Shown piece after piece: positions 1 to 64,000 of a DNA stretch of 64,000 bases (the first letter of the stretch is position 1; every line of letters begins with the position of its first letter). The stretch covers positions 1 to 64,000 of the forward strand of contig JAINDK010000070.1 of the NCBI GenBank assembly GCA_019931185.1, in the 5' to 3' direction. Below the pieces are notes generated by a model. The model had not been told where the DNA came from and did not search any database. It saw only the letters and a list, made by a program, of their open reading frames with translations. This DNA comes from Bryobacter sp. CoA8 C33 (GTDB lineage: Bacteria > Acidobacteriota > Terriglobia > Bryobacterales > Bryobacteraceae). The translations under genes and the position numbers were made by a program.

Positions 1-229
1 CGACCGCTCCGTCGCCGCCGAAGTCCAAAACGAAATGTTCACCATGGACGAACAGTGCTCGATCCCCGTCTCACTGCCCCTCCACGAGATGCGCCGCACC
101 CACTCCCGCTTCCTCCTCGCCGTCCAATGGCTCAGCGCCCAGCCCGACATCCAACTCCAGTTCGCCGAACTCCGCGACCGCTGCGCCCAAAGACCCCCGT
201 GCCCCCCGCGCCCCGCCGCCGCGAACTAA
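1..229 (+). CDS. C-terminal end of an unidentified protein (partial)
   Basis: The reading frame is open from base 2 to the TAA at 227-229, so only the last 75 residues of a gene starting upstream are visible. The tail is rich in Arg and Pro (an RPPCPPRP segment) and has no motif I can assign. An internal ATG at 35 exists, but the frame is open before it, so this is more likely the end of a longer protein. It converges on purN. No function is proposed. Confidence 0.45.
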   Translation, partial: DRSVAAEVQNEMFTMDEQCSIPVSLPLHEMRRTHSRFLLAVQWLSAQPDIQLQFAELRDRCAQRPPCPPRPAAAN

Positions 230-288
230 CACCCCCAAACAACCTGGCCAAACAAACGAAGCCAACCGCTCCTTGACATCACCCCATA

Positions 289-855
289 TCAACGCGATCG
301 CACCAGCCGGGCAATCGTGGCCGGATACAACTGGTGTTCGGCCTCCAGGATTCGCGCGCTTAGGCTCTCCACCGTATCGCCCTCCAGCACCGGCACCGCC
401 GACTGCGCCACAATTGGGCCCGTATCCAGCCCTTCATCCACCAGATGCACCGTGCACCCCGTCACCTTCACCCCATGCTCAAAGGCCTGCCGCTGCGCAT
501 CCAGCCCCGGAAACGACGGCAACAGCGACGGATGGATATTCACGATCCGCCCCGCATACGCCTGAATAAACTCCGCACTCAATAGCCGCATGTATCCAGC
601 CAAACAAACCCATTCCACCCCGGCCTCCCGCAACACCCCCAACACCCGCCGGTCAAACTCCGCCCGCGGCACCCCCTTCGACGTCTCCGCGAACACCGGT
701 AATCCCTTCTCCCGCGCATACACCACCCCCGCCGCCTCCGGTACGTTCGACACCACCATTGCGATCTCCGCCGGTAACTCCCCCCTCTCGATCGCCCCAT
801 GGATCGCCCGGAAGTTCGACCCCCGCCCACTCAATAAAATCCCCAGCCGCGTCAC
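289..855 (-). CDS. purN: Phosphoribosylglycinamide formyltransferase (GART)
   Basis: Cytosolic enzyme that transfers a formyl group from 10-formyltetrahydrofolate to GAR in de novo purine synthesis. The 188-residue length is normal for PurN. The N-terminal LLSGRGSNF substrate loop is present. Catalytic residues fall at the same numbers as in the E. coli enzyme: Asn106 and His108 in NIHPSLLPSF, and Asp144 in DEGLDTGP. The start is GTG at 855. It overlaps the purM stop by four bases (GTGA), indicating translational coupling, with purM first. No frameshift or missing residue is seen. Confidence 0.96.
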   Translation of the reverse strand: MTRLGILLSGRGSNFRAIHGAIERGELPAEIAMVVSNVPEAAGVVYAREKGLPVFAETSKGVPRAEFDRRVLGVLREAGVEWVCLAGYMRLLSAEFIQAYAGRIVNIHPSLLPSFPGLDAQRQAFEHGVKVTGCTVHLVDEGLDTGPIVAQSAVPVLEGDTVESLSARILEAEHQLYPATIARLVRSR

Positions 856-1886
856 GCGTAAATTACCCTCGGCTTCTCGCTCTTCTTCCCCCTCACAACC
901 TTGCCCACTACCACCGGAGCAAACCCTGCCCGCCCCAGCACCTCCAGCGCCCGGCCCTTCTCCTCAGCCCCCACGCAAACAATCATCCCAATCCCCAGAT
1001 TGAAGGTCCGCCGCCAGTCCTCCTCCGGCACATCCCCGATTCGCCGCAATAACTCAAACAAAGCCGGCACCTTCCAGCTCCTCGTCAATATCTTCGCGTT
1101 CGTCCCCGCCGGCAGCATCCGCGGCGTATTGTCCGTAATCCCACCCCCGGTTATGTGCGCCGCCCCCTTCAGCAGTTTCGCCTTCCGCAACGCCCGCAAT
1201 GCCCCCGCATAGCTCACATGCACCCGCAACAACACCTCACCCACCGTCTCGCCCAGTTCCTCCACCCTCTGGTTCACCTTGTACTTCGCCACCTCAAACA
1301 ACAGCTTCCGCGCCAGCGAATACCCATTCGTGTGCAACCCGTCGCTCGGCAATCCGATTAACACATCCCCCGCCTCAATCCCCGCCCCCGTCACCAGGTC
1401 CTTCTCCTCGCATGCTCCAACAATAAAGCCCGCTACGTCGTACTCGCCCTTCTTGTACAAGCCCGGCATCTCCGCCGTCTCCCCCCCGATCAACGCACAC
1501 CCGTTCCGCTCACAGCCCCGCGCAATCCCCCGGATCACACTCCCGGCCACTGCCGCATCCAATTGCCCCATCGCAAAGTAGTCCAGAAAAAACAACGGCT
1601 CCGCCCCCTGCACCATGATGTCGTTCACACAGTGGTTCACCAGACACTCCCCCACCGTGTCGTGCCGGCCCGCCAGAATCGCCACCTTCAGTTTCGTCCC
1701 AATTCCATCCGCGCTCGAAATCAATACCGGCTTCTTGTAGCCTGCGATCCGGAATGCCGCCCCGAAGCTCCCGATCCCCGTCAGTACATTCTTTGAAAAC
1801 GTCCGCTTCGCCGCCTCCCGAATCGAATCGACCGTCTTCTCGCCCTCTTCAATGCTTACGCCCGCCTGACTGTATGTGATTGCCAT
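852..1886 (-). CDS. purM: Phosphoribosylformylglycinamidine cyclo-ligase (AIR synthetase)
   Basis: ATP-dependent closure of FGAM to aminoimidazole ribotide, the purine step that follows PurL. The protein has 344 residues, typical for PurM. It shows the early YSQAGVSIEEG segment, the SSADGIGTKLK signature, CVNDIMVQGAEPLFFLDY, and the glycine-rich GGGITDNTPRMLP ATP-binding stretch of the AIRS family. The ATG at 1886 faces the divergent deacetylase gene across 75 bp. It is the first gene of a two-gene purM-purN operon with a GTGA overlap. Confidence 0.97.
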   Translation of the reverse strand: MAITYSQAGVSIEEGEKTVDSIREAAKRTFSKNVLTGIGSFGAAFRIAGYKKPVLISSADGIGTKLKVAILAGRHDTVGECLVNHCVNDIMVQGAEPLFFLDYFAMGQLDAAVAGSVIRGIARGCERNGCALIGGETAEMPGLYKKGEYDVAGFIVGACEEKDLVTGAGIEAGDVLIGLPSDGLHTNGYSLARKLLFEVAKYKVNQRVEELGETVGEVLLRVHVSYAGALRALRKAKLLKGAAHITGGGITDNTPRMLPAGTNAKILTRSWKVPALFELLRRIGDVPEEDWRRTFNLGIGMIVCVGAEEKGRALEVLGRAGFAPVVVGKVVRGKKSEKPRVIYA

Positions 1887-1961
1887 GAGTCCTGAATTCT
1901 CTTTACTTTACCAACCCCGCCTCACCCCACCCGCCGGCTGCGTGCAAAATAGAAAAGGACC

Positions 1962-2690
1962 ATGGTGGCCGAACTGCTCAGCAACCCGCTCACCCCCCTC
2001 GCGCTCGCCGGCGCCGGGATGGCCTATGCCGTCCGCGCCCCCCGCTGCGACTGGTTCGCCCCCAGCGTCTACCGCGGCGACCCCCACCGCAAAAGCCTCG
2101 CCCTCACCCTCGATGATGGCCCCAGCGAATCCACCATCGATCTGCTCGACCTCCTCGACCGCTTCGGTGTCCGCGCCACCTTCTTCATGTGCGGCGCCAA
2201 TATCCGCCGCCTCCCCTCCGTCGCCCAGGAAGTCTTCTGCCGCGGTCATGAAATCGCGAACCATACTTACTCCCACCGCCCCCTCTACTTACGTGGCCCC
2301 GCTTTTATCGAACGCGAAATCGCCGCCGCCCAGCAAGCCTGCGAAGACGTCCTCTACCTCCGCCCCAAATACTTCCGCGCCCCCTACGGCTGCCGCTGGT
2401 TCGGCCTCGCCGCCGCCCAGCACCACCACGACCTCACCGGCGTCATGTGGACCGTCCTCGGCCTCGACTGGAAATACCTCGCCGACCAGGTCGCCCGCCG
2501 CATCGTCGACCGCGCCTCACCCGGCGGAATCATCTGCCTGCACGACGGCCGCGGCCTCCAAATCAACCCAAACATTAAAAATACCCTTGATGCCCTCGAT
2601 TGGGCCTTGCCAGTGCTACAGAAGCAAGGGTATAAATTTGAAACAGTCTCTCAATTACTATGCCCGACCCCGAACTTACCCAGCGCATAA
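1962..2690 (+). CDS. Polysaccharide deacetylase (NodB/CE4 family)
   Basis: Predicted metal-dependent de-N-acetylase of GlcNAc-containing glycans such as peptidoglycan or exopolysaccharide. The protein has 242 residues and the CE4 motifs in order: TLDDGPS with Asp51-Asp52, HTYSH with metal ligands His101 and His105, RAPYG at 139-143, and CLHDG with His194. The N-terminus (SNPLTPLALAGAGMAYAV) could be a membrane anchor. AAAGGA lies just before ATG 1962. The last 31 bp overlap the acyl carrier protein gene, so the two are probably co-transcribed. The true substrate cannot be read from the sequence. Confidence 0.88.
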   Translation: MVAELLSNPLTPLALAGAGMAYAVRAPRCDWFAPSVYRGDPHRKSLALTLDDGPSESTIDLLDLLDRFGVRATFFMCGANIRRLPSVAQEVFCRGHEIANHTYSHRPLYLRGPAFIEREIAAAQQACEDVLYLRPKYFRAPYGCRWFGLAAAQHHHDLTGVMWTVLGLDWKYLADQVARRIVDRASPGGIICLHDGRGLQINPNIKNTLDALDWALPVLQKQGYKFETVSQLLCPTPNLPSA

Positions 2691-2911
2691 TCCGCGTCAT
2701 CGCCGAAACCCAAAAAATTAGCCCCGACTCGATCGGTGCCGAAGCCACTTTCGAGGAACTGAAGTTCGACTCTCTCGACGGCATCAACATCCTATTCGCC
2801 CTCGAGAACGAGTTCGATATCAACATCCCCGACGACTCGGCCCGCGAGATCAAGTCCATCCCCGAGATGGTCGCCGGTATCGAAAAACTGATCGCCGCCA
2901 GATCCGCCTAG
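2660..2911 (+). CDS. Acyl carrier protein
   Basis: Small acidic carrier (83 residues) that holds acyl groups on a 4'-phosphopantetheine arm. The attachment serine is Ser38 in FDSLDGINI, the canonical DSL motif, followed by acidic helix III (ENEFDINIPDD). It begins inside the end of the deacetylase gene and ends tail to tail with the acyl-CoA/ACP ligase gene, sharing four bases. It is not next to fab genes, so it may be a specialised carrier for the neighbouring adenylating enzyme rather than the housekeeping AcpP. That link is inference. Confidence 0.9.
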   Translation: MPDPELTQRIIRVIAETQKISPDSIGAEATFEELKFDSLDGINILFALENEFDINIPDDSAREIKSIPEMVAGIEKLIAARSA

Positions 2912-4692
2912 TTTATCTCTTCCTTGCCGGCATACATCTCGTTGATCTCAGCCGCGTAACGCTCCATCACCACGCTCTTGCGTATCTTCAGCGTCGGCGT
3001 CACCTCACCGTAATCAATCGATAACTCTCGCGGCAGGATCTTGAATCGCCGGATTTGCTCGTGCGCCTCGAGCTGGCGGTTCACCTCCTTGACCACCCCC
3101 GCCAGCACGTCTTCCGGCTTCTCCCCCAGCCCCTCCGCCGCCCCCGCGTTCAGCGTGAACAATGCCGTTACATACGAGCGCTTGTCCCCCACCAGCACCA
3201 CCTGATTAATCAGTGGCTCGCCCTTGAACAGACCTTCAATCCGGTTGGGATAAATCTTCTTCCCGTTCGAGGCCACCAGAACTTCCTTCTTCCGCCCGGT
3301 AATGTACCAGTAGCCTTCTTCATCCACCGTGCCAATGTCGCCCGTCAGCAGCCAGCCGTCCTCGGTGAATACCTTGCCCGTCGCCTCGGCGTCCTGATAG
3401 TACCCGCTAAAAAGCGTGGGCCCGTTCAGCGCGATTTCCCCGTCCGGCATCAGCTTGCACGCCACCGTCGGCAGCAGTTTGCCAATGCAGCCGATCTTCG
3501 GCCTCTTCACCGGATTCAAATGCGTCACCCCACCCTCGGTCAGCCCATAGCCTTCAATCAGATTCACGCCAATTGCATTGAAGAAGTTCGCCAGATCCTT
3601 GCCAAGCGGCGCCGAGCCGGAAACCGCCAGCGTGATCTTGCCGCCCAGCTTCTCCCGGATCTTGCTGAAGATCACCTTGTCGACCAGACCCAGCGGCCCC
3701 GCGATCCATAAGGGCACCGTCTTGTCGGCGCGCTTCAGCTCGTTGGCCTTCACCGCCAGACCCAGCCCCATGTGAAACAGCTTCTGAATCGCCTGCGGCT
3801 TCTTCTTCATCTCCGCCACCACGTTCGTGTGGATGCGCTCCCAAAGCCGCGGCGGCGCCAGCAGAAACGTGGGCCGTACCGCTTGTATCTCCTTCGGCAG
3901 CCGCGACAGGCTTTCACTGAAGTAGATCTTCATGCCAAAGGCCAGCGGCATCATCTGCAGCACCAGACGCTGCGTGATGTGCGCGCTCGGCAGAAACGCA
4001 ATCGTCAGATCCTGTGAACTGAGCGGCAATACCGCCGGCGCCGCCGCGACATTGGCCACGATCGCCCGGTGCGTCACCATCCCCATCTTCGGCTCCCCTG
4101 TTGACCCCGAAGTCAGATAGATGATCGCCGTGTCCTCCGGCTTCGTGTCAACGTAGATGCGCGCGAAAAGCTGCGCATCCTCCTCCAAGGCTTGCCGACC
4201 CATTGCGCGCAACTCCTCGAGCGTCATCACCCCCTTGGCCGAGCCCGTCATCAGGACCCAGCGGATCTCGAGCGGCTCTTCCCGTGTCAGCCCCGCCGTA
4301 ATGCTCGCCAGCATCTTCGGGTTTTCAATGAACGCCAGCTTGGCCCCGCATGCCCGCAGCTTCTTGATCGCCTCCCCCTGCGGATAGCTCGTGTACATCG
4401 CCGCCGCCGTCGAGCCGTTGGCGATGATGCCCATATCGGCAAAGTAGAACTCGGCACGCGTCTCGCTCTGAATGGCAACCACATCGCCATGACCAATACC
4501 CAAATGGCGCAGACCGCAGGCAATCTCCTTTACCGTCTGGCGGTATTGGTTCCAGGAGTATTCCGTTGTTTTGCCGCCGCCCTCCGGCTGGATCAGCGCG
4601 GTGGCGTCACCGTATTTGTCGGCTGCCTCCTCGAGGGCCGTGAACAGGGTCCGGGTGCTCATGTCAACGATGCTATCATCCTCGTTTTGCAT
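2908..4692 (-). CDS. Long-chain acyl-CoA (or acyl-ACP) synthetase, AMP-forming
   Basis: ANL-superfamily enzyme that activates a fatty acid to an acyl-adenylate and passes it to CoA or possibly to the adjacent ACP. The 594 residues match bacterial FAA1/FadD15-type ligases. The A3 loop TSGSTGEPK lies at about 194-202, EGYGLTEGG and GDIG further on, and the GRKKE hinge near the end. The ATG at 4692 gives 11 extra residues. ATG at 4659 (MSTRTLFTAL) fits family starts equally well. The 4692 start codon overlaps the divergent phosphatase start by two bases, which favours the internal start or a very compact divergent promoter inside the coding region. Confidence 0.92.
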   Translation of the reverse strand: MQNEDDSIVDMSTRTLFTALEEAADKYGDATALIQPEGGGKTTEYSWNQYRQTVKEIACGLRHLGIGHGDVVAIQSETRAEFYFADMGIIANGSTAAAMYTSYPQGEAIKKLRACGAKLAFIENPKMLASITAGLTREEPLEIRWVLMTGSAKGVMTLEELRAMGRQALEEDAQLFARIYVDTKPEDTAIIYLTSGSTGEPKMGMVTHRAIVANVAAAPAVLPLSSQDLTIAFLPSAHITQRLVLQMMPLAFGMKIYFSESLSRLPKEIQAVRPTFLLAPPRLWERIHTNVVAEMKKKPQAIQKLFHMGLGLAVKANELKRADKTVPLWIAGPLGLVDKVIFSKIREKLGGKITLAVSGSAPLGKDLANFFNAIGVNLIEGYGLTEGGVTHLNPVKRPKIGCIGKLLPTVACKLMPDGEIALNGPTLFSGYYQDAEATGKVFTEDGWLLTGDIGTVDEEGYWYITGRKKEVLVASNGKKIYPNRIEGLFKGEPLINQVVLVGDKRSYVTALFTLNAGAAEGLGEKPEDVLAGVVKEVNRQLEAHEQIRRFKILPRELSIDYGEVTPTLKIRKSVVMERYAAEINEMYAGKEEIN

Positions 4693-5455
4693 GAGTTACG
4701 AATCGGAACTGTTCTTTGCCCAGTCGGCGGCACGCAAGGCCGGCGAGGCCTGCATTCGCATTCTGCACGAAGGTGTAGTCGCCGAAACCAAGTCCGACGA
4801 ATCCCCGGTCACCCGGGCCGACAAGGAAAGTGAGCGGCTGATTGTCAGCATCCTTTCCCAGGCCTTTCCCGACGACGGCTTCCTCGGTGAAGAGGGCGCC
4901 AGCCGGACCTCCGCCAATGGCCGCCGGTGGATCATCGACCCCATCGACGGCACGCGTGACTTTGTGCGCAACAACCGCTTGTGGGCGATTCTGATCGGGC
5001 TCGAGGAGAACGGCGAGCCGGTGGTGGGCATCTGCTATCTGCCGATGCTGGGTGAGATGTATTATGCCGCCAAGGGGCAAGGCGCCTTTCTCGACGGGAC
5101 GCCCATCCGGGCCTCGAAGATCGATACCCCCAAGCAGGCCGTCGTCTGCGTCAACAAGCTCAATGGAGTAACGCAACCGCCCTTCGGGCCGCGGCTCCTC
5201 GACTGGTTGGCAACGTTCTGGTGTGTGCGGGTGTTTGGCGGTATCTACGACGCGATGCTCGTGGCGAGCGGTCGCATGGAGATCTGGATGGAGCCGAGCG
5301 TGCAGCCGTGGGACCTTTGTGCGCCGGCCTGCATCCTGCGGGAAGCAGGGGCGCGGTTCTTTGCTCTCGACGGCAAGGAATCGATTTATGAAGGTAACGG
5401 TGTTGCCTGCGCTCCGGGCATGGAGCCGGAAGTGCGGCGGTACCTCGGGCTCTAG
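4691..5455 (+). CDS. Inositol monophosphatase family phosphatase (HisN/SuhB-like)
   Basis: Mg-dependent, Li-sensitive-type phosphatase of 254 residues. Metal ligands are visible as Glu67-Glu68 in LGEEG and Asp83/Asp86 in the DPIDGTRDF motif. The C-terminal WDLCAP is the counterpart of the family WDxAA motif. Substrate could be inositol phosphate, histidinol phosphate (HisN type) or PAP, and the sequence alone does not decide. ATG 4691 was chosen because homology begins there (MSYESELFF). The longer frame upstream runs inside the opposite ligase gene. Its stop shares CTAG with the stop of the convergent methyltransferase pseudogene. Confidence 0.88.
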   Translation: MSYESELFFAQSAARKAGEACIRILHEGVVAETKSDESPVTRADKESERLIVSILSQAFPDDGFLGEEGASRTSANGRRWIIDPIDGTRDFVRNNRLWAILIGLEENGEPVVGICYLPMLGEMYYAAKGQGAFLDGTPIRASKIDTPKQAVVCVNKLNGVTQPPFGPRLLDWLATFWCVRVFGGIYDAMLVASGRMEIWMEPSVQPWDLCAPACILREAGARFFALDGKESIYEGNGVACAPGMEPEVRRYLGL

Positions 5456-6227
5456 GCGAGCGGCTTGCGAGCGATGACCTGGTGCATGCGGCAATGGGCG
5501 ACGACAGAGTGCGAGGCTGAGTCGGCGGCACTCATGCCGGCTGCCAAAGAGTCGCAGTTCTCTTGAGACAGTAAACCGGCCTTGACCAGATTTGCTCCGG
5601 CTTCCTGGAAGGTCCAGTTCCAGAAGCCTTTGTGTGGGCCGTCCATGTAGTAGGGATGATAAGCGCTCACGTGCTCGATGGTGAAGCCGGCGTCGCGGGC
5701 CCAGAGATGGGCGCGTCGGCCGCCGGTGTAGTCGACGCCACGTTGATTTCCCGCGGCGAGAGCCACGTCGCGCATATCGGCGTAGGATTCGCAATGGGGC
5801 TCGGCGTAAACAGCACTGACATCAGCTTCTTCCATGACCATGGAGCCGCCGGGCTTGAGGGCGGCCCAGACGGCGGCGAGCGCTGAGACTGGGCGTTCCA
5901 GATGGACGAGGAGCCAGCGGCAGTAGGCGATGTCAATGGACTCCGGCTCGAGGCCGGGCTCGTAGATGCTGCCGGTGCGGAAGGCTGTGCGAGTGTCCTC
6001 TACCAGTTCGGTGGCGGCGGCAATGTGGTCTTCGCTCAGGTCGATGCCCGGTGGCATGGGCGCCGAGGGAGCCGGCCCAGCGGGTGACAAAGCCGAGGCC
6101 ACAGCCGAACTCGACATAGCGGTGACCGGAGGCGAGACCGGCGCGCAGGAGCAATTCGCGCGTGCTGCCGTCGCGGATCTCGCTGATGACGCGAATCAAG
6201 CGCGTAATGGTCGCCGAACTTTTCCAT
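5452..6227 (-). pseudogene. SAM-dependent methyltransferase, frameshifted
   Basis: Class I methyltransferase fragments occur in three frames. From ATG 6227 the reading is MEKFGDHYA. The next frame carries RLIRVISEIRDGSTREL and the SAM loop YVEFGCGLGF. The third frame carries IDLSEDHIAAA (acidic strand-2 end), AYCRWLLVHL, LKPGGSMVMEE and the C-terminus to 5452. The frame changes sit in GCGC at 6201-6204 (looks like loss of 2 bp) and in GGG at 6047-6049 (looks like 1 bp gained). With both repaired the protein is about 260 residues and ordinary for the family. Either the gene is broken or both low-complexity sites are sequencing errors. Two independent lesions favour decay. Confidence 0.78.
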
Positions 6228-6273
6228 GGAGCAATGATAGAACGATAGCTACTTTCCAGAAGGAGATGCCGCG

Positions 6274-7107
6274 ATGGAGCAGAAGAGGTTTGGCCGGAGA
6301 TGGTTTCTTGGTTGTGTGGGTGTGGCCTGGGGGCAGACACACTCGGCCTCGGCCAAGGTGGTGGAGGAGTTGCGGACCCGCTATACGTTTCAGATCTCGG
6401 TGGATGTGGGGAGCCTGTCGCAGGGTCTGGGAATCGCCGAGGCAGCGCTGCGCGGGGGCGTGCGGATTGTAGAGATGGGCACCCCGCTGCTCAAGAACGA
6501 AGGCGTGGCCAATGTCGTGCCCGCTTTCCGCAAGAAGTTTCCTCAGGCCCTGTTGCTGGCCGACATGAAGACGATGGACGGTGGGGCCTCGGAAGCCCGC
6601 GGGGTCTATGCCGGGGGAGGCAACATTGTGGATTTCCTGGCCTTGTCGGGCGTCGATACGGCCAAGGCCGTGTGCGCGGTGCGCGATGAGTTCCGGCGCG
6701 CCAACGCTGAAATACCCCGGCTCGCCTTCGCTGACATTCTGTTGCCACACCAGGGCCCGGCGGCCCGGGCCGCCGAAGTCGCCGTGCGGATGCTCGAGGC
6801 CGGCGTCGATGCCGTGGGCGTGCACTTGCAGTCCGACGCGCGGCGGGCCGACCCGAAGCTGATGGAAAGCGATTATCTGGGCCAAACAGCCCAAGCCATC
6901 TTCGCCCGCGTGGGTAAGTCGGCGCCGGTGCAGGTCGTCGGCGGGCTCAGCGGCGGGCAAGCGAAAAAACTAGCCCGGGCCGGCCTGCGGGCCTTTGTCA
7001 TCAGCGGCAACCTCGGCCAACCCGATACCGTAACGCGCTACAACCTGCCGTCAGCAGAGATCGAGCGGTTGGTGTCGGGCTTCATTAGCGAGGTTGCCGG
7101 GGCATAA
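6274..7107 (+). CDS. Tat-exported hexulose-6-phosphate synthase/OMP-decarboxylase-fold protein
   Basis: TIM-barrel protein of the HUMPS (HPS/KGPDC/OMPDC) superfamily, 277 residues. The family active-site motif DxKxxD is clear: Asp97, Lys99 and Asp102 in ADMKTMDGG. Barrel-end phosphate-binding glycines appear in QVVGGLSGGQ and FVISGNLG. The first 26 residues (KRFGRRWFLGCVGVAW) resemble a twin-arginine signal, which is odd for a family that normally works on cytosolic sugar phosphates. No phi-type isomerase partner lies nearby. AAGGAG precedes ATG 6274. The barrel call is strong. The exact reaction and the export are inference. Confidence 0.82.
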   Translation: MEQKRFGRRWFLGCVGVAWGQTHSASAKVVEELRTRYTFQISVDVGSLSQGLGIAEAALRGGVRIVEMGTPLLKNEGVANVVPAFRKKFPQALLLADMKTMDGGASEARGVYAGGGNIVDFLALSGVDTAKAVCAVRDEFRRANAEIPRLAFADILLPHQGPAARAAEVAVRMLEAGVDAVGVHLQSDARRADPKLMESDYLGQTAQAIFARVGKSAPVQVVGGLSGGQAKKLARAGLRAFVISGNLGQPDTVTRYNLPSAEIERLVSGFISEVAGA

Positions 7108-7184
7108 GTCTGCCGATGGAGAGTCCTGCTTTTGAGTAGCCTGTTTGCCCGGGGGAGTCATCCTTTCCCCGAATGTTGGATGCC

Positions 7185-8093
7185 TTATCGCCCCGCGGCT
7201 AAAGTCTGATCGCTATTCCAGATATCGCGGGCCACGGCCCAGCCACCGCCAGGAAGTCTTTCGTAGATGGTGATGTATTTACCCGCGTCCTGCATGCCCG
7301 GGCCACTTTCGTCAGGGGACATCGAGATCGCGAAGGTGCCGCTTTCGATCGCCCGGTCTCCCGCAATGTGCAGTTCGCTCACCGACAAGGCAAACTGGAC
7401 TCGGCTCATAGCACCGAGAAACCCTGCTGCCCAGGATTGAATGTTGGTCTTGCCGGCATTGGCTGGGGCGTTCGGAGGCATCTGTACGGCGTCGTCGCTA
7501 AAGACTCCGGCCCACGCCATTGCGTCGCGAGCGTTGAGAGCAGCCACATGCGTCTGACGAATCGCATCGATGACGGCAACATCGCTCTTTTCCTCTCCGA
7601 TGACACTGGCAGGTTCTTCCGGAAGTGGGCCGTGAATATCGATTTGAAACTTCGCTGCTAGTTCCATGAGTTTTGCCATGTCTGGTGGCGAGGGTGGGTC
7701 CGCGATCGGTGTAGCCTGTTCCAGCAGGAAATGCTCAAAGCCAGCGGGAGCACACAGTATCAACATACTGGCGGGGGCGCTGCCGACAATCTTGAAACCG
7801 TGAGGAATACCTCGCGGCCCGAAAACATAAGTGCCCGCTTCTGCCTTCAACCACTTGCCATCGCAGACGAATGCTACTTCACCCTCCAGAACATAAAACG
7901 CTTCATCCTCGCGATGGTGCGTGTGGTAAGGCGAGGCAAATCCGGGCGGCATCATCCAGTGCTCCATCAGTCCAAACGCTCCATTGGTGGTTTCTCCGGT
8001 GGACCTCATCAGAGTTGGTAGCCCCAAAAACCGGAAAGCGGAATCTTCTCTCCGGTTCAGGTAAGGTTCTTGCAATCTTTCAATCAGGTCCAT
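7185..8093 (-). CDS. Cupin domain fused to a SnoaL-like (DUF4440) domain
   Basis: Two-domain soluble protein of 302 residues. Residues about 40-115 form a cupin, with metal-site motif HTHHREDEAFYVLEGE and second motif GIPHGFK. Residues about 172-295 resemble the SnoaL/DUF4440 cone fold (IDAIRQTHVAALNARDAMAW, then a tryptophan-rich end). Both folds bind small molecules or metals, so an isomerase, dioxygenase or sensor role is possible, but no substrate can be named. It is transcribed divergently from the ECF sigma gene across 75 bp that hold a perfect inverted repeat, so it may belong to that regulon. Confidence 0.85.
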   Translation of the reverse strand: MDLIERLQEPYLNRREDSAFRFLGLPTLMRSTGETTNGAFGLMEHWMMPPGFASPYHTHHREDEAFYVLEGEVAFVCDGKWLKAEAGTYVFGPRGIPHGFKIVGSAPASMLILCAPAGFEHFLLEQATPIADPPSPPDMAKLMELAAKFQIDIHGPLPEEPASVIGEEKSDVAVIDAIRQTHVAALNARDAMAWAGVFSDDAVQMPPNAPANAGKTNIQSWAAGFLGAMSRVQFALSVSELHIAGDRAIESGTFAISMSPDESGPGMQDAGKYITIYERLPGGGWAVARDIWNSDQTLAAGR

Positions 8094-8132
8094 CCTCCTC
8101 AGTGTTCGCGCCGATCCGCGCGTGATAATCGG

Positions 8133-8163
8133 ATGTGTAACAAGTCACCCCGCCGTTACACAT
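8133..8163. promoter_or_regulatory. Perfect 9-bp inverted repeat between cupin and ECF sigma genes
   Basis: ATGTGTAAC at 8133-8141 and its exact complement GTTACACAT at 8155-8163 are separated by 13 bp. The dyad lies 40 bp upstream of the cupin start and just before the sigma-factor start, so a bound dimer could control both directions. A -10-like TAAAAT (8163-8168) abuts the right arm. It could instead form an RNA hairpin, but its position between two divergent genes favours an operator. Confidence 0.55.
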
Positions 8164-8168
8164 AAAAT

Positions 8169-8735
8169 GTGATGGTGGCTTCTGAATTGAATGTCTGCGA
8201 ATTAGCGGATGCGGAACTGGTGCGGCGCATCGGCTCCGGCAGTGCGCGCGAAGCAGAAGCCGAGCTTGTCCGGCGCATGGTTCCGCGCGTCCGTCTCTAC
8301 GGACTCCGCCACCTGCGAGACCAACAGGCTGCGGACGATCTCACGCAACAGGTTCTGATCACTCTCCTCGAGGCGCTGCGCGCGGGCCGGCTTCGGGATC
8401 CGGAAAAACTTGTCTCTTTCGTCCTGGGAACTTGCCGCATGATGGTGCTCGACCAGCGCCGAGGCACGCAGAGAAAGCAACGGCTGCTTGAACAATTTGG
8501 GGCGGATCTTCTGGCGCCGGCGCAATCTTTTTTGCCTCAGCTTGACTATGGACAACTCAGGCGCTGCATGCAGAATCTGAAAGAGCGCGAACGGGCCGTC
8601 GTACTCATGACTATCTACGACGAGCAGACGAGCACGGACGTCGCCCGCTTCTTGAGTGTTTCTGAATCGAATGTGCGGGTGATTCGCCACCGGGCAATTC
8701 ACCAACTGCGGGACTGCATGGGGGTTGTTGCATGA
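8169..8735 (+). CDS. ECF-type RNA polymerase sigma factor
   Basis: Sigma-70 family regulator of 188 residues with only regions 2 and 4. Region 2 is visible as QQAADDLTQQVLITLLEAL through VLGTCRMMVLDQRRG. Region 4 is LKERERAVVLMTIYDEQTS followed by the helix-turn-helix VARFLSVSESNVRVIRHRA. The frame opens at GTG 8169 with ATG at 8172, and either could start. The stop overlaps the next start by four bases (ATGA), pairing it with a zinc-finger anti-sigma factor. It probably directs transcription of its own operon and perhaps of the divergent cupin gene. Confidence 0.93.
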   Translation: MMVASELNVCELADAELVRRIGSGSAREAEAELVRRMVPRVRLYGLRHLRDQQAADDLTQQVLITLLEALRAGRLRDPEKLVSFVLGTCRMMVLDQRRGTQRKQRLLEQFGADLLAPAQSFLPQLDYGQLRRCMQNLKERERAVVLMTIYDEQTSTDVARFLSVSESNVRVIRHRAIHQLRDCMGVVA

Positions 8736-9313
8736 ACTGCTCCGCGCCCATCGATCCGGCAGTCCTCGCGGATTATTGGCTTGCTGCTCTTACGGAAGCC
8801 GAACAAGAGTCGGTCGAGCAACATCTATTCACATGCGACGACTGTGGAGCGCGGCTTCGTGAAACTGTCGCGATGGCTGAAGGAATCCGCAACATCGCGC
8901 AGGACGGTACGCTGCTCATGGTTGTAAGCGACGCGTTTCTTAAGCGGGCCGCAGAACAAGGCGTGCGGATTCGGGAGTATTGTCCGCCCAACGGAGGGAG
9001 CGTCGAGTGCACGGTTAGGGCAGAAGACGACCTCCTGGTTGGACGCTTGGAATCGGATTTGCGCGGTGCAAAGCGCATTGATCTTCGCATCTGTGATCCA
9101 GGAGGCGTCGAGCGCTTTCGGCTGCCCGACATTCCTTTTGATCCCAGCGCGGGCAGTATTGCTTTTCAGCAATCGATCACATACTCGAAGGCTGCTCCTT
9201 CGGAGACCATCGTTGCGCGTCTCGTCAGTATGGATGATTCGGGCGGAGAGCGTCTGCTTGGCGAATATACTTTCCACCACAGGCGAACCTTGCCGGGCCC
9301 GGGAGCCTGGTGA
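8732..9313 (+). CDS. Soluble zinc-finger anti-sigma factor
   Basis: 193 residues with an N-terminal anti-sigma zinc-binding motif, His-x3-Cys-x2-Cys in QHLFTCDDCGARL (about residues 31-40). A beta-rich C-terminal half follows (LLVGRLESDLRGAKRIDLRI and onward). No transmembrane segment is seen, so the signal is sensed in the cytoplasm. It is translationally coupled to the sigma gene. The TGA at 9311-9313 is the only stop separating this frame from the downstream STAND gene, which is in the same frame. Zinc-binding ASD families commonly release sigma on oxidation or ligand binding; here the trigger is unknown. Confidence 0.85.
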   Translation: MNCSAPIDPAVLADYWLAALTEAEQESVEQHLFTCDDCGARLRETVAMAEGIRNIAQDGTLLMVVSDAFLKRAAEQGVRIREYCPPNGGSVECTVRAEDDLLVGRLESDLRGAKRIDLRICDPGGVERFRLPDIPFDPSAGSIAFQQSITYSKAAPSETIVARLVSMDDSGGERLLGEYTFHHRRTLPGPGAW

Positions 9314-9511
9314 GCACACCGGGCGGAAGCGGGCATCCCGCTGAAATTGATTTTGCGCGAGGGCTTGGGGTGGGAAAATCGGGAAGACCAATTCGCGCCA
9401 ATCGACAAAAGTGCTTTGCCCGGATTGAGTTATGAAGTTGAGATAAGCTTTACGAAATGCCGGAGCTTCTCAGTTTCGTCCTGCCATCGAGCAACTCAGG
9501 AGTCAGTTTCA

Positions 9512-12040
9512 TTGAGTAAGTTGCATCGCATCGGCGGCACCGGCAACGACAGCCGCAAGGCTGACGTCGTCTTTATTCATGGGCTTGGCGGCGATGCCTT
9601 TGGCACGTGGAGGCATGGACAAGACGAGAACTCATCCTGGCCACATTGGTTAGCGAAGAAGAACCCGGAGGTAGGCGTTTGGTCATTGGGCTATGCTGCG
9701 AGCCCTAGTAAATGGCCAAGGTTGTTGAGATTTTTTGGGAAAGGCAATCGGGATACCGGTCATGCGATGCCACTTCCCGCGCGGGCCAAGCAGTCATTGG
9801 ATCTGCTGCGACTACACCTGGGTGAACGCGAGGGCCCGCTGCTTTTTATCTGTCACAGCCTGGGTGGGCTGCTGGCAAAACACATGCTGCGCTTGTCGTG
9901 GGAGGCAGGAGCAGACGAAGCGGGATGTATTGCCAGGCGGACGCGAGCGGTGCTTTTTTTGGCAACTCCCCATCACGGCGCCACCCTTGCCAGCCTCGCT
10001 CACAGTTTCAGTGCTGTTTTTCAAACCACGGTCAGCATGGAGGATCTTCGTGCCCACGATGCCCACCTGCTGGAGCTTTACGACTGGTATAGGAACCATG
10101 CTCCTGATCTGGCCATCAAAACCGTTACTTACTACGAGCGCCGGGATGTAGGGGGCATCCTGCCGATCGTTAAACCCGCTTTCGCCCAGGCAGGAACGGG
10201 AAAGGATGCGGTTGCGCTTGATGAAGACCATATATCCATCAGCAAGCCAAGAGATTTTGAGGGCCAACTATGCCTGGCCACGGATTCTCTGCTTCGTTCG
10301 TTGATCGACCAGCCTTTGTCAATTGTGCCGGCTTTTCAACCGCCAAGGGAGGCGATTGTCGTTCAGATCGATTCTTCGTTATTGGCGCGGGAAGGCGAGC
10401 AGCCGATACCATGCCAGCTTCCGCCCCAAGCCAATCAATTTGTTGGCCGCCGCAAGGAAGTCCAACAGTTGACCGAGCGTCTGCGCGAGCGGCGTAATAC
10501 GGCTGTGGCCGGTGCGGCGGGATTGGGCAAAACCGCACTGGCGGCAACGGCACTTAGGGAAGTTATCGGGCCCGCTTGGCCGAGTTTGACCCACACTCCC
10601 TTCGCGGCGGGATTGGTTTTTCTGGATTTTTATTCGCATCGCGGGCAGACGGAGCCGGCCTGGCAAGCCCTTGCAAACGTTCTGCGCGGCCCCTTGTTTC
10701 TTGAACGGCGTCCGGCGCGCGAAAGGGCGGAGGAAGCCTGTCGCCATCGCGAGTTTCTTCTTGTCGTAGAAGGAGCGGAGGAAGCCGGGGAGCGAATCCA
10801 CGAGTTTCTTGCGGTGCTTTCCCCGGAGAACCGGTGGCTTCTGTTGACGCGCGACGCGACGCAGTGCTCGCCTATTGATTCGATTTACCTGCGCGATTCG
10901 CTGTCAGCGGAGGAGTCGGGAATGCTTTTTGACGCGCTGACGGGTGGAAGGAGATTTGCGCCGGACATTCGGGAGAGGGTACTCGAGCTGATGGACGGCC
11001 ATCCGCTTGCCCTTCATTGGGCCGCCGGTCTATTGAGTGGGCCGGATGAAGATCCGGAGGCGATTCTAAGGAGCTGGAGGGAAGAAGGGCTAACCGGCAG
11101 TCTGCATGATCCAAGCCGCGCGCAGCATACGCTGGAGTGGCTTTTCAACCGCAGCACGCGGGGCTTGAATGAAGAGGAGCGCGGAGTGCTGTCAGTGGCT
11201 GGCTTTGTGGCGCATCGTCCGGTTGCCCAAGCTTTGTTGGAGACGGCATTGGGAGTTGGGGCACCAAGCGCCGGGAGCGCAATTCAAACACTGGTGCGCC
11301 GCAGCCTTTTGCAGCGAAGAACCGATCCGAAGGGATGGATGTTTTCGCACGTATTGGCCTACAAATTTTGCCGCGAGGGGATTCCTCCCAAGCCTGCGAT
11401 CGCAAAACGCATTGCGAGTTGGGTCGGCAGTGAAATTGCATCCGTGCCGCGGCTGGATACGACCAAAGAGCATTTAGACGGGGCGCGGGGATTGCTGCAA
11501 CACGCCGAAGCGCTGCTGCAAACTTCTTTTGCGCTGGAACTCTGGGAGATCCTGGTGGAAAGTCTGCTGTATGAAACGGTGGATCGATTCGAGGAAATTG
11601 GGCGGCTCGATCTCGCGGCAACTGCCCTCGCCGCCGTGGATGCCTGGTTCAAGATGATGCCGGAGGCGGAAGCGGATTTGGCGGAGTGGCAACGGGAGCA
11701 AGGCGTTCTTTGGAGCCGCAAAGGTAATCTTCGTCGCGAACAGGGCGAATTGGGCCTTGCCCTCGAAGCCTTCCGGCAGTCGCTCGCTATTCGGGAGCGG
11801 CTCGCCTCGGCGGACCCCGGCAATGCCACCTGGCAGCGCGATCTCAGCGTCGCGCAAAACAATGTCGGCAAAGTCCTCCGCGATCAGGGCGAATTGGGCC
11901 TTGCCCTCGAAGCCTTTCGGCAGTCGCTCGCTATCGCGGAGCGGCTCGCCTCGGCGGACCCCAGCAATGCCACCTGGCAGCGCGATCTGGAAATCTCCCG
12001 GAGGCTCGTTGAGGAAATCCGTGACCTCTTGCCGGAGTAG
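9512..12040 (+). CDS. Alpha/beta-hydrolase - STAND NTPase - TPR protein (NLR-like)
   Basis: Large three-part protein of about 842 residues. First, a lipase/SERAC1-like alpha/beta hydrolase: VVFIHGLGGDAFGTW and nucleophile motif FICHSLGG encoded near 9850. Next, a STAND NTPase: NQFVGRRKEVQQL, Walker A GAAGLGKTALA near 10525, a Walker-B-like strand FLLVVEGAEEA (the usual aspartates are replaced), sensor WLLLTRD, and the STAND hallmark GHPLALHW. Last, a helical region ending in two near-identical 48-residue TPR units. No ATG precedes the hydrolase. TTG 9512 has AGGAG nine bases upstream and is preferred. The open frame reaches TTG 9347. It follows the ECF/anti-sigma pair and may be under its control. 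Effector-NTPase-repeat order is that of immune or signalling STANDs. Confidence 0.82.
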   Translation: MSKLHRIGGTGNDSRKADVVFIHGLGGDAFGTWRHGQDENSSWPHWLAKKNPEVGVWSLGYAASPSKWPRLLRFFGKGNRDTGHAMPLPARAKQSLDLLRLHLGEREGPLLFICHSLGGLLAKHMLRLSWEAGADEAGCIARRTRAVLFLATPHHGATLASLAHSFSAVFQTTVSMEDLRAHDAHLLELYDWYRNHAPDLAIKTVTYYERRDVGGILPIVKPAFAQAGTGKDAVALDEDHISISKPRDFEGQLCLATDSLLRSLIDQPLSIVPAFQPPREAIVVQIDSSLLAREGEQPIPCQLPPQANQFVGRRKEVQQLTERLRERRNTAVAGAAGLGKTALAATALREVIGPAWPSLTHTPFAAGLVFLDFYSHRGQTEPAWQALANVLRGPLFLERRPARERAEEACRHREFLLVVEGAEEAGERIHEFLAVLSPENRWLLLTRDATQCSPIDSIYLRDSLSAEESGMLFDALTGGRRFAPDIRERVLELMDGHPLALHWAAGLLSGPDEDPEAILRSWREEGLTGSLHDPSRAQHTLEWLFNRSTRGLNEEERGVLSVAGFVAHRPVAQALLETALGVGAPSAGSAIQTLVRRSLLQRRTDPKGWMFSHVLAYKFCREGIPPKPAIAKRIASWVGSEIASVPRLDTTKEHLDGARGLLQHAEALLQTSFALELWEILVESLLYETVDRFEEIGRLDLAATALAAVDAWFKMMPEAEADLAEWQREQGVLWSRKGNLRREQGELGLALEAFRQSLAIRERLASADPGNATWQRDLSVAQNNVGKVLRDQGELGLALEAFRQSLAIAERLASADPSNATWQRDLEISRRLVEEIRDLLPE
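11741..11999 (+). repeat. Tandem 144-bp coding repeat (TPR units)
   Basis: Two copies of a TPR-coding unit begin at 11741 and 11885 (period 144 bp, 48 codons) with only a handful of base differences over the first 110 bp. Protein units begin QGELGLALEAFRQSLAI and contain RLASADPxNATWQRDL. DNA-level identity beyond what protein conservation requires suggests recent duplication or gene conversion. Confidence 0.85.
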
Positions 12041-12234
12041 CTGATTCAGAAAGCGGGACAGTGCGCGTAGGGGTTAGGGCTGCATCCGAGCGAGGCTCCG
12101 GGGTGTGCGGGTATGAGGATGATCTGAAAGTCTGGGCTGGGTAACCTGACTGTTGGGAGGGACGGGAGAACACCAGTGGATGTTGTGGGGATGAGACGTG
12201 AAGGGGTGGAGTGTGGGTGGGGATGGCCGCAAGG

Positions 12235-12262
12235 ATATTCGGGGCCGGGGGGCGACTATAAT
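12235..12262 (+). promoter_or_regulatory. Probable promoter of the PSD1 gene
   Basis: A perfect -10 hexamer TATAAT lies at 12257-12262, six bases before ATG 12269. Transcription would therefore start at or next to the start codon, giving a leaderless mRNA. The -35 is weak (ATATTC, 12235-12240, 16-bp spacer). No Shine-Dalgarno sequence is seen, which agrees with leaderless initiation. Confidence 0.55.
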
Positions 12263-12268
12263 CGGGGC

Positions 12269-15200
12269 ATGCGGTACTTGTTGATTCTGGCTCTGGCCAG
12301 CGTGGTGTTCGCGCAGCGTCCGGTGAGTTTTAATCGGGATATCCGGCCGATCATGGCCGACACCTGTTTCCGCTGTCATGGGCCGGATGCGGGGACGCGG
12401 ATGGCGAACCTGCGGCTGGACTTGCGCGACGAAGCGACGAAGGCGAACCGGGCGGGGCGGACGCCGATCGTGCCGGGCAAGCCGGAGGAATCGCAGATCG
12501 TGGCGCGGGTCTTTCACACGAACCCGGCGCGGGTGATGCCGCCGCCGTCGGCGCACAAGGAGCTGGGCGAAAAGCAAAAGGAAACGATACGGCGGTGGGT
12601 GGCCGAGGGGGCCCGCTATGAAGGGCATTGGGCCTATGAACCGATCCGCAAGCAGGCCGGGGCGAGCATTGATTCTCTCGTCGAGGCGCGGCTCAAGGAA
12701 GAGGGTCTGAGCCTGTCGGCCGAGGCGGACAAGCGAACCCTGCTGCGGCGCGTGACGCTCGACCTGACGGGACTGCCGCCAACGGCGGCGGAGGTGAATG
12801 CGTTTCTCGCCGATACGTCCGCGAGCGCCTATGAAAAGACAGTGGACCGTCTGCTCAGCTCGCAGGCGCACGCCGAGAAGATGACCATGCACTGGCTCGA
12901 CGCGGTGCGCTACGCGGATACGTCCGGCTTTCATGGCGACAACCTCTACCCATCGTGGCCGTACCGGGATTATGTACTGAAAAGCTTTCTCGACAACAAA
13001 CGCTTTGACGTCTTCACGCGGGAGCAACTGGCGGGAGATTTACTGCCGAACGCGACGACCGAGCAGAAGATCGCAGCAGCGTTCAACCGGCTGAACCGGA
13101 CCTCGGCGGAAGGCGGCTTGCAGCCGAAAGAGTATCTGGCCAAGTATGGCGCCGACCGGGTGAGGACAGTGTCGGCGGTGTGGCTGGGGGCAACGCTTGG
13201 TTGTGCCGAGTGTCACGATCATAAATTCGATCCGTTGACGAGCCGGGATTTCTATTCGATGAAGGCGTTCTTCGCCGACATCAAGGAGACGGGACTGGTG
13301 CCGGACCGGGGGGCGCGGGCCTGGGGCAGCGTGATGCGGCTGGGGACGGAGGCGCAGCAAGGGCAACTTGCGCAAATAGACGCCCGGATCGCGGCGCTGC
13401 GGCAACAGATTGAGAATCAGCAGGCGGCGGCGCCGGAGCTGCTCAAGGCCTATGAGGCGGGCGAGCTGGCCTGGAAGGTGCAGCGGCCGCTGACGGCGGC
13501 AAGCCGCAACGGCGCGGCCCTGAAGATCTATAACGAGGAAGAAGTCGATTCGATGCCTTATGTGGGCGGCATCATCCGATCCTTCCGCGGGCCGGGCAAG
13601 GGGCTGATCGTCGCCTCGGGGCCGAACCCGGACAATGAAACTTACACGATCACGATCCGGCCGGCGGCGGGCCGCTATACGGCGCTGGGGCTCGAGGTCG
13701 TCCAGGATGAGGGCAACCCGGGCAACGGGGTGGCGCGCGGAGCCGACCGGCTGGCGGTGACCGAGGTGGAGGCGTATTTGGGGCGCAAGCGGCTGGACTT
13801 CAGCCTGGCGACATCGAATGTAGCCGACCCCACCTGGGAGCAGCCGGCGATGTCGGCCATCGACGGTGACTCGGCAACGGCCTGGGGCGTGGTGACCTAC
13901 GGCGAGAATAAGAATCCGTTTCTGGCGCTGCGCCTGCGGCAGCCGCTGGTCTTGACCGGGCAGGAGACCTTGCGGGTCGAGATCCGGCACGACTCGGTCT
14001 ACCGCAAGGCAACGATCGGGCGGATGCGCCTGGCGATGTCGACGGGAACCTATGGCTGGCCTGAGGGCACAGACATCACCGAGCAAAGAAACAAGGACGG
14101 CAAGAACCCCGGCGGCCTGCCGGTGGAAGTGGTCAAGGCGTTGCGCGGCGAAAAGGACGCCGACGCGAAGGCGCTGGCGCGCTATCTGGCGTGGATGCGC
14201 GGCGAGACGATGGAGTTGGCGCGGCACGAGCAGCAGCGGTATTACCTCGAGGCAGCGATCCCGAAGGTGTTGCTCACCGAGCGCGTGGAGCCGGAGACGG
14301 TACGGATCCTGCCGCGGGGGAATTTTTTGGATGAGACGGGCGCGGTGGTGGAGCCGGCGATTCCGGCGCGGTTCGGCAAGCTGAATACGGCGGGCCGGGC
14401 GACGCGGCTCGATCTGGCGAACTGGATTGTGGCTCAGGACAATCCGCTGACGCCGCGGGTGCAGGTAAACCGGATGTGGCGGATGTTGTTTGGCGTGGGG
14501 TTGAGCAAGGTGCTCGATGATATCGGGAGCCAGGGAGAGTTGCCGGTGAACCCGGATCTGCTCGATTATCTGGCGGCGGAGTTTCAATCGGATTGGGACC
14601 TGAGGCGGCTGGTGAAGCAGATCGTGATGAGCAGAACTTACCGGCAGAGCTCGCAGGCAACGAAGCAGGCGGCGGAGAAGGACCCGGACAACCGGTTGTT
14701 GTCGCACCAGAGCCGGACGCGGGTGGACGCCGAGGTGGTGCATGATATCGCGCTGTCGGCGGCGGGACTGCTGAAGCCGCGTTTTGGGGGGCCGAGCGTA
14801 AGGCCGTATCAACCGGAGGGCTATCTGGGGGCGTTGAATTTCCCCAAGCGGGACTATTCAGCGAGCCGGGGCGCGGAGCTGTACGCACGCGGGCTCTACA
14901 CACAGTGGCAGCGGACGTTCTTGCATCCGAGCCTGATGACCTTCGACGCGCCGTCGCGCGAGGAGTGCACGGTGAACCGGGTGAACTCGAATACGCCGCT
15001 GCAGGCGCTGGTGCTGTTGAATGATCCGATCTATGTCGAGGCGGCGCGGGTCTTCGCGCAGAAGATGCTCGCCGAGGGCGGCAAGACGATCGAGGAACAG
15101 ATCGACTGGGCCTACCTGCGGACGGTGGCGCGGCCGGCGACGGCTGAGGAGAAGGCAATTCTAAAGGAGCTGCACGGCAAGAACCTGGCGCGGTTCCGCG

Positions 15201-15340
15201 CCGACGCGAAGGCGGCGCGGCAACTGTTGACGGTGGGCGATGCGCCGCTGACGGTGAAGGCGAAGCCGGAGGAACTGGCGGCGGCGGCGACGGTGACGCG
15301 GGCCATTCTGAACCTGCACGAAGCGATTACGAGGAACTAG
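12269..15340 (+). CDS. Secreted PSCyt1-PSD1 protein (DUF1549/DUF1553) with haem motif
   Basis: 1,023-residue exported protein. Signal peptide MRYLLILALASVVFAQ is followed by a planctomycete-type cytochrome c domain with haem motif CFRCH (residues 33-37) in FNRDIRPIMADTCFRCHGPD. DUF1549 runs about 130-335 (DLTGLPPTAAEVNAF, MHWLDAVRYADTSG, CAECHDHKFDPL, a second CxxCH). A variable middle part (about 370-640) includes a discoidin-like segment. DUF1553 follows (NPLTPRVQVNRMW, SYRQSS-like SRTYRQSS, NSNTPLQALVLLND). These domains are expanded in Planctomycetes and Acidobacteria and are linked to glycan or sulfatase loci, without a known reaction. It is followed after 3 bp by its usual DUF1501 partner. 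Confidence 0.93.
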   Translation: MRYLLILALASVVFAQRPVSFNRDIRPIMADTCFRCHGPDAGTRMANLRLDLRDEATKANRAGRTPIVPGKPEESQIVARVFHTNPARVMPPPSAHKELGEKQKETIRRWVAEGARYEGHWAYEPIRKQAGASIDSLVEARLKEEGLSLSAEADKRTLLRRVTLDLTGLPPTAAEVNAFLADTSASAYEKTVDRLLSSQAHAEKMTMHWLDAVRYADTSGFHGDNLYPSWPYRDYVLKSFLDNKRFDVFTREQLAGDLLPNATTEQKIAAAFNRLNRTSAEGGLQPKEYLAKYGADRVRTVSAVWLGATLGCAECHDHKFDPLTSRDFYSMKAFFADIKETGLVPDRGARAWGSVMRLGTEAQQGQLAQIDARIAALRQQIENQQAAAPELLKAYEAGELAWKVQRPLTAASRNGAALKIYNEEEVDSMPYVGGIIRSFRGPGKGLIVASGPNPDNETYTITIRPAAGRYTALGLEVVQDEGNPGNGVARGADRLAVTEVEAYLGRKRLDFSLATSNVADPTWEQPAMSAIDGDSATAWGVVTYGENKNPFLALRLRQPLVLTGQETLRVEIRHDSVYRKATIGRMRLAMSTGTYGWPEGTDITEQRNKDGKNPGGLPVEVVKALRGEKDADAKALARYLAWMRGETMELARHEQQRYYLEAAIPKVLLTERVEPETVRILPRGNFLDETGAVVEPAIPARFGKLNTAGRATRLDLANWIVAQDNPLTPRVQVNRMWRMLFGVGLSKVLDDIGSQGELPVNPDLLDYLAAEFQSDWDLRRLVKQIVMSRTYRQSSQATKQAAEKDPDNRLLSHQSRTRVDAEVVHDIALSAAGLLKPRFGGPSVRPYQPEGYLGALNFPKRDYSASRGAELYARGLYTQWQRTFLHPSLMTFDAPSREECTVNRVNSNTPLQALVLLNDPIYVEAARVFAQKMLAEGGKTIEEQIDWAYLRTVARPATAEEKAILKELHGKNLARFRADAKAARQLLTVGDAPLTVKAKPEELAAAATVTRAILNLHEAITRN

Positions 15341-15343
15341 GCG

Positions 15344-16714
15344 ATGCAAGAAGTGAACTGGAAGCGGCGGACATTTTTGACGCGATCCTGCGCGGGCTTC
15401 GGCCTGGCGGCGCTGGGGCGGCTGATGGGCGCTAGCGGGCTGCATCACGCGGCCAAGGCCAAGCGCGTGATCTTTCTTTATCAGGCAGGCGGGCCCTCGC
15501 ACCTGGAGACCTTCGACTCGAAGCCGGAGTTGGCGCGGATGCACGGCAAGCCAATGCCGGAGAGCTTCACGAAGGGCCAGCAGATTGCGCAATTGCAGGG
15601 CAAGCCGCTGATCTGTTATGGGCCGCAGCAGAAGTTTAAGCGATTTGGGAAGTCGGGGCAGGAGATGTGCGAGCTGTTTCCGGAGATGGGGTCGGTGGCG
15701 GATGAATTGTGCATTGTGCGGTCGATGTGGACCGAGCAGATCAATCATGATCCGGCGCACACGATCATGAACACGGGGTCGATCATCACGGGGCGGCCGA
15801 GTATGGGCTCGTGGATCACCTATGGGTTGGGGGCCGAGACGGAAGATCTGCCGGGCTTTGTGGTGATGATGAGTTCGGGTAAGGGAGGGCAGAATCAGCC
15901 GGTGGCGATGCGGCAGTGGTCGGCGGGGATGCTGCCGTCGAAGTATCAGGGCGTGAAGTTCAACTCGGTGGGGGACCCGGTGCTCTATGTACAGAACCCG
16001 CCGGGGGTGTCGCGGGACATGCAGAAGGATTCGATCGACGCGGTGAACCGGCTGAACCAGCGACAGCAGGCGCTGATCGAGGACCCGGAGATACAAACGC
16101 CGATCGCGCAGTATGAGATGGCGTTCCGGATGCAGGCGTCGGTGCCGGAACTGGTGGATATGTCGAAGGAGCCGGCGAGCGTGCTCGAGATGTACGGAGC
16201 AAAGCCCGGGGATGGGAGTTTTGCGTCGAACTGTCTGCTGGCGCGGCGGCTGGCGGAGCGGGGGGTACGGTTTATCCAGCTGTATCACCGCGACTGGGAT
16301 CATCATGGCGGGGTGAAGGACGGCATCGCGGCGAAGGCGCAGGAAGTGGACCGGCCGACGGCGGCGCTGATTCGGGATCTGAAGCAGCGGGGCATGCTCG
16401 ATGAGACTTTGATTGTGTGGGGCGGAGAGTTTGGCCGCACGCCGATGTCGCAAGGCGGAGACGGGCGCGACCATCACATCAAGGGATTTTCTTATGTGAT
16501 GGCGGGCGGGGGAATCAAGGGAGGAATCACGTATGGGGCGACGGACGATCTGGGCTACGCGGCGGTGGAGAACCCGGTGAGCGTGCATGATTTTCATGCG
16601 ACGATGCTGCATCTGCTGGGGGTGAATCATCTGCGGATGACGGTGAAGCACCAGGGACTGGACGTTCGGCTGACGGGGGTATCGGGCGAGGTAGTGAAGC
16701 CGCTGCTGGCTTAG
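15344..16714 (+). CDS. DUF1501 family protein, Tat-exported
   Basis: 456 residues with a twin-arginine signal (KRRTFLTRSCAGFGLAALGRL). The DUF1501 core of the alkaline-phosphatase/sulfatase-like fold follows: FLYQAGGPSHLETFD, DHNPAHT-like NHDPAHTIMNTGS, VIWGGEFGRTP-like IVWGGEFGRTPMSQG, and GRDHH. The start lies 3 bp after the PSD1 stop, so the two are one operon, as in most genomes carrying this pair. Function is unknown; a periplasmic hydrolase acting with the PSD1 cytochrome is the usual suggestion. It ends with a 4-bp tail overlap with the threonine dehydratase gene. Confidence 0.93.
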   Translation: MQEVNWKRRTFLTRSCAGFGLAALGRLMGASGLHHAAKAKRVIFLYQAGGPSHLETFDSKPELARMHGKPMPESFTKGQQIAQLQGKPLICYGPQQKFKRFGKSGQEMCELFPEMGSVADELCIVRSMWTEQINHDPAHTIMNTGSIITGRPSMGSWITYGLGAETEDLPGFVVMMSSGKGGQNQPVAMRQWSAGMLPSKYQGVKFNSVGDPVLYVQNPPGVSRDMQKDSIDAVNRLNQRQQALIEDPEIQTPIAQYEMAFRMQASVPELVDMSKEPASVLEMYGAKPGDGSFASNCLLARRLAERGVRFIQLYHRDWDHHGGVKDGIAAKAQEVDRPTAALIRDLKQRGMLDETLIVWGGEFGRTPMSQGGDGRDHHIKGFSYVMAGGGIKGGITYGATDDLGYAAVENPVSVHDFHATMLHLLGVNHLRMTVKHQGLDVRLTGVSGEVVKPLLA

Positions 16715-17919
16715 CGGACGCGCTCGAAGCGGTAGCCAAGTTTTTCGAGGGCGGCGAAGAGGGCGTCGATGTGGCCGCTGCCGCGGGTCTCGATGGTGGC
16801 CTCGACGCTGGTATTGCCGAGGGTGACGCCGTGGTAGGCACGCTCATGGGCAATGGATAAGACGTTGACGCGCATTTCGGCGAAGACGCCGGTGAGGACG
16901 TGGAGGGCGCCGGGGCGGTCGGGGACAAAGACGCGGATGCGGACGAGGCGGCCGTCCTTGACCATGCCGCGCTCGATGATGTGGGACAGGAAGAGGGGAT
17001 CGATGTTGCCGCCGCAGACGAGGGCAACGGTTTTTTTGCCTTTGAGATTCGTTTTGTTGTGGAGGAGAGCGGCCACGGCGGCGGCGCCGGCGCCTTCGGC
17101 GACGGTCTTCTCCTTTTCAAGGAGGTAGAGGATGGCGCTGGCGATTTCTTCTTCTTCAACGGTGACAATCGTGTCGACGTATTGTTCGACGAGGGGGAGG
17201 GTTTCGGCGCCGGCGCGGCGGACGGCGATGCCGTCGGCGATGGTGGAGGCGGCGGGGAGTTCGAAGGGGGCGTGGTGTTCGAGGGCGGCGAGCATGGAGG
17301 GGATGCGGGAAGTTTGAACCCCAACGATTTTGATTTTGGGGTTGGTTTCCTTGAGGGCGCAGGCGATGCCGCCGATCAGGCCACCGCCGCCGATGGGGAC
17401 GAGAACGGCTTCGGTGAAGGGGTTTTGGCTGAGGATCTCGAGGCCGATGGTGCCCTGGCCGGCGATGACATCAGGGTCATCGAAGGCGTGAACGAAGGTG
17501 AGGCCTTCGGCGGCGGCGCGGCGTTTGGCCTCGGCGAGGGCTTCGTCGAAACTCTTGCCGAAGAGGACGACTTCGCCGCCGAAGTTTTCGGTGGCGTTGA
17601 TCTTGGTGATGGGGGCATGCTCGGGCATGTAGATGATGGCGCGGATGCCGAGGCGGGTGGCGTGATAGGCGAGGCCCTGGCCGTGATTGCCGGCCGAGGC
17701 GCAGATAACGCCGCGGGAGCGTTCTTCCGGAGACAGGAGGAGGAGCTTGTTGAGGGCGCCGCGCTCCTTGAAGCTGCCGGTCATGTGGAGGTTTTCGAGC
17801 TTGAAGTAGACGGGGTTGCCGGAGAGGGCGGTGAAGGTTTCGGAGAACTCGCAGGGGGTGACGGCGATCGTGGGGCGGATCCGGTGGTGGGCCGCTTCGA
17901 TGTCCTGGTATTGCACCAT
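16711..17919 (-). CDS. ilvA: Threonine ammonia-lyase (threonine dehydratase) with ACT domain
   Basis: PLP enzyme converting L-threonine to 2-oxobutyrate. The 402 residues match the short form with a single C-terminal ACT domain. The PLP lysine is Lys51 in GSFKERGA, the phosphate-binding loop is GGGGLIGG, and CGGNIDP precedes the linker. Residues about 326-402 (RVFVPDRPGALHVLTGVFAEM) form the ACT regulatory domain. ATG 17919 was chosen because homology begins at MVQYQDIEAAHHRI; the longer open frame upstream is a shadow of the ceramidase gene. Whether it serves isoleucine synthesis or threonine catabolism cannot be decided here. Confidence 0.94.
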   Translation of the reverse strand: MVQYQDIEAAHHRIRPTIAVTPCEFSETFTALSGNPVYFKLENLHMTGSFKERGALNKLLLLSPEERSRGVICASAGNHGQGLAYHATRLGIRAIIYMPEHAPITKINATENFGGEVVLFGKSFDEALAEAKRRAAAEGLTFVHAFDDPDVIAGQGTIGLEILSQNPFTEAVLVPIGGGGLIGGIACALKETNPKIKIVGVQTSRIPSMLAALEHHAPFELPAASTIADGIAVRRAGAETLPLVEQYVDTIVTVEEEEIASAILYLLEKEKTVAEGAGAAAVAALLHNKTNLKGKKTVALVCGGNIDPLFLSHIIERGMVKDGRLVRIRVFVPDRPGALHVLTGVFAEMRVNVLSIAHERAYHGVTLGNTSVEATIETRGSGHIDALFAALEKLGYRFERVR

Positions 17920-17961
17920 AGCTTTATTGTCCACCGCGCGGGGGAGCAGGGCGGCATTCGA

Positions 17962-17967
17962 TAAGAT
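17962..17967 (+). promoter_or_regulatory. Candidate -10 element before the ceramidase-like gene
   Basis: TAAGAT lies six bases before ATG 17974 with no Shine-Dalgarno between, the same geometry as at 12257 and 24273. No convincing -35 is visible at 16-18 bp, so this is tentative. Confidence 0.3.
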
Positions 17968-17973
17968 CGAGCG

Positions 17974-19224
17974 ATGCGTAGCGTTGGTCTGTTGATGATG
18001 ATGACTTCGTGTTTGGCGGCTGAGTTTCGGGCCGCCGCAGTGAAGGTGGACATTACACCGGATACGCCGCAGCCGCTGCTTGGCTATGCGGCGCGGCAAT
18101 CGACGGGGGTGCTGGATAAGATCTGGCACCGGGTGGTGGTGTTCGATGACGGGCGGGAGCAGTTTGTATTGGTGGCGACGGATATCGCGCTGGTCTCGCC
18201 GTCGGTGTATGACGAGGTGGCGCGGGATCTGCAGCGGGAGATGGGCATCGAGCCGCGGCAGTTCTGGTGGACGGCGACGCACACACACGCCGCGCCGGAG
18301 GTGGGACCGCCGGGCGTGGCGAAGTTGTTTCTAGGGGAGCGCTACAAGCATGAATCGGATGCGCGGTATGCGGTGAGGGTGAAGCAGAGCCTGATCGAGG
18401 GCGTGAAGCAGGCGCGAGCGCGGCTCGAGCCGGCGCGGTTGACCTGGGGCAAGGGATATTCAGCGGCGAACCTGAACCGGCGGGCGCGCGACGTGGATGG
18501 AACGATCCGGTTGGGGCTGAATCCGGATGGTCCGGTGGACCGCGAAATCGGGCTGATCCGGGTGGACAATGCGGCGGGCAAGCCGCTAGCGCTGGTGGCG
18601 AATTATGCGATGCATGGCACAGCGATGTCGGGGTTGAATACTTTGATCAGCGGGGATGCGCCGGGCATCGTGGCGAGCTATGTCGAGGATAAGCTGGGAG
18701 CGCCGATGTTATATGTCAACGGAGCAGCGGGTAACATCTCGCCCATTTACTCGGTGTATCCGGATGCACGGGCGGCGCACTTAGGGGAGTTCCGGGTGCT
18801 ATTAGGAGATAAGATGCTCGCGGCGAATGCGAAGCTGCCGCCGGGGCGGGCGGCGGTGAACATGCGGTTGGAGCAGGAGTGGGTGGAGATACCGCGCAAG
18901 GCGGGGCTCGGCTGGACGGAGGATTTGGGCGCGTACTTGAAGGACAATTCGCTGATTCGTTTGCCAGTGCGGTATTGGCGGATCGGCAAGGATGCGGTGG
19001 TGTGGGCGGCGCCGCTTGAATTGTTCTGCGAGATTGCGTTAAAGGTGAGGGCGCGGTCGCGGTTTGCGCATACGTGGTTTTTTGGCTACGCGAATGGATG
19101 GTTGGGCTATCTGCCGACGAAGGCGGCTTACGCGGAGGGGGGCTACGAGCCGAGCGTGGCGCCGTTTTCCGATGAAGGAGAGGCGCTGCTTGAGAAGGCG
19201 GTGCTGAGGCGGTTGGGAAAGTAG
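17974..19224 (+). CDS. Neutral/alkaline ceramidase-like secreted hydrolase
   Basis: 416 residues with an N-terminal signal peptide (MRSVGLLMMMTSCLAAEF). The fold matches the N-terminal domain of neutral/alkaline non-lysosomal ceramidase. It shows AAAVKVDITPDTPQPLLGYAA, the TATHTHAAPEVG zinc-site histidines, VANYAMHGTAMSG, and the NGAAGNISP loop that carries the nucleophile serine in ceramidases. It is shorter than full ceramidases and lacks the C-terminal immunoglobulin-like domain. Such short forms are common in Acidobacteria and may act on other amides or esters. Divergent from ilvA with 54 bp between. Confidence 0.85.
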   Translation: MRSVGLLMMMTSCLAAEFRAAAVKVDITPDTPQPLLGYAARQSTGVLDKIWHRVVVFDDGREQFVLVATDIALVSPSVYDEVARDLQREMGIEPRQFWWTATHTHAAPEVGPPGVAKLFLGERYKHESDARYAVRVKQSLIEGVKQARARLEPARLTWGKGYSAANLNRRARDVDGTIRLGLNPDGPVDREIGLIRVDNAAGKPLALVANYAMHGTAMSGLNTLISGDAPGIVASYVEDKLGAPMLYVNGAAGNISPIYSVYPDARAAHLGEFRVLLGDKMLAANAKLPPGRAAVNMRLEQEWVEIPRKAGLGWTEDLGAYLKDNSLIRLPVRYWRIGKDAVVWAAPLELFCEIALKVRARSRFAHTWFFGYANGWLGYLPTKAAYAEGGYEPSVAPFSDEGEALLEKAVLRRLGK

Positions 19225-19318
19225 CGATGCACGGTTCACGCCTTGCTTGCGGCGTGGTCTGGTACATGCTCTCAGGGACCATTGGCCAAAGGGGCGAGTG
19301 GAGATTGAAGGAGAGAGC

Positions 19319-19660
19319 ATGATTCCCAGTCGAGGTGCTGTACTGGCCGCGGTGGCTGCCGTGGCGCTGACGATGAACCGTTACGCACAGGGCTAACGGG
19401 CGACGATCACCGGAGCGGTGACGGATGGCACGGGCGCAAGCATTGCCGGAGCGCAAGTGAATTTGCGCGAGATTACGACGAACGTGACACTGAAGACAAC
19501 AACGAACGCGGCGGACCTTTATTATTTACCGGCGCTGCCGCCCGGCCAGTATAAGATACGCGTGGAGCAGAAGGGTTTTCGGGCCACAGTCATTTCGGGG
19601 ATTGTGCTGGGGGCGGGAAGGGCGCAATTGCCGTTTGGCACGAAGCGAAGCTTGGCAGTA
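19319..19660 (+). pseudogene. TonB-dependent (Oar-like) receptor, N-terminal remnant
   Basis: After a good ribosome site (GAAGGAGAGAGC) and ATG 19319, a signal peptide (MIPSRGAVLAAVAAVALTMN) ends at AQG and is followed by TAA (19394-19396). The same frame then continues RATITGAVTDGTGASIAGAQ and LPPGQYKIRVEQKGFR, the carboxypeptidase-regulatory-like repeat at the start of Oar/TonB receptors. Family members read Gln-Arg at this point, so the stop is most simply CAA to TAA. Homology ends near 19650 and the remaining roughly 1,000 codons are absent. The gene is doubly broken: nonsense and 3' truncation. Confidence 0.82.
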
Positions 19661-19670
19661 ACGATTGTCC

Positions 19671-19946
19671 TTACCTTGGGGAGGCCCACTCCGTTGTTTG
19701 GCAAAGTCCACAATTGCACCCTTTATCAAATCCTTGGTACCAAGCTCGCCCATCGGGTTTGCTGATGGTAAGGTCCAATCCTTCGGTTGTAAAACCGCAA
19801 AACGGATTTTGATTGATGGGCGCTTGCGAAACACTAAAGCTGTCATTCGGGCTCAGAGCGGCAGCACTGGTAGCGAAAGCTACAGCAGCACTGGCGGGCT
19901 GCAAGAGCAAGCCAGCGCAAATCATCCTCAAAAGTTTATCTTCCAT
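19671..19946 (-). CDS. Possible 5' fragment of a secreted protein
   Basis: A 91-codon frame on the minus strand begins at ATG 19946 with GGAAG six bases upstream. It opens with a credible signal peptide (MEDKLLRMICAGLLLQPASA), then a Ser/Asn-rich mature start and a Cys pair (CNCGLC) before the stop at 19671. It points toward the broken end of the TonB-receptor fragment and stops within about 20 bp of it. It may therefore be the beginning of a gene cut by the same rearrangement. Base composition is lower in GC than the neighbours. No family recognised; it may not be expressed. Confidence 0.35.
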   Translation of the reverse strand: MEDKLLRMICAGLLLQPASAAVAFATSAAALSPNDSFSVSQAPINQNPFCGFTTEGLDLTISKPDGRAWYQGFDKGCNCGLCQTTEWASPR

Positions 19947-20531
19947 TCTATTCTTCCGTCTTTTGGGACTGCCTCCTCGAAAACAAGAAGCGGCGTGGGG
20001 AACTGGACATGAAGGCAAGGCGCTGGTGCGCGCTGGTCCTCTTAGCTTGCAAAAATCGCGGCTGATTCGCTAGACGGTTGAGACCGGACGCTTAGTGCGC
20101 CAGCCAAAGCTGGCAGGAGATAGTTGATGAAAGTTCAATACGGAAAAGATGTAGCAAGTCATTCCGGCCCCGAGTCATGCGGAGGCGCTCGCGAGGGTGC
20201 CGCTGAAGCGTTGACAGGAGAAACCGGCGGGTCAGCCATTGAGCCGCGAAATCAGGAATTCAGGACGCCGACGCCGTTAAGCGACGCAGAAGGCAATACA
20301 AACCAGTGCGATAGATGCGAGTCCTGGAATGGTCCTGCGCGGTCGGAGACCCTGTACACGCCGGGACGTTTCCTGCACAGAAGCTGGGAGATCTCCGCCG
20401 TGCCCGACGCGACGCCGCCGGGCAACTCAGGGAAGGCCGAGTGCCGCACGCCTGAGACAACAGCGGTGGAGAAGTCGGATGCGTTCAATTTACCTGGGAA
20501 GCCATCGAACAAGGGGAGCAATCCCGCGGAG

Positions 20532-21929
20532 ATGGTGGAGGGAAGGAACGCAGCCAAGGGAAACGCCGAACAGGTTCCAGCACACCGGACCCAGAGCCGG
20601 ATTAGCCGTGCGTCGACGGGCCTGGGACGCGTACGTCAGGCAGCGCGCCGGGATCGGCGGCTGCGGTTCACGGCGCTCATGCATCACATCACGCCGCAGC
20701 AACTAATGGACAGCTTTTACAGCCTCCAGAAGAACGCGGCGGCGGTCGTGGACGGAGTAACGTGGCGGGAGTACGAGAAGATCCTTCCACAGCGGGGGGA
20801 CGAGTTGCATCGAATGGTCCATGTCGGGGCATTTCGGGCAACGCCATCACGGCGGGTTTACATACCCAAAGCCGATGGCCGTCAACGTCCGCTGGGGATT
20901 GCCTCGATTGAGGACAAGATCGTGCAGCAGGCCGTCGTCACGGTGCTGGGAGCGATCTATGAAGAGGATTTTCTTGGCTTCTCGTATGGATTCAGACCGG
21001 GGCGCGGACAGCACGATGCGCTGGACGCCCTTGCGGTCGGGATCAAGAGCCGGAAGGTGAACTGGATCGTAGATGCGGACATTCGCTCGTTCTTCGACGA
21101 AATCGATCACGGGTGGATGTTGCGGTTTCTCGAACACCGGATTGCCGACCAGCGGATCATTCGCCTGATTCGTAAATGGATCGAAGCGGGCGTGATCGAA
21201 GATGGAAAGCGGATTCCCGCTGAAAGGGGAACTCCGCAAGGGGCTGTAGTCTCGCCATTGCTGGCGAACATCCATCTGTACCACGTCTTCGATCTATGGG
21301 TTCAGCGCTGGCGGAAATCGCCAGGGCGAGGAGAGGTTATCGTGGTACGTTACGCCGACGACAGTGTAGTAGGCTTCGAGCCCGTGGGGACGGCGCGAGC
21401 TTTTCTGGATGCACTCCAGGAACGGCTCGCAAAGTTCGGCCTGACTCCGCATCCCGACAAAACGCGCTTGATTGAGTTTGGCCGCTTTGCGGTCGAGCGG
21501 CGGCGCAAGAAGGGGCAGGGCCGACCGGAGACGTTCGACTTCCTCGGGTTCACGCACTGCTGTGGAACTGACCGAAACGGCAAGTTCCAGGTCATCAGGC
21601 TGACGGCCAAGAAGCGAATGTGCGCGACGCTGACTTCGATCCGGAAAAAGCTATACCAGCGACGGCACGAACCCGTGCCGGTGTTTGGCGCCTGGCTTCA
21701 CCGGGTCATGAGTGGCTACTTCGAGTACCACGCAGACCCAACGAACCTGCTGCGATTGAATGGCTTCCGCGCCGAGGTCTGCCGCGCCTGGCGGCATGCT
21801 TTACTACGCAGAAGCCAACGGAGCGGGCTCAACTGGACCCGTTGCAATCGACTCACCCGTAAATACGTATCGCCCTGCCGGGTCCTGCATCCGTATCCCG
21901 AGGAGCGCTTCTTCGCGTCACGACCCTAG
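20532..21929 (+). CDS. ltrA: Group II intron reverse transcriptase/maturase (C-terminus displaced)
   Basis: Reverse transcriptase that helps splice and mobilise its host intron. From ATG 20532 (MVEGRNAAKGNAEQ) it has 465 residues; the frame is open back to 20124 but that part overlaps intron domain I. Visible: RT0 region TGLGRVRQAARRDRRLRFTA, fingers VYIPKADGRQRPLGI, palm GTPQGAVVSPLLANI, catalytic RYADDSVVGF, the FDFLGFTH thumb start, and a maturase domain X. No HNH endonuclease. The normal end (…EPYAVTLHVRICAGGGQ) is found at 22091-22150 in the post-insertion sequence, separated from the body by a 159-bp element that supplies the TAG at 21927-21929. About 20 C-terminal residues are lost. 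Confidence 0.88.
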   Translation: MVEGRNAAKGNAEQVPAHRTQSRISRASTGLGRVRQAARRDRRLRFTALMHHITPQQLMDSFYSLQKNAAAVVDGVTWREYEKILPQRGDELHRMVHVGAFRATPSRRVYIPKADGRQRPLGIASIEDKIVQQAVVTVLGAIYEEDFLGFSYGFRPGRGQHDALDALAVGIKSRKVNWIVDADIRSFFDEIDHGWMLRFLEHRIADQRIIRLIRKWIEAGVIEDGKRIPAERGTPQGAVVSPLLANIHLYHVFDLWVQRWRKSPGRGEVIVVRYADDSVVGFEPVGTARAFLDALQERLAKFGLTPHPDKTRLIEFGRFAVERRRKKGQGRPETFDFLGFTHCCGTDRNGKFQVIRLTAKKRMCATLTSIRKKLYQRRHEPVPVFGAWLHRVMSGYFEYHADPTNLLRLNGFRAEVCRAWRHALLRRSQRSGLNWTRCNRLTRKYVSPCRVLHPYPEERFFASRP

Positions 21930-22092
21930 GAACTTGTTGAAAAACTCACTGTTTCGAAAAGCGGCCTCACGAGTTGAAAATTTTTGGCCCACAAACGGCC
22001 CAGAATCGATCGGCAGCGGGCTGGCAATGGTTTGCCGACCCCCGTGAAAGGGTTGAAATCGGCAAGAGGGGATTGTTTCAACAGGCTCCTAG
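21926..22092. mobile_element. 159-bp MITE-like insertion with CTAG target duplication
   Basis: The element spans 21930-22088 and is flanked on both sides by CTAG (21926-21929 and 22089-22092). Its ends are imperfect inverted repeats of 18 bp matching at 14 positions: left GAACTTGTTGAAAAACTC, right (complement) GAGCCTGTTGAAACAATC. It has no coding capacity. A full-length IS with matching ends would be needed to mobilise it and none is in this window. The GAGCCTGTTGAAA-type end resembles those of DDE insertion sequences, but I cannot name the family with certainty. Confidence 0.75.
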
Positions 22093-22096
22093 GCAG

Positions 22097-22169
22097 GAGC
22101 CGTATGCGGTAACACTGCACGTACGGATCTGTGCGGGGGGCGGTCAGTGATGGCCGTCCCTACCGCGAC
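22097..22169 (+). ncRNA. Group II intron catalytic domains V and VI
   Basis: Domain V is 34 nt (22097-22130): GAGCCGTATGC pairs with GCACGTACGGATCT around the loop GGTAACACT. It carries the AGC catalytic triad. Domain VI (22131-22169) is a GC-rich hairpin (GCGGGGGGCGG / CCGTCCCTACCGC) ending in GAC at the 3' splice site. Both appear intact despite the insertion eight bases upstream of domain V, so the RNA may still be able to splice. Confidence 0.75.
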
Positions 22170-22274
22170 CAGTCAACAGCCTTGCATCAACAGAGATTTC
22201 CGGGCTTGCCGCGGATGGCGAACCTTCGCCGTATCGGCGACCACTGAGCCGCGCTGACGCCCTCGCGGGCCATC

Positions 22275-22605
22275 CGCCGAAGGGCGAGGGCACGTCTTCG
22301 AGGAGTCGGACAGCGGAACAGTATCGATGAGCCATTCGAACAAAAGCGGGAAGCCGCCGGCGGAGAGTGAGGAGGGAAGGCCGCTGATCACGCGGAACAC
22401 TCATCAATCAAACCCGCTCTCGACGCCAAGCGAGCGCGGCGTGGCCCCGGGGTTGGCGGCTGTGCGCAAAGCAGCAAGGGAGTGGAAGGAGATGAAGTTC
22501 ATCGCCGGGCTTCACCGTTTGACAACTGCGCTGCTCCGAGACGGCTTCCACGCCTTGAAGCGTAGCGCCCCACCAGGAGCACCGGGGGGCTGGCCTCCCT
22601 ATGCC
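22275..22605 (+). pseudogene. Remnant of a second group II intron maturase
   Basis: A frame starting before ATG 22327 reads EESDSGTVSMSHSNKSGKPP, then GLAAVRKAAREWKEMKFIAG and LLRDGFHALKRSAPPGAPGG. These correspond to the region just before and including RT0 of the same maturase family as the intact copy (compare RVRQAARRDRRLRFTA and FYSLQKNAAAVVDG). Similarity stops near 22605, before the catalytic palm, and the expected PGVDGVTW is degenerate. It is a different, older intron, not a duplicate of the neighbour. Its 5' portion probably extends back toward 22170. Confidence 0.65.
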
Positions 22606-22900
22606 CCAAACAGAGTATGCTCCCAGACACTTCAGCGAAAAAGCGTCTCACTGGAACGCTTTCACACGGGCACCATACTGGGCCGGACCCCATGGCCGGG
22701 AGACCGCGCCGGCGGCATCGTCCTCAACCCTGGTAGGCGCCGCAACGGGAAGCGCTCGGGAGAATTGGTTGAGTCACCCCGCCCCTGCCGGAACCCGCGC
22801 GAAAGTCCTACCCCGCAACACGCCGGCGCCGACCAGGGATCCCCCCGGACCGGAGCGCAGAACGTGCGCACCAAACGCCCCCGCCGGGCTTCGTTCGGCT
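22606..22900. other. Gene-free stretch after the intron remnant
   Basis: About 300 bp with no recognisable gene, RNA or repeat. It separates the intron debris from the thioredoxin-fold gene and reads as decayed sequence. Open frames here are GC-driven and match nothing I recognise. Confidence 0.4.
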
Positions 22901-23440
22901 TCATGAGCATCCCCCGTCCAGCGAACACTCGGACTTACCAGCTCCGACCGGCTGACCGGAACCAACCGGTGCCAACGTACCCGTCTCCTGAATCATTTTC
23001 TGGATGTCCGCACCAAGTTGTAGATCGGGAAAATGCCCAAACTGGTGCAAACGGAGGTATCCGGCCCGATCGATTAAGGCAAGGCTGGGGGTGCCTCGAA
23101 AACCAAATCGCGCCATCGTCAGCGGGACATCGCCACCGCCCGGCGCGTCTACGCCAATCGGAAAAGTCAAACGATACTCGTGGAGGAAAGCTGCGAGCGC
23201 CACAGCAGTCATCGCTCCGTGGTGTTCAAACACGGTGTGCAGACCGATGACGGCCACCTCGGCGGGATCAAACGTTTCATGGATGCGCTGAAGTTGTGGC
23301 AGACTCGTGCTGACGCAGCCCGGACACAACATCTGAAACGCACCTAACACGACGACGCGCCCCCGCAGTTCTGCAAGGGTGAGGGGTTTGCTGTTGAACC
23401 ATTCAGCGGTCGTCCACTCCGCGGCAAGTTCCCTTCTCAT
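22901..23440 (-). CDS. Thioredoxin-fold (redoxin/TlpA-like) protein
   Basis: 179 residues, cytosolic as annotated (no signal peptide from ATG 23440). AGGAG lies upstream of this ATG, and the longer frame upstream lacks homology. The fold signature is LRGRVVVLGAFQMLCPGCVS with redox pair Cys39 and Cys42 (CPGC), then PEVAVIGLHTVFEHH-like strand and cis-Pro in FRGTPSLALIDRAGYLRLH. The tail carries extra cysteines (CSLDGGCS). The PGC pair and early WF segment resemble AhpC/TSA-like redoxins. It sits downstream of the protoglobin gene on the same strand with 47 bp between, so a joint role in oxidative or nitrosative stress is plausible. Confidence 0.82.
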   Translation of the reverse strand: MRRELAAEWTTAEWFNSKPLTLAELRGRVVVLGAFQMLCPGCVSTSLPQLQRIHETFDPAEVAVIGLHTVFEHHGAMTAVALAAFLHEYRLTFPIGVDAPGGGDVPLTMARFGFRGTPSLALIDRAGYLRLHQFGHFPDLQLGADIQKMIQETGTLAPVGSGQPVGAGKSECSLDGGCS

Positions 23441-23487
23441 CGATATCTCCTTTCTCCTCTCTGGCCTGTGGCTGGCCTGTGGCAAAG

Positions 23488-24174
23488 CTAGAAATCTCCG
23501 TCCTTGACATACGGGTGACTCCACAGAATCACCTGGAGGATCACCGACTTCACCCATGCCTGATGCATCTTCTCTACCTCGTCCTGGCTATGTCCTTTCT
23601 TGGCGAGGAACGGCTTGAGCGTTGCCGTGATCGGATAAATAAAGGCCGGCAGATACCGGTAGCTGATGTGATCGACCGACGCAGCGTGGTCGGTCTGATT
23701 CTTACCCGTACGATGATGACGACGGGCGATCTCAGCTTGGTAATCCAACCAGCGTTGGTCGTAGTTTGCCGAGGCCGTGTCCAAAATCCATTGGCCAAAG
23801 CGTTTGCGAACCGCCGACAGGTAGGCGCTATCCGGCTGACCGTCACTCTTCCTGCCGAAATAGTAAACAAGGTGCGGACGAGAGGCAACGAAGCCGTACC
23901 AGACATCCAGAACCGCTTCCGTTTGGTCCTGCAAAACCTCGCGGGACGTCCGCAAATAGCGAATATCTTCTTCGGTGAACAGGACGGACTGCTTCAGCAA
24001 ATCCAGTTCTTTCATGGAGACCGGAGAGGCAGGCAGCTGCCCGCCGTGGGTGTAACCGGGAATTGACATGTTGGTTCCTTTTTTTGAGAGTGCTGGCGTG
24101 GGTGTCTGGGCGTTCAGCGCTGCGGCGGTCAAAAAAGCGCCGCCGAGTATGGACGGGAGAAAAGCGGTGGTCAT
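23488..24174 (-). CDS. Protoglobin (haem sensor-type globin), possibly exported
   Basis: Globin of the protoglobin family, which binds O2, CO or NO at haem. Core 193 residues from ATG 24069: MSIPGYTHGG, ELDLLKQSVLFTEEDIRYL, VWYGFVASRPHLVYYF, KRFGQWILDT, then the proximal histidine in EIARRHHRTGKN. The frame extends upstream to ATG 24174 and that extension reads as a signal peptide (MTTAFLPSILGGAFLTAAALNAQ). AAGGAA precedes both ATGs, and the predicted promoter lies upstream of both. The long form would be periplasmic, unusual for this family; the short form would be cytosolic. Divergent from the MarR gene. Confidence 0.88.
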   Translation of the reverse strand: MTTAFLPSILGGAFLTAAALNAQTPTPALSKKGTNMSIPGYTHGGQLPASPVSMKELDLLKQSVLFTEEDIRYLRTSREVLQDQTEAVLDVWYGFVASRPHLVYYFGRKSDGQPDSAYLSAVRKRFGQWILDTASANYDQRWLDYQAEIARRHHRTGKNQTDHAASVDHISYRYLPAFIYPITATLKPFLAKKGHSQDEVEKMHQAWVKSVILQVILWSHPYVKDGDF

Positions 24175-24208
24175 CTGAGGTTTTCCTTGTCGTGGTGGAA
24201 TCCTGATC

Positions 24209-24223
24209 GTGTCGCCACGACAC
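24209..24223. promoter_or_regulatory. Palindrome at the protoglobin transcription start
   Basis: GTGTCG-cca-CGACAC is a perfect inverted repeat with a 3-bp spacer. It covers the predicted +1 (about 24221) of the minus-strand protoglobin promoter, the right place for a repressor site. The MarR protein encoded next door is the obvious candidate to bind it. Confidence 0.5.
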
Positions 24224-24227
24224 TATC

Positions 24228-24256
24228 ATCCTATCAGCGCCGGTGTTTCTTGTCCA
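24228..24256 (-). promoter_or_regulatory. Sigma-70 promoter of the protoglobin gene
   Basis: Read on the minus strand: -35 TGGACA (24256-24251, five of six consensus bases), 17-bp spacer, -10 TAGGAT (24233-24228). Predicted start near 24221, upstream of the signal-peptide ATG at 24174. Its -35 box overlaps the -35 of the divergent MarR promoter almost completely. Confidence 0.6.
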
Positions 24257-24278
24257 GATAGTATTGTGACGATACAAT
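24250..24278 (+). promoter_or_regulatory. Sigma-70 promoter of the MarR gene (leaderless)
   Basis: -35 TTGTCC (24250-24255), 17-bp spacer, -10 TACAAT (24273-24278, one mismatch to consensus). The start codon ATG begins at 24285, six bases after the -10, so the transcript should begin at the AUG itself. No Shine-Dalgarno sequence is present, consistent with leaderless translation. Confidence 0.6.
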
Positions 24279-24280
24279 AC
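24261..24280. promoter_or_regulatory. Operator-like palindrome over the MarR -10 box
   Basis: GTATTGT-gacgat-ACAATAC is a perfect 7-bp inverted repeat with a 6-bp spacer (20 bp in all). It contains the -10 hexamer of the MarR promoter. MarR proteins bind 16-20-bp palindromes of this kind and usually autorepress, so autoregulation is the simplest reading. Confidence 0.6.
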
Positions 24281-24284
24281 AAAA

Positions 24285-24839
24285 ATGCCTTCCGCCTATG
24301 CCCTGCACCTTATCGAGCGGCTCTCCGCTCTTCTGCGTAGCGAAGTCCGCAGAACTGCGGCGCTCGAAGGGCTTGAACCCGTTCACGTGGTAGCTCTCTG
24401 GTACCTTTCTCGGTCCAATTCCTTCAGCGACAATCCCTTGGCCGTTGGTGCGTTTCTTGGCCTGACGAAGGGAAACATGTCGCAGCGCCTGAACGTGCTC
24501 GAAGCGAAGGGGTTCCTTGCAAAGGGCGTCGACAAGGAGGATCGGCGCCGGGTTCACCTCTCGCTGACGCCTTCCGGAAAGGCGGCTCTCGGACGGCTCT
24601 ATCCACCAGCGAGTTGGATCAACGGCGCAAGCCCCGAACTCGAACAGGGCTTGGAGAATGCCCTTCAATCGATCATTGCCGCCCATGGAGGCAAATCTTT
24701 CGGCATCTGCCGTACCTGTCGCTTTCACGATTCCCGCGCCTCCGGCGGCTTCTGCCAACTCCTCCAAATCCCCCTCTCCGCCAAACAGGCTGGCCAGATC
24801 TGCCAGGAGCATCAAGCACGGGAGGTACATCCGTCGTGA
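24285..24839 (+). CDS. MarR family regulator with cysteine-rich C-terminal tail
   Basis: 184 residues. Residues about 5-125 form a MarR winged helix: LEPVHVVALWYLSRSN, recognition helix region FLGLTKGNMSQRLNVLEAKG, and the wing KEDRRRVHLSLTPSGKAAL. After a linker, the tail (about 147-184) carries Cys-x2-Cys (CRTC), a third Cys (GFCQLL) and Cys-x-x-His (CQEH), a pattern able to hold zinc or an Fe-S cluster. This suggests metal or redox/NO sensing, which suits the divergent protoglobin and thioredoxin-fold genes. The stop overlaps the MOSC gene start (GTGA), so both are one operon. Confidence 0.9.
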   Translation: MPSAYALHLIERLSALLRSEVRRTAALEGLEPVHVVALWYLSRSNSFSDNPLAVGAFLGLTKGNMSQRLNVLEAKGFLAKGVDKEDRRRVHLSLTPSGKAALGRLYPPASWINGASPELEQGLENALQSIIAAHGGKSFGICRTCRFHDSRASGGFCQLLQIPLSAKQAGQICQEHQAREVHPS

Positions 24840-25468
24840 CTGTTCTGACCATCAGGAAGGGCACCATCAAGCAAAGAATCCAGGCTGACGGGAAACCTTG
24901 GGACACCGCCATCGTCAAGACGGCGGTGGCGGGACCCGTCTCCATTTCGGCCACGGGAATTGATGGCGATCAGCAGGCGGATCGCGAACACCATGGTGGC
25001 GTGGACAAGGCGATCCTGCTTTACTGTCGCGATCACTACCGCCTCTGGCGGCAAGAGTACGCTACTGCCGCGCCTCCTGAAGGTTCCCTGGGAGAGAACC
25101 TGGAAGTCAGCGGACTCAGCGAAGAATCCGTTTGCATCGGGGATATCCATGTTTGTAGGGGCGTTCGTCTCGAAGTGAGTCAACCACGTCAGCCATGCTG
25201 GAAGCCCGCCGTTCTTCATTCGCTGCCGGACCTGACGGCTCGCATGCTGAAAAGTGGACGCATCGGCTGGTACGTCAGAGTGCTTCAGGGCGGCTTCATC
25301 GAGGCCCCGGCGATTTGGGAACTGGTGTCCCGCCCCAATCCGCAGTGGACCGTTCAGCGCTCTTCATTCGTGCGACACTTCAGCCGCGACTCCGCCGAAA
25401 TAGCCTCCTTGTCCTCCCTGAAAGCGCTATCCGCGGTCTGGCGAGGGGCACTCGCGGGAAGGCGATAA
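24836..25468 (+). CDS. MOSC domain protein (YiiM-like)
   Basis: 210 residues with the MOSC fold used by molybdenum-cofactor sulfurases and N-hydroxylated-base reductases. Visible: ATGIDGDQQADREHHGGVDKAI (the HGG-x-DKA motif), PEGSLGENLEVSGL, and the conserved cysteine in QPRQPCWKPA. The 3-alpha tail (RMLKSGRIGWYVRVLQGGF) matches YiiM, which acts on 6-N-hydroxylaminopurine with electron partners. Start is GTG 24836, overlapping the MarR stop. It may detoxify N-hydroxylated compounds formed under nitrosative stress; that link is inference from context. Confidence 0.9.
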   Translation: MTVLTIRKGTIKQRIQADGKPWDTAIVKTAVAGPVSISATGIDGDQQADREHHGGVDKAILLYCRDHYRLWRQEYATAAPPEGSLGENLEVSGLSEESVCIGDIHVCRGVRLEVSQPRQPCWKPAVLHSLPDLTARMLKSGRIGWYVRVLQGGFIEAPAIWELVSRPNPQWTVQRSSFVRHFSRDSAEIASLSSLKALSAVWRGALAGRR

Positions 25469-26227
25469 GCTTCACCCGCTGCGTCCTCGCCCGTTAGAAA
25501 AACGCGGCCCCGAACTCTTCGCCTTCCCCTCCCCATCGCTTCCTTGCCGTTCAGAACTCTCCCGCCGGCCCGGTACCACCCCACGGTCGCCAGCGGGATC
25601 TCCTCCGGCAGAGCCATCCCCAGCGCCCCGTCTCTCGCCGCCGCCCTCCCCCCTGAGAATACTTTCCTGCCGCCGGTCCCCCCGGCGCCTCGCCCTTGCC
25701 CCCGCCACACCAACGGGCGCCGCGCGTCCCCGCAGTAACGCCCGCTCCCGCCTCACGCACGCCAGGAAGTCCACCTTGAGCGTCGACCGCGAGGCCCCAA
25801 ACGCCGCACTTTGCCAGTCTGAGGACCCGCCGGAAGTTGATGGACTGGAAACTCCCCCGCCCCGAACCGGACCATCCCCGGCCCCAACCCGGCGCAGCAC
25901 GCCGGAGCATCGAGCCCCGGCCCGCCGCCCCCCCCCATCTCCCCACCCGCGCCATCTCCCCCCTCCGCCCAAACGATTCCCACCCCGGCTGGGATCGCCG
26001 GGACTCTGACGCCCGATGCGGGGCGGGGCTAATTCCACAGGATCAAAGAGCGCTAGCCCTCTGATCTTTTCTGGGTAGACATGGCGCAAAGCGTCGGCGA
26101 AGTGGACGAAAGTATTCCAAGAAATTCTTTTGTGGGGGAGGGGAAGGGAAGCGGGCAATTTCGTTAGCCCGCTGATGATGGGATGATTTTGCCCGGGGTG
26201 GAAGTTTGGCGGCGAAGCCGCGCGGAG
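25469..26227. other. 760-bp gene-free, strongly C-rich region
   Basis: No gene is supported in this long gap. The plus strand is very pyrimidine-rich (long C runs near 25650-25980), so the minus strand has G-runs that could form G-quadruplexes. Minus-strand open frames are Gly/Arg-rich artefacts. A short minus-strand segment near 26040-26130 reads WNTFVHFADALRHVYPEKIR and looks more protein-like than the rest, but no start, domain or partner was found. It could be decayed coding sequence at the right edge of the accessory island. Confidence 0.4.
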
Positions 26228-26240
26228 TATGATTACGGCA

Positions 26241-27458
26241 ATGACTCGAAGAATGTTGGTGTTGATGGCGCTGCCGCTGCTGGGGGCGGACGATTACTTT
26301 CCGCCGCCGGATGCCCAGGGAGGCTGGCGGAGGCTCAAGACCGCGTCGAGCATCGCGCGCCGCGCGGGCATGGATCTGGCGAAGCTCGACGCGGCTTTCG
26401 CCTATGCACAGGGGACGGCGCAGCATGGCGGATTGCTGGTGGTGCGGCATGGCTATCTGCTGTACGAAAAGTATTACGGCCGGGGCGACCGGGAAGCGCT
26501 GCCGGAGTTGGCCTCGGTGGGGAAGGCGTTCACGTCGGCGGCGCTGGGTATGGCGATGATGGACAAGCCCGCGGTCTTTGCCCAGGGGCTGGATGAGAGG
26601 GTGTGGACGCCGAAGCTGTTGCCGGCGGAGGCGTTTCCCGTCGACGACGAACGCAAGCTAAAGATTACGCTGGGTCAGGTGTTATCGATGGCGGCCGGGA
26701 TTCGCGGCACGAATCCAGTGTATGTGAAGGGGGAAAAGCAGGTCTGGGAGAATCCGACGATCGACAATGGACCGTGGTCGACGACGGACGAATTCGCGCT
26801 GCGGCAGACGTTGTGGTGCCACCCCGGGGATTGCTACTCGTACTCGACGGCCTCGAGCCATATCCCGGCGATAGTCGTCCGCCATGTGATGGGAATGGAA
26901 ATGGAAGAGTATCTGCGGCGGCGGCTGACGGGGCCGCTGGGCTTTGGCGATTGGGGATATGCGATGTACCGGCCCAAGCTGAAGAGCGGGATTGACGCGC
27001 AAGGCCGCATGCTGCACACCCCCGGAGGCGGCAGCATCGCCGTGCGGGCGACGGATATGCTGCGTTTTGGCTATCTGTTTCTCAAGCAGGGGCGCTGGGG
27101 GAAGCGCCAGATCTTGCCGGCTGAGTTTGTGGCTCAGTGCGGGCGCGGTGTTTCCTACAACCCGCACTATACACACTCGTTCAACTTCAACGTGAACGAG
27201 GACGGGCATCTGGCGGGGGCGCCGCGGGACGCATTCTGGAAGGGCGGCGCGGGAGGATATGCGATCTATGTCGTGCCGTCGCTCGATTTGGTGGTTTGGA
27301 AACTGGGCGGCAATGAGGGGCAGTATGATCCGGCGTTGACGCGTTTGCCGGTGCGCTACCGCTATGACGGCTCGCGGGCGGACTGGAAGGCGCCGGCCAA
27401 TGCCGGCGACACCACGGGCAAGACGCTCGAAATGGTGATCCGGGCGATTACTCCTTAG
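26241..27458 (+). CDS. Secreted serine hydrolase, beta-lactamase/class C family
   Basis: 405 residues with a short signal peptide (MTRRMLVLMALPLLG). The penicillin-binding-fold motifs are present: nucleophile Ser and general-base Lys in ASVGKAF (SxxK), the tyrosine motif in SYSTASSHIP (YST in place of YxN), and a late GGAGG-type turn (WKGGAGGYAIYVVPSLDLVV). Class C members include esterases, D-amino-acid peptidases and beta-lactamases, and the substrate is not evident. ATG 26241 is preferred because TATGAT (26228-26233) lies seven bases before it, and the other ATG at 26229 falls inside this -10. Confidence 0.85.
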   Translation: MTRRMLVLMALPLLGADDYFPPPDAQGGWRRLKTASSIARRAGMDLAKLDAAFAYAQGTAQHGGLLVVRHGYLLYEKYYGRGDREALPELASVGKAFTSAALGMAMMDKPAVFAQGLDERVWTPKLLPAEAFPVDDERKLKITLGQVLSMAAGIRGTNPVYVKGEKQVWENPTIDNGPWSTTDEFALRQTLWCHPGDCYSYSTASSHIPAIVVRHVMGMEMEEYLRRRLTGPLGFGDWGYAMYRPKLKSGIDAQGRMLHTPGGGSIAVRATDMLRFGYLFLKQGRWGKRQILPAEFVAQCGRGVSYNPHYTHSFNFNVNEDGHLAGAPRDAFWKGGAGGYAIYVVPSLDLVVWKLGGNEGQYDPALTRLPVRYRYDGSRADWKAPANAGDTTGKTLEMVIRAITP

Positions 27459-27483
27459 CCTCGGGCCGATATAAGCTCGATGC

Positions 27484-29388
27484 ATGTACGTCTTTGTCCC
27501 CGTTCTGCTGGCCGCGAGCTTGCTGGCGCAGACTGAAGCGCGGCCGGGCCGCTTTGTTGTGGAACATCCGACCCTGCACAACCTCGGCTTTGAGTGGAAG
27601 ATCGAGGGGGATGCCAACCGCAATGCCCGCGTCGGGGTGCGTTACCGGGCGGCCGGGGAGACGGCGTGGAAGACGGCGCAGCCGCTGTTGCGCATCGGCG
27701 GTGAGCGCCCCCATCGCGAACGCGAAAGCATGACTTACACGGTGCCACACGGGTTTGCGGGATCGATTTTCGGGCTGAAACCGGGGACGGCCTATGAGTG
27801 TGAATTCACGATGGCGGATCCGGACGGCGTGAGCGGCAGCGCCGTCGAGCGGGTGAGGGTGGCGACGCGGACTGAGCCGCGGCCGTATCGCGGCGGGCGC
27901 GTGTTGCATGTATATCCGGCCGATCATGTAGGGCCGAAGATCGAGCCTTCCTATATTGGGCTGAAGGCGGCTTATTATGGCGAGGGCCGCGGCGACTGGA
28001 CGGCCGTGCGCATGACCAAGGCGCAGCCGGGGGACACGATCCTCGTCCATGCCGGGCTGTACCGGCCGGAGCGCTATAACTACGTCGATCCGCTTTCGGC
28101 GCCGTTTACCGGATCCTGGTCGCTGTCGCTCAAGGGTACGGCGGAAAGGCCGATCACGATTCAGGGGGCGGGTGACGGGGAAGCAATTTTCGACGGCGGG
28201 GGCAATGCGCGTCTCTTCGACATGATGGCCTCGGCGCATCACATTATCGAGGGGCTGACCTTTCGCAACACCGAAATTGCAATCTTCGCCGGAGAGAAGG
28301 AAGTGCTGGGGGCGAGCCATCTGACGGTGCGCCAATGCCGTTTTGAGGATGTCGGTACCGGCGTCTGGACGGAATCGGCCGACTCGCGGGACTTTCTCAT
28401 CAGTGACAATCTCTTTCTCGGGCGGGAAGACCAGATGCGCCTGATTGGCTGGAATCAGGCGGGACAAAGGACGGCGGGCATTTATCCATCGCATCAGCTA
28501 AGGAGCTTTTTCGCCGTGAAGGTATATGGGCCCGGGCATGTGATCGCCCACAATGCCGTGGCGTATTTTCATGACGGGATTTGTATCTCCACGTATGGGC
28601 CGCCAGAGGCCGACCCCGAACGCCAAGCCTCTTCGATCGATATCTACAACAACGACATCCATCTATCCAACGATGACTTCATCGAGGCCGACGGCGGTGT
28701 GCATAATATACGGGTCTACCACAACCGGGGGGTGAACGCCGCCCACAACGGCTACAGCGCGCAGCCGGTGTTCGGGGGGCCGGTGTATTTTCTCCGCAAC
28801 TTGGCGTACCAGATTCCCGCCGGCGGGGCGCTGAAGTTCAATGCCTCACCGGCCGGCATCATCGCTTATCACAACACGTTCATTGCCGAGCAGGCCGCGG
28901 GTGAGCCTTATTACAACGCGCATTTCCGCAACAATCTCTTTCTCGGCCGGGATACGCCGAACAAGGGCATCATGGTGTGGGCGCATGCTTCGAGCGACTT
29001 TAGCAGCGACTACAATGGCTTTCGCCCGAACCGCGGGGTAAAGGAGCAGTATACGTGGCAGGGGCCGGGGGCGGCGAAGCAGAGCTTCGCCACGCTCGAG
29101 GAAGTGCGCCGGGCCACGGGGGCGGAGAGCCACGGTATCGAGCTCGATTACGACATTTTTGAAAAGCTGGGCGCCCCGGATGCCAACCGCCGCTATCAGG
29201 TCTACCATTCGCCGGATCTCAACTTTGGGCTTCGCGCCGGGGGCCGGGCCGTGGACGCGGCCGAGCCGCTGGTGAATATCAACGACGGCTTCAGCGGCAA
29301 GGCGCCGGATCTGGGCGCGCTCGAGCTCGGCCAGCCGCTGCCGCATTACGGGCCGCGCTGGATCACCTGGGCGCCGTTTTACCGGTAG
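27484..29388 (+). CDS. Secreted right-handed beta-helix protein (polysaccharide-lyase-like)
   Basis: 634 residues. Signal peptide MYVFVPVLLAASLLAQ, then an Fn3-like domain (about 25-135, ending KPGTAYECEFTMADPDG...). A parallel beta-helix follows with repeated short turns: RPITIQGAGDGEAIFDGGGN, HHIIEGLTFRNTEI, SHLTVRQCRFEDV, SRDFLISDNLFLG, SSIDIYNNDIHLSNDDFIEADG. The region around VHAGLYRPERYNY resembles PL6 and other pectin/alginate/chondroitin lyases. It lacks enough diagnostic residues to name a substrate. It follows the serine hydrolase by 25 bp, with a -10-like TATAAG (27470-27475) just upstream of ATG 27484. It converges on the lectin-fold gene with a 26-bp overlap. Confidence 0.82.
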   Translation: MYVFVPVLLAASLLAQTEARPGRFVVEHPTLHNLGFEWKIEGDANRNARVGVRYRAAGETAWKTAQPLLRIGGERPHRERESMTYTVPHGFAGSIFGLKPGTAYECEFTMADPDGVSGSAVERVRVATRTEPRPYRGGRVLHVYPADHVGPKIEPSYIGLKAAYYGEGRGDWTAVRMTKAQPGDTILVHAGLYRPERYNYVDPLSAPFTGSWSLSLKGTAERPITIQGAGDGEAIFDGGGNARLFDMMASAHHIIEGLTFRNTEIAIFAGEKEVLGASHLTVRQCRFEDVGTGVWTESADSRDFLISDNLFLGREDQMRLIGWNQAGQRTAGIYPSHQLRSFFAVKVYGPGHVIAHNAVAYFHDGICISTYGPPEADPERQASSIDIYNNDIHLSNDDFIEADGGVHNIRVYHNRGVNAAHNGYSAQPVFGGPVYFLRNLAYQIPAGGALKFNASPAGIIAYHNTFIAEQAAGEPYYNAHFRNNLFLGRDTPNKGIMVWAHASSDFSSDYNGFRPNRGVKEQYTWQGPGAAKQSFATLEEVRRATGAESHGIELDYDIFEKLGAPDANRRYQVYHSPDLNFGLRAGGRAVDAAEPLVNINDGFSGKAPDLGALELGQPLPHYGPRWITWAPFYR

Positions 29389-30121
29389 ACGGCGTTGTAA
29401 TGGCAATGTCGGCGAGTGTTTCACCGAGCAGAAAGTCATCGAAATAAATGGTGTCTTCCGCCGCGGTGTGCGGGCTGCGGTGGATGCCCGGCTGGCAGAA
29501 ATAAACCGCCTCGGGCCCTTTGGCGCGGACCTGTTTTTCCAGCACGATCTCGCCATCAAACCAGAGCCGGACGAAGCCTTTGGTCTCATCCTCGCTCCAG
29601 CGGATCTGCATGCCGAGCTGGTGCCATTGGCGGGGGCTGAAGCGGGCCGTCCAGTGCACGCCGTCGCGGCCGAGGTTGCCGGTGCCGTAGCGGATGAGGG
29701 TTTGGCCTTCGCTGCCGGGCTCGAGCCACCACGTCATGACATTGCGGTAGCGGGGCGGCGGGTTGCCCTCCCAATAAAAGAAGTTGTCGCGCTCGCGCGG
29801 CGGGTCTTCAACGCGCAGCCAGAAGCTGAGGAAGGTTTCATCGCCTTCGGCCACAGTCACGCGCGGGCCGCCCAGTTGCGCCCGCAACTGCTGCGCGTTA
29901 AAAATATCGTCGGCATGGATCGTGACTCTGGCGGCATAGTCGCCGCTGCGCGCCAGGCCTTTGACGACGGCGATGTTGCGTTCCTGGTTGTTCTGGCCCC
30001 GCGTGCCGGTGTTGTTCCACTGGCTCAGGTCTGCAGTCTCGAAGTCGGCGCGGAAGAGCACCTTGCCCGCCAGAACGGCGGCGGTGGCGGCCAGCAGGCC
30101 GGCTTGACGAAGTGCGCTCAT
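29363..30121 (-). CDS. Secreted concanavalin-fold protein, heparin-lyase-like
   Basis: 252 residues with signal peptide MSALRQAGLLAATAAVLAG. The body resembles the jelly-roll polysaccharide-lyase family that includes heparin lyase I and related enzymes: VLFRADFETADLSQWNN, FLSFWLRV, FYWEGN, the Trp-rich GVHWTARFSPRQWHQLGMQIRW, FVRLWFDGEIVLEKQ, and the closing strand IYFDDFLLGET. ATG 30121 lies 5 bp after the stop of the upstream 497-residue gene, so the two form an operon. The substrate is unknown; a role in glycan breakdown fits the beta-helix neighbour. Confidence 0.72.
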   Translation of the reverse strand: MSALRQAGLLAATAAVLAGKVLFRADFETADLSQWNNTGTRGQNNQERNIAVVKGLARSGDYAARVTIHADDIFNAQQLRAQLGGPRVTVAEGDETFLSFWLRVEDPPRERDNFFYWEGNPPPRYRNVMTWWLEPGSEGQTLIRYGTGNLGRDGVHWTARFSPRQWHQLGMQIRWSEDETKGFVRLWFDGEIVLEKQVRAKGPEAVYFCQPGIHRSPHTAAEDTIYFDDFLLGETLADIAITTPSTGKTAPR

Positions 30122-30125
30122 CTGA

Positions 30126-31619
30126 CTACTCCGTCCACAGCTTGTGATAGCGGCCCATCCAGTAGGGCAGCAGGAAGGTGGTTCCATCGTCCTCGGAGAT
30201 GGGGTCGCCGCCGCCGTCGAGAGTGAAGGGATTGCTGTTCCACTTCATGACGGCGCGCTCGTCGGCAGGCAGCAGCACGGTGGTTTCGCGGCGTCCGAAG
30301 CGGTCGGCGCCGGGGGCTAGCGGCAATTCCTTGCGCCAGCTGTTCTCGACGCGCCATTTGCGCAGGTCGAGGGGCATGCGCTCGAGAGTTTCAACCGAGG
30401 CGCGGCGCAATTGCCGGTTCTCACCCCGTCCCAGTTCGTAGATTGCGTTCCACAAAGGATTCTTCTCGCGCCGCTCATTTTCGAACCAGTCGTCCATGGC
30501 CTTGAGGATCGCTTCGCGGTATTGCGGATTCTTTTCATAGCGAATGAGGGGATAGAAGCTGAGCATGGCGAGTTCTTCGTCGCTGTAGTTGAGCTCGATG
30601 CGGCGTTGTTTGAGGAGGCCGGCAATCTTGAGATAACCGAGCTCTTCGGCGACCTTCTTCATTTCGGCGCCGTATTTAGCGTCGCCGGTTACGTGTTCGG
30701 TTGTGCGGAGAAAGCTCATGAGCTCGACGGAGTTGAGCGGACTGTCTTCCCGGCCCTCCCCGTCGAAATAGGCCGGCGACCATTTGCCCCAACGGGTGGG
30801 CTTGCCGGTCTTGGGGTCGATCAAATGGTAGCCGTGCTGGAGGATGTAATCCATTTGCCGGCGGCAGGTTTCACGTACCTGATCGCGCAATTCCCCACGC
30901 GGGAGGAGGTCCCAGGCGAGACCGAAGAGGAGGAAATGCCCGACGCTCTCATCGGAGCTGGTGTCGCTCTTGAACTCATGTTTCTGGTCTGGGGTCCAAT
31001 ACCAGAAACCGTCTTTGGGTTTCTCTTCGGACGGGTCGATGTAGGAGCGGGCGGGATAGCCCGGGGTTCCGGTGATCTGTTCGAGAAACAGCACGGCCCG
31101 CGTGGCTCGTTCGGCGCGGGTGAGCGCCTCCTTGCTGCCGGTGGCCGCGTACTCAAAGAGTTTGGCCGCGGCGTACATGGCCGTCCAGAGTCCGTCGTTA
31201 TCGTTGGAGACACGCTGTCCGCCGCGGGTATCAGCGATAAAGCCATGACGGTCATGCCGGGCCGCGATCTCCTCGTAGTGGCGCGCTTTGTCGGCCAGGC
31301 GGATCTTCTGGAACCAGAATTCACTTTGCCCGCATCGGGTTTGCACGATGACGTGGCCTTTTTCGGATTCGCGAAACCCGAGGACTTCATCACAGGGCAG
31401 GAAGCGCTTGCTGTGAAATAGACGGTCTTGGCGCAAGACGCCGCGCTCGCGCCGCGTCCAAGTGGCGCCATCACGCGCTTTCCAGGTTTCCTTGCCAGCT
31501 GAAGCAATGATATCGTCTTGCTTTACGTATACCTGTTCAAATGGTTTAAGCATTATGGATTGCGAAAGAAGGGGCAGGCAAAGCAGTAGAAAGATGAAAC
31601 ACACCATGGTGATAAACAT
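30126..31619 (-). CDS. Secreted protein of unknown function, probable alpha/alpha-barrel
   Basis: 497 residues with a clear signal peptide (MFITMVCFIFLLLCLPLLSQS). The rest is helical and rich in Trp, Arg and acidic residues. Pairs of helices with repeated aromatic motifs (DGLWTAMYAAAKLFEYAATG, ESVGHFLLFGLAWDLLPRG, QMDYILQHGYHLID) suggest a six-hairpin or alpha6/alpha6 toroid as in many glycoside hydrolases and lyases. I do not recognise the family. It is the first gene of an operon with the lectin-fold lyase-like gene, so glycan processing outside the cytoplasm is the best guess. Confidence 0.78.
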   Translation of the reverse strand: MFITMVCFIFLLLCLPLLSQSIMLKPFEQVYVKQDDIIASAGKETWKARDGATWTRRERGVLRQDRLFHSKRFLPCDEVLGFRESEKGHVIVQTRCGQSEFWFQKIRLADKARHYEEIAARHDRHGFIADTRGGQRVSNDNDGLWTAMYAAAKLFEYAATGSKEALTRAERATRAVLFLEQITGTPGYPARSYIDPSEEKPKDGFWYWTPDQKHEFKSDTSSDESVGHFLLFGLAWDLLPRGELRDQVRETCRRQMDYILQHGYHLIDPKTGKPTRWGKWSPAYFDGEGREDSPLNSVELMSFLRTTEHVTGDAKYGAEMKKVAEELGYLKIAGLLKQRRIELNYSDEELAMLSFYPLIRYEKNPQYREAILKAMDDWFENERREKNPLWNAIYELGRGENRQLRRASVETLERMPLDLRKWRVENSWRKELPLAPGADRFGRRETTVLLPADERAVMKWNSNPFTLDGGGDPISEDDGTTFLLPYWMGRYHKLWTE

Positions 31620-31754
31620 AGCGGAAAATAGACTTTTTTGCCGATACGAGTTTAGGGAAAGGTGCCGTTGCCTCCAATCGGGGGAACACGAAGAAAAAAA
31701 GCTAACGTAATGCCGTAGACTCGAAAGGTAGCAGGTTGGTCAAAGAGCAGAGGA

Positions 31755-32714
31755 ATGAAGGTTCTTATCGCTGACGACTCGATTGTGAGTCGGCATATGT
31801 TGGAAGCAACGGTGCGCAAATGGGGTTATGAGCCGGTAGTGGCTTGTGACGGACAGGAGGCGTGGGACGTCCTGCAGCAGGAACATGCCCCGCAACTGGC
31901 CATATTGGATTGGGTGATGCCACAACTGACCGGCCCGGAGGTATGCCGACTGACGCGGCAGCAGCACAAGGACAAGTACACCTATATGTTGCTGTTGACG
32001 AGCAAGAACCAGCGGGAAGATCTGATTGAGGGCATGGATGCTGGGGCGGACGACTACATCACGAAGCCGTTCAACCATCATGAGTTGCAGGTGCGTTTGC
32101 GCGCCGGACGCCGCATCGTTGATCTGCAGAGCGAATTGCTGCTGACGCAGGCGGCGTTGCGGCTACAGGCAACGCATGATGCGCTGACGAAGGTTTACAA
32201 CCGGCACTCGATCTTTGAGGTTTTGGGCCGCGAGTTGGGGCGGGCTGAGCGTGAGAATCTGCCGATTGGCGTGGCGCTGCTCGATATCGATTTTTTCAAG
32301 GCGGTCAACGACACCTATGGACACATTGCGGGGGACGCGGTCTTGGTTGAGGCCGCGCGCCGGATCAAGGCCGCTATCCGTTCATACGACTCGATCGGGC
32401 GCTATGGCGGGGAAGAATTCCTAGTGATTTTGCCTGGCTGCGATGAGGAGTGCACGCGCAATCAAGCGGAGAGAATTCGGCGGGGACTGGCGAGTGAACC
32501 AATGCCAATCCATGAGGATGCTTACTCGGACGTGTCCCTGGCTCTGACGGCGAGTTTCGGGGCGACGACGGTACTGCCCGGTTTTGCGGCCACGATCGAA
32601 GAAGTATTGCGGATTGCCGACGAGAACCTCTATGAGGCGAAGAGAGCAGGGCGAAATCGCGTAACATTCCGCTCGATGCTGGAACGAGACGAAGTTTCCG
32701 CGACCAGCCTCTAG
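31755..32714 (+). CDS. Response regulator with diguanylate cyclase output (PleD-like)
   Basis: 319 residues: receiver domain 1-120 with phospho-acceptor Asp52 in AILDWVMPQ, acid pocket Asp7-Asp8, Thr82 and Lys104 (ITKPF). GGDEF domain about 140-305 with the active-site GGEEF (218-222) and, five residues before it, the inhibitory I-site RSYD (209-212). It should therefore make c-di-GMP on phosphorylation and be product-inhibited. No kinase gene is adjacent. AGAGGA precedes ATG 31755. The convergent amidase gene ends 4 bp past its stop. Confidence 0.95.
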   Translation: MKVLIADDSIVSRHMLEATVRKWGYEPVVACDGQEAWDVLQQEHAPQLAILDWVMPQLTGPEVCRLTRQQHKDKYTYMLLLTSKNQREDLIEGMDAGADDYITKPFNHHELQVRLRAGRRIVDLQSELLLTQAALRLQATHDALTKVYNRHSIFEVLGRELGRAERENLPIGVALLDIDFFKAVNDTYGHIAGDAVLVEAARRIKAAIRSYDSIGRYGGEEFLVILPGCDEECTRNQAERIRRGLASEPMPIHEDAYSDVSLALTASFGATTVLPGFAATIEEVLRIADENLYEAKRAGRNRVTFRSMLERDEVSATSL

Positions 32715-32718
32715 AAGG

Positions 32719-34167
32719 CTAATCGTTGCTGGAGCGTTGGGCGACGGAGAAATGGCTGAGTGTATTGGCGTATTGGGAGACGCCGCGGAAGAGTGCTTCG
32801 GCGATCTTCTGGCGATAGTCGGGCTTCTTGAGCAGTGCTTCCTCTTTGGAATTACTGAGGAAACCCACCTCGGCGAGGACACTGGGCATGGCGGCGCCAA
32901 CCAGCACGATGAACGGAGCTTTGCGAACGCCCCGGTCTCTGGTCCGGTTTCCGGCCCGTATGCTGCCCTGAAGGAGGGCGGATTGGACCTTACCGGCGAA
33001 CTCGCGGGATTCATCCATTTTGTCTTTCAGGGCGATTTTCTTGATCAAATCCCCGAGGTCGGCGACGTTCCGCTCGCTTGAGGCATTTTCCCTGGCCGCC
33101 ACCTCAAGGGCTTCCTGCGAAGTTGTGAAATTCAAGTAATAGGTCTCGACGCCCGCGGCGGTCTTGAGCAGGGAGGAATTGGCATGGATCGAGATAAACA
33201 GGTCGGCGCGCTGTTGATTGGCAATTTCGGTGCGCTGCTCGGGGGACAGGTAGACGTCTTCGGTGCGGGTCAGGACGACATCGCTGCCAAGGCCATCCTC
33301 GATCAACTTGGCCAGACGGCGGGAGATATCGAGTGTGACCTCTTTTTCGACGAGGCCGGTGACACCAGTGGAGCCGACGTCGTGGCCTCCATGTCCGGGG
33401 TCAATGACGACTTTGCCGATCTTGAGGCCCAGCACGCGGGTGAGCGACTGCTTACCGATACTGGTGCGGCTGGCAGCGATACCGGCCGCCGCCGGGCGTT
33501 CGGGTGAGCGTGAAGACAACGATGAAAGTCCCTGGCCCGGCCATTCGCGCAGAGTGAAGCCGCCGACGCGGTAGGGCATCTGACCCGGCTCAGCCTTGGG
33601 GAGGACATACTTGGCCATCAGGACTGGCGGATCGGCCAGGGTGAAGCGGGGAGTGGGCTTTGCCCGGAGGGGGGTGGCTGGCGCTCTGGCCGGGGCCGAT
33701 GTCGAAGTGGGGGGAGAGCCGGCTTTCCGGGGCCTCAATTCGATGACAAGGCGGGCTGGATTGCGCTGCAGCTGGGTTTGATAATCGACCTCACCGTGCT
33801 CGAGGTCGAAGACCAGACGGGTCAAGCCTTTTTGGTTTTGCGCCACGCGGATCTGCCGCAGGAGGGGGGTATGCGCAGGCACGGTCTTGATCGCGCCGCG
33901 CGGGGCTTTTTCCGCATCCAGCGCGGGAATCGTATCGAGGAAATCAATAAAGATACGGGGCGGGCTCTCGAGCCGGTCATGCCGGATGTCGATGACTCCC
34001 TCGACCAGAACAGTTACCCGGGTCCGGGCTGGCTTGCCATCGACAACGATTTCCGTAAGCCGGCCGACCCGGGCCTGATCCGGCCCTGCCGCGAAGGCGG
34101 GCGAGAAAGCAAGCGCAAGCGCGAACACTGCGCTAGATCGAGCCCCGAGTTGTCCGCTAATGGCCAT
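32719..34167 (-). CDS. N-acetylmuramoyl-L-alanine amidase with AMIN domain (AmiC-like)
   Basis: Periplasmic zinc amidase that trims peptide stems from peptidoglycan during cell separation. 482 residues: signal peptide (about 1-27, ending FAAG), AMIN targeting domain (about 30-145, RIFIDFLDT, RQIRVAQNQKGLTRLVFDLE), a Pro-rich linker (145-245), and Amidase_3 catalytic domain (250-482). Zinc ligands begin with His259 in VVIDPGHGGHD, then Glu in VEKEVTLD and His in FISIHANSS. The late catalytic Glu is in PSVLAEVGFLSN. It sits 8 bp downstream of a lytic transglycosylase gene, so the two form a cell-wall remodelling operon. Confidence 0.94.
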   Translation of the reverse strand: MAISGQLGARSSAVFALALAFSPAFAAGPDQARVGRLTEIVVDGKPARTRVTVLVEGVIDIRHDRLESPPRIFIDFLDTIPALDAEKAPRGAIKTVPAHTPLLRQIRVAQNQKGLTRLVFDLEHGEVDYQTQLQRNPARLVIELRPRKAGSPPTSTSAPARAPATPLRAKPTPRFTLADPPVLMAKYVLPKAEPGQMPYRVGGFTLREWPGQGLSSLSSRSPERPAAAGIAASRTSIGKQSLTRVLGLKIGKVVIDPGHGGHDVGSTGVTGLVEKEVTLDISRRLAKLIEDGLGSDVVLTRTEDVYLSPEQRTEIANQQRADLFISIHANSSLLKTAAGVETYYLNFTTSQEALEVAARENASSERNVADLGDLIKKIALKDKMDESREFAGKVQSALLQGSIRAGNRTRDRGVRKAPFIVLVGAAMPSVLAEVGFLSNSKEEALLKKPDYRQKIAEALFRGVSQYANTLSHFSVAQRSSND

Positions 34168-34175
34168 TCCTGCTC

Positions 34176-34880
34176 CTATGGCATCGTGATGTGGATTCTT
34201 CCTTCCGCATCCACAAATTGCACAATTCTGGGTTGGGCCTTTTCCGGGGGGGGCAACGGTGCGGCGGGTTGTTTGAGCTTAGCTTCACCATACTTGCGGC
34301 CCACACGATACACATATTCAATGGTTTCGGGATAAGGCGGAATCCAGCCATGCTTCTTCACCGCGCCCTCACCTGCATTATAGGCAGCCAGAACCAGCCG
34401 GTCGTCGCTGAACTTCTCCTTTAGATAGCGCAGGTATTTCACGCCGCCCTCAATGTTTTGCCGGACGTCAAACGCATTTGTCACTCCGAGCTGCCGCGCC
34501 GTGCCGGGCATCAGTTGCATTAAACCCATGGCGCCCTTCGGGGAAAGCGCATTGGGGTTGAAGTTACTCTCCACCTGCATGACACTACGCACAAGCATGG
34601 GGTCGACGCCATGCTCGGCGGCGGCTTTCTCGACAATTTGCTCTACTTCCGTCTTTAATTGCACGGGAGAAACCACGGTTGCGGATCTTTCGCGGGCAAT
34701 CACCTCCACGGGAGGAACTTCGCGGGGCAGCACCAATTGTGTGCGGACGAGGCGCCCACTGCCACGGTCTACCCGCACCGTTGTGCGCACCAATTCCGAG
34801 TCGGCACTCCAACCGCCTTGCGCCGCCATGGCCGCCAAACACAGGCTAAAGTAAAAAGGGGACATTCCTGCTCGTCTCAT
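34176..34880 (-). CDS. Lytic transglycosylase (SLT domain)
   Basis: Cleaves glycan strands to 1,6-anhydromuropeptides. From ATG 34880 the protein has 234 residues with a signal peptide (MSPFYFSLCLAAMAAQGGW). The SLT domain spans about 95-205: catalytic Glu in VMQVESNFNPNALS, then PKGAMGLMQLMPGTA, GGVKYLRYLKEKF, and LVLAAYNAGEGAV. The C-terminus ends with a DUF4124-like strand (RIVQFVDAEGRIHITMP). The frame continues to 34934, which would overlap mobA on the other strand, so 34880 is preferred. Operon with the downstream amidase. Confidence 0.92.
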   Translation of the reverse strand: MRRAGMSPFYFSLCLAAMAAQGGWSADSELVRTTVRVDRGSGRLVRTQLVLPREVPPVEVIARERSATVVSPVQLKTEVEQIVEKAAAEHGVDPMLVRSVMQVESNFNPNALSPKGAMGLMQLMPGTARQLGVTNAFDVRQNIEGGVKYLRYLKEKFSDDRLVLAAYNAGEGAVKKHGWIPPYPETIEYVYRVGRKYGEAKLKQPAAPLPPPEKAQPRIVQFVDAEGRIHITMP

Positions 34881-34906
34881 GGTATCTGAAAAACCTTTTT
34901 GAATCA

Positions 34907-35491
34907 ATGAATTATCCTTTGCCATTACGCGCACCTACGGCCCTTGCGGCGTTTCTGCTCGCTGGCGGCGCCTCCCGCCGGATGGGCTCGGATAAGGCGC
35001 TGCTGCCGTTCGGCGGCAAGACGTTGCTCGAGCATCTGACCGGCCTGTTGTTGACGCTCACACCGGCGGTCCATATCGTGGCACCGTCCGGACGGTACGA
35101 ATGCTTTGGCTTTCCGGTGTTAGCCGACTTGCGGCCGCACTGTGGGCCGCTCGGCGGGATCGAGGCGGCGCTGAGCCATTCCCCGGCGGACTGGAACCTC
35201 ATCCTCGCCTGCGACCTTCCGCACATCACGGCGGACTGGCTGCGAACCCTGACGAAGGCAGCATGGGCCGATCCGCGCCTGGAGATCGTTACCTCGGGCG
35301 AGCCGCCGAACCCGCTTGCCGCCGTCTGGCATCGATCGGCCTTGTCTGAAGTAAAGGAGGCGCTCGACGGCGGGGAATTGCGCGTGCGCGATCTGCTGAA
35401 CCGGTTGTCGAGTAAAACACTCATTCCCCAGGACCCCGAAATCCTGGCAAACTGGAATCGCCCGGAGGACATGCAAAAACTTGGCTGTTGA
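34907..35491 (+). CDS. mobA: Molybdenum cofactor guanylyltransferase
   Basis: Attaches GMP to molybdopterin to make MGD for DMSO-reductase-type enzymes. 194 residues with the nucleotidyltransferase signature FLLAGGASRRMGSDKALLPF, the RPHCGPLGGIEAAL segment, and metal-binding Asp in LILACDLPHI. Homology starts by about residue 10. The last bases overlap the start of the ABC ATPase gene (TTG 35481) by 11 bp, which suggests co-transcription without functional logic. Divergent from the lytic transglycosylase gene. Confidence 0.93.
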   Translation: MNYPLPLRAPTALAAFLLAGGASRRMGSDKALLPFGGKTLLEHLTGLLLTLTPAVHIVAPSGRYECFGFPVLADLRPHCGPLGGIEAALSHSPADWNLILACDLPHITADWLRTLTKAAWADPRLEIVTSGEPPNPLAAVWHRSALSEVKEALDGGELRVRDLLNRLSSKTLIPQDPEILANWNRPEDMQKLGC

Positions 35492-36233
35492 AGGATTTCC
35501 CTACTACATTGAGTTCCGGCACGTTTTTAAGACGTTTGATCGTCCCGTTTTGGTCGATTCGAATTTTTTTGTGCCTGCCGGGGAGACTGTTGCCATCATT
35601 GGCCGCTCTGGAGTGGGTAAGTCTGTTGCCTTGGCGCACATCATGGGCTTTCTCAAGCCCGACGAAGGCCGGGTGATTGTGAGCAACCGGGATATTACGT
35701 TTTTCGACGAGGCGCAATTGCGCCGGATCCGGCAGAAAGTCACGATGGTCTTCCAGAGCGGAGCGCTTTTCGATTCCCTCACGGTCGGCGAAAACATTCT
35801 GTTTTCCCTCGAGCTACGGGAAGACTATGATGCCCAGAACAAGGAAGACGTCGTCGATGGTCTTCTGGACCTCGTGGACCTGCTTCCGTACCGCGACCAC
35901 TACCCGTCGGACCTCTCAACGGGCTACCGTCGGGCCGTCGCTATCGCCCGGGCCCTTGCCGCGCAGCCAGAGTGTGTGCTCTTCGATGAGCCGACGACGA
36001 TGGTCGATCCGATCATGGCGAATCACCTTGGCAATCTGATGCTACGCCTGAAGATGCAACTCCGGTTGACAAGTGTCGTTGTCACGCATGATCTGGAGTT
36101 GATGAGGAAGGTAGCCGACCGGGTTGTCTTTCTGAGCGAAGGGAAAGTCGCCTATTTCGGACCTGTCGAAGGCCTCGAGGAATGTGACCATCCACAGTTA
36201 CAGGAATTTCTCAACCTCGACCGGATCGCCTGA
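35481..36233 (+). CDS. ABC transporter ATPase, MlaF/Ttg2A-like
   Basis: 250 residues with Walker A GRSGVGKSVALAHIM, Q-loop MVFQSGALFDSLTV, Walker B VLFDEPTT and the H-loop VVTHDLELM. The sequence pattern (NRDITFFDEAQLRRIRQKV, FQSGALFDSLT) is that of MlaF/MkL ATPases, which power MCE-type phospholipid transport. The signature motif is LSTGYRRA instead of LSGG, and the D-loop reads TMVDP. No mlaE or MCE genes follow; the next gene is convergent. The start is TTG 35481, 10 bp inside mobA; no ATG fits before the domain. Confidence 0.88.
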   Translation: MAVEGFPYYIEFRHVFKTFDRPVLVDSNFFVPAGETVAIIGRSGVGKSVALAHIMGFLKPDEGRVIVSNRDITFFDEAQLRRIRQKVTMVFQSGALFDSLTVGENILFSLELREDYDAQNKEDVVDGLLDLVDLLPYRDHYPSDLSTGYRRAVAIARALAAQPECVLFDEPTTMVDPIMANHLGNLMLRLKMQLRLTSVVVTHDLELMRKVADRVVFLSEGKVAYFGPVEGLEECDHPQLQEFLNLDRIA

Positions 36234-36246
36234 GCGAGGGGGAAGC

Positions 36247-38184
36247 CTAACCGCCAAAGCCCTGTGCGATGCGCTTCTTGGCTTCCTCGAAGATGGTAAT
36301 CTTGCCGTCCTTGATCATCTGGCGCACCAGGGTCTCCTCAAAGATGTCGGCGCGCTCGCTTGCCTTGCGATTCTTCACCATGTTCACCATTTCGGCGCGC
36401 CGCGCCGGCAACTGGCTCAAGTCGGCTTCTTTTTTTCCGATAACCTTGGCGACAAACCACTTGCCATCGACGGTGAGAGGCCCGATCATGTCTCCGGCTT
36501 TCTTGCTAAAGGCCGCGAGCACGGCCGAGGCCGGACCGATGCCATCGGCAAAGCCGGAGCGGTTGAACTCCTGAGTGTCCTTTAGGGTGAGGCTGAGATC
36601 TTTGGCCAGCTTCGCCAAGTCGCCATTCGCGGTACTCATATAAGCGGCTGCCTTTTCCTTCAACTCATTTGTCTTCTTGAGTCCTAAACTGACTGTTAGC
36701 GTGGAGACGATGTTGGAGCGTGCCTCATCCAGTGTCATCTGCCGCGGCGGCAAGATTTCATCGACGCTCAGCACCGCCATGCGTCCTTCACCAATTGTGA
36801 TCGCCTCGGTTACCTCACCCCGCTTTAGCCGCTGTGCCGCTCCAAACAATTCCGGCTTGGGGCCGATGCCCGGTACGGAAAAATTCTGGTTCGAGTATTC
36901 GAATTTCAAGGGGGTCAAGCCGAGGCGCGAGGCCGTGGCCGGGATAGCCGCCGTGTTTTTTGACAACTCCGCCCGCAACGTATCCGCCGCCTGACTCAGG
37001 CCATTGGCGTTTTTCTGATTGCGCAGTTCCGCTTCGAGTTGCGGCTTGACTTCCTCAAAGCTCTTCAATCCGGCTGGCTGCCTATCCAACACTTCGATCA
37101 GGTGGTAGCCAAACTCCGTCTTGATCGGCGAGCTGAGCGATTTCAGCGGCGCCGAGAAGGCATATTCATCGAAGTTTTTCACGGTCTGGCCGCGGGTAAT
37201 GAAGCCGATGCTCCCACCAGTCCCTTTCGAGCCCGGATCCTCGCTGTATTTTGCCGCCAAGTCCTCAAACTTGGCTCCGGCCTTGAGTTGCTTCCACACA
37301 TTTTCGGCCTGCTGGCGGGCTTTCTTCTCGGATTCTTCCTTGCCGCTTTCGGTCTTGAACAGGATGTGCCGCACGTTGGAACGCTCCGGCGAACGGAAGT
37401 TATCGATACTGTCCTGGTAGAGTTTTTTCAGTTCCGCATCGCTGACTTCGACGCGGGCATTCACGGCCGAGGCTTCAATCGTGTACAGGGTCACCTTCCG
37501 CCGTTCGGTTGTGTTGAAAGAGTTTTTCTCTTTCGCATATTTGGCCTGAATCTCTTCCTCCGGAATGCGCACCCCGCGCGTGAGTTCCTGCGGGTCGATG
37601 ACCAAGTATTGCAGCTTCACCCGTTCTTCCTGCTCGCGGAAGGTGTCCTCAACTTCCTTCGGGGTCGCCACGGCGCTCATCAGAACCAGGGTGCGCAGCC
37701 GTTGCGTTTCGAGATCCTTGCGAATGCCGTCTTCAAACTGAACAACTGTCAAGCCGTTCTGCTTGAGCATCGCCTCATACATCTGAGTGCCGACATACTT
37801 CCCTTCCTGCCATAGCGAGGGAACATCCTTCTGAATTTTCTTAGCCACTTCCTCGTCGCTGGCAACCATGCCCATCTGCTGCGCATAGCAGGCGACACCC
37901 TTGACGGCCACATACTGGTCGACGAATTGTGGAACGAAGATCGCGGCGCTTTCCGGCGGCATGCTCTGTTTGTTGAGCATCTGTTGCAGCTTCATTCTGA
38001 CTTCGCGCGCCGTCACGGTCTCCCCACACACCTTGGCCACGGTTTCCTCGCCCAGGCCTACATTGAATCCCGAGCCTCCGAAACCCGGAATTAGGGTCAC
38101 AACCATGGAAAGGGCCACCAGACCCAGCAGGACTCCCAGCAAAATACGCAAGTTGGTGTCCTTGCGCCGGAACAGATCAAACAT
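36247..38184 (-). CDS. ppiD: Membrane-anchored peptidyl-prolyl isomerase, PpiD/SurA-like
   Basis: 645-residue periplasmic folding helper. One N-terminal membrane segment (LRILLGVLLGLVALSMVVTLIPG) anchors it with the bulk outside. SurA_N-like chaperone helices (about 45-190, GETVTAREVRMKLQQML) follow. A parvulin domain about 262-365 (SNVRHILFKT, FEDLAAKYSEDPGSKGTGGSIGFI, FGYHLIEVLDRQ) carries the family aspartate. A second, degenerate PPIase-like half lies after 440. PpiD has the same order. Convergent with the ABC ATPase gene (13 bp between stops). Confidence 0.88.
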   Translation of the reverse strand: MFDLFRRKDTNLRILLGVLLGLVALSMVVTLIPGFGGSGFNVGLGEETVAKVCGETVTAREVRMKLQQMLNKQSMPPESAAIFVPQFVDQYVAVKGVACYAQQMGMVASDEEVAKKIQKDVPSLWQEGKYVGTQMYEAMLKQNGLTVVQFEDGIRKDLETQRLRTLVLMSAVATPKEVEDTFREQEERVKLQYLVIDPQELTRGVRIPEEEIQAKYAKEKNSFNTTERRKVTLYTIEASAVNARVEVSDAELKKLYQDSIDNFRSPERSNVRHILFKTESGKEESEKKARQQAENVWKQLKAGAKFEDLAAKYSEDPGSKGTGGSIGFITRGQTVKNFDEYAFSAPLKSLSSPIKTEFGYHLIEVLDRQPAGLKSFEEVKPQLEAELRNQKNANGLSQAADTLRAELSKNTAAIPATASRLGLTPLKFEYSNQNFSVPGIGPKPELFGAAQRLKRGEVTEAITIGEGRMAVLSVDEILPPRQMTLDEARSNIVSTLTVSLGLKKTNELKEKAAAYMSTANGDLAKLAKDLSLTLKDTQEFNRSGFADGIGPASAVLAAFSKKAGDMIGPLTVDGKWFVAKVIGKKEADLSQLPARRAEMVNMVKNRKASERADIFEETLVRQMIKDGKITIFEEAKKRIAQGFGG

Positions 38185-38291
38185 GCAAACTCCTGAACAA
38201 TTGTGTTTTGGCGGGGTGCCGCGTCAGCCCGCGCACGGGTAAACGCACCTAAATTATAGCGAATCCCTCCGCCCGTCATCGAATTGACTGA

Positions 38292-39008
38292 GTGCAGTTT
38301 CTTGGAATCGATCTCGGATGGACGGGGAAACCCTCGGGGCTGGCCCTGTTGGATCAGGAGGGCGAGCGACTGAAGCTGTGTCATCTGTCCCGCCCGGCAT
38401 CGCACGCGGAGTTGCTGGCGGCAATCGACCGGCTGCTCGCCCCGGACGCGCCGGTGTGGATTGGTCTCGATGCACCGGTGCTGATCACAAACGAGTCGGG
38501 TTCGCGCGCAGCGGACCGCATGGCGCACTCACTTTTTTCGCGCGAACATGCCGGGGCCTACCCCGTTCACCTCGGTCTGCCATTTGCCGCGCCAGTTCTC
38601 GCGCTGGTTGCCGCTCTGCGCGAGCGCCAGTTTTCGACCACGCTGCCGGAGGCGGCGCGGCTTGAGACGAGGCAGGTTTTCGAGGTCTTTCCGCACGCGG
38701 CCGCTTTGCGGCTTTTTTCTCTGCCGCGGATCCTGCCTTATAAAAAAGGCCCACTGGCCGAACGCTTGAAGGCGTTGGAGGCCTTTCATCACCTGCTATC
38801 GACCGGCTTGGCCAAGCGCCGCCCTGCCTTGCGGCCCCGGCACCTCCCGGCCGCCGGGAACACGCTGGCGGCCCTCAAATCATGCGAGGATCAACTCGAC
38901 GCCCTATTGTGCGCCTATATCGCCGCCCATTTTTGGTTCTGGGGCCTGGCCCGCACGAACATTCTCGGCGATGCCCGCACGGGCTTTATCGTCAATCCTA
39001 GTTTTTGA
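38292..39008 (+). CDS. DUF429 family protein
   Basis: 238 residues. The N-terminal FLGIDLGWTGKPSGLALLD and IGLDAPVLI are the RNase-H-like/actin-like strands that define DUF429, and EVFPHAAALRLF and EDQLDALLCAYIAAHFW are the conserved later motifs. The fold suggests nuclease or phosphotransfer activity, but no member I know has a proven reaction. Start is GTG 38292. Three bases separate it from pdxH, so it heads a pdxH-lolA transcription unit. Confidence 0.88.
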   Translation: MQFLGIDLGWTGKPSGLALLDQEGERLKLCHLSRPASHAELLAAIDRLLAPDAPVWIGLDAPVLITNESGSRAADRMAHSLFSREHAGAYPVHLGLPFAAPVLALVAALRERQFSTTLPEAARLETRQVFEVFPHAAALRLFSLPRILPYKKGPLAERLKALEAFHHLLSTGLAKRRPALRPRHLPAAGNTLAALKSCEDQLDALLCAYIAAHFWFWGLARTNILGDARTGFIVNPSF

Positions 39009-39011
39009 CCT

Positions 39012-39659
39012 ATGCCGCAAAACCGTTACGCTGAACTGCGAGAAAACTACCAGATGGCGGGCCTGCTCGAGTCCGCCGCCCTGCCTGACCCGATTGCTCA
39101 GTTTCACCGCTGGTTCGATGAAGTGCTGGCAGCCAACGTGCTTGAGGCGAACGCGATGGCTCTGGCCACCGTCGGCCCCGGTGGCCAGCCCAGCTTGCGT
39201 ATGGTGCTGCTGAAGGCACTCGACGAGCGGGGGTTTTCCTTCTTCACGAATCACGAAAGCCGCAAGGGCAGGGAACTGGCCGGGCATCCGCAGGCCGCGC
39301 TTTGCTTTCACTGGAAGGAACTGGAGCGGCAGGTGCGCGTCACCGGTACGGTCTCGCTGCTGTCGCGCGAGGAAAGCGCGGAGTACTTTGCCCAGCGTCC
39401 GCGGATCTCGCAAATCGGCGCCTGGGCCAGCAATCAGTCGAGTCCCATCATGGGCCGTGAAACTCTCGAAGCAGCGCGTCGTATGTATGAAGAGAGGTTT
39501 GCCGGTCAAGCCGTGCCGATGCCCGAGTTCTGGGGAGGATACCTGCTTTTCCCGCAGGAGATCGAGTTTTGGCAGGGGCGGCCGGGCCGCTTGCACGACC
39601 GTCTGCACTATGATCGACAAAGCGACAACACATGGCGTATTTCCCGCTTATCTCCCTAA
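39012..39659 (+). CDS. pdxH: Pyridoxine/pyridoxamine 5'-phosphate oxidase
   Basis: FMN enzyme that makes pyridoxal 5'-phosphate. 215 residues, normal length. Family blocks: [68 protein letters not shown], and the C-terminal [24 protein letters not shown] signature. The last 28 bp overlap the start of lolA, so the two are translationally linked. Confidence 0.96.
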
Positions 39660-40264
39660 TCGCGATACTGGCCCAAGAGCCGGACACGCTGCCGGTTCTG
39701 CTGAAGCGCATTGAGCAGCGCTATAACTCGACACAGACCCTGCGCGGTGAGTTCGAGCAAACGCTGAGCACCGCCCAGAGCCGAAGGGTTGTTGAGCGGG
39801 GTACGCTTTATCTGCGTAAACCCGGGCGCATGCGCTGGGAATATGCGCAGCCCGAAGGCAAGCTCTTTCTCTCCGACGGCAAGCAGATTCATTTCGTCTC
39901 GCCGGCAGCGCGCCGTGTCGAAGTCAGCCCCCTGAAGCAGAGTGACGACTTCCGCGCTCCTCTCGCCTTTTTGCTGGGTAAACTCGATTTTGTCCGCGAC
40001 TTCAGTTCCTTTGAACACTCCCGCATTGGTCCCAACTGGCGTATCCGCGCTTTCCCGAAATCCGAGAAATCCCCCTGGGAAGCCGTCGAGTTTCTCTCCA
40101 CCCCCGAAGGCCAACTCAGCCTTGTCACCGTCATCTCGCGCGATTCCTCCACCATGACTTACGCGTTCCGCTCCGAGCAGCGCAATCTGCCTCTCGACAA
40201 TAGCCTCTTCATCTTTCGCCCGCCTGAGGGCTACCAGATCGTCCCGTTGCGCTCCGAGCCCTGA
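39632..40264 (+). CDS. lolA: Outer-membrane lipoprotein carrier protein LolA
   Basis: Periplasmic chaperone that carries lipoproteins from LolCDE to the outer membrane. 210 residues with a short signal peptide ([15 protein letters not shown]). The half-barrel signature is [35 protein letters not shown], then [15 protein letters not shown] and [10 protein letters not shown]. It starts inside the end of pdxH. A LolD-like ATPase gene occurs far away at 58.8 kb. Confidence 0.92.
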
Positions 40265-40309
40265 GCGTTTGCCCTGCGCGAAGCGCGTACACTAAGGGCG
40301 GGGTTTCTT

Positions 40310-42133
40310 ATGCTTCTCGCCACTCTTCTGCTGCTGAGCCCGCTGGCACTCGCGCCCCCGGCCGAGATCATTGCCCGAATCCGGTCCAACGACCTTGCCT
40401 GGCTGCGCCAACAAACAACCGATCCTGAATTCATCCGTGTTGCCGATGCGCGCGGAAACACACCTCTGCTCTGGGCGGCAAGCCATGGCACGCCGGCCGC
40501 GCTCGATCTTCTGCTTGCCGCCGGGGCCCCGCCCAACCAAGCCAATTCCCTCGGCATCACACCCCTCATCGCCTCGGCCACCGAGCCTGCGAAAGTGAAG
40601 TCTCTCCTGGCCAAAGGCGCCAATCCCAAAGCCAAATCGCAGATCGGCCAGCATGCCCTCATTATTGCCGCCAGTTCTCCACAAGCAACGCAGAGCGTTC
40701 AGGCCCTACTGGCCGCCGGTGCCCCCGTGAACGAGCCAGGGGCGCGCGGAACCACGGCCCTGCTTGCCGCCGCCGATAACCACTGCTCCGCTGCCAGTAT
40801 CCCTCTGCTGCTTGCCGCCGGAGCCGATGCCAAGGCGGTGGACCCCAGCGGATCCAATGTCCTCAATGGTGCTGTCGCCTCCTGTCCCCTCGATCTCATC
40901 GCCGACCTCATCGCCCGCGGGGCCAACGTCAATCAGCAAAACTCCTTTGGCGGGGAAGTCCGCAAGGGCAAGATCCAACTTGTCGGCATCAGTCCGCTCA
41001 TGCTCGCCGCCGCACACCGTGAGGCCCCCCTGGTAGAGTTGCTGCTCAAATCCGGCGCCAACCCGAACGCCAAGGACACTCGCGGCATGACCCCCCTGAT
41101 CTACGCCTCCTCGAGCAAGGACCAGAACGCCGCCACGATCCAATTCCTGCTCGCCGCCGGCGCCGACCCGAACGCCAGGGATGTTTACGGCCAGACGGCC
41201 GCCGACTGGCGCGCTAAGTTCTCGGCTCGCCCCCAATATCAGCCCACCTCGGGCCCGGGCCCGCAGAAAGCTCTGGAATTGCTCGAACACTCGAACGAAA
41301 CCTTGTTTCGGGAATCGGGTTGTATCTCCTGCCACCACACTTCGCTGCTATCCCTGGCTGCCTCACGCGCGCCCCGCGCCGGACTCAAGCCCAACCCCGA
41401 TCTTGCCGCCGCCCGTGCCGCCCGCCTTCGGGGCATGGTCAGTGCCTTCGCCCCCACCAACCTGCAACTCCTCCCGCTACCCGGCGCCATCGACACCGCC
41501 TTGTACCTGCTGCTCGAAGCAAGAACACTCGGCATCGCCGATAGTGCCGACTTCGATCACCTCGCCCGTTATGTCCATGCCCAGCAAATGCCCTCGGGCG
41601 CTTTCACCATGCGAGGGATCTCTCGCTTTCCGCTGGAGGAATCAGACATCCATCGCACCGCCGTGGCGCTTTATTCACTCTCCAGCTTCCCCCACATCGC
41701 CGAACGCTCACGGCTCGACCTCGCCACGCGCTGGCTTGCGGCACAACCGGTAAACAACCGCGACGAAGCCGCCATGAAACTCCTGGGTCTTGCCTGGGGC
41801 CGCGCCCCCCAGTCTCAAATCCAAGCGGCCGCTAAATCCCTTGCCAAACTCCAATTGGCCGACGGCAGCTTTGAGGATCCTTACTTTACCGGTCTCGCCA
41901 TCTTCGCCCTCCGCGAGGCCGCCGCCTGGCCCCCCTCGCACAAGGTCATCTCGCGTGCCGCCGGCTGGCTCAGGACCCACCAGCTTCCCGATGGCTCCTG
42001 GTTTCAGGCCTCCCGGTCCCCTAAGTTCCAGCCCTACTTTGAATCAGGCTTTCCACATGGCCAGGACCAATGGATCTCCGCTGCCGCCACCGCTTGGGCG
42101 ATTCTCGGTCTGGTCGAAGCGGCCGCCAACTAG
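40310..42133 (+). CDS. Secreted ankyrin-repeat protein with CxxCH motif and cyclase-like barrel
   Basis: 607 residues. Signal peptide MLLATLLLLSPLALAP, then about eight ankyrin repeats (30-305) with typical GNTPLLWAASHGTPAALDLLLAAGA and GMTPLIYASS units. Next is a single haem-type motif Cys-Ile-Ser-Cys-His in RESGCISCHHTSLL (about 338-342). The remainder (about 345-605) has alpha/alpha toroid repeats as in prenyltransferases and squalene cyclases (RWLAAQPVNNRDEAAMKLLGLAWG, LQLADGSFEDPYFTGLAIFAL, WLRTHQLPDGSWFQA) but no DxDD cyclase acid. Known only as hypothetical proteins; periplasmic scaffold or electron-transfer role possible. Convergent overlap (4 bp) with the response regulator gene. Confidence 0.85.
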   Translation: MLLATLLLLSPLALAPPAEIIARIRSNDLAWLRQQTTDPEFIRVADARGNTPLLWAASHGTPAALDLLLAAGAPPNQANSLGITPLIASATEPAKVKSLLAKGANPKAKSQIGQHALIIAASSPQATQSVQALLAAGAPVNEPGARGTTALLAAADNHCSAASIPLLLAAGADAKAVDPSGSNVLNGAVASCPLDLIADLIARGANVNQQNSFGGEVRKGKIQLVGISPLMLAAAHREAPLVELLLKSGANPNAKDTRGMTPLIYASSSKDQNAATIQFLLAAGADPNARDVYGQTAADWRAKFSARPQYQPTSGPGPQKALELLEHSNETLFRESGCISCHHTSLLSLAASRAPRAGLKPNPDLAAARAARLRGMVSAFAPTNLQLLPLPGAIDTALYLLLEARTLGIADSADFDHLARYVHAQQMPSGAFTMRGISRFPLEESDIHRTAVALYSLSSFPHIAERSRLDLATRWLAAQPVNNRDEAAMKLLGLAWGRAPQSQIQAAAKSLAKLQLADGSFEDPYFTGLAIFALREAAAWPPSHKVISRAAGWLRTHQLPDGSWFQASRSPKFQPYFESGFPHGQDQWISAAATAWAILGLVEAAAN

Positions 42134-42735
42134 AGCCATCCCTTCTGCCGGGCCAACCGTGCCGCCTCGGTGCGATTGGCCGCTCCCAGCTTCCCGATTG
42201 CCTCGCTGAGGTAGTTGCGAACCGTGCCCTCGGAAAGGTGCAGGCCGCCGGCAATCTCGCTGCTCGTCTGCCCCTCCCCAGCCAACCGCAACACCTGCCG
42301 TTCCCGGTCCGTCAACGGATCCACCTCTCCCCACGCCTCGGCCGCCAGTTCCGGATCGATCGAACGTCCCCCGGCCGCAATCAGACGAATCGCCTTTGCC
42401 AGGCGCTCCGCCGGAGAGTCCTTGAGCAGATAACCGCTCACCCCCGCATCCAGTGCCCGCCGGAGATAGCCGGGCCGGGCAAATGTCGTTACGATGACCA
42501 CTTTTATGCCCAATCCGCGCCGGCGGATCTCTCCCGCTACCTCCAGCCCCGTCATGCGGGGCATCTCAATATCGAGAAGAAATACTTGCGGCCGCAACGA
42601 TTCCGCCAATGCGAGCGCCTCCATCCCATCGGCGGCCTCGCCCACCACTTCGATATCTTCCTCGGCCCCAAGCAAAGCCGCCAGCGCCCCGCGGATCAGC
42701 GCCTGATCCTCTCCGATCGCTACCCGTATCTTCAT
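42130..42735 (-). CDS. NarL/DesR-type response regulator
   Basis: 201 residues from ATG 42735 (GTG 42744 is also open). Receiver domain with phospho-acceptor Asp55 in VFLLDIEMPR and Lys in YLLKDSP. LuxR-type helix-turn-helix at the end (PLTDRERQVLRLAGEGQTSSEIAGGLHLSEGTVRNYLSEA). ATG 42735 overlaps the kinase stop by four bases (ATGA), the same coupling seen through the whole operon, which supports this start. It probably controls its own ABC exporter genes. Confidence 0.94.
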   Translation of the reverse strand: MKIRVAIGEDQALIRGALAALLGAEEDIEVVGEAADGMEALALAESLRPQVFLLDIEMPRMTGLEVAGEIRRRGLGIKVVIVTTFARPGYLRRALDAGVSGYLLKDSPAERLAKAIRLIAAGGRSIDPELAAEAWGEVDPLTDRERQVLRLAGEGQTSSEIAGGLHLSEGTVRNYLSEAIGKLGAANRTEAARLARQKGWL

Positions 42736-43793
42736 GGCGCCCACACCCGCACCTGCGTTCCCGCGCTTGCCTCCAGCGCAAAGCGTCCTCCCACTTCCGC
42801 CATCCGCGCTCTCATCCCCGCGATTCCATTTCCTTCTTCCTCCCCCGCTCCCACGCCATCATCTCCCACCAGCATCCCGACACCTTTGCCCTCCCTCCTT
42901 ACGGTCAGGGAACAATGGCGCGCCGAGGAATGCCGCAGAACGTTCGTCACTGCCTCCTTCAAGACCATGACCAGCACCTCCTCCTCCCGTCTTCCCATCT
43001 CATCCACTCCGTACTCCACGGTCACCTCCAATCCCGCATTCTCAAGCAGCGCCCGCGCCCGCTGCAGTTCTCCCCGCAGCCCCGTTGTTCTGTACCCTTG
43101 CACTGCCGTGCGAACTTCAGCCAGAGCCCCCCGCGCGATCTCTTCCACTTCTTTCATCTCCTGCTCAGCCCGCTGTTGATCCCTTCGCGCGAGCTTCGCC
43201 CCCAACGCCGCCTTCACCACAATCGCCGAAAGTGTGTGGCCCAACAGATCATGTAGGTCCCGCGCAATGCGCTCGCGTTCCGCCACCCGCGCCAGATGCG
43301 CCACTTCCTCCTGGGCTCGCTGCAACTCAGCATTCAACTCCGCTTTCCGGGCAAAGTGCAGCATCAGAAACGCCAGTAATGGCGAGAACACAACTCCGCT
43401 CGCCGTCACGCTTAGCGGCAGTTTCAACCACCAGCTTTGCCCTCCCATCACCACCAACAACACTGCTAGGGTTCCCGTCACGGCGCGCACGTTTTTCGTA
43501 TAGCCTGAAAACGCCGCCGCATAAATGTAAAAAGCAATCGCGTTTGGGTTCATTCCCAGATACAGCAGCCCCAAAAGCGCAAACCCCGCCACCGCCTTCA
43601 GAATCGCGAGTCCCTCCAGCCAGTGCACCCAAAAGTACAGCGCCACGAAAGCCGCGCATCCTGCCCCGTGCCAGATCCATTCCTCCGGCTGCAAACCCTG
43701 CCAGAACGGCCACACCGCAAACGGCACGGCGTACACGATCCAGGCATAGCGCGTCCATCCCTGCTCCTTGTTCTCCGGAAGTAGCGGCATCAT
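42732..43793 (-). CDS. DesK-type sensor histidine kinase
   Basis: 353 residues. Five or so membrane helices (about 18-150, for example YAWIVYAVPFAVWPFWQGL and AFYIYAAAFSGYT) serve as the sensor. A HisKA_3 dimerisation domain follows with phospho-accepting His171 in ERERIARDLHDLLGH. The HATPase_c shows the N-box LKEAVTNVLRHS and G-boxes VGDDGVGAGEE and GNGIAGMRARM. The start is 3 bp after the permease stop, and the stop overlaps the regulator start. The DesK/DesR-plus-ABC arrangement is known for membrane-stress or peptide-resistance exporters. Confidence 0.94.
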   Translation of the reverse strand: MMPLLPENKEQGWTRYAWIVYAVPFAVWPFWQGLQPEEWIWHGAGCAAFVALYFWVHWLEGLAILKAVAGFALLGLLYLGMNPNAIAFYIYAAAFSGYTKNVRAVTGTLAVLLVVMGGQSWWLKLPLSVTASGVVFSPLLAFLMLHFARKAELNAELQRAQEEVAHLARVAERERIARDLHDLLGHTLSAIVVKAALGAKLARRDQQRAEQEMKEVEEIARGALAEVRTAVQGYRTTGLRGELQRARALLENAGLEVTVEYGVDEMGRREEEVLVMVLKEAVTNVLRHSSARHCSLTVRREGKGVGMLVGDDGVGAGEEEGNGIAGMRARMAEVGGRFALEASAGTQVRVWAP

Positions 43794-43796
43794 TTT

Positions 43797-44549
43797 CTAT
43801 CCGTACAATCTCTCCGAGCCCCGGCGCTCGGCCCATAACGTGATCAACAGAAACAGTATCGTGTAGGCTGCCAAAATGGCGAAATGCTCTTGCCGTGATC
43901 CGCGCGCCGGAGCGCCCATCGCCGCCAGGCCAATCTGCCCCATATGATAGTACGGCAGCCATTCCGCCACGCGCTGCAGCGCCTCCGGCAGCAGCCCGAT
44001 CGGAAACCATAGTCCCGAACAGAATCCCAGCGGCAGGTGAATCCCATTGATCAGATTCGCCGCTGAATTCGCTCCCGCCAGCCGGCCGATGGCGATCCCC
44101 ATGCATGCAAACGGCACACTTCCGAGCACGAGCATCCACCCCGCCTCCGCCCACTGCACCGCGCTTCGCTTCACCCCGCCCAGGCTCGCGCCGAGCGCGA
44201 ACAGCGCCAGCACCACCAGAGTGCTGAAGGCCAAACCCACCGCTACTTTCGCCCCTAAATAGGCGCCCCGCGGCATCGGACTCACCCGCTTTACCGTCAT
44301 CCATCCCATCCCTCTCTCGACGGCTATCGTCACCCCCAGAGCATGAATGGTTGCCCCGATCACTCCAAAGGCCCCGTAGGTACCCAAAAGATACTGCGCC
44401 ATGGGAAAAAAACGGTTCTCGCTCGATGGCAACAGCAGCCCGAACATCACATAGAACCCCAATGGATACAGCAGCGTACTTGCCGAATAAACCGGCATGC
44501 GCCACAGCTTCAGAAATTCGTATTTCGTTTCCAGCCAGTAGGCGTTCAT
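43797..44549 (-). CDS. ABC-2 type transporter permease
   Basis: 250 residues with six hydrophobic helices (SASTLLYPLGFYVMFGLLL, YGAFGVIGATIHALGVTIA, GLAFSTLVVLALFALGASL, MLVLGSVPFACMGIAIG, HLPLGFCSGLWFPIGLL, HFAILAAYTILFLLITLW). ATG 44549 overlaps the ATPase stop by four bases and begins the homologous part (MNAYWLETKYEFLKLWR). Works with the upstream ATPase as a DrrB/NatB-like exporter; cargo unknown. Confidence 0.92.
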   Translation of the reverse strand: MNAYWLETKYEFLKLWRMPVYSASTLLYPLGFYVMFGLLLPSSENRFFPMAQYLLGTYGAFGVIGATIHALGVTIAVERGMGWMTVKRVSPMPRGAYLGAKVAVGLAFSTLVVLALFALGASLGGVKRSAVQWAEAGWMLVLGSVPFACMGIAIGRLAGANSAANLINGIHLPLGFCSGLWFPIGLLPEALQRVAEWLPYYHMGQIGLAAMGAPARGSRQEHFAILAAYTILFLLITLWAERRGSERLYG

Positions 44550-45238
44550 TGCGCCACCTCCTGCTTCCCCGTTAGCTCCAGATAAGCCTCCTCGAGCGTT
44601 GCCGCTCGAAGGCCCTGTTTGATTTCCTCCACGCTTCCCTCCCGCAACACCCGCCCCCGCTCCATCACCACGACGCGGCTTGCCAACGCCTCCGCCTCCT
44701 CTATGTAGTGCGTCGTCAGCAATATCCCTTTCCCTTGCGACCGCAGCGATTTCACCTCCCGCCACAAGCCCCGGCGCGCCTCCGCGTCCATCCCCACGGT
44801 CGGCTCATCGAGCACGATCCAGTCCGCGTTGCCCACGATCGCCAATCCAAACAGCAGGCGCTGTTTCTGCCCTCCGCTCAGCTGAGCGTAAAACTCCTCC
44901 TCCAGCCCCGCAAGCCCTACCCTGCCGGCAATCTCGCGCCAGTCGATCGGCTTGTCGTAGTAGCTCGCGAAAAGCTCCAGATGCTCCCTTACTCTCAGCG
45001 TCGCCGGCACGCCTCCCGCCTGCAGCATCACGCCGCTGACCGCGACCGATCTCTTCACCTGTCCGATCCCCGGACGCCGCAATCCCAGCAGGATCTCAAT
45101 CGCCGTCGTCTTGCCGGCGCCATTGGCCCCCAGCAGCGCCACGACTTCTCCCGCCCTGACCTGCAGGTTCAGTCCGTGCAACGCCTCCTTCTTCCCATAG
45201 CTATAGTGCACATCCACCAGTTCGACTAGTATCTTCAT
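44546..45238 (-). CDS. ABC-2 type exporter ATPase
   Basis: 230 residues, first gene of the four-gene operon. Walker A GANGAGKTTAIEILLGL, signature LSGGQKQRLLFGL, Walker B WIVLDEPTVGMD and H-loop LTTHYIEEA are intact. The close match is to the CcmA/DrrA class that pairs with ABC-2 permeases. ATG 45238 is the first start in the frame. Confidence 0.94.
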   Translation of the reverse strand: MKILVELVDVHYSYGKKEALHGLNLQVRAGEVVALLGANGAGKTTAIEILLGLRRPGIGQVKRSVAVSGVMLQAGGVPATLRVREHLELFASYYDKPIDWREIAGRVGLAGLEEEFYAQLSGGQKQRLLFGLAIVGNADWIVLDEPTVGMDAEARRGLWREVKSLRSQGKGILLTTHYIEEAEALASRVVVMERGRVLREGSVEEIKQGLRAATLEEAYLELTGKQEVAQ

Positions 45239-45310
45239 GTCATCATGTTGAAGCCATTCATTGCTTGCCGCCAGTGACGCTCATCACCAATCCGTTATGA
45301 CTTTTGTCAG

Positions 45311-46783
45311 CTAAGGAACAATCAGAATCTCCACCCAAAACCCCCGCTGCGAGAATCCCACCAGCGGCACCAATCCCGGCACCTCGCCAATATCGAGCGG
45401 ACCCATCTCATCGGCTTGCCGGAAGAAGGTCCGCAGCAACTGCCTGACCCAAGGCCAGCGGGCGAAACTACTGTCCGGGTTCCAACTCCGCGAATAGACG
45501 ACCAGTACATCCCCCTTCCGCCAGTCGAGCCCCTTGAGCCGTTCGAGGGAAAAATCCTCGATGGGGCGCACATCGGGAAGCGCCTCTTCCACATAGCCGA
45601 GGTAAGGCTTGCGCAGCGCGTCCGTCAATGGCCAGGCCGTGGTAATTCGGCTCCGGCTCAAGCGTCCGGCCAGATAGCCTGCCACGTCCTTGTGCACCTC
45701 GACGAGGTCCACCATCGCCAAGTTGTTCTCGAGCGGATAGGGCCAGGGCGGATTGGCAAACAACATGCCGAGAAGGCCCGCGCAACTCAACCCCACGGCT
45801 AAATGCTTTCTCCAACCAGCCAGCTGGGAGAACCCGGCCGCGAAGGCGGCGTAGAGCACCGGCAGCACCGGCAACAGATACCGCTCGAGCACGGCCCCTC
45901 CCGTCACACTCACCAGCCCCACCAGCGCCAGACAACCCGCCACCACCGGTTTCCAGGCCGGGCCAAAGCCCACTTCGCGCCATTTCCAGGCGAGCACGCC
46001 CGCACCCACCACATGCAGGTTCTCCAATCCCAGGTAGCTCACCCGCCGCGCCAGCGCATAAAGCAGGCGTACCGGATGCAGCGGATAGAGCATGTTGTAT
46101 TCGGCGTAAGCCGTGTCGCCAAGCAATTTTCCCGTGCTCCACCAGACATAGCCCACCCAGTTGAGTACGATGAGACCCGGTACGAGAAGTAATTGCGAAG
46201 CCAGGGTTTTGCGCCCTTCCCGCCAGGCCCACCACGCCAGCGCCCAGGCAACGGCAAGGGATGTCTCCTTGAAGCATACGCCGCCGATCGCTCCAGCCAG
46301 CATCATCCCCTCGTCGCGCCTGACCCAGCCAAGCAACAACAGGGTGGTGAAAACGGCGGCTGGCAGATCCAGTTGCGCCATCATGCTCTGCGTGAATACG
46401 AGCGGGTTGAGCCCGAGCATCGCCAGCGCCATGAAGGCCGGCGCTCCGCGCGCCTGTTTGAGCAACTCAATCGCCAACAAGAAGCCCAGCGTCAAATAGG
46501 CTGTTCCCCAGGCCAGCATCACAACGCGCGTCACCGTAATCGACTCTCCCGCTACTTTCCAAACCCCCGCCAGCAGCAGCGGTAAACCGGGCGGATGGGA
46601 GTTCGGCAGGGTGGAACGGGGAATCAGCCCCTCACCCAGATGCAAATCGTGGGCTTGCGAAATAAACTGCCCCGCCTCATCCCAAAAATAAGGCAGGGTC
46701 AGCAATTTGTAGTGAGTGGTGTAGAGGTAGAGGAAACACAGACCGGCCACAACCGCGATCGAGACGGCGCGCCGGGCTGACAA
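45311..46783 (-). CDS. GT39/ArnT-like membrane glycosyltransferase
   Basis: 490-residue polytopic protein of the dolichyl-phosphate-mannose/ArnT fold. After the first helix the expected acidic motif appears (YFWDEAGQFISQAHDL, with the Asp-Glu pair at the active site), then SHPPGLPLLLAGVW and about ten further helices. It transfers a sugar from a lipid carrier to an acceptor outside the membrane; the substrate is unknown. TTG 46783 has AAGG eight bases upstream and avoids the DUF3467 gene, while the longer frame (TTG 46843) overlaps that gene by 50 bp. Confidence 0.82.
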   Translation of the reverse strand: MSARRAVSIAVVAGLCFLYLYTTHYKLLTLPYFWDEAGQFISQAHDLHLGEGLIPRSTLPNSHPPGLPLLLAGVWKVAGESITVTRVVMLAWGTAYLTLGFLLAIELLKQARGAPAFMALAMLGLNPLVFTQSMMAQLDLPAAVFTTLLLLGWVRRDEGMMLAGAIGGVCFKETSLAVAWALAWWAWREGRKTLASQLLLVPGLIVLNWVGYVWWSTGKLLGDTAYAEYNMLYPLHPVRLLYALARRVSYLGLENLHVVGAGVLAWKWREVGFGPAWKPVVAGCLALVGLVSVTGGAVLERYLLPVLPVLYAAFAAGFSQLAGWRKHLAVGLSCAGLLGMLFANPPWPYPLENNLAMVDLVEVHKDVAGYLAGRLSRSRITTAWPLTDALRKPYLGYVEEALPDVRPIEDFSLERLKGLDWRKGDVLVVYSRSWNPDSSFARWPWVRQLLRTFFRQADEMGPLDIGEVPGLVPLVGFSQRGFWVEILIVP

Positions 46784-46793
46784 GCTCTGAACC

Positions 46794-47087
46794 TTACTGG
46801 ACCGGACCGCTACCCGATTGGGGATCCAAGCGGATCTCCCCAAAGGTGCTCTCGTACTGCAGCAAATTCTGGTTCAGCAGATTAGACAGTGCTTTGGCCT
46901 GCTGCGGACTCAGATACACACCCTGGAAATTCGTGATGTTCACAGTGTCCGGAACGCTCTGCGAAATCGTGCCGAACATGAGAAAGAAGTCCCACAAATT
47001 CACTCGCACCTGCACGGAGTTGGAATAGCTTTCGCGGTAGTCCTCGCTATTGGCGACTTGCAATTTGGGGCTGGGAGCTAGAAACAT
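46794..47087 (-). CDS. DUF3467 family small protein
   Basis: 97 residues, acidic and soluble. The core YSNSVQVRVNLWDFFLMFG, then INITNFQGVYLSPQQAKALSNLLNQNL-type segment (VNITNFQGVYLSPQQAKAL) is the DUF3467 pattern. Known members often sit next to varied genes and have no assigned role. It lies 10 bp upstream of the preferred GT39-like start, so they may be co-transcribed. Confidence 0.85.
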   Translation of the reverse strand: MFLAPSPKLQVANSEDYRESYSNSVQVRVNLWDFFLMFGTISQSVPDTVNITNFQGVYLSPQQAKALSNLLNQNLLQYESTFGEIRLDPQSGSGPVQ

Positions 47088-47137
47088 GGGCCAACTTTCA
47101 TTTTTGAACCGGATTGAATGCGAAGGAGGGAGAGAAG

Positions 47138-47214
<77 letters not shown>

Positions 47215-47264
47215 GCAAACAGCCAGAACTTGGAGTTTAGCATGCAGGCCAGTCCGCCGCAATC

Positions 47265-48467
47265 CTAATCCTCGCGTTCACTGAGTTGCCGCTGCTCGAG
47301 CAAGTCCTCCACTTTGCGCGTGAATTCCCGCTTGGCCTCCTCATGCAACCGTCCGCTGGCCACGCCGGGAAAGCCCGCATGCGCTCCCTTCACCAGCCCG
47401 TCCCGCCCCACGAAAAATGTGGTCGGCCAGGAATTCCAATTCTCGGCCTGCTTCAGCTTTTCCTTGGCTTCACTGATTTCTCCGGCAAGCAACACCGGGT
47501 ATTCAATTCCATGTTTTTTCACAAAGGCCCGCAACCGCGCTGGGTCCGCCAATTGCTCAGCTTCCTCGAAGTCGAGAGCGACGATTTCCAGGCCCCGGGA
47601 GCGGTACTGGCGGTCAAGTTCGGCCAGGAAAGGCGCCTCGTCGTGGCAGTTTGGGCACCAGCTTCCCATGACATTCACCAGCACAACTTTTCCGCGAAAC
47701 CGCTCATCGCTTTCCTTCACCAGCTTGCCGTGCAAATCAGGAGCTGAGAAACGGAGGGGCTCACTGGCATTCTTGACCCCGGTAAACTGATGCGGGTCGG
47801 TTGGCCCGGTTAGCCCGGCGGCGCGAGCCGCCTCTGGGCGCCGTGCTGCATACTCCTTGCCATTCAGACGCAAGTTCAGCGTCCCTTCCGTGCCGCGGCG
47901 AATCTCCAGCAGCCCCGGCCGTGCCCCGCTAAAGTGACCCAGAAGGAACTTCTCCCCATCAAAGCTTCCGCTCAATAAGCCCGTATCCCCGTCAATACGC
48001 AGCACCGTGGCGTCGGCGCGCCCCCCCTTTTGTAAGACAATCAAGCGCCATGCCTTCTCGCCCTTGGCGCTGACGGTTTCAATTTCCCATTCCCCGCCAA
48101 TCTCCGGCGCTCCTGGGCTTTCCGGAACCGTGCCCGCCAGACGCGCTGAAAAATCATACCAGCGCTTCGCCCGGCCATATTGACCTTTGAGCTCCCCCGC
48201 TTCGAAGACCGCTTCGAGCTTCGTCGCATAGTAGTCAAACTCGAATTCCAGTTTTCGCCCGTCAAAGCTACCCTTTGTCGAGCGATAGGAATCGCGGCCA
48301 TTGGAAAACACTCCGGTAATGTTGTCCTGCCTTCCCTCGATCACAAATCGAAACGGTACCCGGCTGCCATTGGCTAGCACAGTGGCGTCCCAGACACCCG
48401 CCAACTCCTGCGCTTGGGCGCTAATCCCCATGATGACTAAGCCGATCAGCAACTCTGAGTTTCTCAT
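47265..48467 (-). CDS. Secreted TlpA/ResA-like thiol-disulfide protein
   Basis: 400 residues with signal peptide MRNSELLIGLVIMGISAQAQ. The first two thirds (20-235) are two repeats of a lipocalin-like beta domain (LAGVWDATVLANGSRVPFRF and IGGEWEIETVSAKGEKAWRL). The C-terminal 160 residues form a thioredoxin fold with the active-site pair in GSWCPNCHDEAPFL and cis-Pro in NSWPTTFFVGRDG. It faces the Rrf2 gene divergently across 80 bp and could be part of that regulon. Confidence 0.9.
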   Translation of the reverse strand: MRNSELLIGLVIMGISAQAQELAGVWDATVLANGSRVPFRFVIEGRQDNITGVFSNGRDSYRSTKGSFDGRKLEFEFDYYATKLEAVFEAGELKGQYGRAKRWYDFSARLAGTVPESPGAPEIGGEWEIETVSAKGEKAWRLIVLQKGGRADATVLRIDGDTGLLSGSFDGEKFLLGHFSGARPGLLEIRRGTEGTLNLRLNGKEYAARRPEAARAAGLTGPTDPHQFTGVKNASEPLRFSAPDLHGKLVKESDERFRGKVVLVNVMGSWCPNCHDEAPFLAELDRQYRSRGLEIVALDFEEAEQLADPARLRAFVKKHGIEYPVLLAGEISEAKEKLKQAENWNSWPTTFFVGRDGLVKGAHAGFPGVASGRLHEEAKREFTRKVEDLLEQRQLSERED

Positions 48468-48494
48468 GCTGCGTTGATCCTACCCGAATTATCT

Positions 48495-48516
48495 CTAATT
48501 GTCTATCGATGATTAG
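48495..48516. promoter_or_regulatory. Candidate Rrf2 operator upstream of the Rrf2 gene
   Basis: An imperfect dyad begins with CTAAT and ends with ATTAG (22 bp in total). It lies between the divergent TlpA-like and Rrf2 genes and 32 bp before ATG 48548. A -10-like TAGAAT is at 48533-48538. AT-rich dyads like this are usual for Rrf2 regulators; binding is a guess. Confidence 0.35.
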
Positions 48517-48547
48517 GGAATTTATCTCCCGATAGAATAAAGCGTTC

Positions 48548-49021
48548 ATGCGCACACTTTCGAAAAGAACGCAGTATGCCCTTCGTGCTCTTTATGCTCT
48601 CGCCCGCCAAAGCTCGAAACATCCTGTGCTCATCGCCGAGCTAAGCCAGTCGGAAGACATCCCGCGCAAGTTCCTCGAGCAGATCCTGTTGCAGTTGAAG
48701 CAGAAGGGGCTGGTCGATTCCCGCCGGGGGCGCAATGGCGGGTACTTTCTCACTCAAACCACGGATTCCATTACGCTTGGGGCCATCATTCGCGCCATTG
48801 ACGGCCCGCTTGCGCCACTGCCTTGCGCCAGCGAATCGAAGTTTCGCAAATGCGACGAGTGTCCGGACATTCGGTTTTGTGGGACGCGCCTGATCATGCG
48901 AGAAGTTCGTGATGCCACGGCCGCCATTCTGGATCACACAACTTTGGCCGACGTTAACCGCAAAGTCGATGAAGCTCGCTCCGAGGCCGAACCTGGTGAC
49001 GAACTGATGTACTACATCTAA
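48548..49021 (+). CDS. Rrf2 family regulator, Fe-S-type cysteines
   Basis: 157 residues. N-terminal winged helix (LSKRTQYALRALYALAR, IPRKFLEQILLQLKQKGLVDSRRGRNGGY) as in IscR, NsrR and CymR. The C-terminal cysteines Cys93, Cys102, Cys105 and Cys111 (CASESKFRKCDECPDIRFC) have the spacing of a [2Fe-2S] cluster, so it should sense Fe-S status, redox or NO. It sits between a divergent thioredoxin-fold gene and an operon starting with a membrane peptide, both plausible targets. Confidence 0.92.
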   Translation: MRTLSKRTQYALRALYALARQSSKHPVLIAELSQSEDIPRKFLEQILLQLKQKGLVDSRRGRNGGYFLTQTTDSITLGAIIRAIDGPLAPLPCASESKFRKCDECPDIRFCGTRLIMREVRDATAAILDHTTLADVNRKVDEARSEAEPGDELMYYI

Positions 49022-49030
49022 TCTCTATTT

Positions 49031-49090
49031 TGTCGATCGACATTATTGACATTTTTGAGCATCCCGCTTATTCTTGATCTAATCGATCGA
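49031..49090. promoter_or_regulatory. Two TCGATCGA sites before the small-peptide operon
   Basis: TGTCGATCGACA (49031-49042) is a perfect 12-bp palindrome, and a second TCGATCGA occurs at 49083-49090, exactly 50 bp away. Both lie between the Rrf2 stop and ATG 49109 in AT-rich sequence. Paired sites about five helical turns apart suggest cooperative binding, perhaps by the Rrf2 protein just upstream. Confidence 0.4.
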
Positions 49091-49108
49091 GTTAAGGTAT
49101 TGCTGCGT

Positions 49109-49207
49109 ATGAAATCCTCCACTTCAAACCTGTTAAAGCTTTTGCTTTCTGTTCTCTGGATCAGCCTGACCGCCCTGTTTTTCCATCAGCATGGGGGGGG
49201 GCGCTGA
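49109..49207 (+). CDS. 32-residue membrane peptide ending in a G9 tract
   Basis: ATG 49109, after TAAGG (49093-49097), opens a frame of 32 codons with one hydrophobic helix (SNLLKLLLSVLWISLTALFF) and a His/Gly end (HQHGGGR). The glycines are encoded by nine consecutive G bases (49193-49201). TGA 49205-49207 shares a base with the next ATG, so translation is coupled. One extra G would remove the stop and fuse the helix in frame to the downstream protein. The short length means it might be missed by automated callers. Function unknown. Confidence 0.55.
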   Translation: MKSSTSNLLKLLLSVLWISLTALFFHQHGGGR

Positions 49208-49788
49208 TGTCGCTAGCCGCTTCTTTGCTCTACCGCGTCAGTTCCGCGTTGGCGCATTCGGGTCGCCTGGAGGATACGCTTGTCGACTTGGCCAATGCTC
49301 TGGGCCGGCATGCTTGCCTGGACCGGGTTTCCCTTACGATAGAAGACCCGCAGCGCGGTCATGGCCAATCCGCCACATACACCCAGCCAGGGCCCGATTC
49401 GGCCAGTTTCGTTTTCACGCGGGCGCTGGCGCAGGGTGGCTTCCGTTATGGACAAGTCGAGATCCTTGCCTCCCGGCCCGCGCTTAGCGCCGTGGACCTC
49501 TACACTTTGTGTGGCACGCTGGAGAACTTGCTGGTGAACTTCGCCGTGGCCCAATCGCGCGACCGGCGGCGATCGCAGTTGCGCGCGCAATTGCTGCTGT
49601 TGCGCGAAGAGTTGAGCAGCAGCAAGCTGCTCGCTCGCATCCAGGCTTTACTCGACTCGACGGGCTATGGTCACTTGTCCGCTTTGGAGGTGCTGGAAGA
49701 GGAATGCCGTTCCGGGCGAGTCTCGCTGGCGACGGCGGCAAGCCGTTTCCTGCGCCGCTACCAGCGGGCCTTGCGGGAGGCGGCATGA
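49207..49788 (+). CDS. Unknown protein, possibly GAF-like with an ANTAR-like C-terminus
   Basis: 193 residues. N-terminal part (1-125) looks like a small ligand-binding alpha/beta domain: SLLYRVSSALAHSGRLEDTL, LDRVSLTIED, and RYGQVEILASRPALSAVDLYTL, resembling GAF order. The C-terminal helices (130-190; LREELSSSKLLARIQALLDS, ALEVLEEECRSGRVSLATAA) show the coiled-coil plus two-helix pattern of ANTAR RNA-binding domains. The fit is approximate, without the full consensus. It is coupled to the peptide before it and, by ATGA, to the LmbE gene after it. Confidence 0.6.
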   Translation: MSLAASLLYRVSSALAHSGRLEDTLVDLANALGRHACLDRVSLTIEDPQRGHGQSATYTQPGPDSASFVFTRALAQGGFRYGQVEILASRPALSAVDLYTLCGTLENLLVNFAVAQSRDRRRSQLRAQLLLLREELSSSKLLARIQALLDSTGYGHLSALEVLEEECRSGRVSLATAASRFLRRYQRALREAA

Positions 49789-50558
49789 ATCCGCAAGGCG
49801 CCACTTTGTTTCTCGCCGCCCATCCCGATGATGAATACTACTGTGCCGCCACGCTTTATCATCTCGCGCGCCACCTGGCGGCGCCCGTTGACCAGATGGT
49901 GATTACCGACGGGGCGGGGGGGCATCGTTTTGCCGGACTGGCTGGAGCCGTATATGGTCTCGACCTGTCCGAGGGAGGTAAAGATCACGGGCTATTGCCC
50001 GTGATTCGCCGGGAGGAATCGCAACGCGCGTCCCGCCTGCTGGGCTTGCGTGAGACGATCTTTCTCGGCCAGCCGGATCCTGGGTTTACGCTCGATGCGG
50101 CTGCGGCGGAACATTGCTGGGATCTGGGCTGGCTCGAGCGGCGTCTGCTGGAGCGTTTACTCGATCAGGATTATGCGGCCCTGTTCGTAATCGCTCCCGA
50201 GGACCAAGAGCACGGCCATCACAAAGCGGTTTGCCGCTTGGCGCAGAAGGTGCTGGCCCTGCTGCCGGCGCAGCGGCGGCCGGTGCTTGTGGGGGCGCAA
50301 CCCGGGCACTCGGCTCGAGGGCCCGCTTGCCGCCCACCCGCTTTCCAGTTCAGCCGTTCCCGCCCGGTTCCAGGGGCTGAATCCCTCACCTACTCCGTGA
50401 TCGTGAACTGGCTGATCGCGGAGTACAAATCCCAGGGCCTGTTTCAACTGGAGGCGGGACGTCATGACTGCGAACGGTTCTGGATCCTTCCTCCCTCCGA
50501 CGACCGGGTCTCAAGCGCTTTTCTCGATCAACTCGCCCTCTATCCTCAGGCCGCCTGA
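49785..50558 (+). CDS. PIG-L/LmbE family deacetylase
   Basis: 257 residues. Zinc-site motif AHPDDE (His13, Asp15, Asp16) starts the domain and EDQEHGHHKAV supplies the third histidine region. Family members deacetylate GlcNAc-conjugates, as in mycothiol and bacillithiol synthesis, or other N-acetyl compounds. It is preceded by ATGA coupling and followed directly by the PLP gene. BshB-like use in thiol biosynthesis is possible but bshA/bshC are not in the window. Confidence 0.88.
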   Translation: MNPQGATLFLAAHPDDEYYCAATLYHLARHLAAPVDQMVITDGAGGHRFAGLAGAVYGLDLSEGGKDHGLLPVIRREESQRASRLLGLRETIFLGQPDPGFTLDAAAAEHCWDLGWLERRLLERLLDQDYAALFVIAPEDQEHGHHKAVCRLAQKVLALLPAQRRPVLVGAQPGHSARGPACRPPAFQFSRSRPVPGAESLTYSVIVNWLIAEYKSQGLFQLEAGRHDCERFWILPPSDDRVSSAFLDQLALYPQAA

Positions 50559-50576
50559 TTGGCTAGCATAGGCGGA

Positions 50577-51791
50577 ATGACCCGCCGCTCGTTGCTGTCC
50601 CTTCTCGCCCCGTACCAGGCTCTGTCCCCGGCCGACGCTGCCCGCAATGAAGACTTCTGGTTCACGGCGCGCATGGCCTTTACGGTCGACCGCAACCTGC
50701 TGAACTTCAATAATGGCTCTGTCTGTCCGGCGCCGAAGGTGGTTCAAGAGGCCATGCACCGCTACTGGACGGTGACGAATCTTTCACCTTCTCACTATGT
50801 CGACGAATTGCTGTTGCCGGAGAGCGAGGTCATCCGGGAAGATCTGGCGCGGGAGTTCGGCTGCTCGCCGGAAGAGTTGGCGCTTACGCGCAACACGAGC
50901 GAGGGTCTGCATGCCGTGCTGCTTGGCCTTGAGTTGAAGCCGGGCGACGAGGTTCTGACCACCACGCAGGATTACCCGAGCATGATCGCAAGCCTGCGGC
51001 AGCGAGCCGATCGCGAAGGGATTGTCCTCCGCCAGTTCCCCTATCCGACGCCGCCGAAGAGCGCACAAGACTTGACCGATCTGTTCTTGTCCCACATTAC
51101 TCCCAAGACAAGAGCGCTGCTGATCTCCCACCTCACCTTCACGACCGGACAGATTTTCCCGATCGCGCGTCTGGCCGAGGAAGCCCGCCGCCGTAACATT
51201 TACTCGATCATTGACGGGGCCCACGGCTTTGCGCATCTGGATTTCAAGATCTCCGAGATCGGCTGCGACTTTTACGCCACAAGCCTGCACAAATGGCTGA
51301 CGGCGCCGGTCGGCACCGGTTTTCTTTACATGCGGCAGGAACTGATCCCTCGCGTCTGGCCGCTGACGGGCGTACCGGCGAACCTGCGCGGGAACATCCG
51401 CAAGTTTGAAAGCGCCGGCACGCAACCGGTCGCCATGCGCAACGCCATTTCTGATGCACTTGCTTTTCACCGCGGTCTCGGCGCTCAGCGCAAGCAGGAG
51501 CGGCTACGCTTTCTGCGGCAGCGTTGGGAGGCTCAACTGCGTCCGTTATCGCGCGTGATTTCGCGCAATGCCGACACGCCGGAACAATCCTGCGGTATTG
51601 GCGCGCTCTCGATCGACGGGTTACCGGCGGCGGAGTTGACCCGGCAATTGCTGGAAAAGTACAAGATTCATGTGCGAGCGCGCGTGGTGCCGGGCGAGTT
51701 CGAGTGCATCCGCGTCACACCGAACATCTATTCCTCGCTCGAGGACGTCGATCGCTTTGCCCGCGCGATCACCGCGATTGCCCGCGCCTAG
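50577..51791 (+). CDS. Class V aminotransferase-fold PLP enzyme (isopenicillin-N-epimerase-like)
   Basis: 404 residues from ATG 50577. The frame also allows TTG 50559, which has AGG upstream at better spacing. PLP lysine in YATSLHKWLTAPVGTGFLYM, cofactor strand IDGAHGFAHLDF, and the early LNFNNGSVCPAPKVVQEAM match the CefD/SufS-related clade. The N-terminus (MTRRSLLSLLAPYQAL) resembles a Tat signal, suggesting export, as in other acidobacterial members. Last gene of the peptide/LmbE operon. The reaction is unknown. Confidence 0.88.
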   Translation: MTRRSLLSLLAPYQALSPADAARNEDFWFTARMAFTVDRNLLNFNNGSVCPAPKVVQEAMHRYWTVTNLSPSHYVDELLLPESEVIREDLAREFGCSPEELALTRNTSEGLHAVLLGLELKPGDEVLTTTQDYPSMIASLRQRADREGIVLRQFPYPTPPKSAQDLTDLFLSHITPKTRALLISHLTFTTGQIFPIARLAEEARRRNIYSIIDGAHGFAHLDFKISEIGCDFYATSLHKWLTAPVGTGFLYMRQELIPRVWPLTGVPANLRGNIRKFESAGTQPVAMRNAISDALAFHRGLGAQRKQERLRFLRQRWEAQLRPLSRVISRNADTPEQSCGIGALSIDGLPAAELTRQLLEKYKIHVRARVVPGEFECIRVTPNIYSSLEDVDRFARAITAIARA

Positions 51792-52393
51792 CTCCACACC
51801 TTGACAATATCTTTTTCGGCAATCCCCTCGGGGATTTCCCTCGCCGTGAAGCTGTCGATCTTCGCCAGATAGTACATCGGCAGCGGGTCGAAGGTCGGCG
51901 CATCCGGCCAAGGTTGATACACCATAACGGCCAGACCCACGACTTCCGCGCCGTAGCCTTCGACGAGTGACTTCAGATGGCTCAACTTGCGGCCGGTGCG
52001 GAAGATGTCATCGACGAGCAGCACCTTTTCACCCGGCTGAGGAGCGACGAACTCCCGGAACTTCTGCGACCGGCGGCTGTCGTCGGCCTCGGCCCAATAC
52101 ACCTTGCGCGCCCCCAGCGCCTCCACGACGCCGTAGGCCACCGGCAGCCCGCCCGTCGCTGGGCACACCACCGACAGATGACCGATCATCGCCTTCAATT
52201 CCGGATTCTGCCGGATCTTGCGGGCCAGCGCCACGCTGAACACCTTGGCGTTTTTATAGTCCGCCATGACATGCGGCATGCCCAGATACTCATCCGTGTA
52301 GCTCCCGTCGGGGTACACAAAGTGCCCGGTCCGCAGCGCTCCGGTTTCCCGCAGCAGTTCCACTACTTCGTCTTCGGTCGGCAACAGTTGCAT
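51788..52393 (-). CDS. Orotate phosphoribosyltransferase-like PRTase
   Basis: 201 residues with the PRPP-binding loop VLLVDDIFRTGRKL and family strands (GHFVYPDGSYTDEY, VVCPATGGLPVAYGVVEALG). OPRTs convert orotate to OMP. The usual Lys-Asn-Lys region is divergent and the C-terminal 50 residues (VYQPWPDAPTFDPLPMYYL) look specialised, so a role in salvage or another PRPP reaction is also possible. Four-base tail overlap with the PLP enzyme gene; one base separates it from the upstream sugar-transferase stop. Confidence 0.82.
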   Translation of the reverse strand: MQLLPTEDEVVELLRETGALRTGHFVYPDGSYTDEYLGMPHVMADYKNAKVFSVALARKIRQNPELKAMIGHLSVVCPATGGLPVAYGVVEALGARKVYWAEADDSRRSQKFREFVAPQPGEKVLLVDDIFRTGRKLSHLKSLVEGYGAEVVGLAVMVYQPWPDAPTFDPLPMYYLAKIDSFTAREIPEGIAEKDIVKVWS

Positions 52394-52394
52394 T

Positions 52395-53753
52395 TCAATG
52401 AGCTCCTCTACCAGTCAACACCAGCGGAATGGTCCGCAGCAAGATCCGGCTGTCGAGCGACAGCGACCAGTTATCGATGTACTGCATATCGAGCTTCATG
52501 ACCGTATCGACATCGAGCCGGTCCCGCCCCTCGATGGCCCAAATACAAGTGAGCCCGGGCCGCATGCGCAGGCGCCGCCGCTGCCATCCGGCATAGCAGG
52601 CCACTTCCTCCGGGGTTGCTGGCCGCGGCCCCACGAGCGACATATCGCCCTTCAGTACATTCCATAACTGCGGCAATTCATCAATCGAAAACTTGCGCAA
52701 CCACCGCCCCACGGGCGTCAGCCGCGGATCATTGGGAATCTTGAAGTTCAGCTTCTTGACGTTCAAATGAGCGTATTGCTCTCTTAGCTGCTCGGCGTTA
52801 GCCACCATGGAGCGGAACTTCAGCACTTCAAATCGCCGCCCGTTCAGACCGCAGCGCACTTGGCGGAAAATCACCGGCCCCGGCGAGGTCGACTTGATCA
52901 GCAAGGCGGCGGCGCCGAGCAAGGGCGAAGCCAGGATCAGCCCGGCGAGGGCAGCAGCGAAATCAACGGCCCGCTTGGCCATCAGCTTGATTTCGTCGGT
53001 CGGCGTCGCGCTGAAGGTCAGCAGCGGCATCGTCCCCAGCCGGTCCAGATACACTTCGCTGTTGACGTGAGGAAAGAACTCGAGACTCAGCCGCGTTCGC
53101 ACCCCCTCTTCGTCGCAGAGCAGAAACAGTTCCTCGAGTTCACCGATTCGCTCCGGCTCAACGGCGAATAGTACCTCGTCCACGACGTGCTCGCGCAGAC
53201 GGGCCCGCACTTCCTCCGGGTCATTGACTATCGCCAGGACGCGCGTGCCTTCAAGGGCGTTTGCTTCGATCTCCTGCTTCAGACCCCTTGCGCGCTCCCC
53301 CTGGCCGAACACCAGCACATATTGCTCCCCGCCAAACTCCCGCCGGATCCATCCCACCATGTGTCCGGCGTTCCAGCGAAAGAGCAGCAGCAACAGAAAC
53401 TGTATTCCCACGAAACAGAGAAGAAAAAAACGGCTCAGGTCGAGCTTCAAAAAGTAGTCGACCAACACGAGCCCGATCATCACGAATGCGCTTTGCTTGC
53501 CGGTTTCACGCAGCACGACCCAGCGGTTGGCCCCGTCCAGCCGGTCATAGACCTGCACCCACAGGCAGAAGAGAACGCTGGCGCCAGCCGCCGCGCCGAA
53601 CAGGAGCACCCGCACGGCCCCGCTCAGATAGAAGTCGTGCGACAGTGGCAATAGAGAGCGAGTCAAATACGCCGACTCGAAGGCCAGCGCCGTGAGCAGC
53701 ACATCGGACAGGGCAAACAAAACGCGGGCTTTGCGATGATGGCGGCTATACAC
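52395..53753 (-). CDS. Undecaprenyl-phosphate sugar phosphotransferase (WbaP/WcaJ-like)
   Basis: 452-residue initiating enzyme of exopolysaccharide or O-antigen synthesis. The N-terminal half has four membrane helices (about 10-140) and a CoA-binding-like Rossmann part (YVLFGQGERARG...). The catalytic PHPT domain starts at KRAVDFAAALAGLILASPLLG. It contains the signature LKFRSMV, DELPQLWNVLKGDMSLVGPRP and RPGLTCIWAIEGR. Acts at the inner membrane. Divergent from the DUF3299 lipoprotein gene, 10 bp apart. Confidence 0.94.
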   Translation of the reverse strand: MYSRHHRKARVLFALSDVLLTALAFESAYLTRSLLPLSHDFYLSGAVRVLLFGAAAGASVLFCLWVQVYDRLDGANRWVVLRETGKQSAFVMIGLVLVDYFLKLDLSRFFLLCFVGIQFLLLLLFRWNAGHMVGWIRREFGGEQYVLVFGQGERARGLKQEIEANALEGTRVLAIVNDPEEVRARLREHVVDEVLFAVEPERIGELEELFLLCDEEGVRTRLSLEFFPHVNSEVYLDRLGTMPLLTFSATPTDEIKLMAKRAVDFAAALAGLILASPLLGAAALLIKSTSPGPVIFRQVRCGLNGRRFEVLKFRSMVANAEQLREQYAHLNVKKLNFKIPNDPRLTPVGRWLRKFSIDELPQLWNVLKGDMSLVGPRPATPEEVACYAGWQRRRLRMRPGLTCIWAIEGRDRLDVDTVMKLDMQYIDNWSLSLDSRILLRTIPLVLTGRGAH

Positions 53754-53763
53754 CCTTTATACC

Positions 53764-54297
53764 GTGCCCCTTCAGATTATCATCTGCCTATGCTTCTTCC
53801 TCGCCGCTTGCGGAGGCCCGACTTACCGGGCGGTTGAAGTCGATCCACGGGCCGGCGGAGGGCCCGCCCGCACGGATGCCTCCGGCCAGGGTTTGCCGCC
53901 CGAGGAGGCAGGTCCGCGGGCGATTTCGCTCGAAGGCTTCAAGCCCCTCGAATGGAAGACTCTGCGTGGCCTCGATGTCCGCACCGGCAAATCGAGCCCC
54001 GAGTTGGCCGCCGTAACCGGCGCTAACATCCGCATCAACGGTTTCATGGTGCCCTTTGATGATGACGACGAGCAGGTGAGCGAGTTTCTCCTCGTGCCCC
54101 AGGCCGGCATGTGCATCCACACTCCGCCCCCGCCGCCGAATCAGATCATTCTGGTGGAGGTGGCCACGGGCGGGGCCAACCGAGTGGAGTGGGATAAGGA
54201 AGTCAGCGTCTACGGCCAGTTTCAGATTGCCGACGGCAACAGCCCCTACGGCAAGACCGGCTTCAGGATCTCAGCCGTTCGTGCCCGTCCGGACTAG
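53764..54297 (+). CDS. DUF3299 lipoprotein
   Basis: 177 residues beginning at GTG 53764. Lipobox FFLAAC at the end of the signal peptide makes it a lipoprotein. DUF3299 signature: INGFMVPFDDDDEQVSEFLLVPQ and CIHTPPPPPNQI. In Pseudomonas a DUF3299 gene lies in a Zur-controlled operon with an ABC ATPase and permease (PA4063-PA4066), suggesting metal handling. Its paralogue at 57.2-57.7 kb lies with just such a pair. It converges on the MerC gene with a 27-bp overlap. Confidence 0.88.
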   Translation: MPLQIIICLCFFLAACGGPTYRAVEVDPRAGGGPARTDASGQGLPPEEAGPRAISLEGFKPLEWKTLRGLDVRTGKSSPELAAVTGANIRINGFMVPFDDDDEQVSEFLLVPQAGMCIHTPPPPPNQIILVEVATGGANRVEWDKEVSVYGQFQIADGNSPYGKTGFRISAVRARPD

Positions 54298-54687
54298 CTT
54301 TGGAGTGCAGCATTTGCACTTGGCCTGATTGCGGAAGTGGGCGGTGCCGATCATGAATCCGCCGGCCACCATGCCCACTGGCTCATAGTTCTCCGGCGTC
54401 TCAAAAAAGATGCTCTTGGCCACGAATATCGCCATCACCCCCATGACGAACAGCACGACCGGTTCCGGCTGTTTGTGGTCCTTGAAGTAGCTCCAGCCTA
54501 AACGGATCAAACCGATCGACAGGCTCGCGGTGATGATGGCCCACTCCGTCGACTCCTCGGCAATCCACCCCATTCCGTTAACCGCGAGATAGCCCACCAC
54601 GAATGGCATCAGAGCGCAATGCACGGCGCAGCCGTAGCTGAGCCACATACCCACCTTGTCCCAAAATGTTTGGTTTGCTTCCGTCAT
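54271..54687 (-). CDS. MerC-domain membrane protein
   Basis: 138 residues from ATG 54687 (the frame also opens at 54729). Four helices with the MerC cysteine in SYGCAVHCALMPFVVGYL, then FVMGVMAIFVAKSIF and GMVAGGFMIGTAHF. The C-terminal NQAKCKCC is a second possible metal site. MerC proteins carry Hg(II) inward, and non-mer homologues probably carry other soft metals. The clustering with DUF3299 and an ABC exporter supports metal homeostasis. Confidence 0.88.
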   Translation of the reverse strand: MTEANQTFWDKVGMWLSYGCAVHCALMPFVVGYLAVNGMGWIAEESTEWAIITASLSIGLIRLGWSYFKDHKQPEPVVLFVMGVMAIFVAKSIFFETPENYEPVGMVAGGFMIGTAHFRNQAKCKCCTPKLVRTGTNG

Positions 54688-54781
54688 AACAGTCTCACTC
54701 AGGATAACGCTTTCGCGATTCGCCGCCAATCCTCTTTGCGCCTAACCCAAGAGCGGACAGGATTGAGGGGCGAGGCGAGTC

Positions 54782-55258
54782 CTAGCGCTTTGGAAACGGC
54801 TGAAAACAATGCCGGGAAGCTTGCGCCAGTGCTGGAGGACAATTTGCCATCTTATGCAGGATGGGCCATTGCGCCGAATTCGCGTCCATGATTTGGACGT
54901 TCAGCGGAATCACCATCCACGTCATGTTTCCGTGATAGGCGCCGCTGGAATTCTGGATCGGGCTGACCTTCCCGTCCTGCGTGCCTTTACGAATCCTCTG
55001 GTGCGCCCGGATCGCGAATGTCAGCGGATCAGCCGGCTGTCCAGAGTATTTTGCACCCGGTACAACAGACTCAATGATCGCCCCCTCAGCCGGGGTGAAG
55101 ATGTTCAACCCGCCTGGATTCTTTGCCATGCAGAAGTATCCAAACTGAATTAGTTGCACATCCTCATCGCGGTTCGGACATCCAGGCCCGACATGAGCGT
55201 CCACAGACCAGAAAAACTGTCTCCTTCCCTTGTCGTTTAACAAAATCCCACTCGCCAT
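54782..55258 (-). CDS. Hypothetical protein, acidic, no known domain
   Basis: 158 residues starting at ATG 55258 with AAGGA eight bases upstream. No signal or helix. It contains VGPGCPNRDEDVQLIQFGYFCMAKNP, GGLNIFTPAEGAIIESVVPG and NSSGAYHGNMTWMVIPLNVQ, which read like a beta-sandwich. A Trp-rich end (ANSAQWPILHKMANCPP) follows. Base composition is lower in GC than the neighbours. Between the MerC gene and the ABC permease gene. Confidence 0.65.
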   Translation of the reverse strand: MASGILLNDKGRRQFFWSVDAHVGPGCPNRDEDVQLIQFGYFCMAKNPGGLNIFTPAEGAIIESVVPGAKYSGQPADPLTFAIRAHQRIRKGTQDGKVSPIQNSSGAYHGNMTWMVIPLNVQIMDANSAQWPILHKMANCPPALAQASRHCFQPFPKR

Positions 55259-55303
55259 GTCACAAATCCTTCCAACGCTGATTAAGTTGAATTCCTGCAC
55301 TCA

Positions 55304-56566
55304 TCATACTCGTAAACTCAACCCGTCCGAGAGCGTATTCCGGTAGGCACGCCAGGCCGGCACGAGCCCAATCAACAATGCTGCCCCCACCACAATCGCC
55401 AGATAAATCGCGTGTTCCCACTGAAGACCCTGCCAGCGCAAATAGAGGCCGAACTCGCGCTCGAGCAATCCCTGCAGGGCGATGATTCCCACGTACATCA
55501 GCCCCACTCCCGCCAGGCATCCGCTGACGGCCAGCAGCACGCTCTCCATAACGAAAAGGGCCACGATCCGGGCTGGCCCCATGCCCAGCGCCCGGAGAAT
55601 CGCCATTTCCCGCCTCCGCTCATTGAGCGTTGTATAGATCGCCACCAGCATTCCCAGCAGACCCACCAGTACGACAAAGCCGCCAACGATCTCGAGCGCC
55701 AGTTCCGCATACTTAACTGTCGACCACAACTCATTCATCGCCACGCCGGGGATGATCGCCATCAGTGGTTCATCGAGATAGTTATTGACATCCCGCTGTA
55801 TGCGCAGCGTGTCGATGCGGCTCTTGGCCCGGAGCAGGAAGGCGGTAATCGCCTCGGGTTGCAGATCCTTCTGCGTGAGCTTGGCCGCTGGTAGCTCCTC
55901 GCCCGGCTCCGGCGGCGCCCCCTGCTGCCATCCCACATGGATCGCCGTCATGCCTTCGAGGGTGATATAGAGACTGCGGTCGATCGGCGTGGCGGTTCTT
56001 GCCAGCACGCCGACCACCCGGAATGGCTTATCGTCATGATCCATGATGCCGGCCGCGCCGATGCCGTGCGTCAGTGAGATTTTCCGCTCGAGGCCGTAGC
56101 CAAGCTTGGCCGCCACATCGCTGCCCAGCGCCACTTCGTCGAAAGCACGCGGCGCGCGGCCGGCGGCGAACTCCACTGTCCGCGTCCGCCGGTAGCGATA
56201 GCGTTCATAAAAACTGCCATTGGTTCCCACGACCCGGAAGCCACGGTGGCTGTCGCCGAGCGAATAAGGTATGGTCCAGGCGACGGCCGGGTGTTTGGCC
56301 CACGCCTCGTAGCTGGACCACTTGACGTTGTTTGTTGCCGTTCCCATGCGGAACACCGTGTACAAAAGCAATTGGAGGCCACCGCCGCGGGCGCCAACGA
56401 TCAGATCGGTGCCCGAGATAGTGGAGGAAAAGCTTTCCCGCGCGCTTAGCCGCAGCGCCTCCACGCCGAGCAGCAGCGCCACGCTCAAGGCGATCGAAAG
56501 CACGGTCAGTCCGGTGGTGACCCGCCGGTTGCGCAAGCTGCGCCAAGCCAGGCTCGCGATCAGCAT
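55304..56566 (-). CDS. MacB/LolE-type ABC transporter permease
   Basis: 420 residues: an N-terminal helix (LTVLSIALSVALLLGV), a large extracytoplasmic MacB core (about 45-275), and three C-terminal helices of the FtsX fold (GGFVVLVGLLGMLVAIYTTL, ALFVMESVLLAVSGCLAGVG, AIYLAIVVGAALLIGLVPAW). REMAILRALGMGPARI is the coupling helix typical of this family. ATG 56566 shares one base with the ATPase stop; both form one transporter. Confidence 0.92.
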   Translation of the reverse strand: MLIASLAWRSLRNRRVTTGLTVLSIALSVALLLGVEALRLSARESFSSTISGTDLIVGARGGGLQLLLYTVFRMGTATNNVKWSSYEAWAKHPAVAWTIPYSLGDSHRGFRVVGTNGSFYERYRYRRTRTVEFAAGRAPRAFDEVALGSDVAAKLGYGLERKISLTHGIGAAGIMDHDDKPFRVVGVLARTATPIDRSLYITLEGMTAIHVGWQQGAPPEPGEELPAAKLTQKDLQPEAITAFLLRAKSRIDTLRIQRDVNNYLDEPLMAIIPGVAMNELWSTVKYAELALEIVGGFVVLVGLLGMLVAIYTTLNERRREMAILRALGMGPARIVALFVMESVLLAVSGCLAGVGLMYVGIIALQGLLEREFGLYLRWQGLQWEHAIYLAIVVGAALLIGLVPAWRAYRNTLSDGLSLRV

Positions 56567-57255
56567 CAGGCGCCCTCCAGGCGCGTGGCCCGATTCAATT
56601 CTGGCAAACTTCGTTGCTGTTCAAATAATCCCTTGAGGCTCTGGTCATGAGATACGAACAAGAGTGCTGCTCCTGCTTGGCGCGCCTGGCCAAGCAGGAG
56701 TTCCAGGAAGCGTTCCCGGTGCGCCGCGTCGAGCGCCGAGGTCGGTTCATCGGCAATCACCAGCTTCGGCCCGCCGATCAGGGCGCGCGCCGCGGCCACC
56801 CGCTGCTGCTGGCCCACGCTCAATTCGAGCACTCCACGATCGAGTAAATCCGCGATGCCAAGAGCCGCGGCCATCTCCTCGAGGCCTTCGCCGCGCCGGC
56901 CCCGGTGCAGCTGGGCCGGCAGCAGGATGTTGTCCCGCACGCTCAAATAGGGAATGAGGTTGAACATCTGAAAGATGTAGCCCAGCTTCTCGCCCCGCCA
57001 GCGGTCGCGCCGTCCCCGGCTCAGGCGCCGCAGGTCCTCCCCGAGCACTTCCACCCGTCCTTGCTGCGCCTCAAGCACGCCCGCAATCACTCCAAGCAGC
57101 GTCGTTTTGCCGCATCCGCTCGGTCCATGGAGAAAACAACTCTCCCCCTCGCCCAATACAAATTCTTCGATATCAAGAACCAGTGGGCTACCCGCGCGGT
57201 AGGCAAAACGCACCTGTTCCAGCCGGATACTAGCGGGATTGGTAGGGCTCGACAT
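56566..57255 (-). CDS. LolD/MacB-type ABC ATPase
   Basis: 229 residues with Walker A GPSGCGKTTLLGVI, Q-loop YIFQMFNLIPYLSV, signature LSVGQQQRVAAARAL (LSVG for LSGG), Walker B LVIADEPTSALD and the H-loop FVSHDQSL. It overlaps the end of the DUF3299 gene by 26 bp and ends at the permease start. The trio (DUF3299, ATPase, permease) has the same composition as the Zur-regulated Pseudomonas operon PA4064-PA4066. Confidence 0.93.
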   Translation of the reverse strand: MSSPTNPASIRLEQVRFAYRAGSPLVLDIEEFVLGEGESCFLHGPSGCGKTTLLGVIAGVLEAQQGRVEVLGEDLRRLSRGRRDRWRGEKLGYIFQMFNLIPYLSVRDNILLPAQLHRGRRGEGLEEMAAALGIADLLDRGVLELSVGQQQRVAAARALIGGPKLVIADEPTSALDAAHRERFLELLLGQARQAGAALLFVSHDQSLKGLFEQQRSLPELNRATRLEGA

Positions 57256-57721
57256 TCGCCACGATCATCTGATAGGCCACCGCCCCATAGGGGCTGCCGG
57301 TCTTATTAATTGCAAATTTGCCTTCAAACCAGTTTGGCTCGAACATCGCGACCTTCACCTTCTTCTTGCCCGCCATGCGGCAATAGACGATCTGATGGGG
57401 CGGCGGAGGCGGGGTGTGGATGCAACCCCCGGCAATCGGTACGATCAGGTACTCGTCGGCCTCTTCCTGATCGTCGCTCTCGAGCGGCACCATGTAGCCG
57501 GCAAGGCGAACCGTTGTGTTGTCGATCTTTTTCAGGTCGGCCGGCGCCTCGCCTGTTGTCAGATCGAGTTGCCGCAAGAGACGCCACTGCACGGTTGGCG
57601 CGGGCCCCTTTTGCGTGTCGGCTGCCCGCAGAGGCCCAAGCGCCGGGTCTTCGATCACCGCGATCACCCCCGCCGCCAGTGCCGCCAATGCCCAGCGCCG
57701 CCTGTTCTGCATAGCCTTCAT
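57230..57721 (-). CDS. DUF3299 protein (exported)
   Basis: 163 residues with an N-terminal twin-arginine-like signal (QNRRRWALAALAAGVIAVI). DUF3299 motifs: VRLAGYMVPLESDDQEEADEYLIVP and CIHTPPPPPHQI. The C-terminus SPYGAVAYQMIVANVEPY parallels SPYGKTGFRISAVRA in the lipoprotein paralogue at 53.8 kb. Start ATG 57721 shares a base with the hemB stop. Operon with ATPase and permease genes. Confidence 0.88.
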   Translation of the reverse strand: MKAMQNRRRWALAALAAGVIAVIEDPALGPLRAADTQKGPAPTVQWRLLRQLDLTTGEAPADLKKIDNTTVRLAGYMVPLESDDQEEADEYLIVPIAGGCIHTPPPPPHQIVYCRMAGKKKVKVAMFEPNWFEGKFAINKTGSPYGAVAYQMIVANVEPYQSR

Positions 57722-58689
57722 TAAAGCAGTCTCGCCGCATCCTTGGCAAAGTAGGTCAGCAGGATCGACGCTCCGGCCCGTTTGATGGCCACTAGCGTTT
57801 CCATCATGACCCGTTCCTGGTCGATCCAGCCGTTGCGTGCTGCTGCCATGATCATGCTGAACTCCCCACTCACCTGATACGCCGCGACCGGCACGTCAAA
57901 TGCCTGCCGCGCCGCCGCGATGACATCCAGGTAAGCGAGCGCCGGCTTGACCATCAGAATGTCAGCCCCCTCTTCGAGATCCATCCGCATTTCACGCAGC
58001 GCCTCGCGGGCGTTGGGCGGGTCCATTTGATATGTTTTGCGGTCGCCGAATTGCGGCGCGCTCTCGGCTGCCTCGCGGAAGGGGCCATAAAATCCGCTTG
58101 CGTACTTCGCCGCGTAGCTCATGATCGGTACCTTCTGGTAGCCGTTTTCATCGAGTCGCGCCCGGATCGCTCCCACCCTCCCGTCCATCATGTCGCTCGG
58201 CGCCACCATGTCGGCCCCGGCCGCGGCGTGCGTCAGCGCGCTCTCGGCCAGCCACTCGAGCGTCTGGTCATTGTCGACATCTCCGTCCACGATCTTGCCG
58301 CAATGCCCGTGCGAGGTGTATTCGCAATTGCAGACGTCGGTGACAACCAACAAGTCCGGCACTTCGCGTTTGATTGCCCGTACGCCTTGCTGGACGATTC
58401 CGTGCGGATCATACGCGCCGCTGGCCCTGTCGTCCTTGCTCTGGGGGATCCCAAACAGCAGCACGCCCCCGATGCCGAGTGCTCTGGCCTCTTCACACTC
58501 CTTCACCGCCTCGTCGATCGAAAGCTGGTAATTACCCGGCATGCTCGAAATTTCCCGCCGCCGGCCCTCGCCGCTGACGAGAAACAGGGGGTAGATGAAG
58601 TTTTCCGGCTCGAGTCTTGTCTCCCGCACCAGCCGCCGTATCGCCTCATTTTGCCGCAACCTCCGCGGCCGATGAATTGGATAAGCCAC
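57721..58689 (-). CDS. hemB: Porphobilinogen synthase (delta-aminolevulinate dehydratase)
   Basis: Condenses two ALA molecules to porphobilinogen in haem synthesis. 322 residues, usual length. Active-site lysines are in [16 protein letters not shown] and [13 protein letters not shown] zinc-type cysteine cluster is present ([13 protein letters not shown]), so it is a Zn-dependent form. Starts at GTG 58689. Being next to DUF3299/ABC genes thought to handle metals is suggestive but may be chance. Confidence 0.96.
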
Positions 58690-58809
58690 GCTAACAGTTT
58701 ATGCGCCCCTCGCCCGGAGGGTCATTCCCGCGATTCAGTTTGCTTTCTTCCCTCCCCAATCGTCTAGATCCTGAACCCAAGGCCGGCCTGCGAGAATCAG
58801 GACAAGCAC

Positions 58810-59538
58810 ATGGCGACTTCAATCCATGTCGAAAACCTGGTGAAGACCTATTCGGGCCCTCGTGAAGTGACGATCTTTACCGATATGTCCTTTGTGGTGA
58901 ATCCTGGCGAGCGCCTCGCTCTGATCGGTGAATCCGGGGCCGGAAAGTCCACACTACTCCATTTGCTCGGCGGTCTGGATCGACCCACGCGAGGCTCGAT
59001 TTGCTATGGCGATACCGATATCACCCGGCTCTCCCCCGCCGCCCTGGCTGAGTTTCGGAACCGCTCGCTTGGCTTCGTTTGGCAGGTACAGTCGCTGCTG
59101 CCGGAATTCACCGCTCTCGAAAACGTCATGATGCCGCTGCTGGTGCGCGGCGCCTCGCCGCTCGCCGCCCAGGGTCCCGCTGAGGCCATGCTCGCGGAAG
59201 TCGGCCTCGGCGGCCGTTTGCACCATCGCGCCGGCGAGCTTTCCGGCGGCGAACAGCAACGTGTTTCGCTGGCCCGCGCTCTTGTCACCGAGCCCGAATT
59301 CCTGCTGGCCGATGAGCCTACCGGGAATCTGGACGAATCAACGGCCACCCAGATTCTGGATTTGATCGAGCGCCTGCAGTCCCGGCGCGCGTTCACCAGC
59401 ATAATTGTCACTCACTCCCCCACTCTCGCCCGCCGTTCGACGCGGACCCTGCGTCTGTCCCGCGGCGGACTTTTCGCCTTAGAAACTAATTTCCCCAATT
59501 CCGGAACGGTTACAATGGAGCCAGAAAGCCATGTTTGA
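58810..59538 (+). CDS. ABC transporter ATPase, LolD/MacB-type
   Basis: 242 residues. Walker A GESGAGKSTLLHLL, Q-loop FVWQVQSLLPEFTAL, signature LSGGEQQRVSLARAL, Walker B FLLADEPTGNLD and H-loop IVTHSPTLA are all intact. No permease gene follows; the next gene is clpC, which starts inside its last 8 bp. It could serve a LolCE-type permease encoded elsewhere, consistent with LolA in this window. Confidence 0.9.
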   Translation: MATSIHVENLVKTYSGPREVTIFTDMSFVVNPGERLALIGESGAGKSTLLHLLGGLDRPTRGSICYGDTDITRLSPAALAEFRNRSLGFVWQVQSLLPEFTALENVMMPLLVRGASPLAAQGPAEAMLAEVGLGGRLHHRAGELSGGEQQRVSLARALVTEPEFLLADEPTGNLDESTATQILDLIERLQSRRAFTSIIVTHSPTLARRSTRTLRLSRGGLFALETNFPNSGTVTMEPESHV

Positions 59539-62011
59539 GCGTTACACAGAGAAGGCACGGCGCGTTATCTTCTTCGCCCGCTACGAGGCGAGTCAGTTTG
59601 GGAGCCCGTATATTGAAACCGAGCACCTGCTGCTCGGTCTCCTGCGGGAAGACAAGGCCCTCGCCAACCGCTTCCTGCGCTCCCAGGCCGCCATTGAGTC
59701 CATCCGCAAGCAGATCGAGGCCCACACCACGATCCGCGAAAAAGTTTCCACCTCGGTTGATCTCCCCCTCAGCCACGAGTGCAAGCGGGTTCTCGCCTAT
59801 GGCGCCGAGGAAGCCGAGCGTCTCAATCACAAGCACATTGGCACCGAGCACCTTCTGCTCGGCATCCTGCGCGAGGAAAAATGCTACGCCGCCGAGCTCC
59901 TGCATGAGCGCGGCCTCCGGCTCTCCCAGGTTCGCGAAGAGATTGCCCGCAGTTCCTCGGAAAAAGTTTCCACCTCGCGCGCCAAGGAATCTTCCCTGCT
60001 TAACGAGTTTTCGCGCGATCTGACCCAGGCAGCCCTCGACGGCACCCTGGACCCGCTGATTGGCCGCGACCATGAACTCGATCGCGTCATCCAGATCCTG
60101 TGCCGCCGCACGAAGAACAATCCCGTGCTGATTGGTGAGCCCGGCGTCGGCAAAACGGCCATTGTCGAAGGCCTCGCTCAGCGCATTGCCGACGGGGAAG
60201 TGCCCAGCTTTCTCGCTGACAAGCGCATCCTCGCTCTCGATCTCTCCCTGATCGTCGCCGGCACGAAGTACCGCGGCCAATTCGAGGAACGTCTGAAGAC
60301 GATTATGAAGGAGTTGATGGAGAATCAAAACGCCATCATCTTCATCGACGAATTGCATACACTGGTGGGCGCCGGCTCGGCCGAAGGCTCACTCGATGCC
60401 GCCAACATCCTGAAGCCCGCTCTCTCGCGCGGCGAAGTCCAGTGCATCGGCGCCACGACCCCCGCTGAATACCGCAAGTCCATCGAGAAGGACCGTTCCC
60501 TCGAGCGCCGCTTCCAGGCCGTGAAGGTGCCGCCCCCAAATGAATCCGACGCCATCCGCATTCTCATGGGTGTCAAGGAGCGCTACGAGAAGTTCCATGC
60601 CGTCGCTTATACCGACGATTCGATCGAGACCGCTGTTTATGCCTCCAATCGCTTCATCCCCGATCGGTTTCTTCCGGATAAGGCTATCGATTTGATCGAC
60701 GAAGCCGGCGCCCGGGTCAAGCTGAGGCAGACGACGCTGCCGCCCGACATCGCCGATATTCAGAAGCGCATCAAGTTCATCGTCCACCGCATGGAGAACG
60801 CCATCGCGAACCATGAGTTCGAAAAGGCTCGCTTCTATTCCGACGAAGAACGTAAGGAACGCGAAAATCTCCGCTTGCTCCGGGAAAAATACAACCTCGA
60901 CGATACCTCGACGGGTGTTGTAAACAAGGACGACATCGAGGACGTGGTAGCGCGCTGGACCGGCGTGCCAATGACGGCCATCCGCGAGGAAGAAGTCTCC
61001 AAGCTCCTGCGTATCGAAGAAGAGCTGCACAAGCGCGTCATCAGCCAGGATCGCGCGATCAGCGCCCTGGCCCGCGCCATCCGCCGTTCCCGCGCGGGCC
61101 TGAAGAGCCCCAAGCGTCCCGCCGGCAGCTTCCTCTTTCTTGGTCCCACCGGCGTCGGCAAAACCGAAGTCGCCCGGGCGCTGGCCGATTTCCTCTTCGG
61201 CAGCGAAAAATCGCTGATTCGCTTCGACATGAGTGAATTCATGGAGAAGCATTCCGTCTCGAAGCTCATCGGTTCGCCTCCCGGCTATGTCGGCTACGAG
61301 GAGGGCGGGCAGTTAACCGAACGCGTCAAGCGCAACCCCTACTCGATCATCCTGCTCGACGAAATCGAGAAGGCTCATCCCGATGTCTACAACATCCTGC
61401 TGCAGGTTTTTGAAGATGGCCAACTTACGGACGGTCTCGGCAACACCGTCGACTTCAAGAACACCATCATCATCATGACCTCCAACCTCGGGGCCCGCTT
61501 CCTCGACAAAAAGAAGGGCATCGGCTTCGACGCTCCCGTCGACAAAGGCCTCCAGCCGAAGGTCGAGGAACAGGTTATGGGCGAGGTGCGCCGCGCCTTC
61601 AACCCCGAATTCCTCAACCGGCTCGACGAAGTGATTCTCTTTACTTCGCTGGTGGACGAAGATCTGCTGCGGATCATGCATCTGCTGGTGAATCAGATCA
61701 ACGACAACCTCGTCGCCAAGCAGGTCAAGATCCGGCTCAACGCCGAGGCGGCCAAGTATATCCTCGAGAAAACTCTCGTCGATCGAAGCTATGGCGCCCG
61801 CCCATTGCGCCGCGCTCTTCAGAGGTACATCGAAGACCCGCTGTCGGAAGCCCTCATTCAGGGTTCTCTGCCGCGGCCGAGCGAACTCGAAGTCTATCTC
61901 TCCGATACCGGTCTCTTTGTCCGCCCCGTGCAGACCGAAGACGAAGAGGCGCTCGTTGGCGCCGGTGGACCGTCCGCTCCGCCCGAAGGTACACCCCTGT
62001 ACACGTTCTAG
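59531..62011 (+). CDS. clpC: ATP-dependent protease ATPase subunit ClpC
   Basis: 826-residue Hsp100 unfoldase that feeds ClpP. Two ClpN repeats (1-145, [18 protein letters not shown] and [14 protein letters not shown]), first AAA+ domain with Walker [12 protein letters not shown] and [13 protein letters not shown], a UVR-like middle domain (about 420-455, [20 protein letters not shown]), second AAA+ with [14 protein letters not shown], and a ClpB-D2 small domain. The ClpP-binding loop KKKGIGFD near 660 is present (a VGF/IGF type). Start ATG 59531 is inside the ABC gene's end. Confidence 0.96.
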
Positions 62012-62037
62012 TCCCGTTGAGCCGAAGCAATGCAGCG

Positions 62038-62060
62038 AAGCCTCCCGCCTTGGGAGGCTT
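62038..62060. terminator. Possible terminator after clpC
   Basis: AAGCCTCCC and GGGAGGCTT form a perfect 9-bp stem with a 5-bp loop, 27 bp past the clpC stop. The following sequence (TCGCC) has almost no T-run on either strand, so a rho-independent terminator is not certain. It also lies near the 3' edge of the nuclease pseudogene. Confidence 0.4.
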
Positions 62061-62065
62061 TCGCC

Positions 62066-63032
62066 ATTGGAGGTTGAATTCCGCCACGATTGCCGCATGG
62101 TCGGAGGCGGGGTTGGCCTCGTTCGTTACCATGCTCAGACGCCCGGCCACTTTGTGCATGCCCCGGCGCTCGATGGAAACCGACCGCAGCGTCTGCCGCA
62201 GCGGCTCGAACACCAGCAGATAGTCGATCTGGTTCTTCTGGTTACGGTAAAGATAGGTATAGCGCTCCGGCTCCGGCAATCCACTCGAGACATCATGCAG
62301 CCCCGGCAGGCCAAGCAGTGGGCGCAGTGTATCCCCGGGAGTGTCGATCTTGTCCCCGGCCACCACGATGAGATCCTTGCTGAGATCAAAATTCCCGCTC
62401 AGAATCGCGGTCAGGCGTTCCGCTTGACGCTTGCGCCGGACGTCGCTTTCGGCCTAGTTGCCGAAGGCCTTGCTCTTGAAATGATTCGGTAACACTCAGA
62501 GGCTGCGTCCTTCGGGAAGAGTGATCTCGTACTCGGGACAATCACGGGAGAAAATTTTCCGGCTCCCGCCGCGGTCATGGACAAGCGTCCGCATGTTGCG
62601 CAGGGGCAGACGCCTCGGCAAGGCCACGTCGATTCCGCGCGGGGCGTTGCCGTCGATCAGCATGAAGTTCTCGTACCGCCTCGTCTTGAGTACCTGCGAG
62701 TTAAAGCGATCGAGCGTATCGCGATTCTCGACCTCGATCAGGCACTCAATCCGGCCGAGAAACTCCTTGCCACCCTTGGCCGTAATCCGCTTACCGGTCA
62801 GGACTTTGTCCCGGTCTGTCTCCACCGTGAAATACTTCTTTTTGGCCTCAATCAAATCGAGGATCATTTTCTTGTCCGCCTCGCTATACACGGGCTGAAT
62901 CAGAACTCTTTGCCAGGCTGCCGCCGCCTCCAATGCTTCGCCGGCCACCGCGGCTTGCTCCTGCGTATCTCCCAGGTTGAGAGTTTTCGAACGGCGGAAC
63001 AGATTTTCAATGTTCTAGGTTGCGATTGTCAT
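62066..63032 (-). pseudogene. Endonuclease/exonuclease/phosphatase family gene with three stop codons
   Basis: One frame from ATG 63032 encodes the whole protein but is interrupted three times: TAG 63017-63015 (MTIAT-stop-NIENLFRR, where the family has WNIENLF), TGA 62498-62496 (GRSL-stop-VLPNHFKSK), and TAG 62456-62454 (KAFGN-stop-AESDVRRK). Between them: DRFNSQVLKTRRYENFMLID, GDKIDTPGDTLRPLL and the catalytic-end SDHAAIVAEF. The order is that of the DNase-I-like superfamily. The stops sit at probable Trp, Trp and Gln codons and no frameshift is needed. The exact 3' end is uncertain. Confidence 0.88.
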
Positions 63033-63104
63033 TGCTTTTGATCATGTGGGCAAAAAACCGTCCGATTGCAATGAACCTTTGTTGAAGTCAGGATTTTCTC
63101 GCTC

Positions 63105-64000
63105 CTAGGGCCGCTTGACAGGAATCTTCGGCGGGTCGCTCACATACTCATCCACATCCCGAGCCGCCTTGGTTTCCACACCCGGTTTGGCGAGAAAACC
63201 CAGGTCGCGGAACCAGTCGATAAACCGGTATTGCCAGGAGCCGAGCGGTATCCCGTTGCGGTCTGTCAGTCCGCCGCTCATGCGGCTGCCGTCCGGCAGG
63301 GCATCTCCCGGGTGGCGTCCGTTTCCGTACAGATGCATCTCGATGTTGGGAACCGCCTTGTCGAGCATGGCCATGTAGTATTCCATGGCCCAGATTGCAT
63401 GGACACGGTCTCCCGAACCTGGGCTGGCGATAAAGGCTGGCGGCACGTTGGCGGGAATATCCGGCGCCGTGCGCCCCCGCGCAAACGGGCTCGGCCCCGG
63501 ATAAATGATACCGACCCAATCCGGCCGGGAGCTGACGTTTCCATAAGTATCACCAGCCATCTTCTTGTCAAAAGCCGCAAACTCGATCGCCGCTGGCGCC
63601 GACAGCTCCGCGCCGGCGGAAAACCCCATGATGCCAATCTTATTCGGGTCGATCCGGAAATCCTTGGCATAGGCCCGCACGATGCGGATCGCCTGCAACG
63701 CGTCGTTGACCGCATCCGTGCGCGGTTCATAACCATCACTGCGCAAGCGATTGCGCAGGATCACCGTATTCACGCCGTAGTTGTAGAAGAAGGGCACGAA
63801 ATCCGCGGCCTCACCCCCGACATTCAGCGTGCGGTGGCCGCCTCCCGCGGCCAGAATCACCGCTGCTCCCGTGTTGATCCCCTTCTCCACCAGATGAACC
63901 TCGATCGACGGGTTGTGGATGTTAACGATACTGCTGACACGGCCGGGGACGGCCTGGCTCATGTTGTACACCTCGGCCTGCCCGGCCTTTTCCGCGCGCA
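63105..64000 (-). CDS. Alpha/beta-hydrolase (carboxylesterase-like), 5' end outside window
   Basis: Partial: the frame continues past base 64000 and the first visible codons lie before a GTG at 63971, so the true start is upstream. Visible: VILAAGGGHRTLN (oxyanion-region glycines), nucleophile motif GFSAGAEL, a PGPSPFARGR insertion, GSGDRV near the catalytic Asp, and YGNGRHPGD with a likely catalytic His. The pattern is that of endo-1,4-xylanase-type (axe/BD-FAE) esterases. Export cannot be judged without the N-terminus. Confidence 0.82.
   Translation of the reverse strand, partial: RAEKAGQAEVYNMSQAVPGRVSSIVNIHNPSIEVHLVEKGINTGAAVILAAGGGHRTLNVGGEAADFVPFFYNYGVNTVILRNRLRSDGYEPRTDAVNDALQAIRIVRAYAKDFRIDPNKIGIMGFSAGAELSAPAAIEFAAFDKKMAGDTYGNVSSRPDWVGIIYPGPSPFARGRTAPDIPANVPPAFIASPGSGDRVHAIWAMEYYMAMLDKAVPNIEMHLYGNGRHPGDALPDGSRMSGGLTDRNGIPLGSWQYRFIDWFRDLGFLAKPGVETKAARDVDEYVSDPPKIPVKRP

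Follow-up and report, generated by a model that had tools for sequence, protein, structure and literature searches.

A cysteine-tailed MarR protein encoded divergently from a protoglobin gene in Bryobacter: a probable local repressor and candidate nitric oxide sensor

Introduction

What would a MarR-type regulator sense when it is encoded back to back with a protoglobin gene, and are the genes on either side of it governed as one unit? The question is raised by a locus in the window, the whole 64-kb stretch of Bryobacter DNA analysed here. The reading that we favour, with a probability of roughly 0.6, is that the MarR protein acts as a local repressor at both divergent promoters, carrying a nitric oxide (NO)-reactive Fe-S or metal site on a four-cysteine (Cys4) tail, and that the derepressed genes clear the agent and repair thiols.

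Genes of the locus

The original prediction placed a module of protoglobin, MarR, MOSC and thioredoxin-fold genes around divergent promoters. All four genes were confirmed, and the real setting of the module is larger than had been recognised. The minus strand hosts a TlpA-like redoxin gene of the thioredoxin fold, featuring a CPGC motif (22901..23440; Pfam AhpC-TSA 33 bits, cut-off 26), the product of which falls in the same family as the solved protein SPOA0173 (3eyt, E=4.5e-53), and the protoglobin gene (23488..24174; PF11563 117.9 bits, cut-off 25). On the plus strand, the MarR gene (24285..24839) matches Pfam MarR_2 (PF12802) at 32.9 bits, over a cut-off of 27, and scores 19.7 bits against PF01047, under the cut-off of 24.6. 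The adjoining MOSC, YiiM-like gene (24836..25468, plus strand; PF03473 101.9 bits; 5yhh E=2.4e-40) has a GTG start and overlaps the MarR stop by 4 bp.

One operator in two copies

Two promoters with overlapping -35 boxes had been proposed, and they are the sole two promoter-like sites in 22500-26000 (shuffles 0.5 +/- 0.7). The protoglobin-redoxin site (24228..24256, minus strand) consists of TGGACA, 17 nt and TAGGAT, with TG ahead of TAGGAT; the MarR-MOSC site (24250..24278, plus strand) of TTGTCC, 17 nt and TACAAT. Both lie in the 110-bp divergent region, where two palindromes had also been described. The palindromes exist, but the limits assigned to them (24261-24280 and 24209-24223) were a few bases too narrow. 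Judged from their letters, and missed at the time, both are copies of one operator, the globin-side copy being weak.

Copy 1 (24205..24227, unstranded) is palindromic at 18/23 positions and surrounds the predicted globin transcript start; copy 2 (24257..24279, unstranded), palindromic at 16/23, covers the spacer and the -10 box of the MarR promoter. The two form an inverted repeat of each other (22-nt arms, 77%). When the 110-bp region was resampled 3000 times with a Markov model, two equally palindromic, non-overlapping 23-mers turned up in 2 of the resamplings. Sites were scored with a matrix built on 17 sites from nine other loci, the window sites being left out. Copy 2 reaches 24.5 bits, the top of the 64-kb window, and no site scoring as high was found in 6 Mb of simulated DNA. 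Copy 1 reaches 9.0 bits, a score expected by chance 0.64 times per 64 kb and 0.0012 times per 120 bp.

The Cys4 tail and two branches of MarR proteins

The C-terminal cysteine cluster foreseen in the MarR protein is there, and reads C142-x2-C145-x11-C157-x15-C173-x2-H176 (residues 142-176, encoded at 24708..24812, plus strand). The four cysteines are found in 14 of 14 aligned proteins of what we call the first branch, the window protein included; the clade that holds it has 14 members and a support of 100/99. A C-x2-C-x(n)-C-x(n)-C tail, to which the window protein also conforms, occurs in all 26 second-branch tails listed. Among 20 ordinary MarR controls, one (L156) is also four-cysteine-tailed, the tail being of another make. 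Cys4-MarR proteins have been seen in Acidobacteriota, Proteobacteria, Thermus and Bacteroidota. The tail would carry an Fe-S cluster or a metal; an AlphaFold model of the window protein, obtained from a two-row alignment, has a pLDDT of 52, falling under 40 from about residue 131 onward, which is too low for judging whether the four cysteines come together.

Paired AGTATCGAnTCGATACT-like sites, with centres 49-56 bp apart, were found in 9 of 11 regions measured, that of the window included, and such paired operators in the divergent region, the globin-side copy being weak, assign the window locus to the first branch. A TTGTC[AC] -35 box is present in seven regions, and in all seven its start precedes the proximal centre by exactly 18 bp; the MarR-MOSC promoter of the window thus shares this spacing with six relatives. 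Cysteine-less homologues in the same context, or palindromes that are not conserved, would have spoken against the original prediction; none came to light except at L008 and L017 (2 of the 14 first-branch members), which lack both a good operator and module neighbours.

The operator of second-branch proteins is AGTTAGGAnTCCTAACT. In 396 Acidobacteriota genomes, 11 of 12 such sites are near a Cys4-MarR gene; the number of sites is not in excess (12 vs 13 for a reversed control), and the evidence is therefore where the sites lie. A stricter first-branch pattern, at up to 2 mismatches, identified five sites in the other three first-branch Acidobacteriota genomes, three at the MarR locus (two in G015, one in G059) and two elsewhere (G059 and G188); the reversed control gave two sites in the genome of the window (G000) and none in each of the other first-branch genomes. 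The same scan returned no sites in the window's own genome, where the known sites are 4-5 mismatches off the consensus, so that similar sites would be missed and the term local is not proved for this genome. A looser pattern, at up to 3 mismatches, gave 119 matches vs 70 for the reversed control, and in the 14 loci scored among the 118 non-window matches, the best hit at any position attains 10.0 bits vs 24.5 at the window site. In a viral collection no relative was found; the one exact operator match there lies within a frame resembling a serine recombinase, and was taken as chance.

From the genes, operators, promoter geometry, cysteine conservation and neighbour association, all of which are read in the DNA, we infer repression, dimer occupancy, cofactor, signal and the action of each gene as follows. 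A MarR dimer would occupy the two operator copies, which lie some 52 bp from each other, over the MarR-MOSC promoter and at the protoglobin-redoxin transcript start, and would shut both back-to-back promoters, its own included. The Cys4 tail, with an Fe-S cluster or a metal ion, would react with NO or a close nitrogen species, and the modified protein would release DNA. The heme protein, perhaps exported, may then bind or convert NO, and the redoxin may reduce damaged thiols, the MOSC protein being plausibly accessory.

Neighbouring genes and the nature of the signal

Cys4-MarR genes are flanked by a set of interchangeable neighbours, namely protoglobin, cytochrome P460, HTHP, hybrid cluster protein (Hcp), YgbA, hemerythrin, thioredoxin/glutaredoxin, redoxin, an unnamed secreted protein and MOSC. 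Of the 14 first-branch members of the tree, 12 have module genes beside them, and redoxin relatives adjoin Cys4-MarR genes in Vibrio (L010), Ruegeria (L064), G059 (L007) and others. In the second branch, searched with neighbour references drawn from the window and plasmid records, a module gene occurs within 1.5 kb at 20 of 26 loci. The remaining six host Hcp (one), YgbA_NO (two), DUF438-hemerythrin-PAS (two) or ferredoxin (one), families recognised only after reading those loci, so that the independent count is 20/26 only. No module genes were found beside the ordinary MarR genes (0/20 loci).

First-branch Cys4-MarR genes are present in 4 of 396 Acidobacteriota genomes, and several copies sit on plasmid records. 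A patchy occurrence of this kind is what an ordinary small-molecule MarR with a structural zinc tail would display, if the neighbours merely co-travelled by mobility and shared no signal. We regard this as very improbable, since the operator geometry is constant across phyla and the neighbour set recurs in both branches and in none of the 20 ordinary MarR loci.

By established knowledge and PMC1274295, cytochrome P460, protoglobin, Hcp, YgbA and hemerythrin-DUF438 are tied to nitrogen oxides. P460 adjoins 7 of 26 second-branch genes, and a Thermus relative has P460 adjacent and a nitrite reductase nearby. What the neighbours best have in common would be a link to NO. Two observations weigh against it: among the 34 Acidobacteriota genomes with protoglobin, Cys4-MarR is seen alongside in four, and the genome of the window has neither an Hcp match nor a Cu nitrite reductase match.

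Part of the neighbour set would suit a thiol or oxidant sensor, with zinc on the four cysteines and peroxide, hypochlorite, persulfide or electrophiles as their oxidants, the module serving general thiol-redox and heme-peroxidase defence. By the references used, thioredoxin/glutaredoxin is the only module neighbour at 7 of 26 second-branch loci (DUF2024 occurs in three of those) and the secreted protein at three, as general thiol stress would predict; thioredoxin/glutaredoxin is also found in the Enterobacter and P. aeruginosa loci, redoxin and HTHP coexist in the Ruegeria locus, and in Hymenobacter a catalase gene is one gene away from HTHP. We deem this reading unlikely, though far from negligible, because the neighbours tied to nitrogen oxides point away from peroxide.

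The original prediction also considered N-hydroxylated compounds, and a sensor of hydroxylamine or N-hydroxylated bases could have MOSC, P460 and Hcp as detoxifying enzymes. MOSC adjoins MarR in three Roseobacteraceae loci (L014, L016 and L064) with overlapping junctions, as in the window; P460 has the frequency given above, and the Hcp beside a second-branch MarR belongs to the NCBIfam hydroxylamine reductase family. However, MOSC was not seen in five gammaproteobacterial first-branch loci (L009-L012 and L015), in L005, the closest relative, another gene pair occupies its position, and the window MOSC protein scores 127.9 bits against the NCBIfam equivalog for YiiM 6-hydroxyaminopurine reductase, far under the cut-off of 294. 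MOSC is optional cargo, and an idea resting on this gene is thus less supported; we consider such a sensor improbable. The combination of protoglobin, cysteine-tailed MarR and MOSC, for which the original prediction had proposed a search, was seen in Acidobacteriota solely in the window.

Of the circuit originally envisaged, what is well supported is a compact MarR-controlled stress circuit, on account of the operators, the promoter geometry and the cross-phylum cysteines. The occurrence of the Cys4 protein and of paired sites in very different bacteria, beside genes linked to NO and thiol stress, is indicative of a stress-sensor family. The MarR protein most likely acts as a local repressor, and its cysteines would carry the metal or Fe-S site by which it senses NO or a close relative.

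Relation to known systems

The closest analogies are with NO-responsive repressors. ArnR, a winged-helix repressor almost confined to Actinobacteria, has a C-terminal cysteine [4Fe-4S] site, is taken off DNA by NO, and in Corynebacteria controls the flavohaemoglobin gene hmp; according to the accessible part of the source, it has three conserved cysteines, the fourth missing, and by this description is set apart from the window protein (PMC12343034). NsrR is likewise described in the excerpts available as an Fe-S protein that responds to NO and represses hmp and hcp (PMC12343034, PMC1274295), but is of the Rrf2 family, and an Rrf2 match (PF02082) is lacking in the window protein. The HcpR regulon comprises hcp and ferredoxin-, hemerythrin- and cytochrome-like genes, and the HcpR operator shifts with the recognition helix, as in the two Cys4-MarR branches (PMC1274295, in the part accessible); HcpR has a CRP/FNR fold, whereas the window protein has no CRP/FNR match. 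CioR of Chromobacterium, a MarR-type self-repressor adjoining NO-tolerance genes, was discarded as a homologue, being of the GbsR type; it controls cytochrome bd, is induced by cyanide, and no Cys4 tail is mentioned in the accessible text (PMC11837568).

A description of the Cys4-MarR family was not found among the listed titles and abstract starts of the open literature, subscription papers being largely outside this search. A comparative study of nitrogen-oxide regulation deals, in its accessible part, with a network of NsrR, NorR, HcpR, DNR and NnrR, MarR being absent (PMC1274295). It is conceivable, at slightly under even odds, that these proteins represent a widespread undescribed MarR family sensing NO via a C-terminal Cys4 Fe-S site, recognising two operator dialects and controlling interchangeable NO-defence cassettes, among whose members are an exported protoglobin and a secreted family without a name, perhaps a new NO-defence factor. 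A Cys4-MarR branch with a readable operator would be one further sensor family for nitrogen-oxide regulation; protoglobin, HTHP, DUF2024, YgbA and the secreted family would gain a common setting, and simple reporter and binding assays could then probe their functions.

The window protoglobin is related to that of Methanosarcina acetivorans (2veb, E=2e-80) over query residues 37-228, and differs from it in having an additional N-terminal extension, which by eye looks like a signal peptide, and is present in L005 and L015 as well.

Organization of the locus and its divergent promoters

Two gene pairs diverge back to back in the window contig (C64), which belongs to a 5.05-Mb genome, 97.66% complete: protoglobin (23488-24174) then redoxin (22901-23440) on the minus strand, MarR (24285-24839) then a MOSC gene (24836-25468), whose GTG start overlaps the MarR stop, on the plus strand. 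The assignments of protoglobin (PF11563, 117.9 bits; 2veb, E=2e-80) and MOSC (PF03473, 101.9 bits; 5yhh, E=2.4e-40) are strong; the CPGC-containing redoxin (AhpC-TSA, 33 bits, cut-off 26), whose closest match of solved structure is SPOA0173 (3eyt, E=4.5e-53), and MarR (MarR_2, 32.9 bits, cut-off 27) score little above the cut-offs. Among the loci examined, this exact four-gene set occurs in the window only. A group II intron (20124-22169), recognised by two Rfam group-II hits (20130-20352, 22095-22169) and by an ORF (20124-21929) that reads as reverse-transcriptase/maturase-like, ends about 0.7 kb past the redoxin stop. The DNA directly after the MOSC gene (25500-26000) is C-skewed and 73% G+C. 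In the position of MOSC the closest relative, L005, hosts two small genes (5550-6208) resembling, on sequence reading, a HigB/HigA toxin-antitoxin pair.

The two palindromes originally predicted between MarR and protoglobin are upheld: when the 110-bp region was resampled 3000 times by a Markov model, only 2 resamplings contained two separate 23-mers that were as palindromic. They are two versions of one site, since an inverted-repeat finder pairs 24206-24227 with 24257-24278 (22 nt, 77%). An operator matrix was derived from 17 sites at nine loci of other organisms (L006, L007, L009-L012, L014, L015, L064), the window and L005 being left out of the training set; the seed consensus selecting these sites was chosen by eye after viewing all the regions, the window's included. 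Copy 2 (24257-24279) ranks first in the 64 kb at 24.5 bits, and scores of at least 24.5 bits are absent from 6 Mb of Markov DNA modelled on the window. Copy 1 (24205-24227) reaches 9.0 bits, a score for which chance predicts 0.64 occurrences in 64 kb but 0.0012 in 120 bp. In L005, which is 70% identical, the two sites are the top two matches of the locus (28.0 and 26.7 bits), and a third, weaker site is present in L007.

In 9 of the 11 first-branch regions measured, the window included, 49-56 bp separate the centres of the two best operators; the spacing is 38 and 28 bp in L014 and L064, where the sites are weak. L008, L013, L016 and L017, with poor best matches, were omitted. Seven of the 11 regions, the window among them, contain a TTGTC[AC] box, and in each of these its first base is exactly 18 bp ahead of the centre of the proximal operator. 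Scanning 22500-26000 for promoters returned two promoter-like sites, both in the MarR/protoglobin divergent region, and confirmed that the -35 boxes overlap, as had been proposed. This geometry suggests that a bound MarR repressor would silence both promoters, since the predicted MarR -10 falls within copy 2 and the predicted globin transcript start within copy 1.

The proposed Cys4-MarR family

The tail residues C142, C145, C157 and C173 are invariant in all 14 aligned proteins, the window's included, and the histidine following the last cysteine is not; the predicted structure is of too poor quality over the tail. A profile of these proteins (Cys4-MarR, for the four-cysteine C-terminal tail), run on 396 Acidobacteriota genomes, gave four strong matches above 200 bits, all already profile members, and a second group of 26 loci at 77-110 bits, below which matches are weaker and mostly ordinary MarR proteins. 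All 26 second-branch tails carry four cysteines (23 when the pattern also fixes the final residue), as does a 27th protein, in genome G079, at 70.6 bits. One scan of named genomes outside plasmids found one relative. In a Lelliottia plasmid (L065) the Cys4-MarR gene (1337-1687) appears shortened, but the locus retains the redoxin gene, the gene of the secreted protein and a pair of strong operator-like sites.

The first branch forms a single clade (support 100/99) comprising the window, L005, Vibrio, Pseudomonas, Enterobacter, Agarilytica, Polaromonas, Roseobacteraceae and three other Acidobacteriota; the branch separating the second group from the rest of the tree is weak (67/6). Many second-branch loci use AGTTAGGAnTCCTAACT, which shares the 17-bp frame of the first dialect and has a different core. 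The recognition helix shifts with the dialect: a large part of the first branch has TKGTVSQ, and several members of the second have TKATVSD; according to the available part of PMC1274295, operator and recognition helix co-change likewise in HcpR. Each operator label needs one change on the tree, with labels on only 8 and 14 rows and 23 rows unlabelled; the site in the window departs too much from the consensus to receive one. At up to one mismatch, AGTTAGGAnTCCTAACT occurs at 12 sites in 11 of the 396 genomes versus 13 sites for its reversed control, and therefore site number alone proves nothing; 11 of the 12, however, have a Cys4-MarR gene no more than about 1.4 kb away. The remaining site (G056:C9; L127, 70-86), near a contig start and upstream of genes, one of them acyl-CoA-ligase-like by reading, matches exactly the one that this genome has at its MarR-Hcp locus, and could be a second target. 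Sites with up to two mismatches are found at 14 of the 26 second-branch loci; the other 12 have weaker sites or none.

Neighbouring genes and the plausible signal

Module genes flank 12 of the 14 first-branch members; none were found at L008, whose contig measures 3.8 kb, or at L017, which sits between insertion sequences. Protoglobin occurs in the window, L005 and L015, the secreted protein in L006, L007, L010, L014 and L064, redoxin in the window, L007, L010 and L064, MOSC in the window, L014, L016 and L064, HTHP in L064, and thioredoxin/glutaredoxin with Rof in L009, L011 and L012 (DUF2024 in L009 and L011). Within 1.5 kb of the 26 second-branch genes reside cytochrome P460 (7 loci), thioredoxin/glutaredoxin (7, three with DUF2024), protoglobin (3), the secreted protein (3), DUF438-hemerythrin-PAS (2), YgbA_NO (2, one with a multi-haem cytochrome, one with a ferredoxin), Hcp (1) and ferredoxin alone (1); 20 of these 26 calls use references from the window and plasmid records, and the six at the end of the list became apparent only once the loci concerned had been read. 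G079 (L136), which is not one of the 26, is another Hcp case. None of 20 ordinary MarR loci, hand-picked down the ranked list of profile matches in Acidobacteriota, has any module gene; one of them (L156) has four cysteines in its tail, which is built differently.

From the neighbour's side, a MarR-profile match lies within 3 kb of the redoxin in 6 of 10 records inspected out of 51 plasmid records that carry a redoxin relative (L063, L064, L065, shortened, L067, L071 and L158), and was not found within that distance in L066, L072, L157 and L159; L072 has two operator-like sites (22.4 and 21.0 bits). Four of seven plasmid records with protoglobin relatives were inspected, and MarR adjoins the gene in L015 and L069, and was not seen beside it in L068 and L070. 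Protoglobin domains occur in 34 of the 396 genomes, many within long frames of other architecture, and a Cys4-MarR gene was seen adjoining one in four (the window's, G204, G315 and G326). Cys4-MarR thus predicts its neighbours far better than protoglobin predicts Cys4-MarR.

Nitrogen-oxide chemistry is common to Hcp, to YgbA (which both Pfam and NCBIfam call 'nitrous oxide-stimulated promoter'), to the heme proteins and to the partners that resemble ferredoxin or hemerythrin. Thiol oxidants are the main rival as the MarR signal, and a less likely one. The preferred signal is NO or a closely related species, which would act on a putative Cys4 cofactor (probability about 0.6), because of this shared chemistry, of a similar regulon and of a precedent. 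The HcpR regulon, in the available part of PMC1274295, includes hcp and ferredoxin-, hemerythrin- and cytochrome-like genes. ArnR, as described in the accessible portion of PMC12343034, combines a winged helix with a [4Fe-4S] cluster bound by C-terminal cysteines, and NO can end its DNA binding; Cys4-MarR resembles it in joining a winged helix to a C-terminal cysteine site, here of four cysteines with a proposed cofactor. The window's own genome gave no match to Hcp or Cu nitrite reductase, and encodes four Rrf2 proteins. The literature searched, judged by titles and abstract openings, held no description of the wider Cys4-MarR module, and the available part of the comparative study of nitrogen-oxide regulation (PMC1274295) does not mention MarR.

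Secreted-looking protein and protoglobin extensions

The secreted-looking protein, of about 250 aa (L010, 3134-3886; L064, 1944-2705; L069, 1927-2658; L006, about 7396-8202), adjoins Cys4-MarR genes in Acidobacteriota, Gamma- and Alphaproteobacteria and Bacteroidota, and carries HSHWVVL-like and SGNLSLP-like stretches; the three copies scanned have no Pfam match. By eye, a signal-like N-terminal extension was seen in four of the seven protoglobins beside Cys4-MarR (window, 24068-24174; L005, about 4811-4912; L015; L130) and not in those of L069, L128 and L129; ten other protoglobins inspected have no clear extension of the kind. In the window and L005 another in-frame start, preceded by a purine-rich stretch, lies at the domain border, so that two protoglobin forms are possible.
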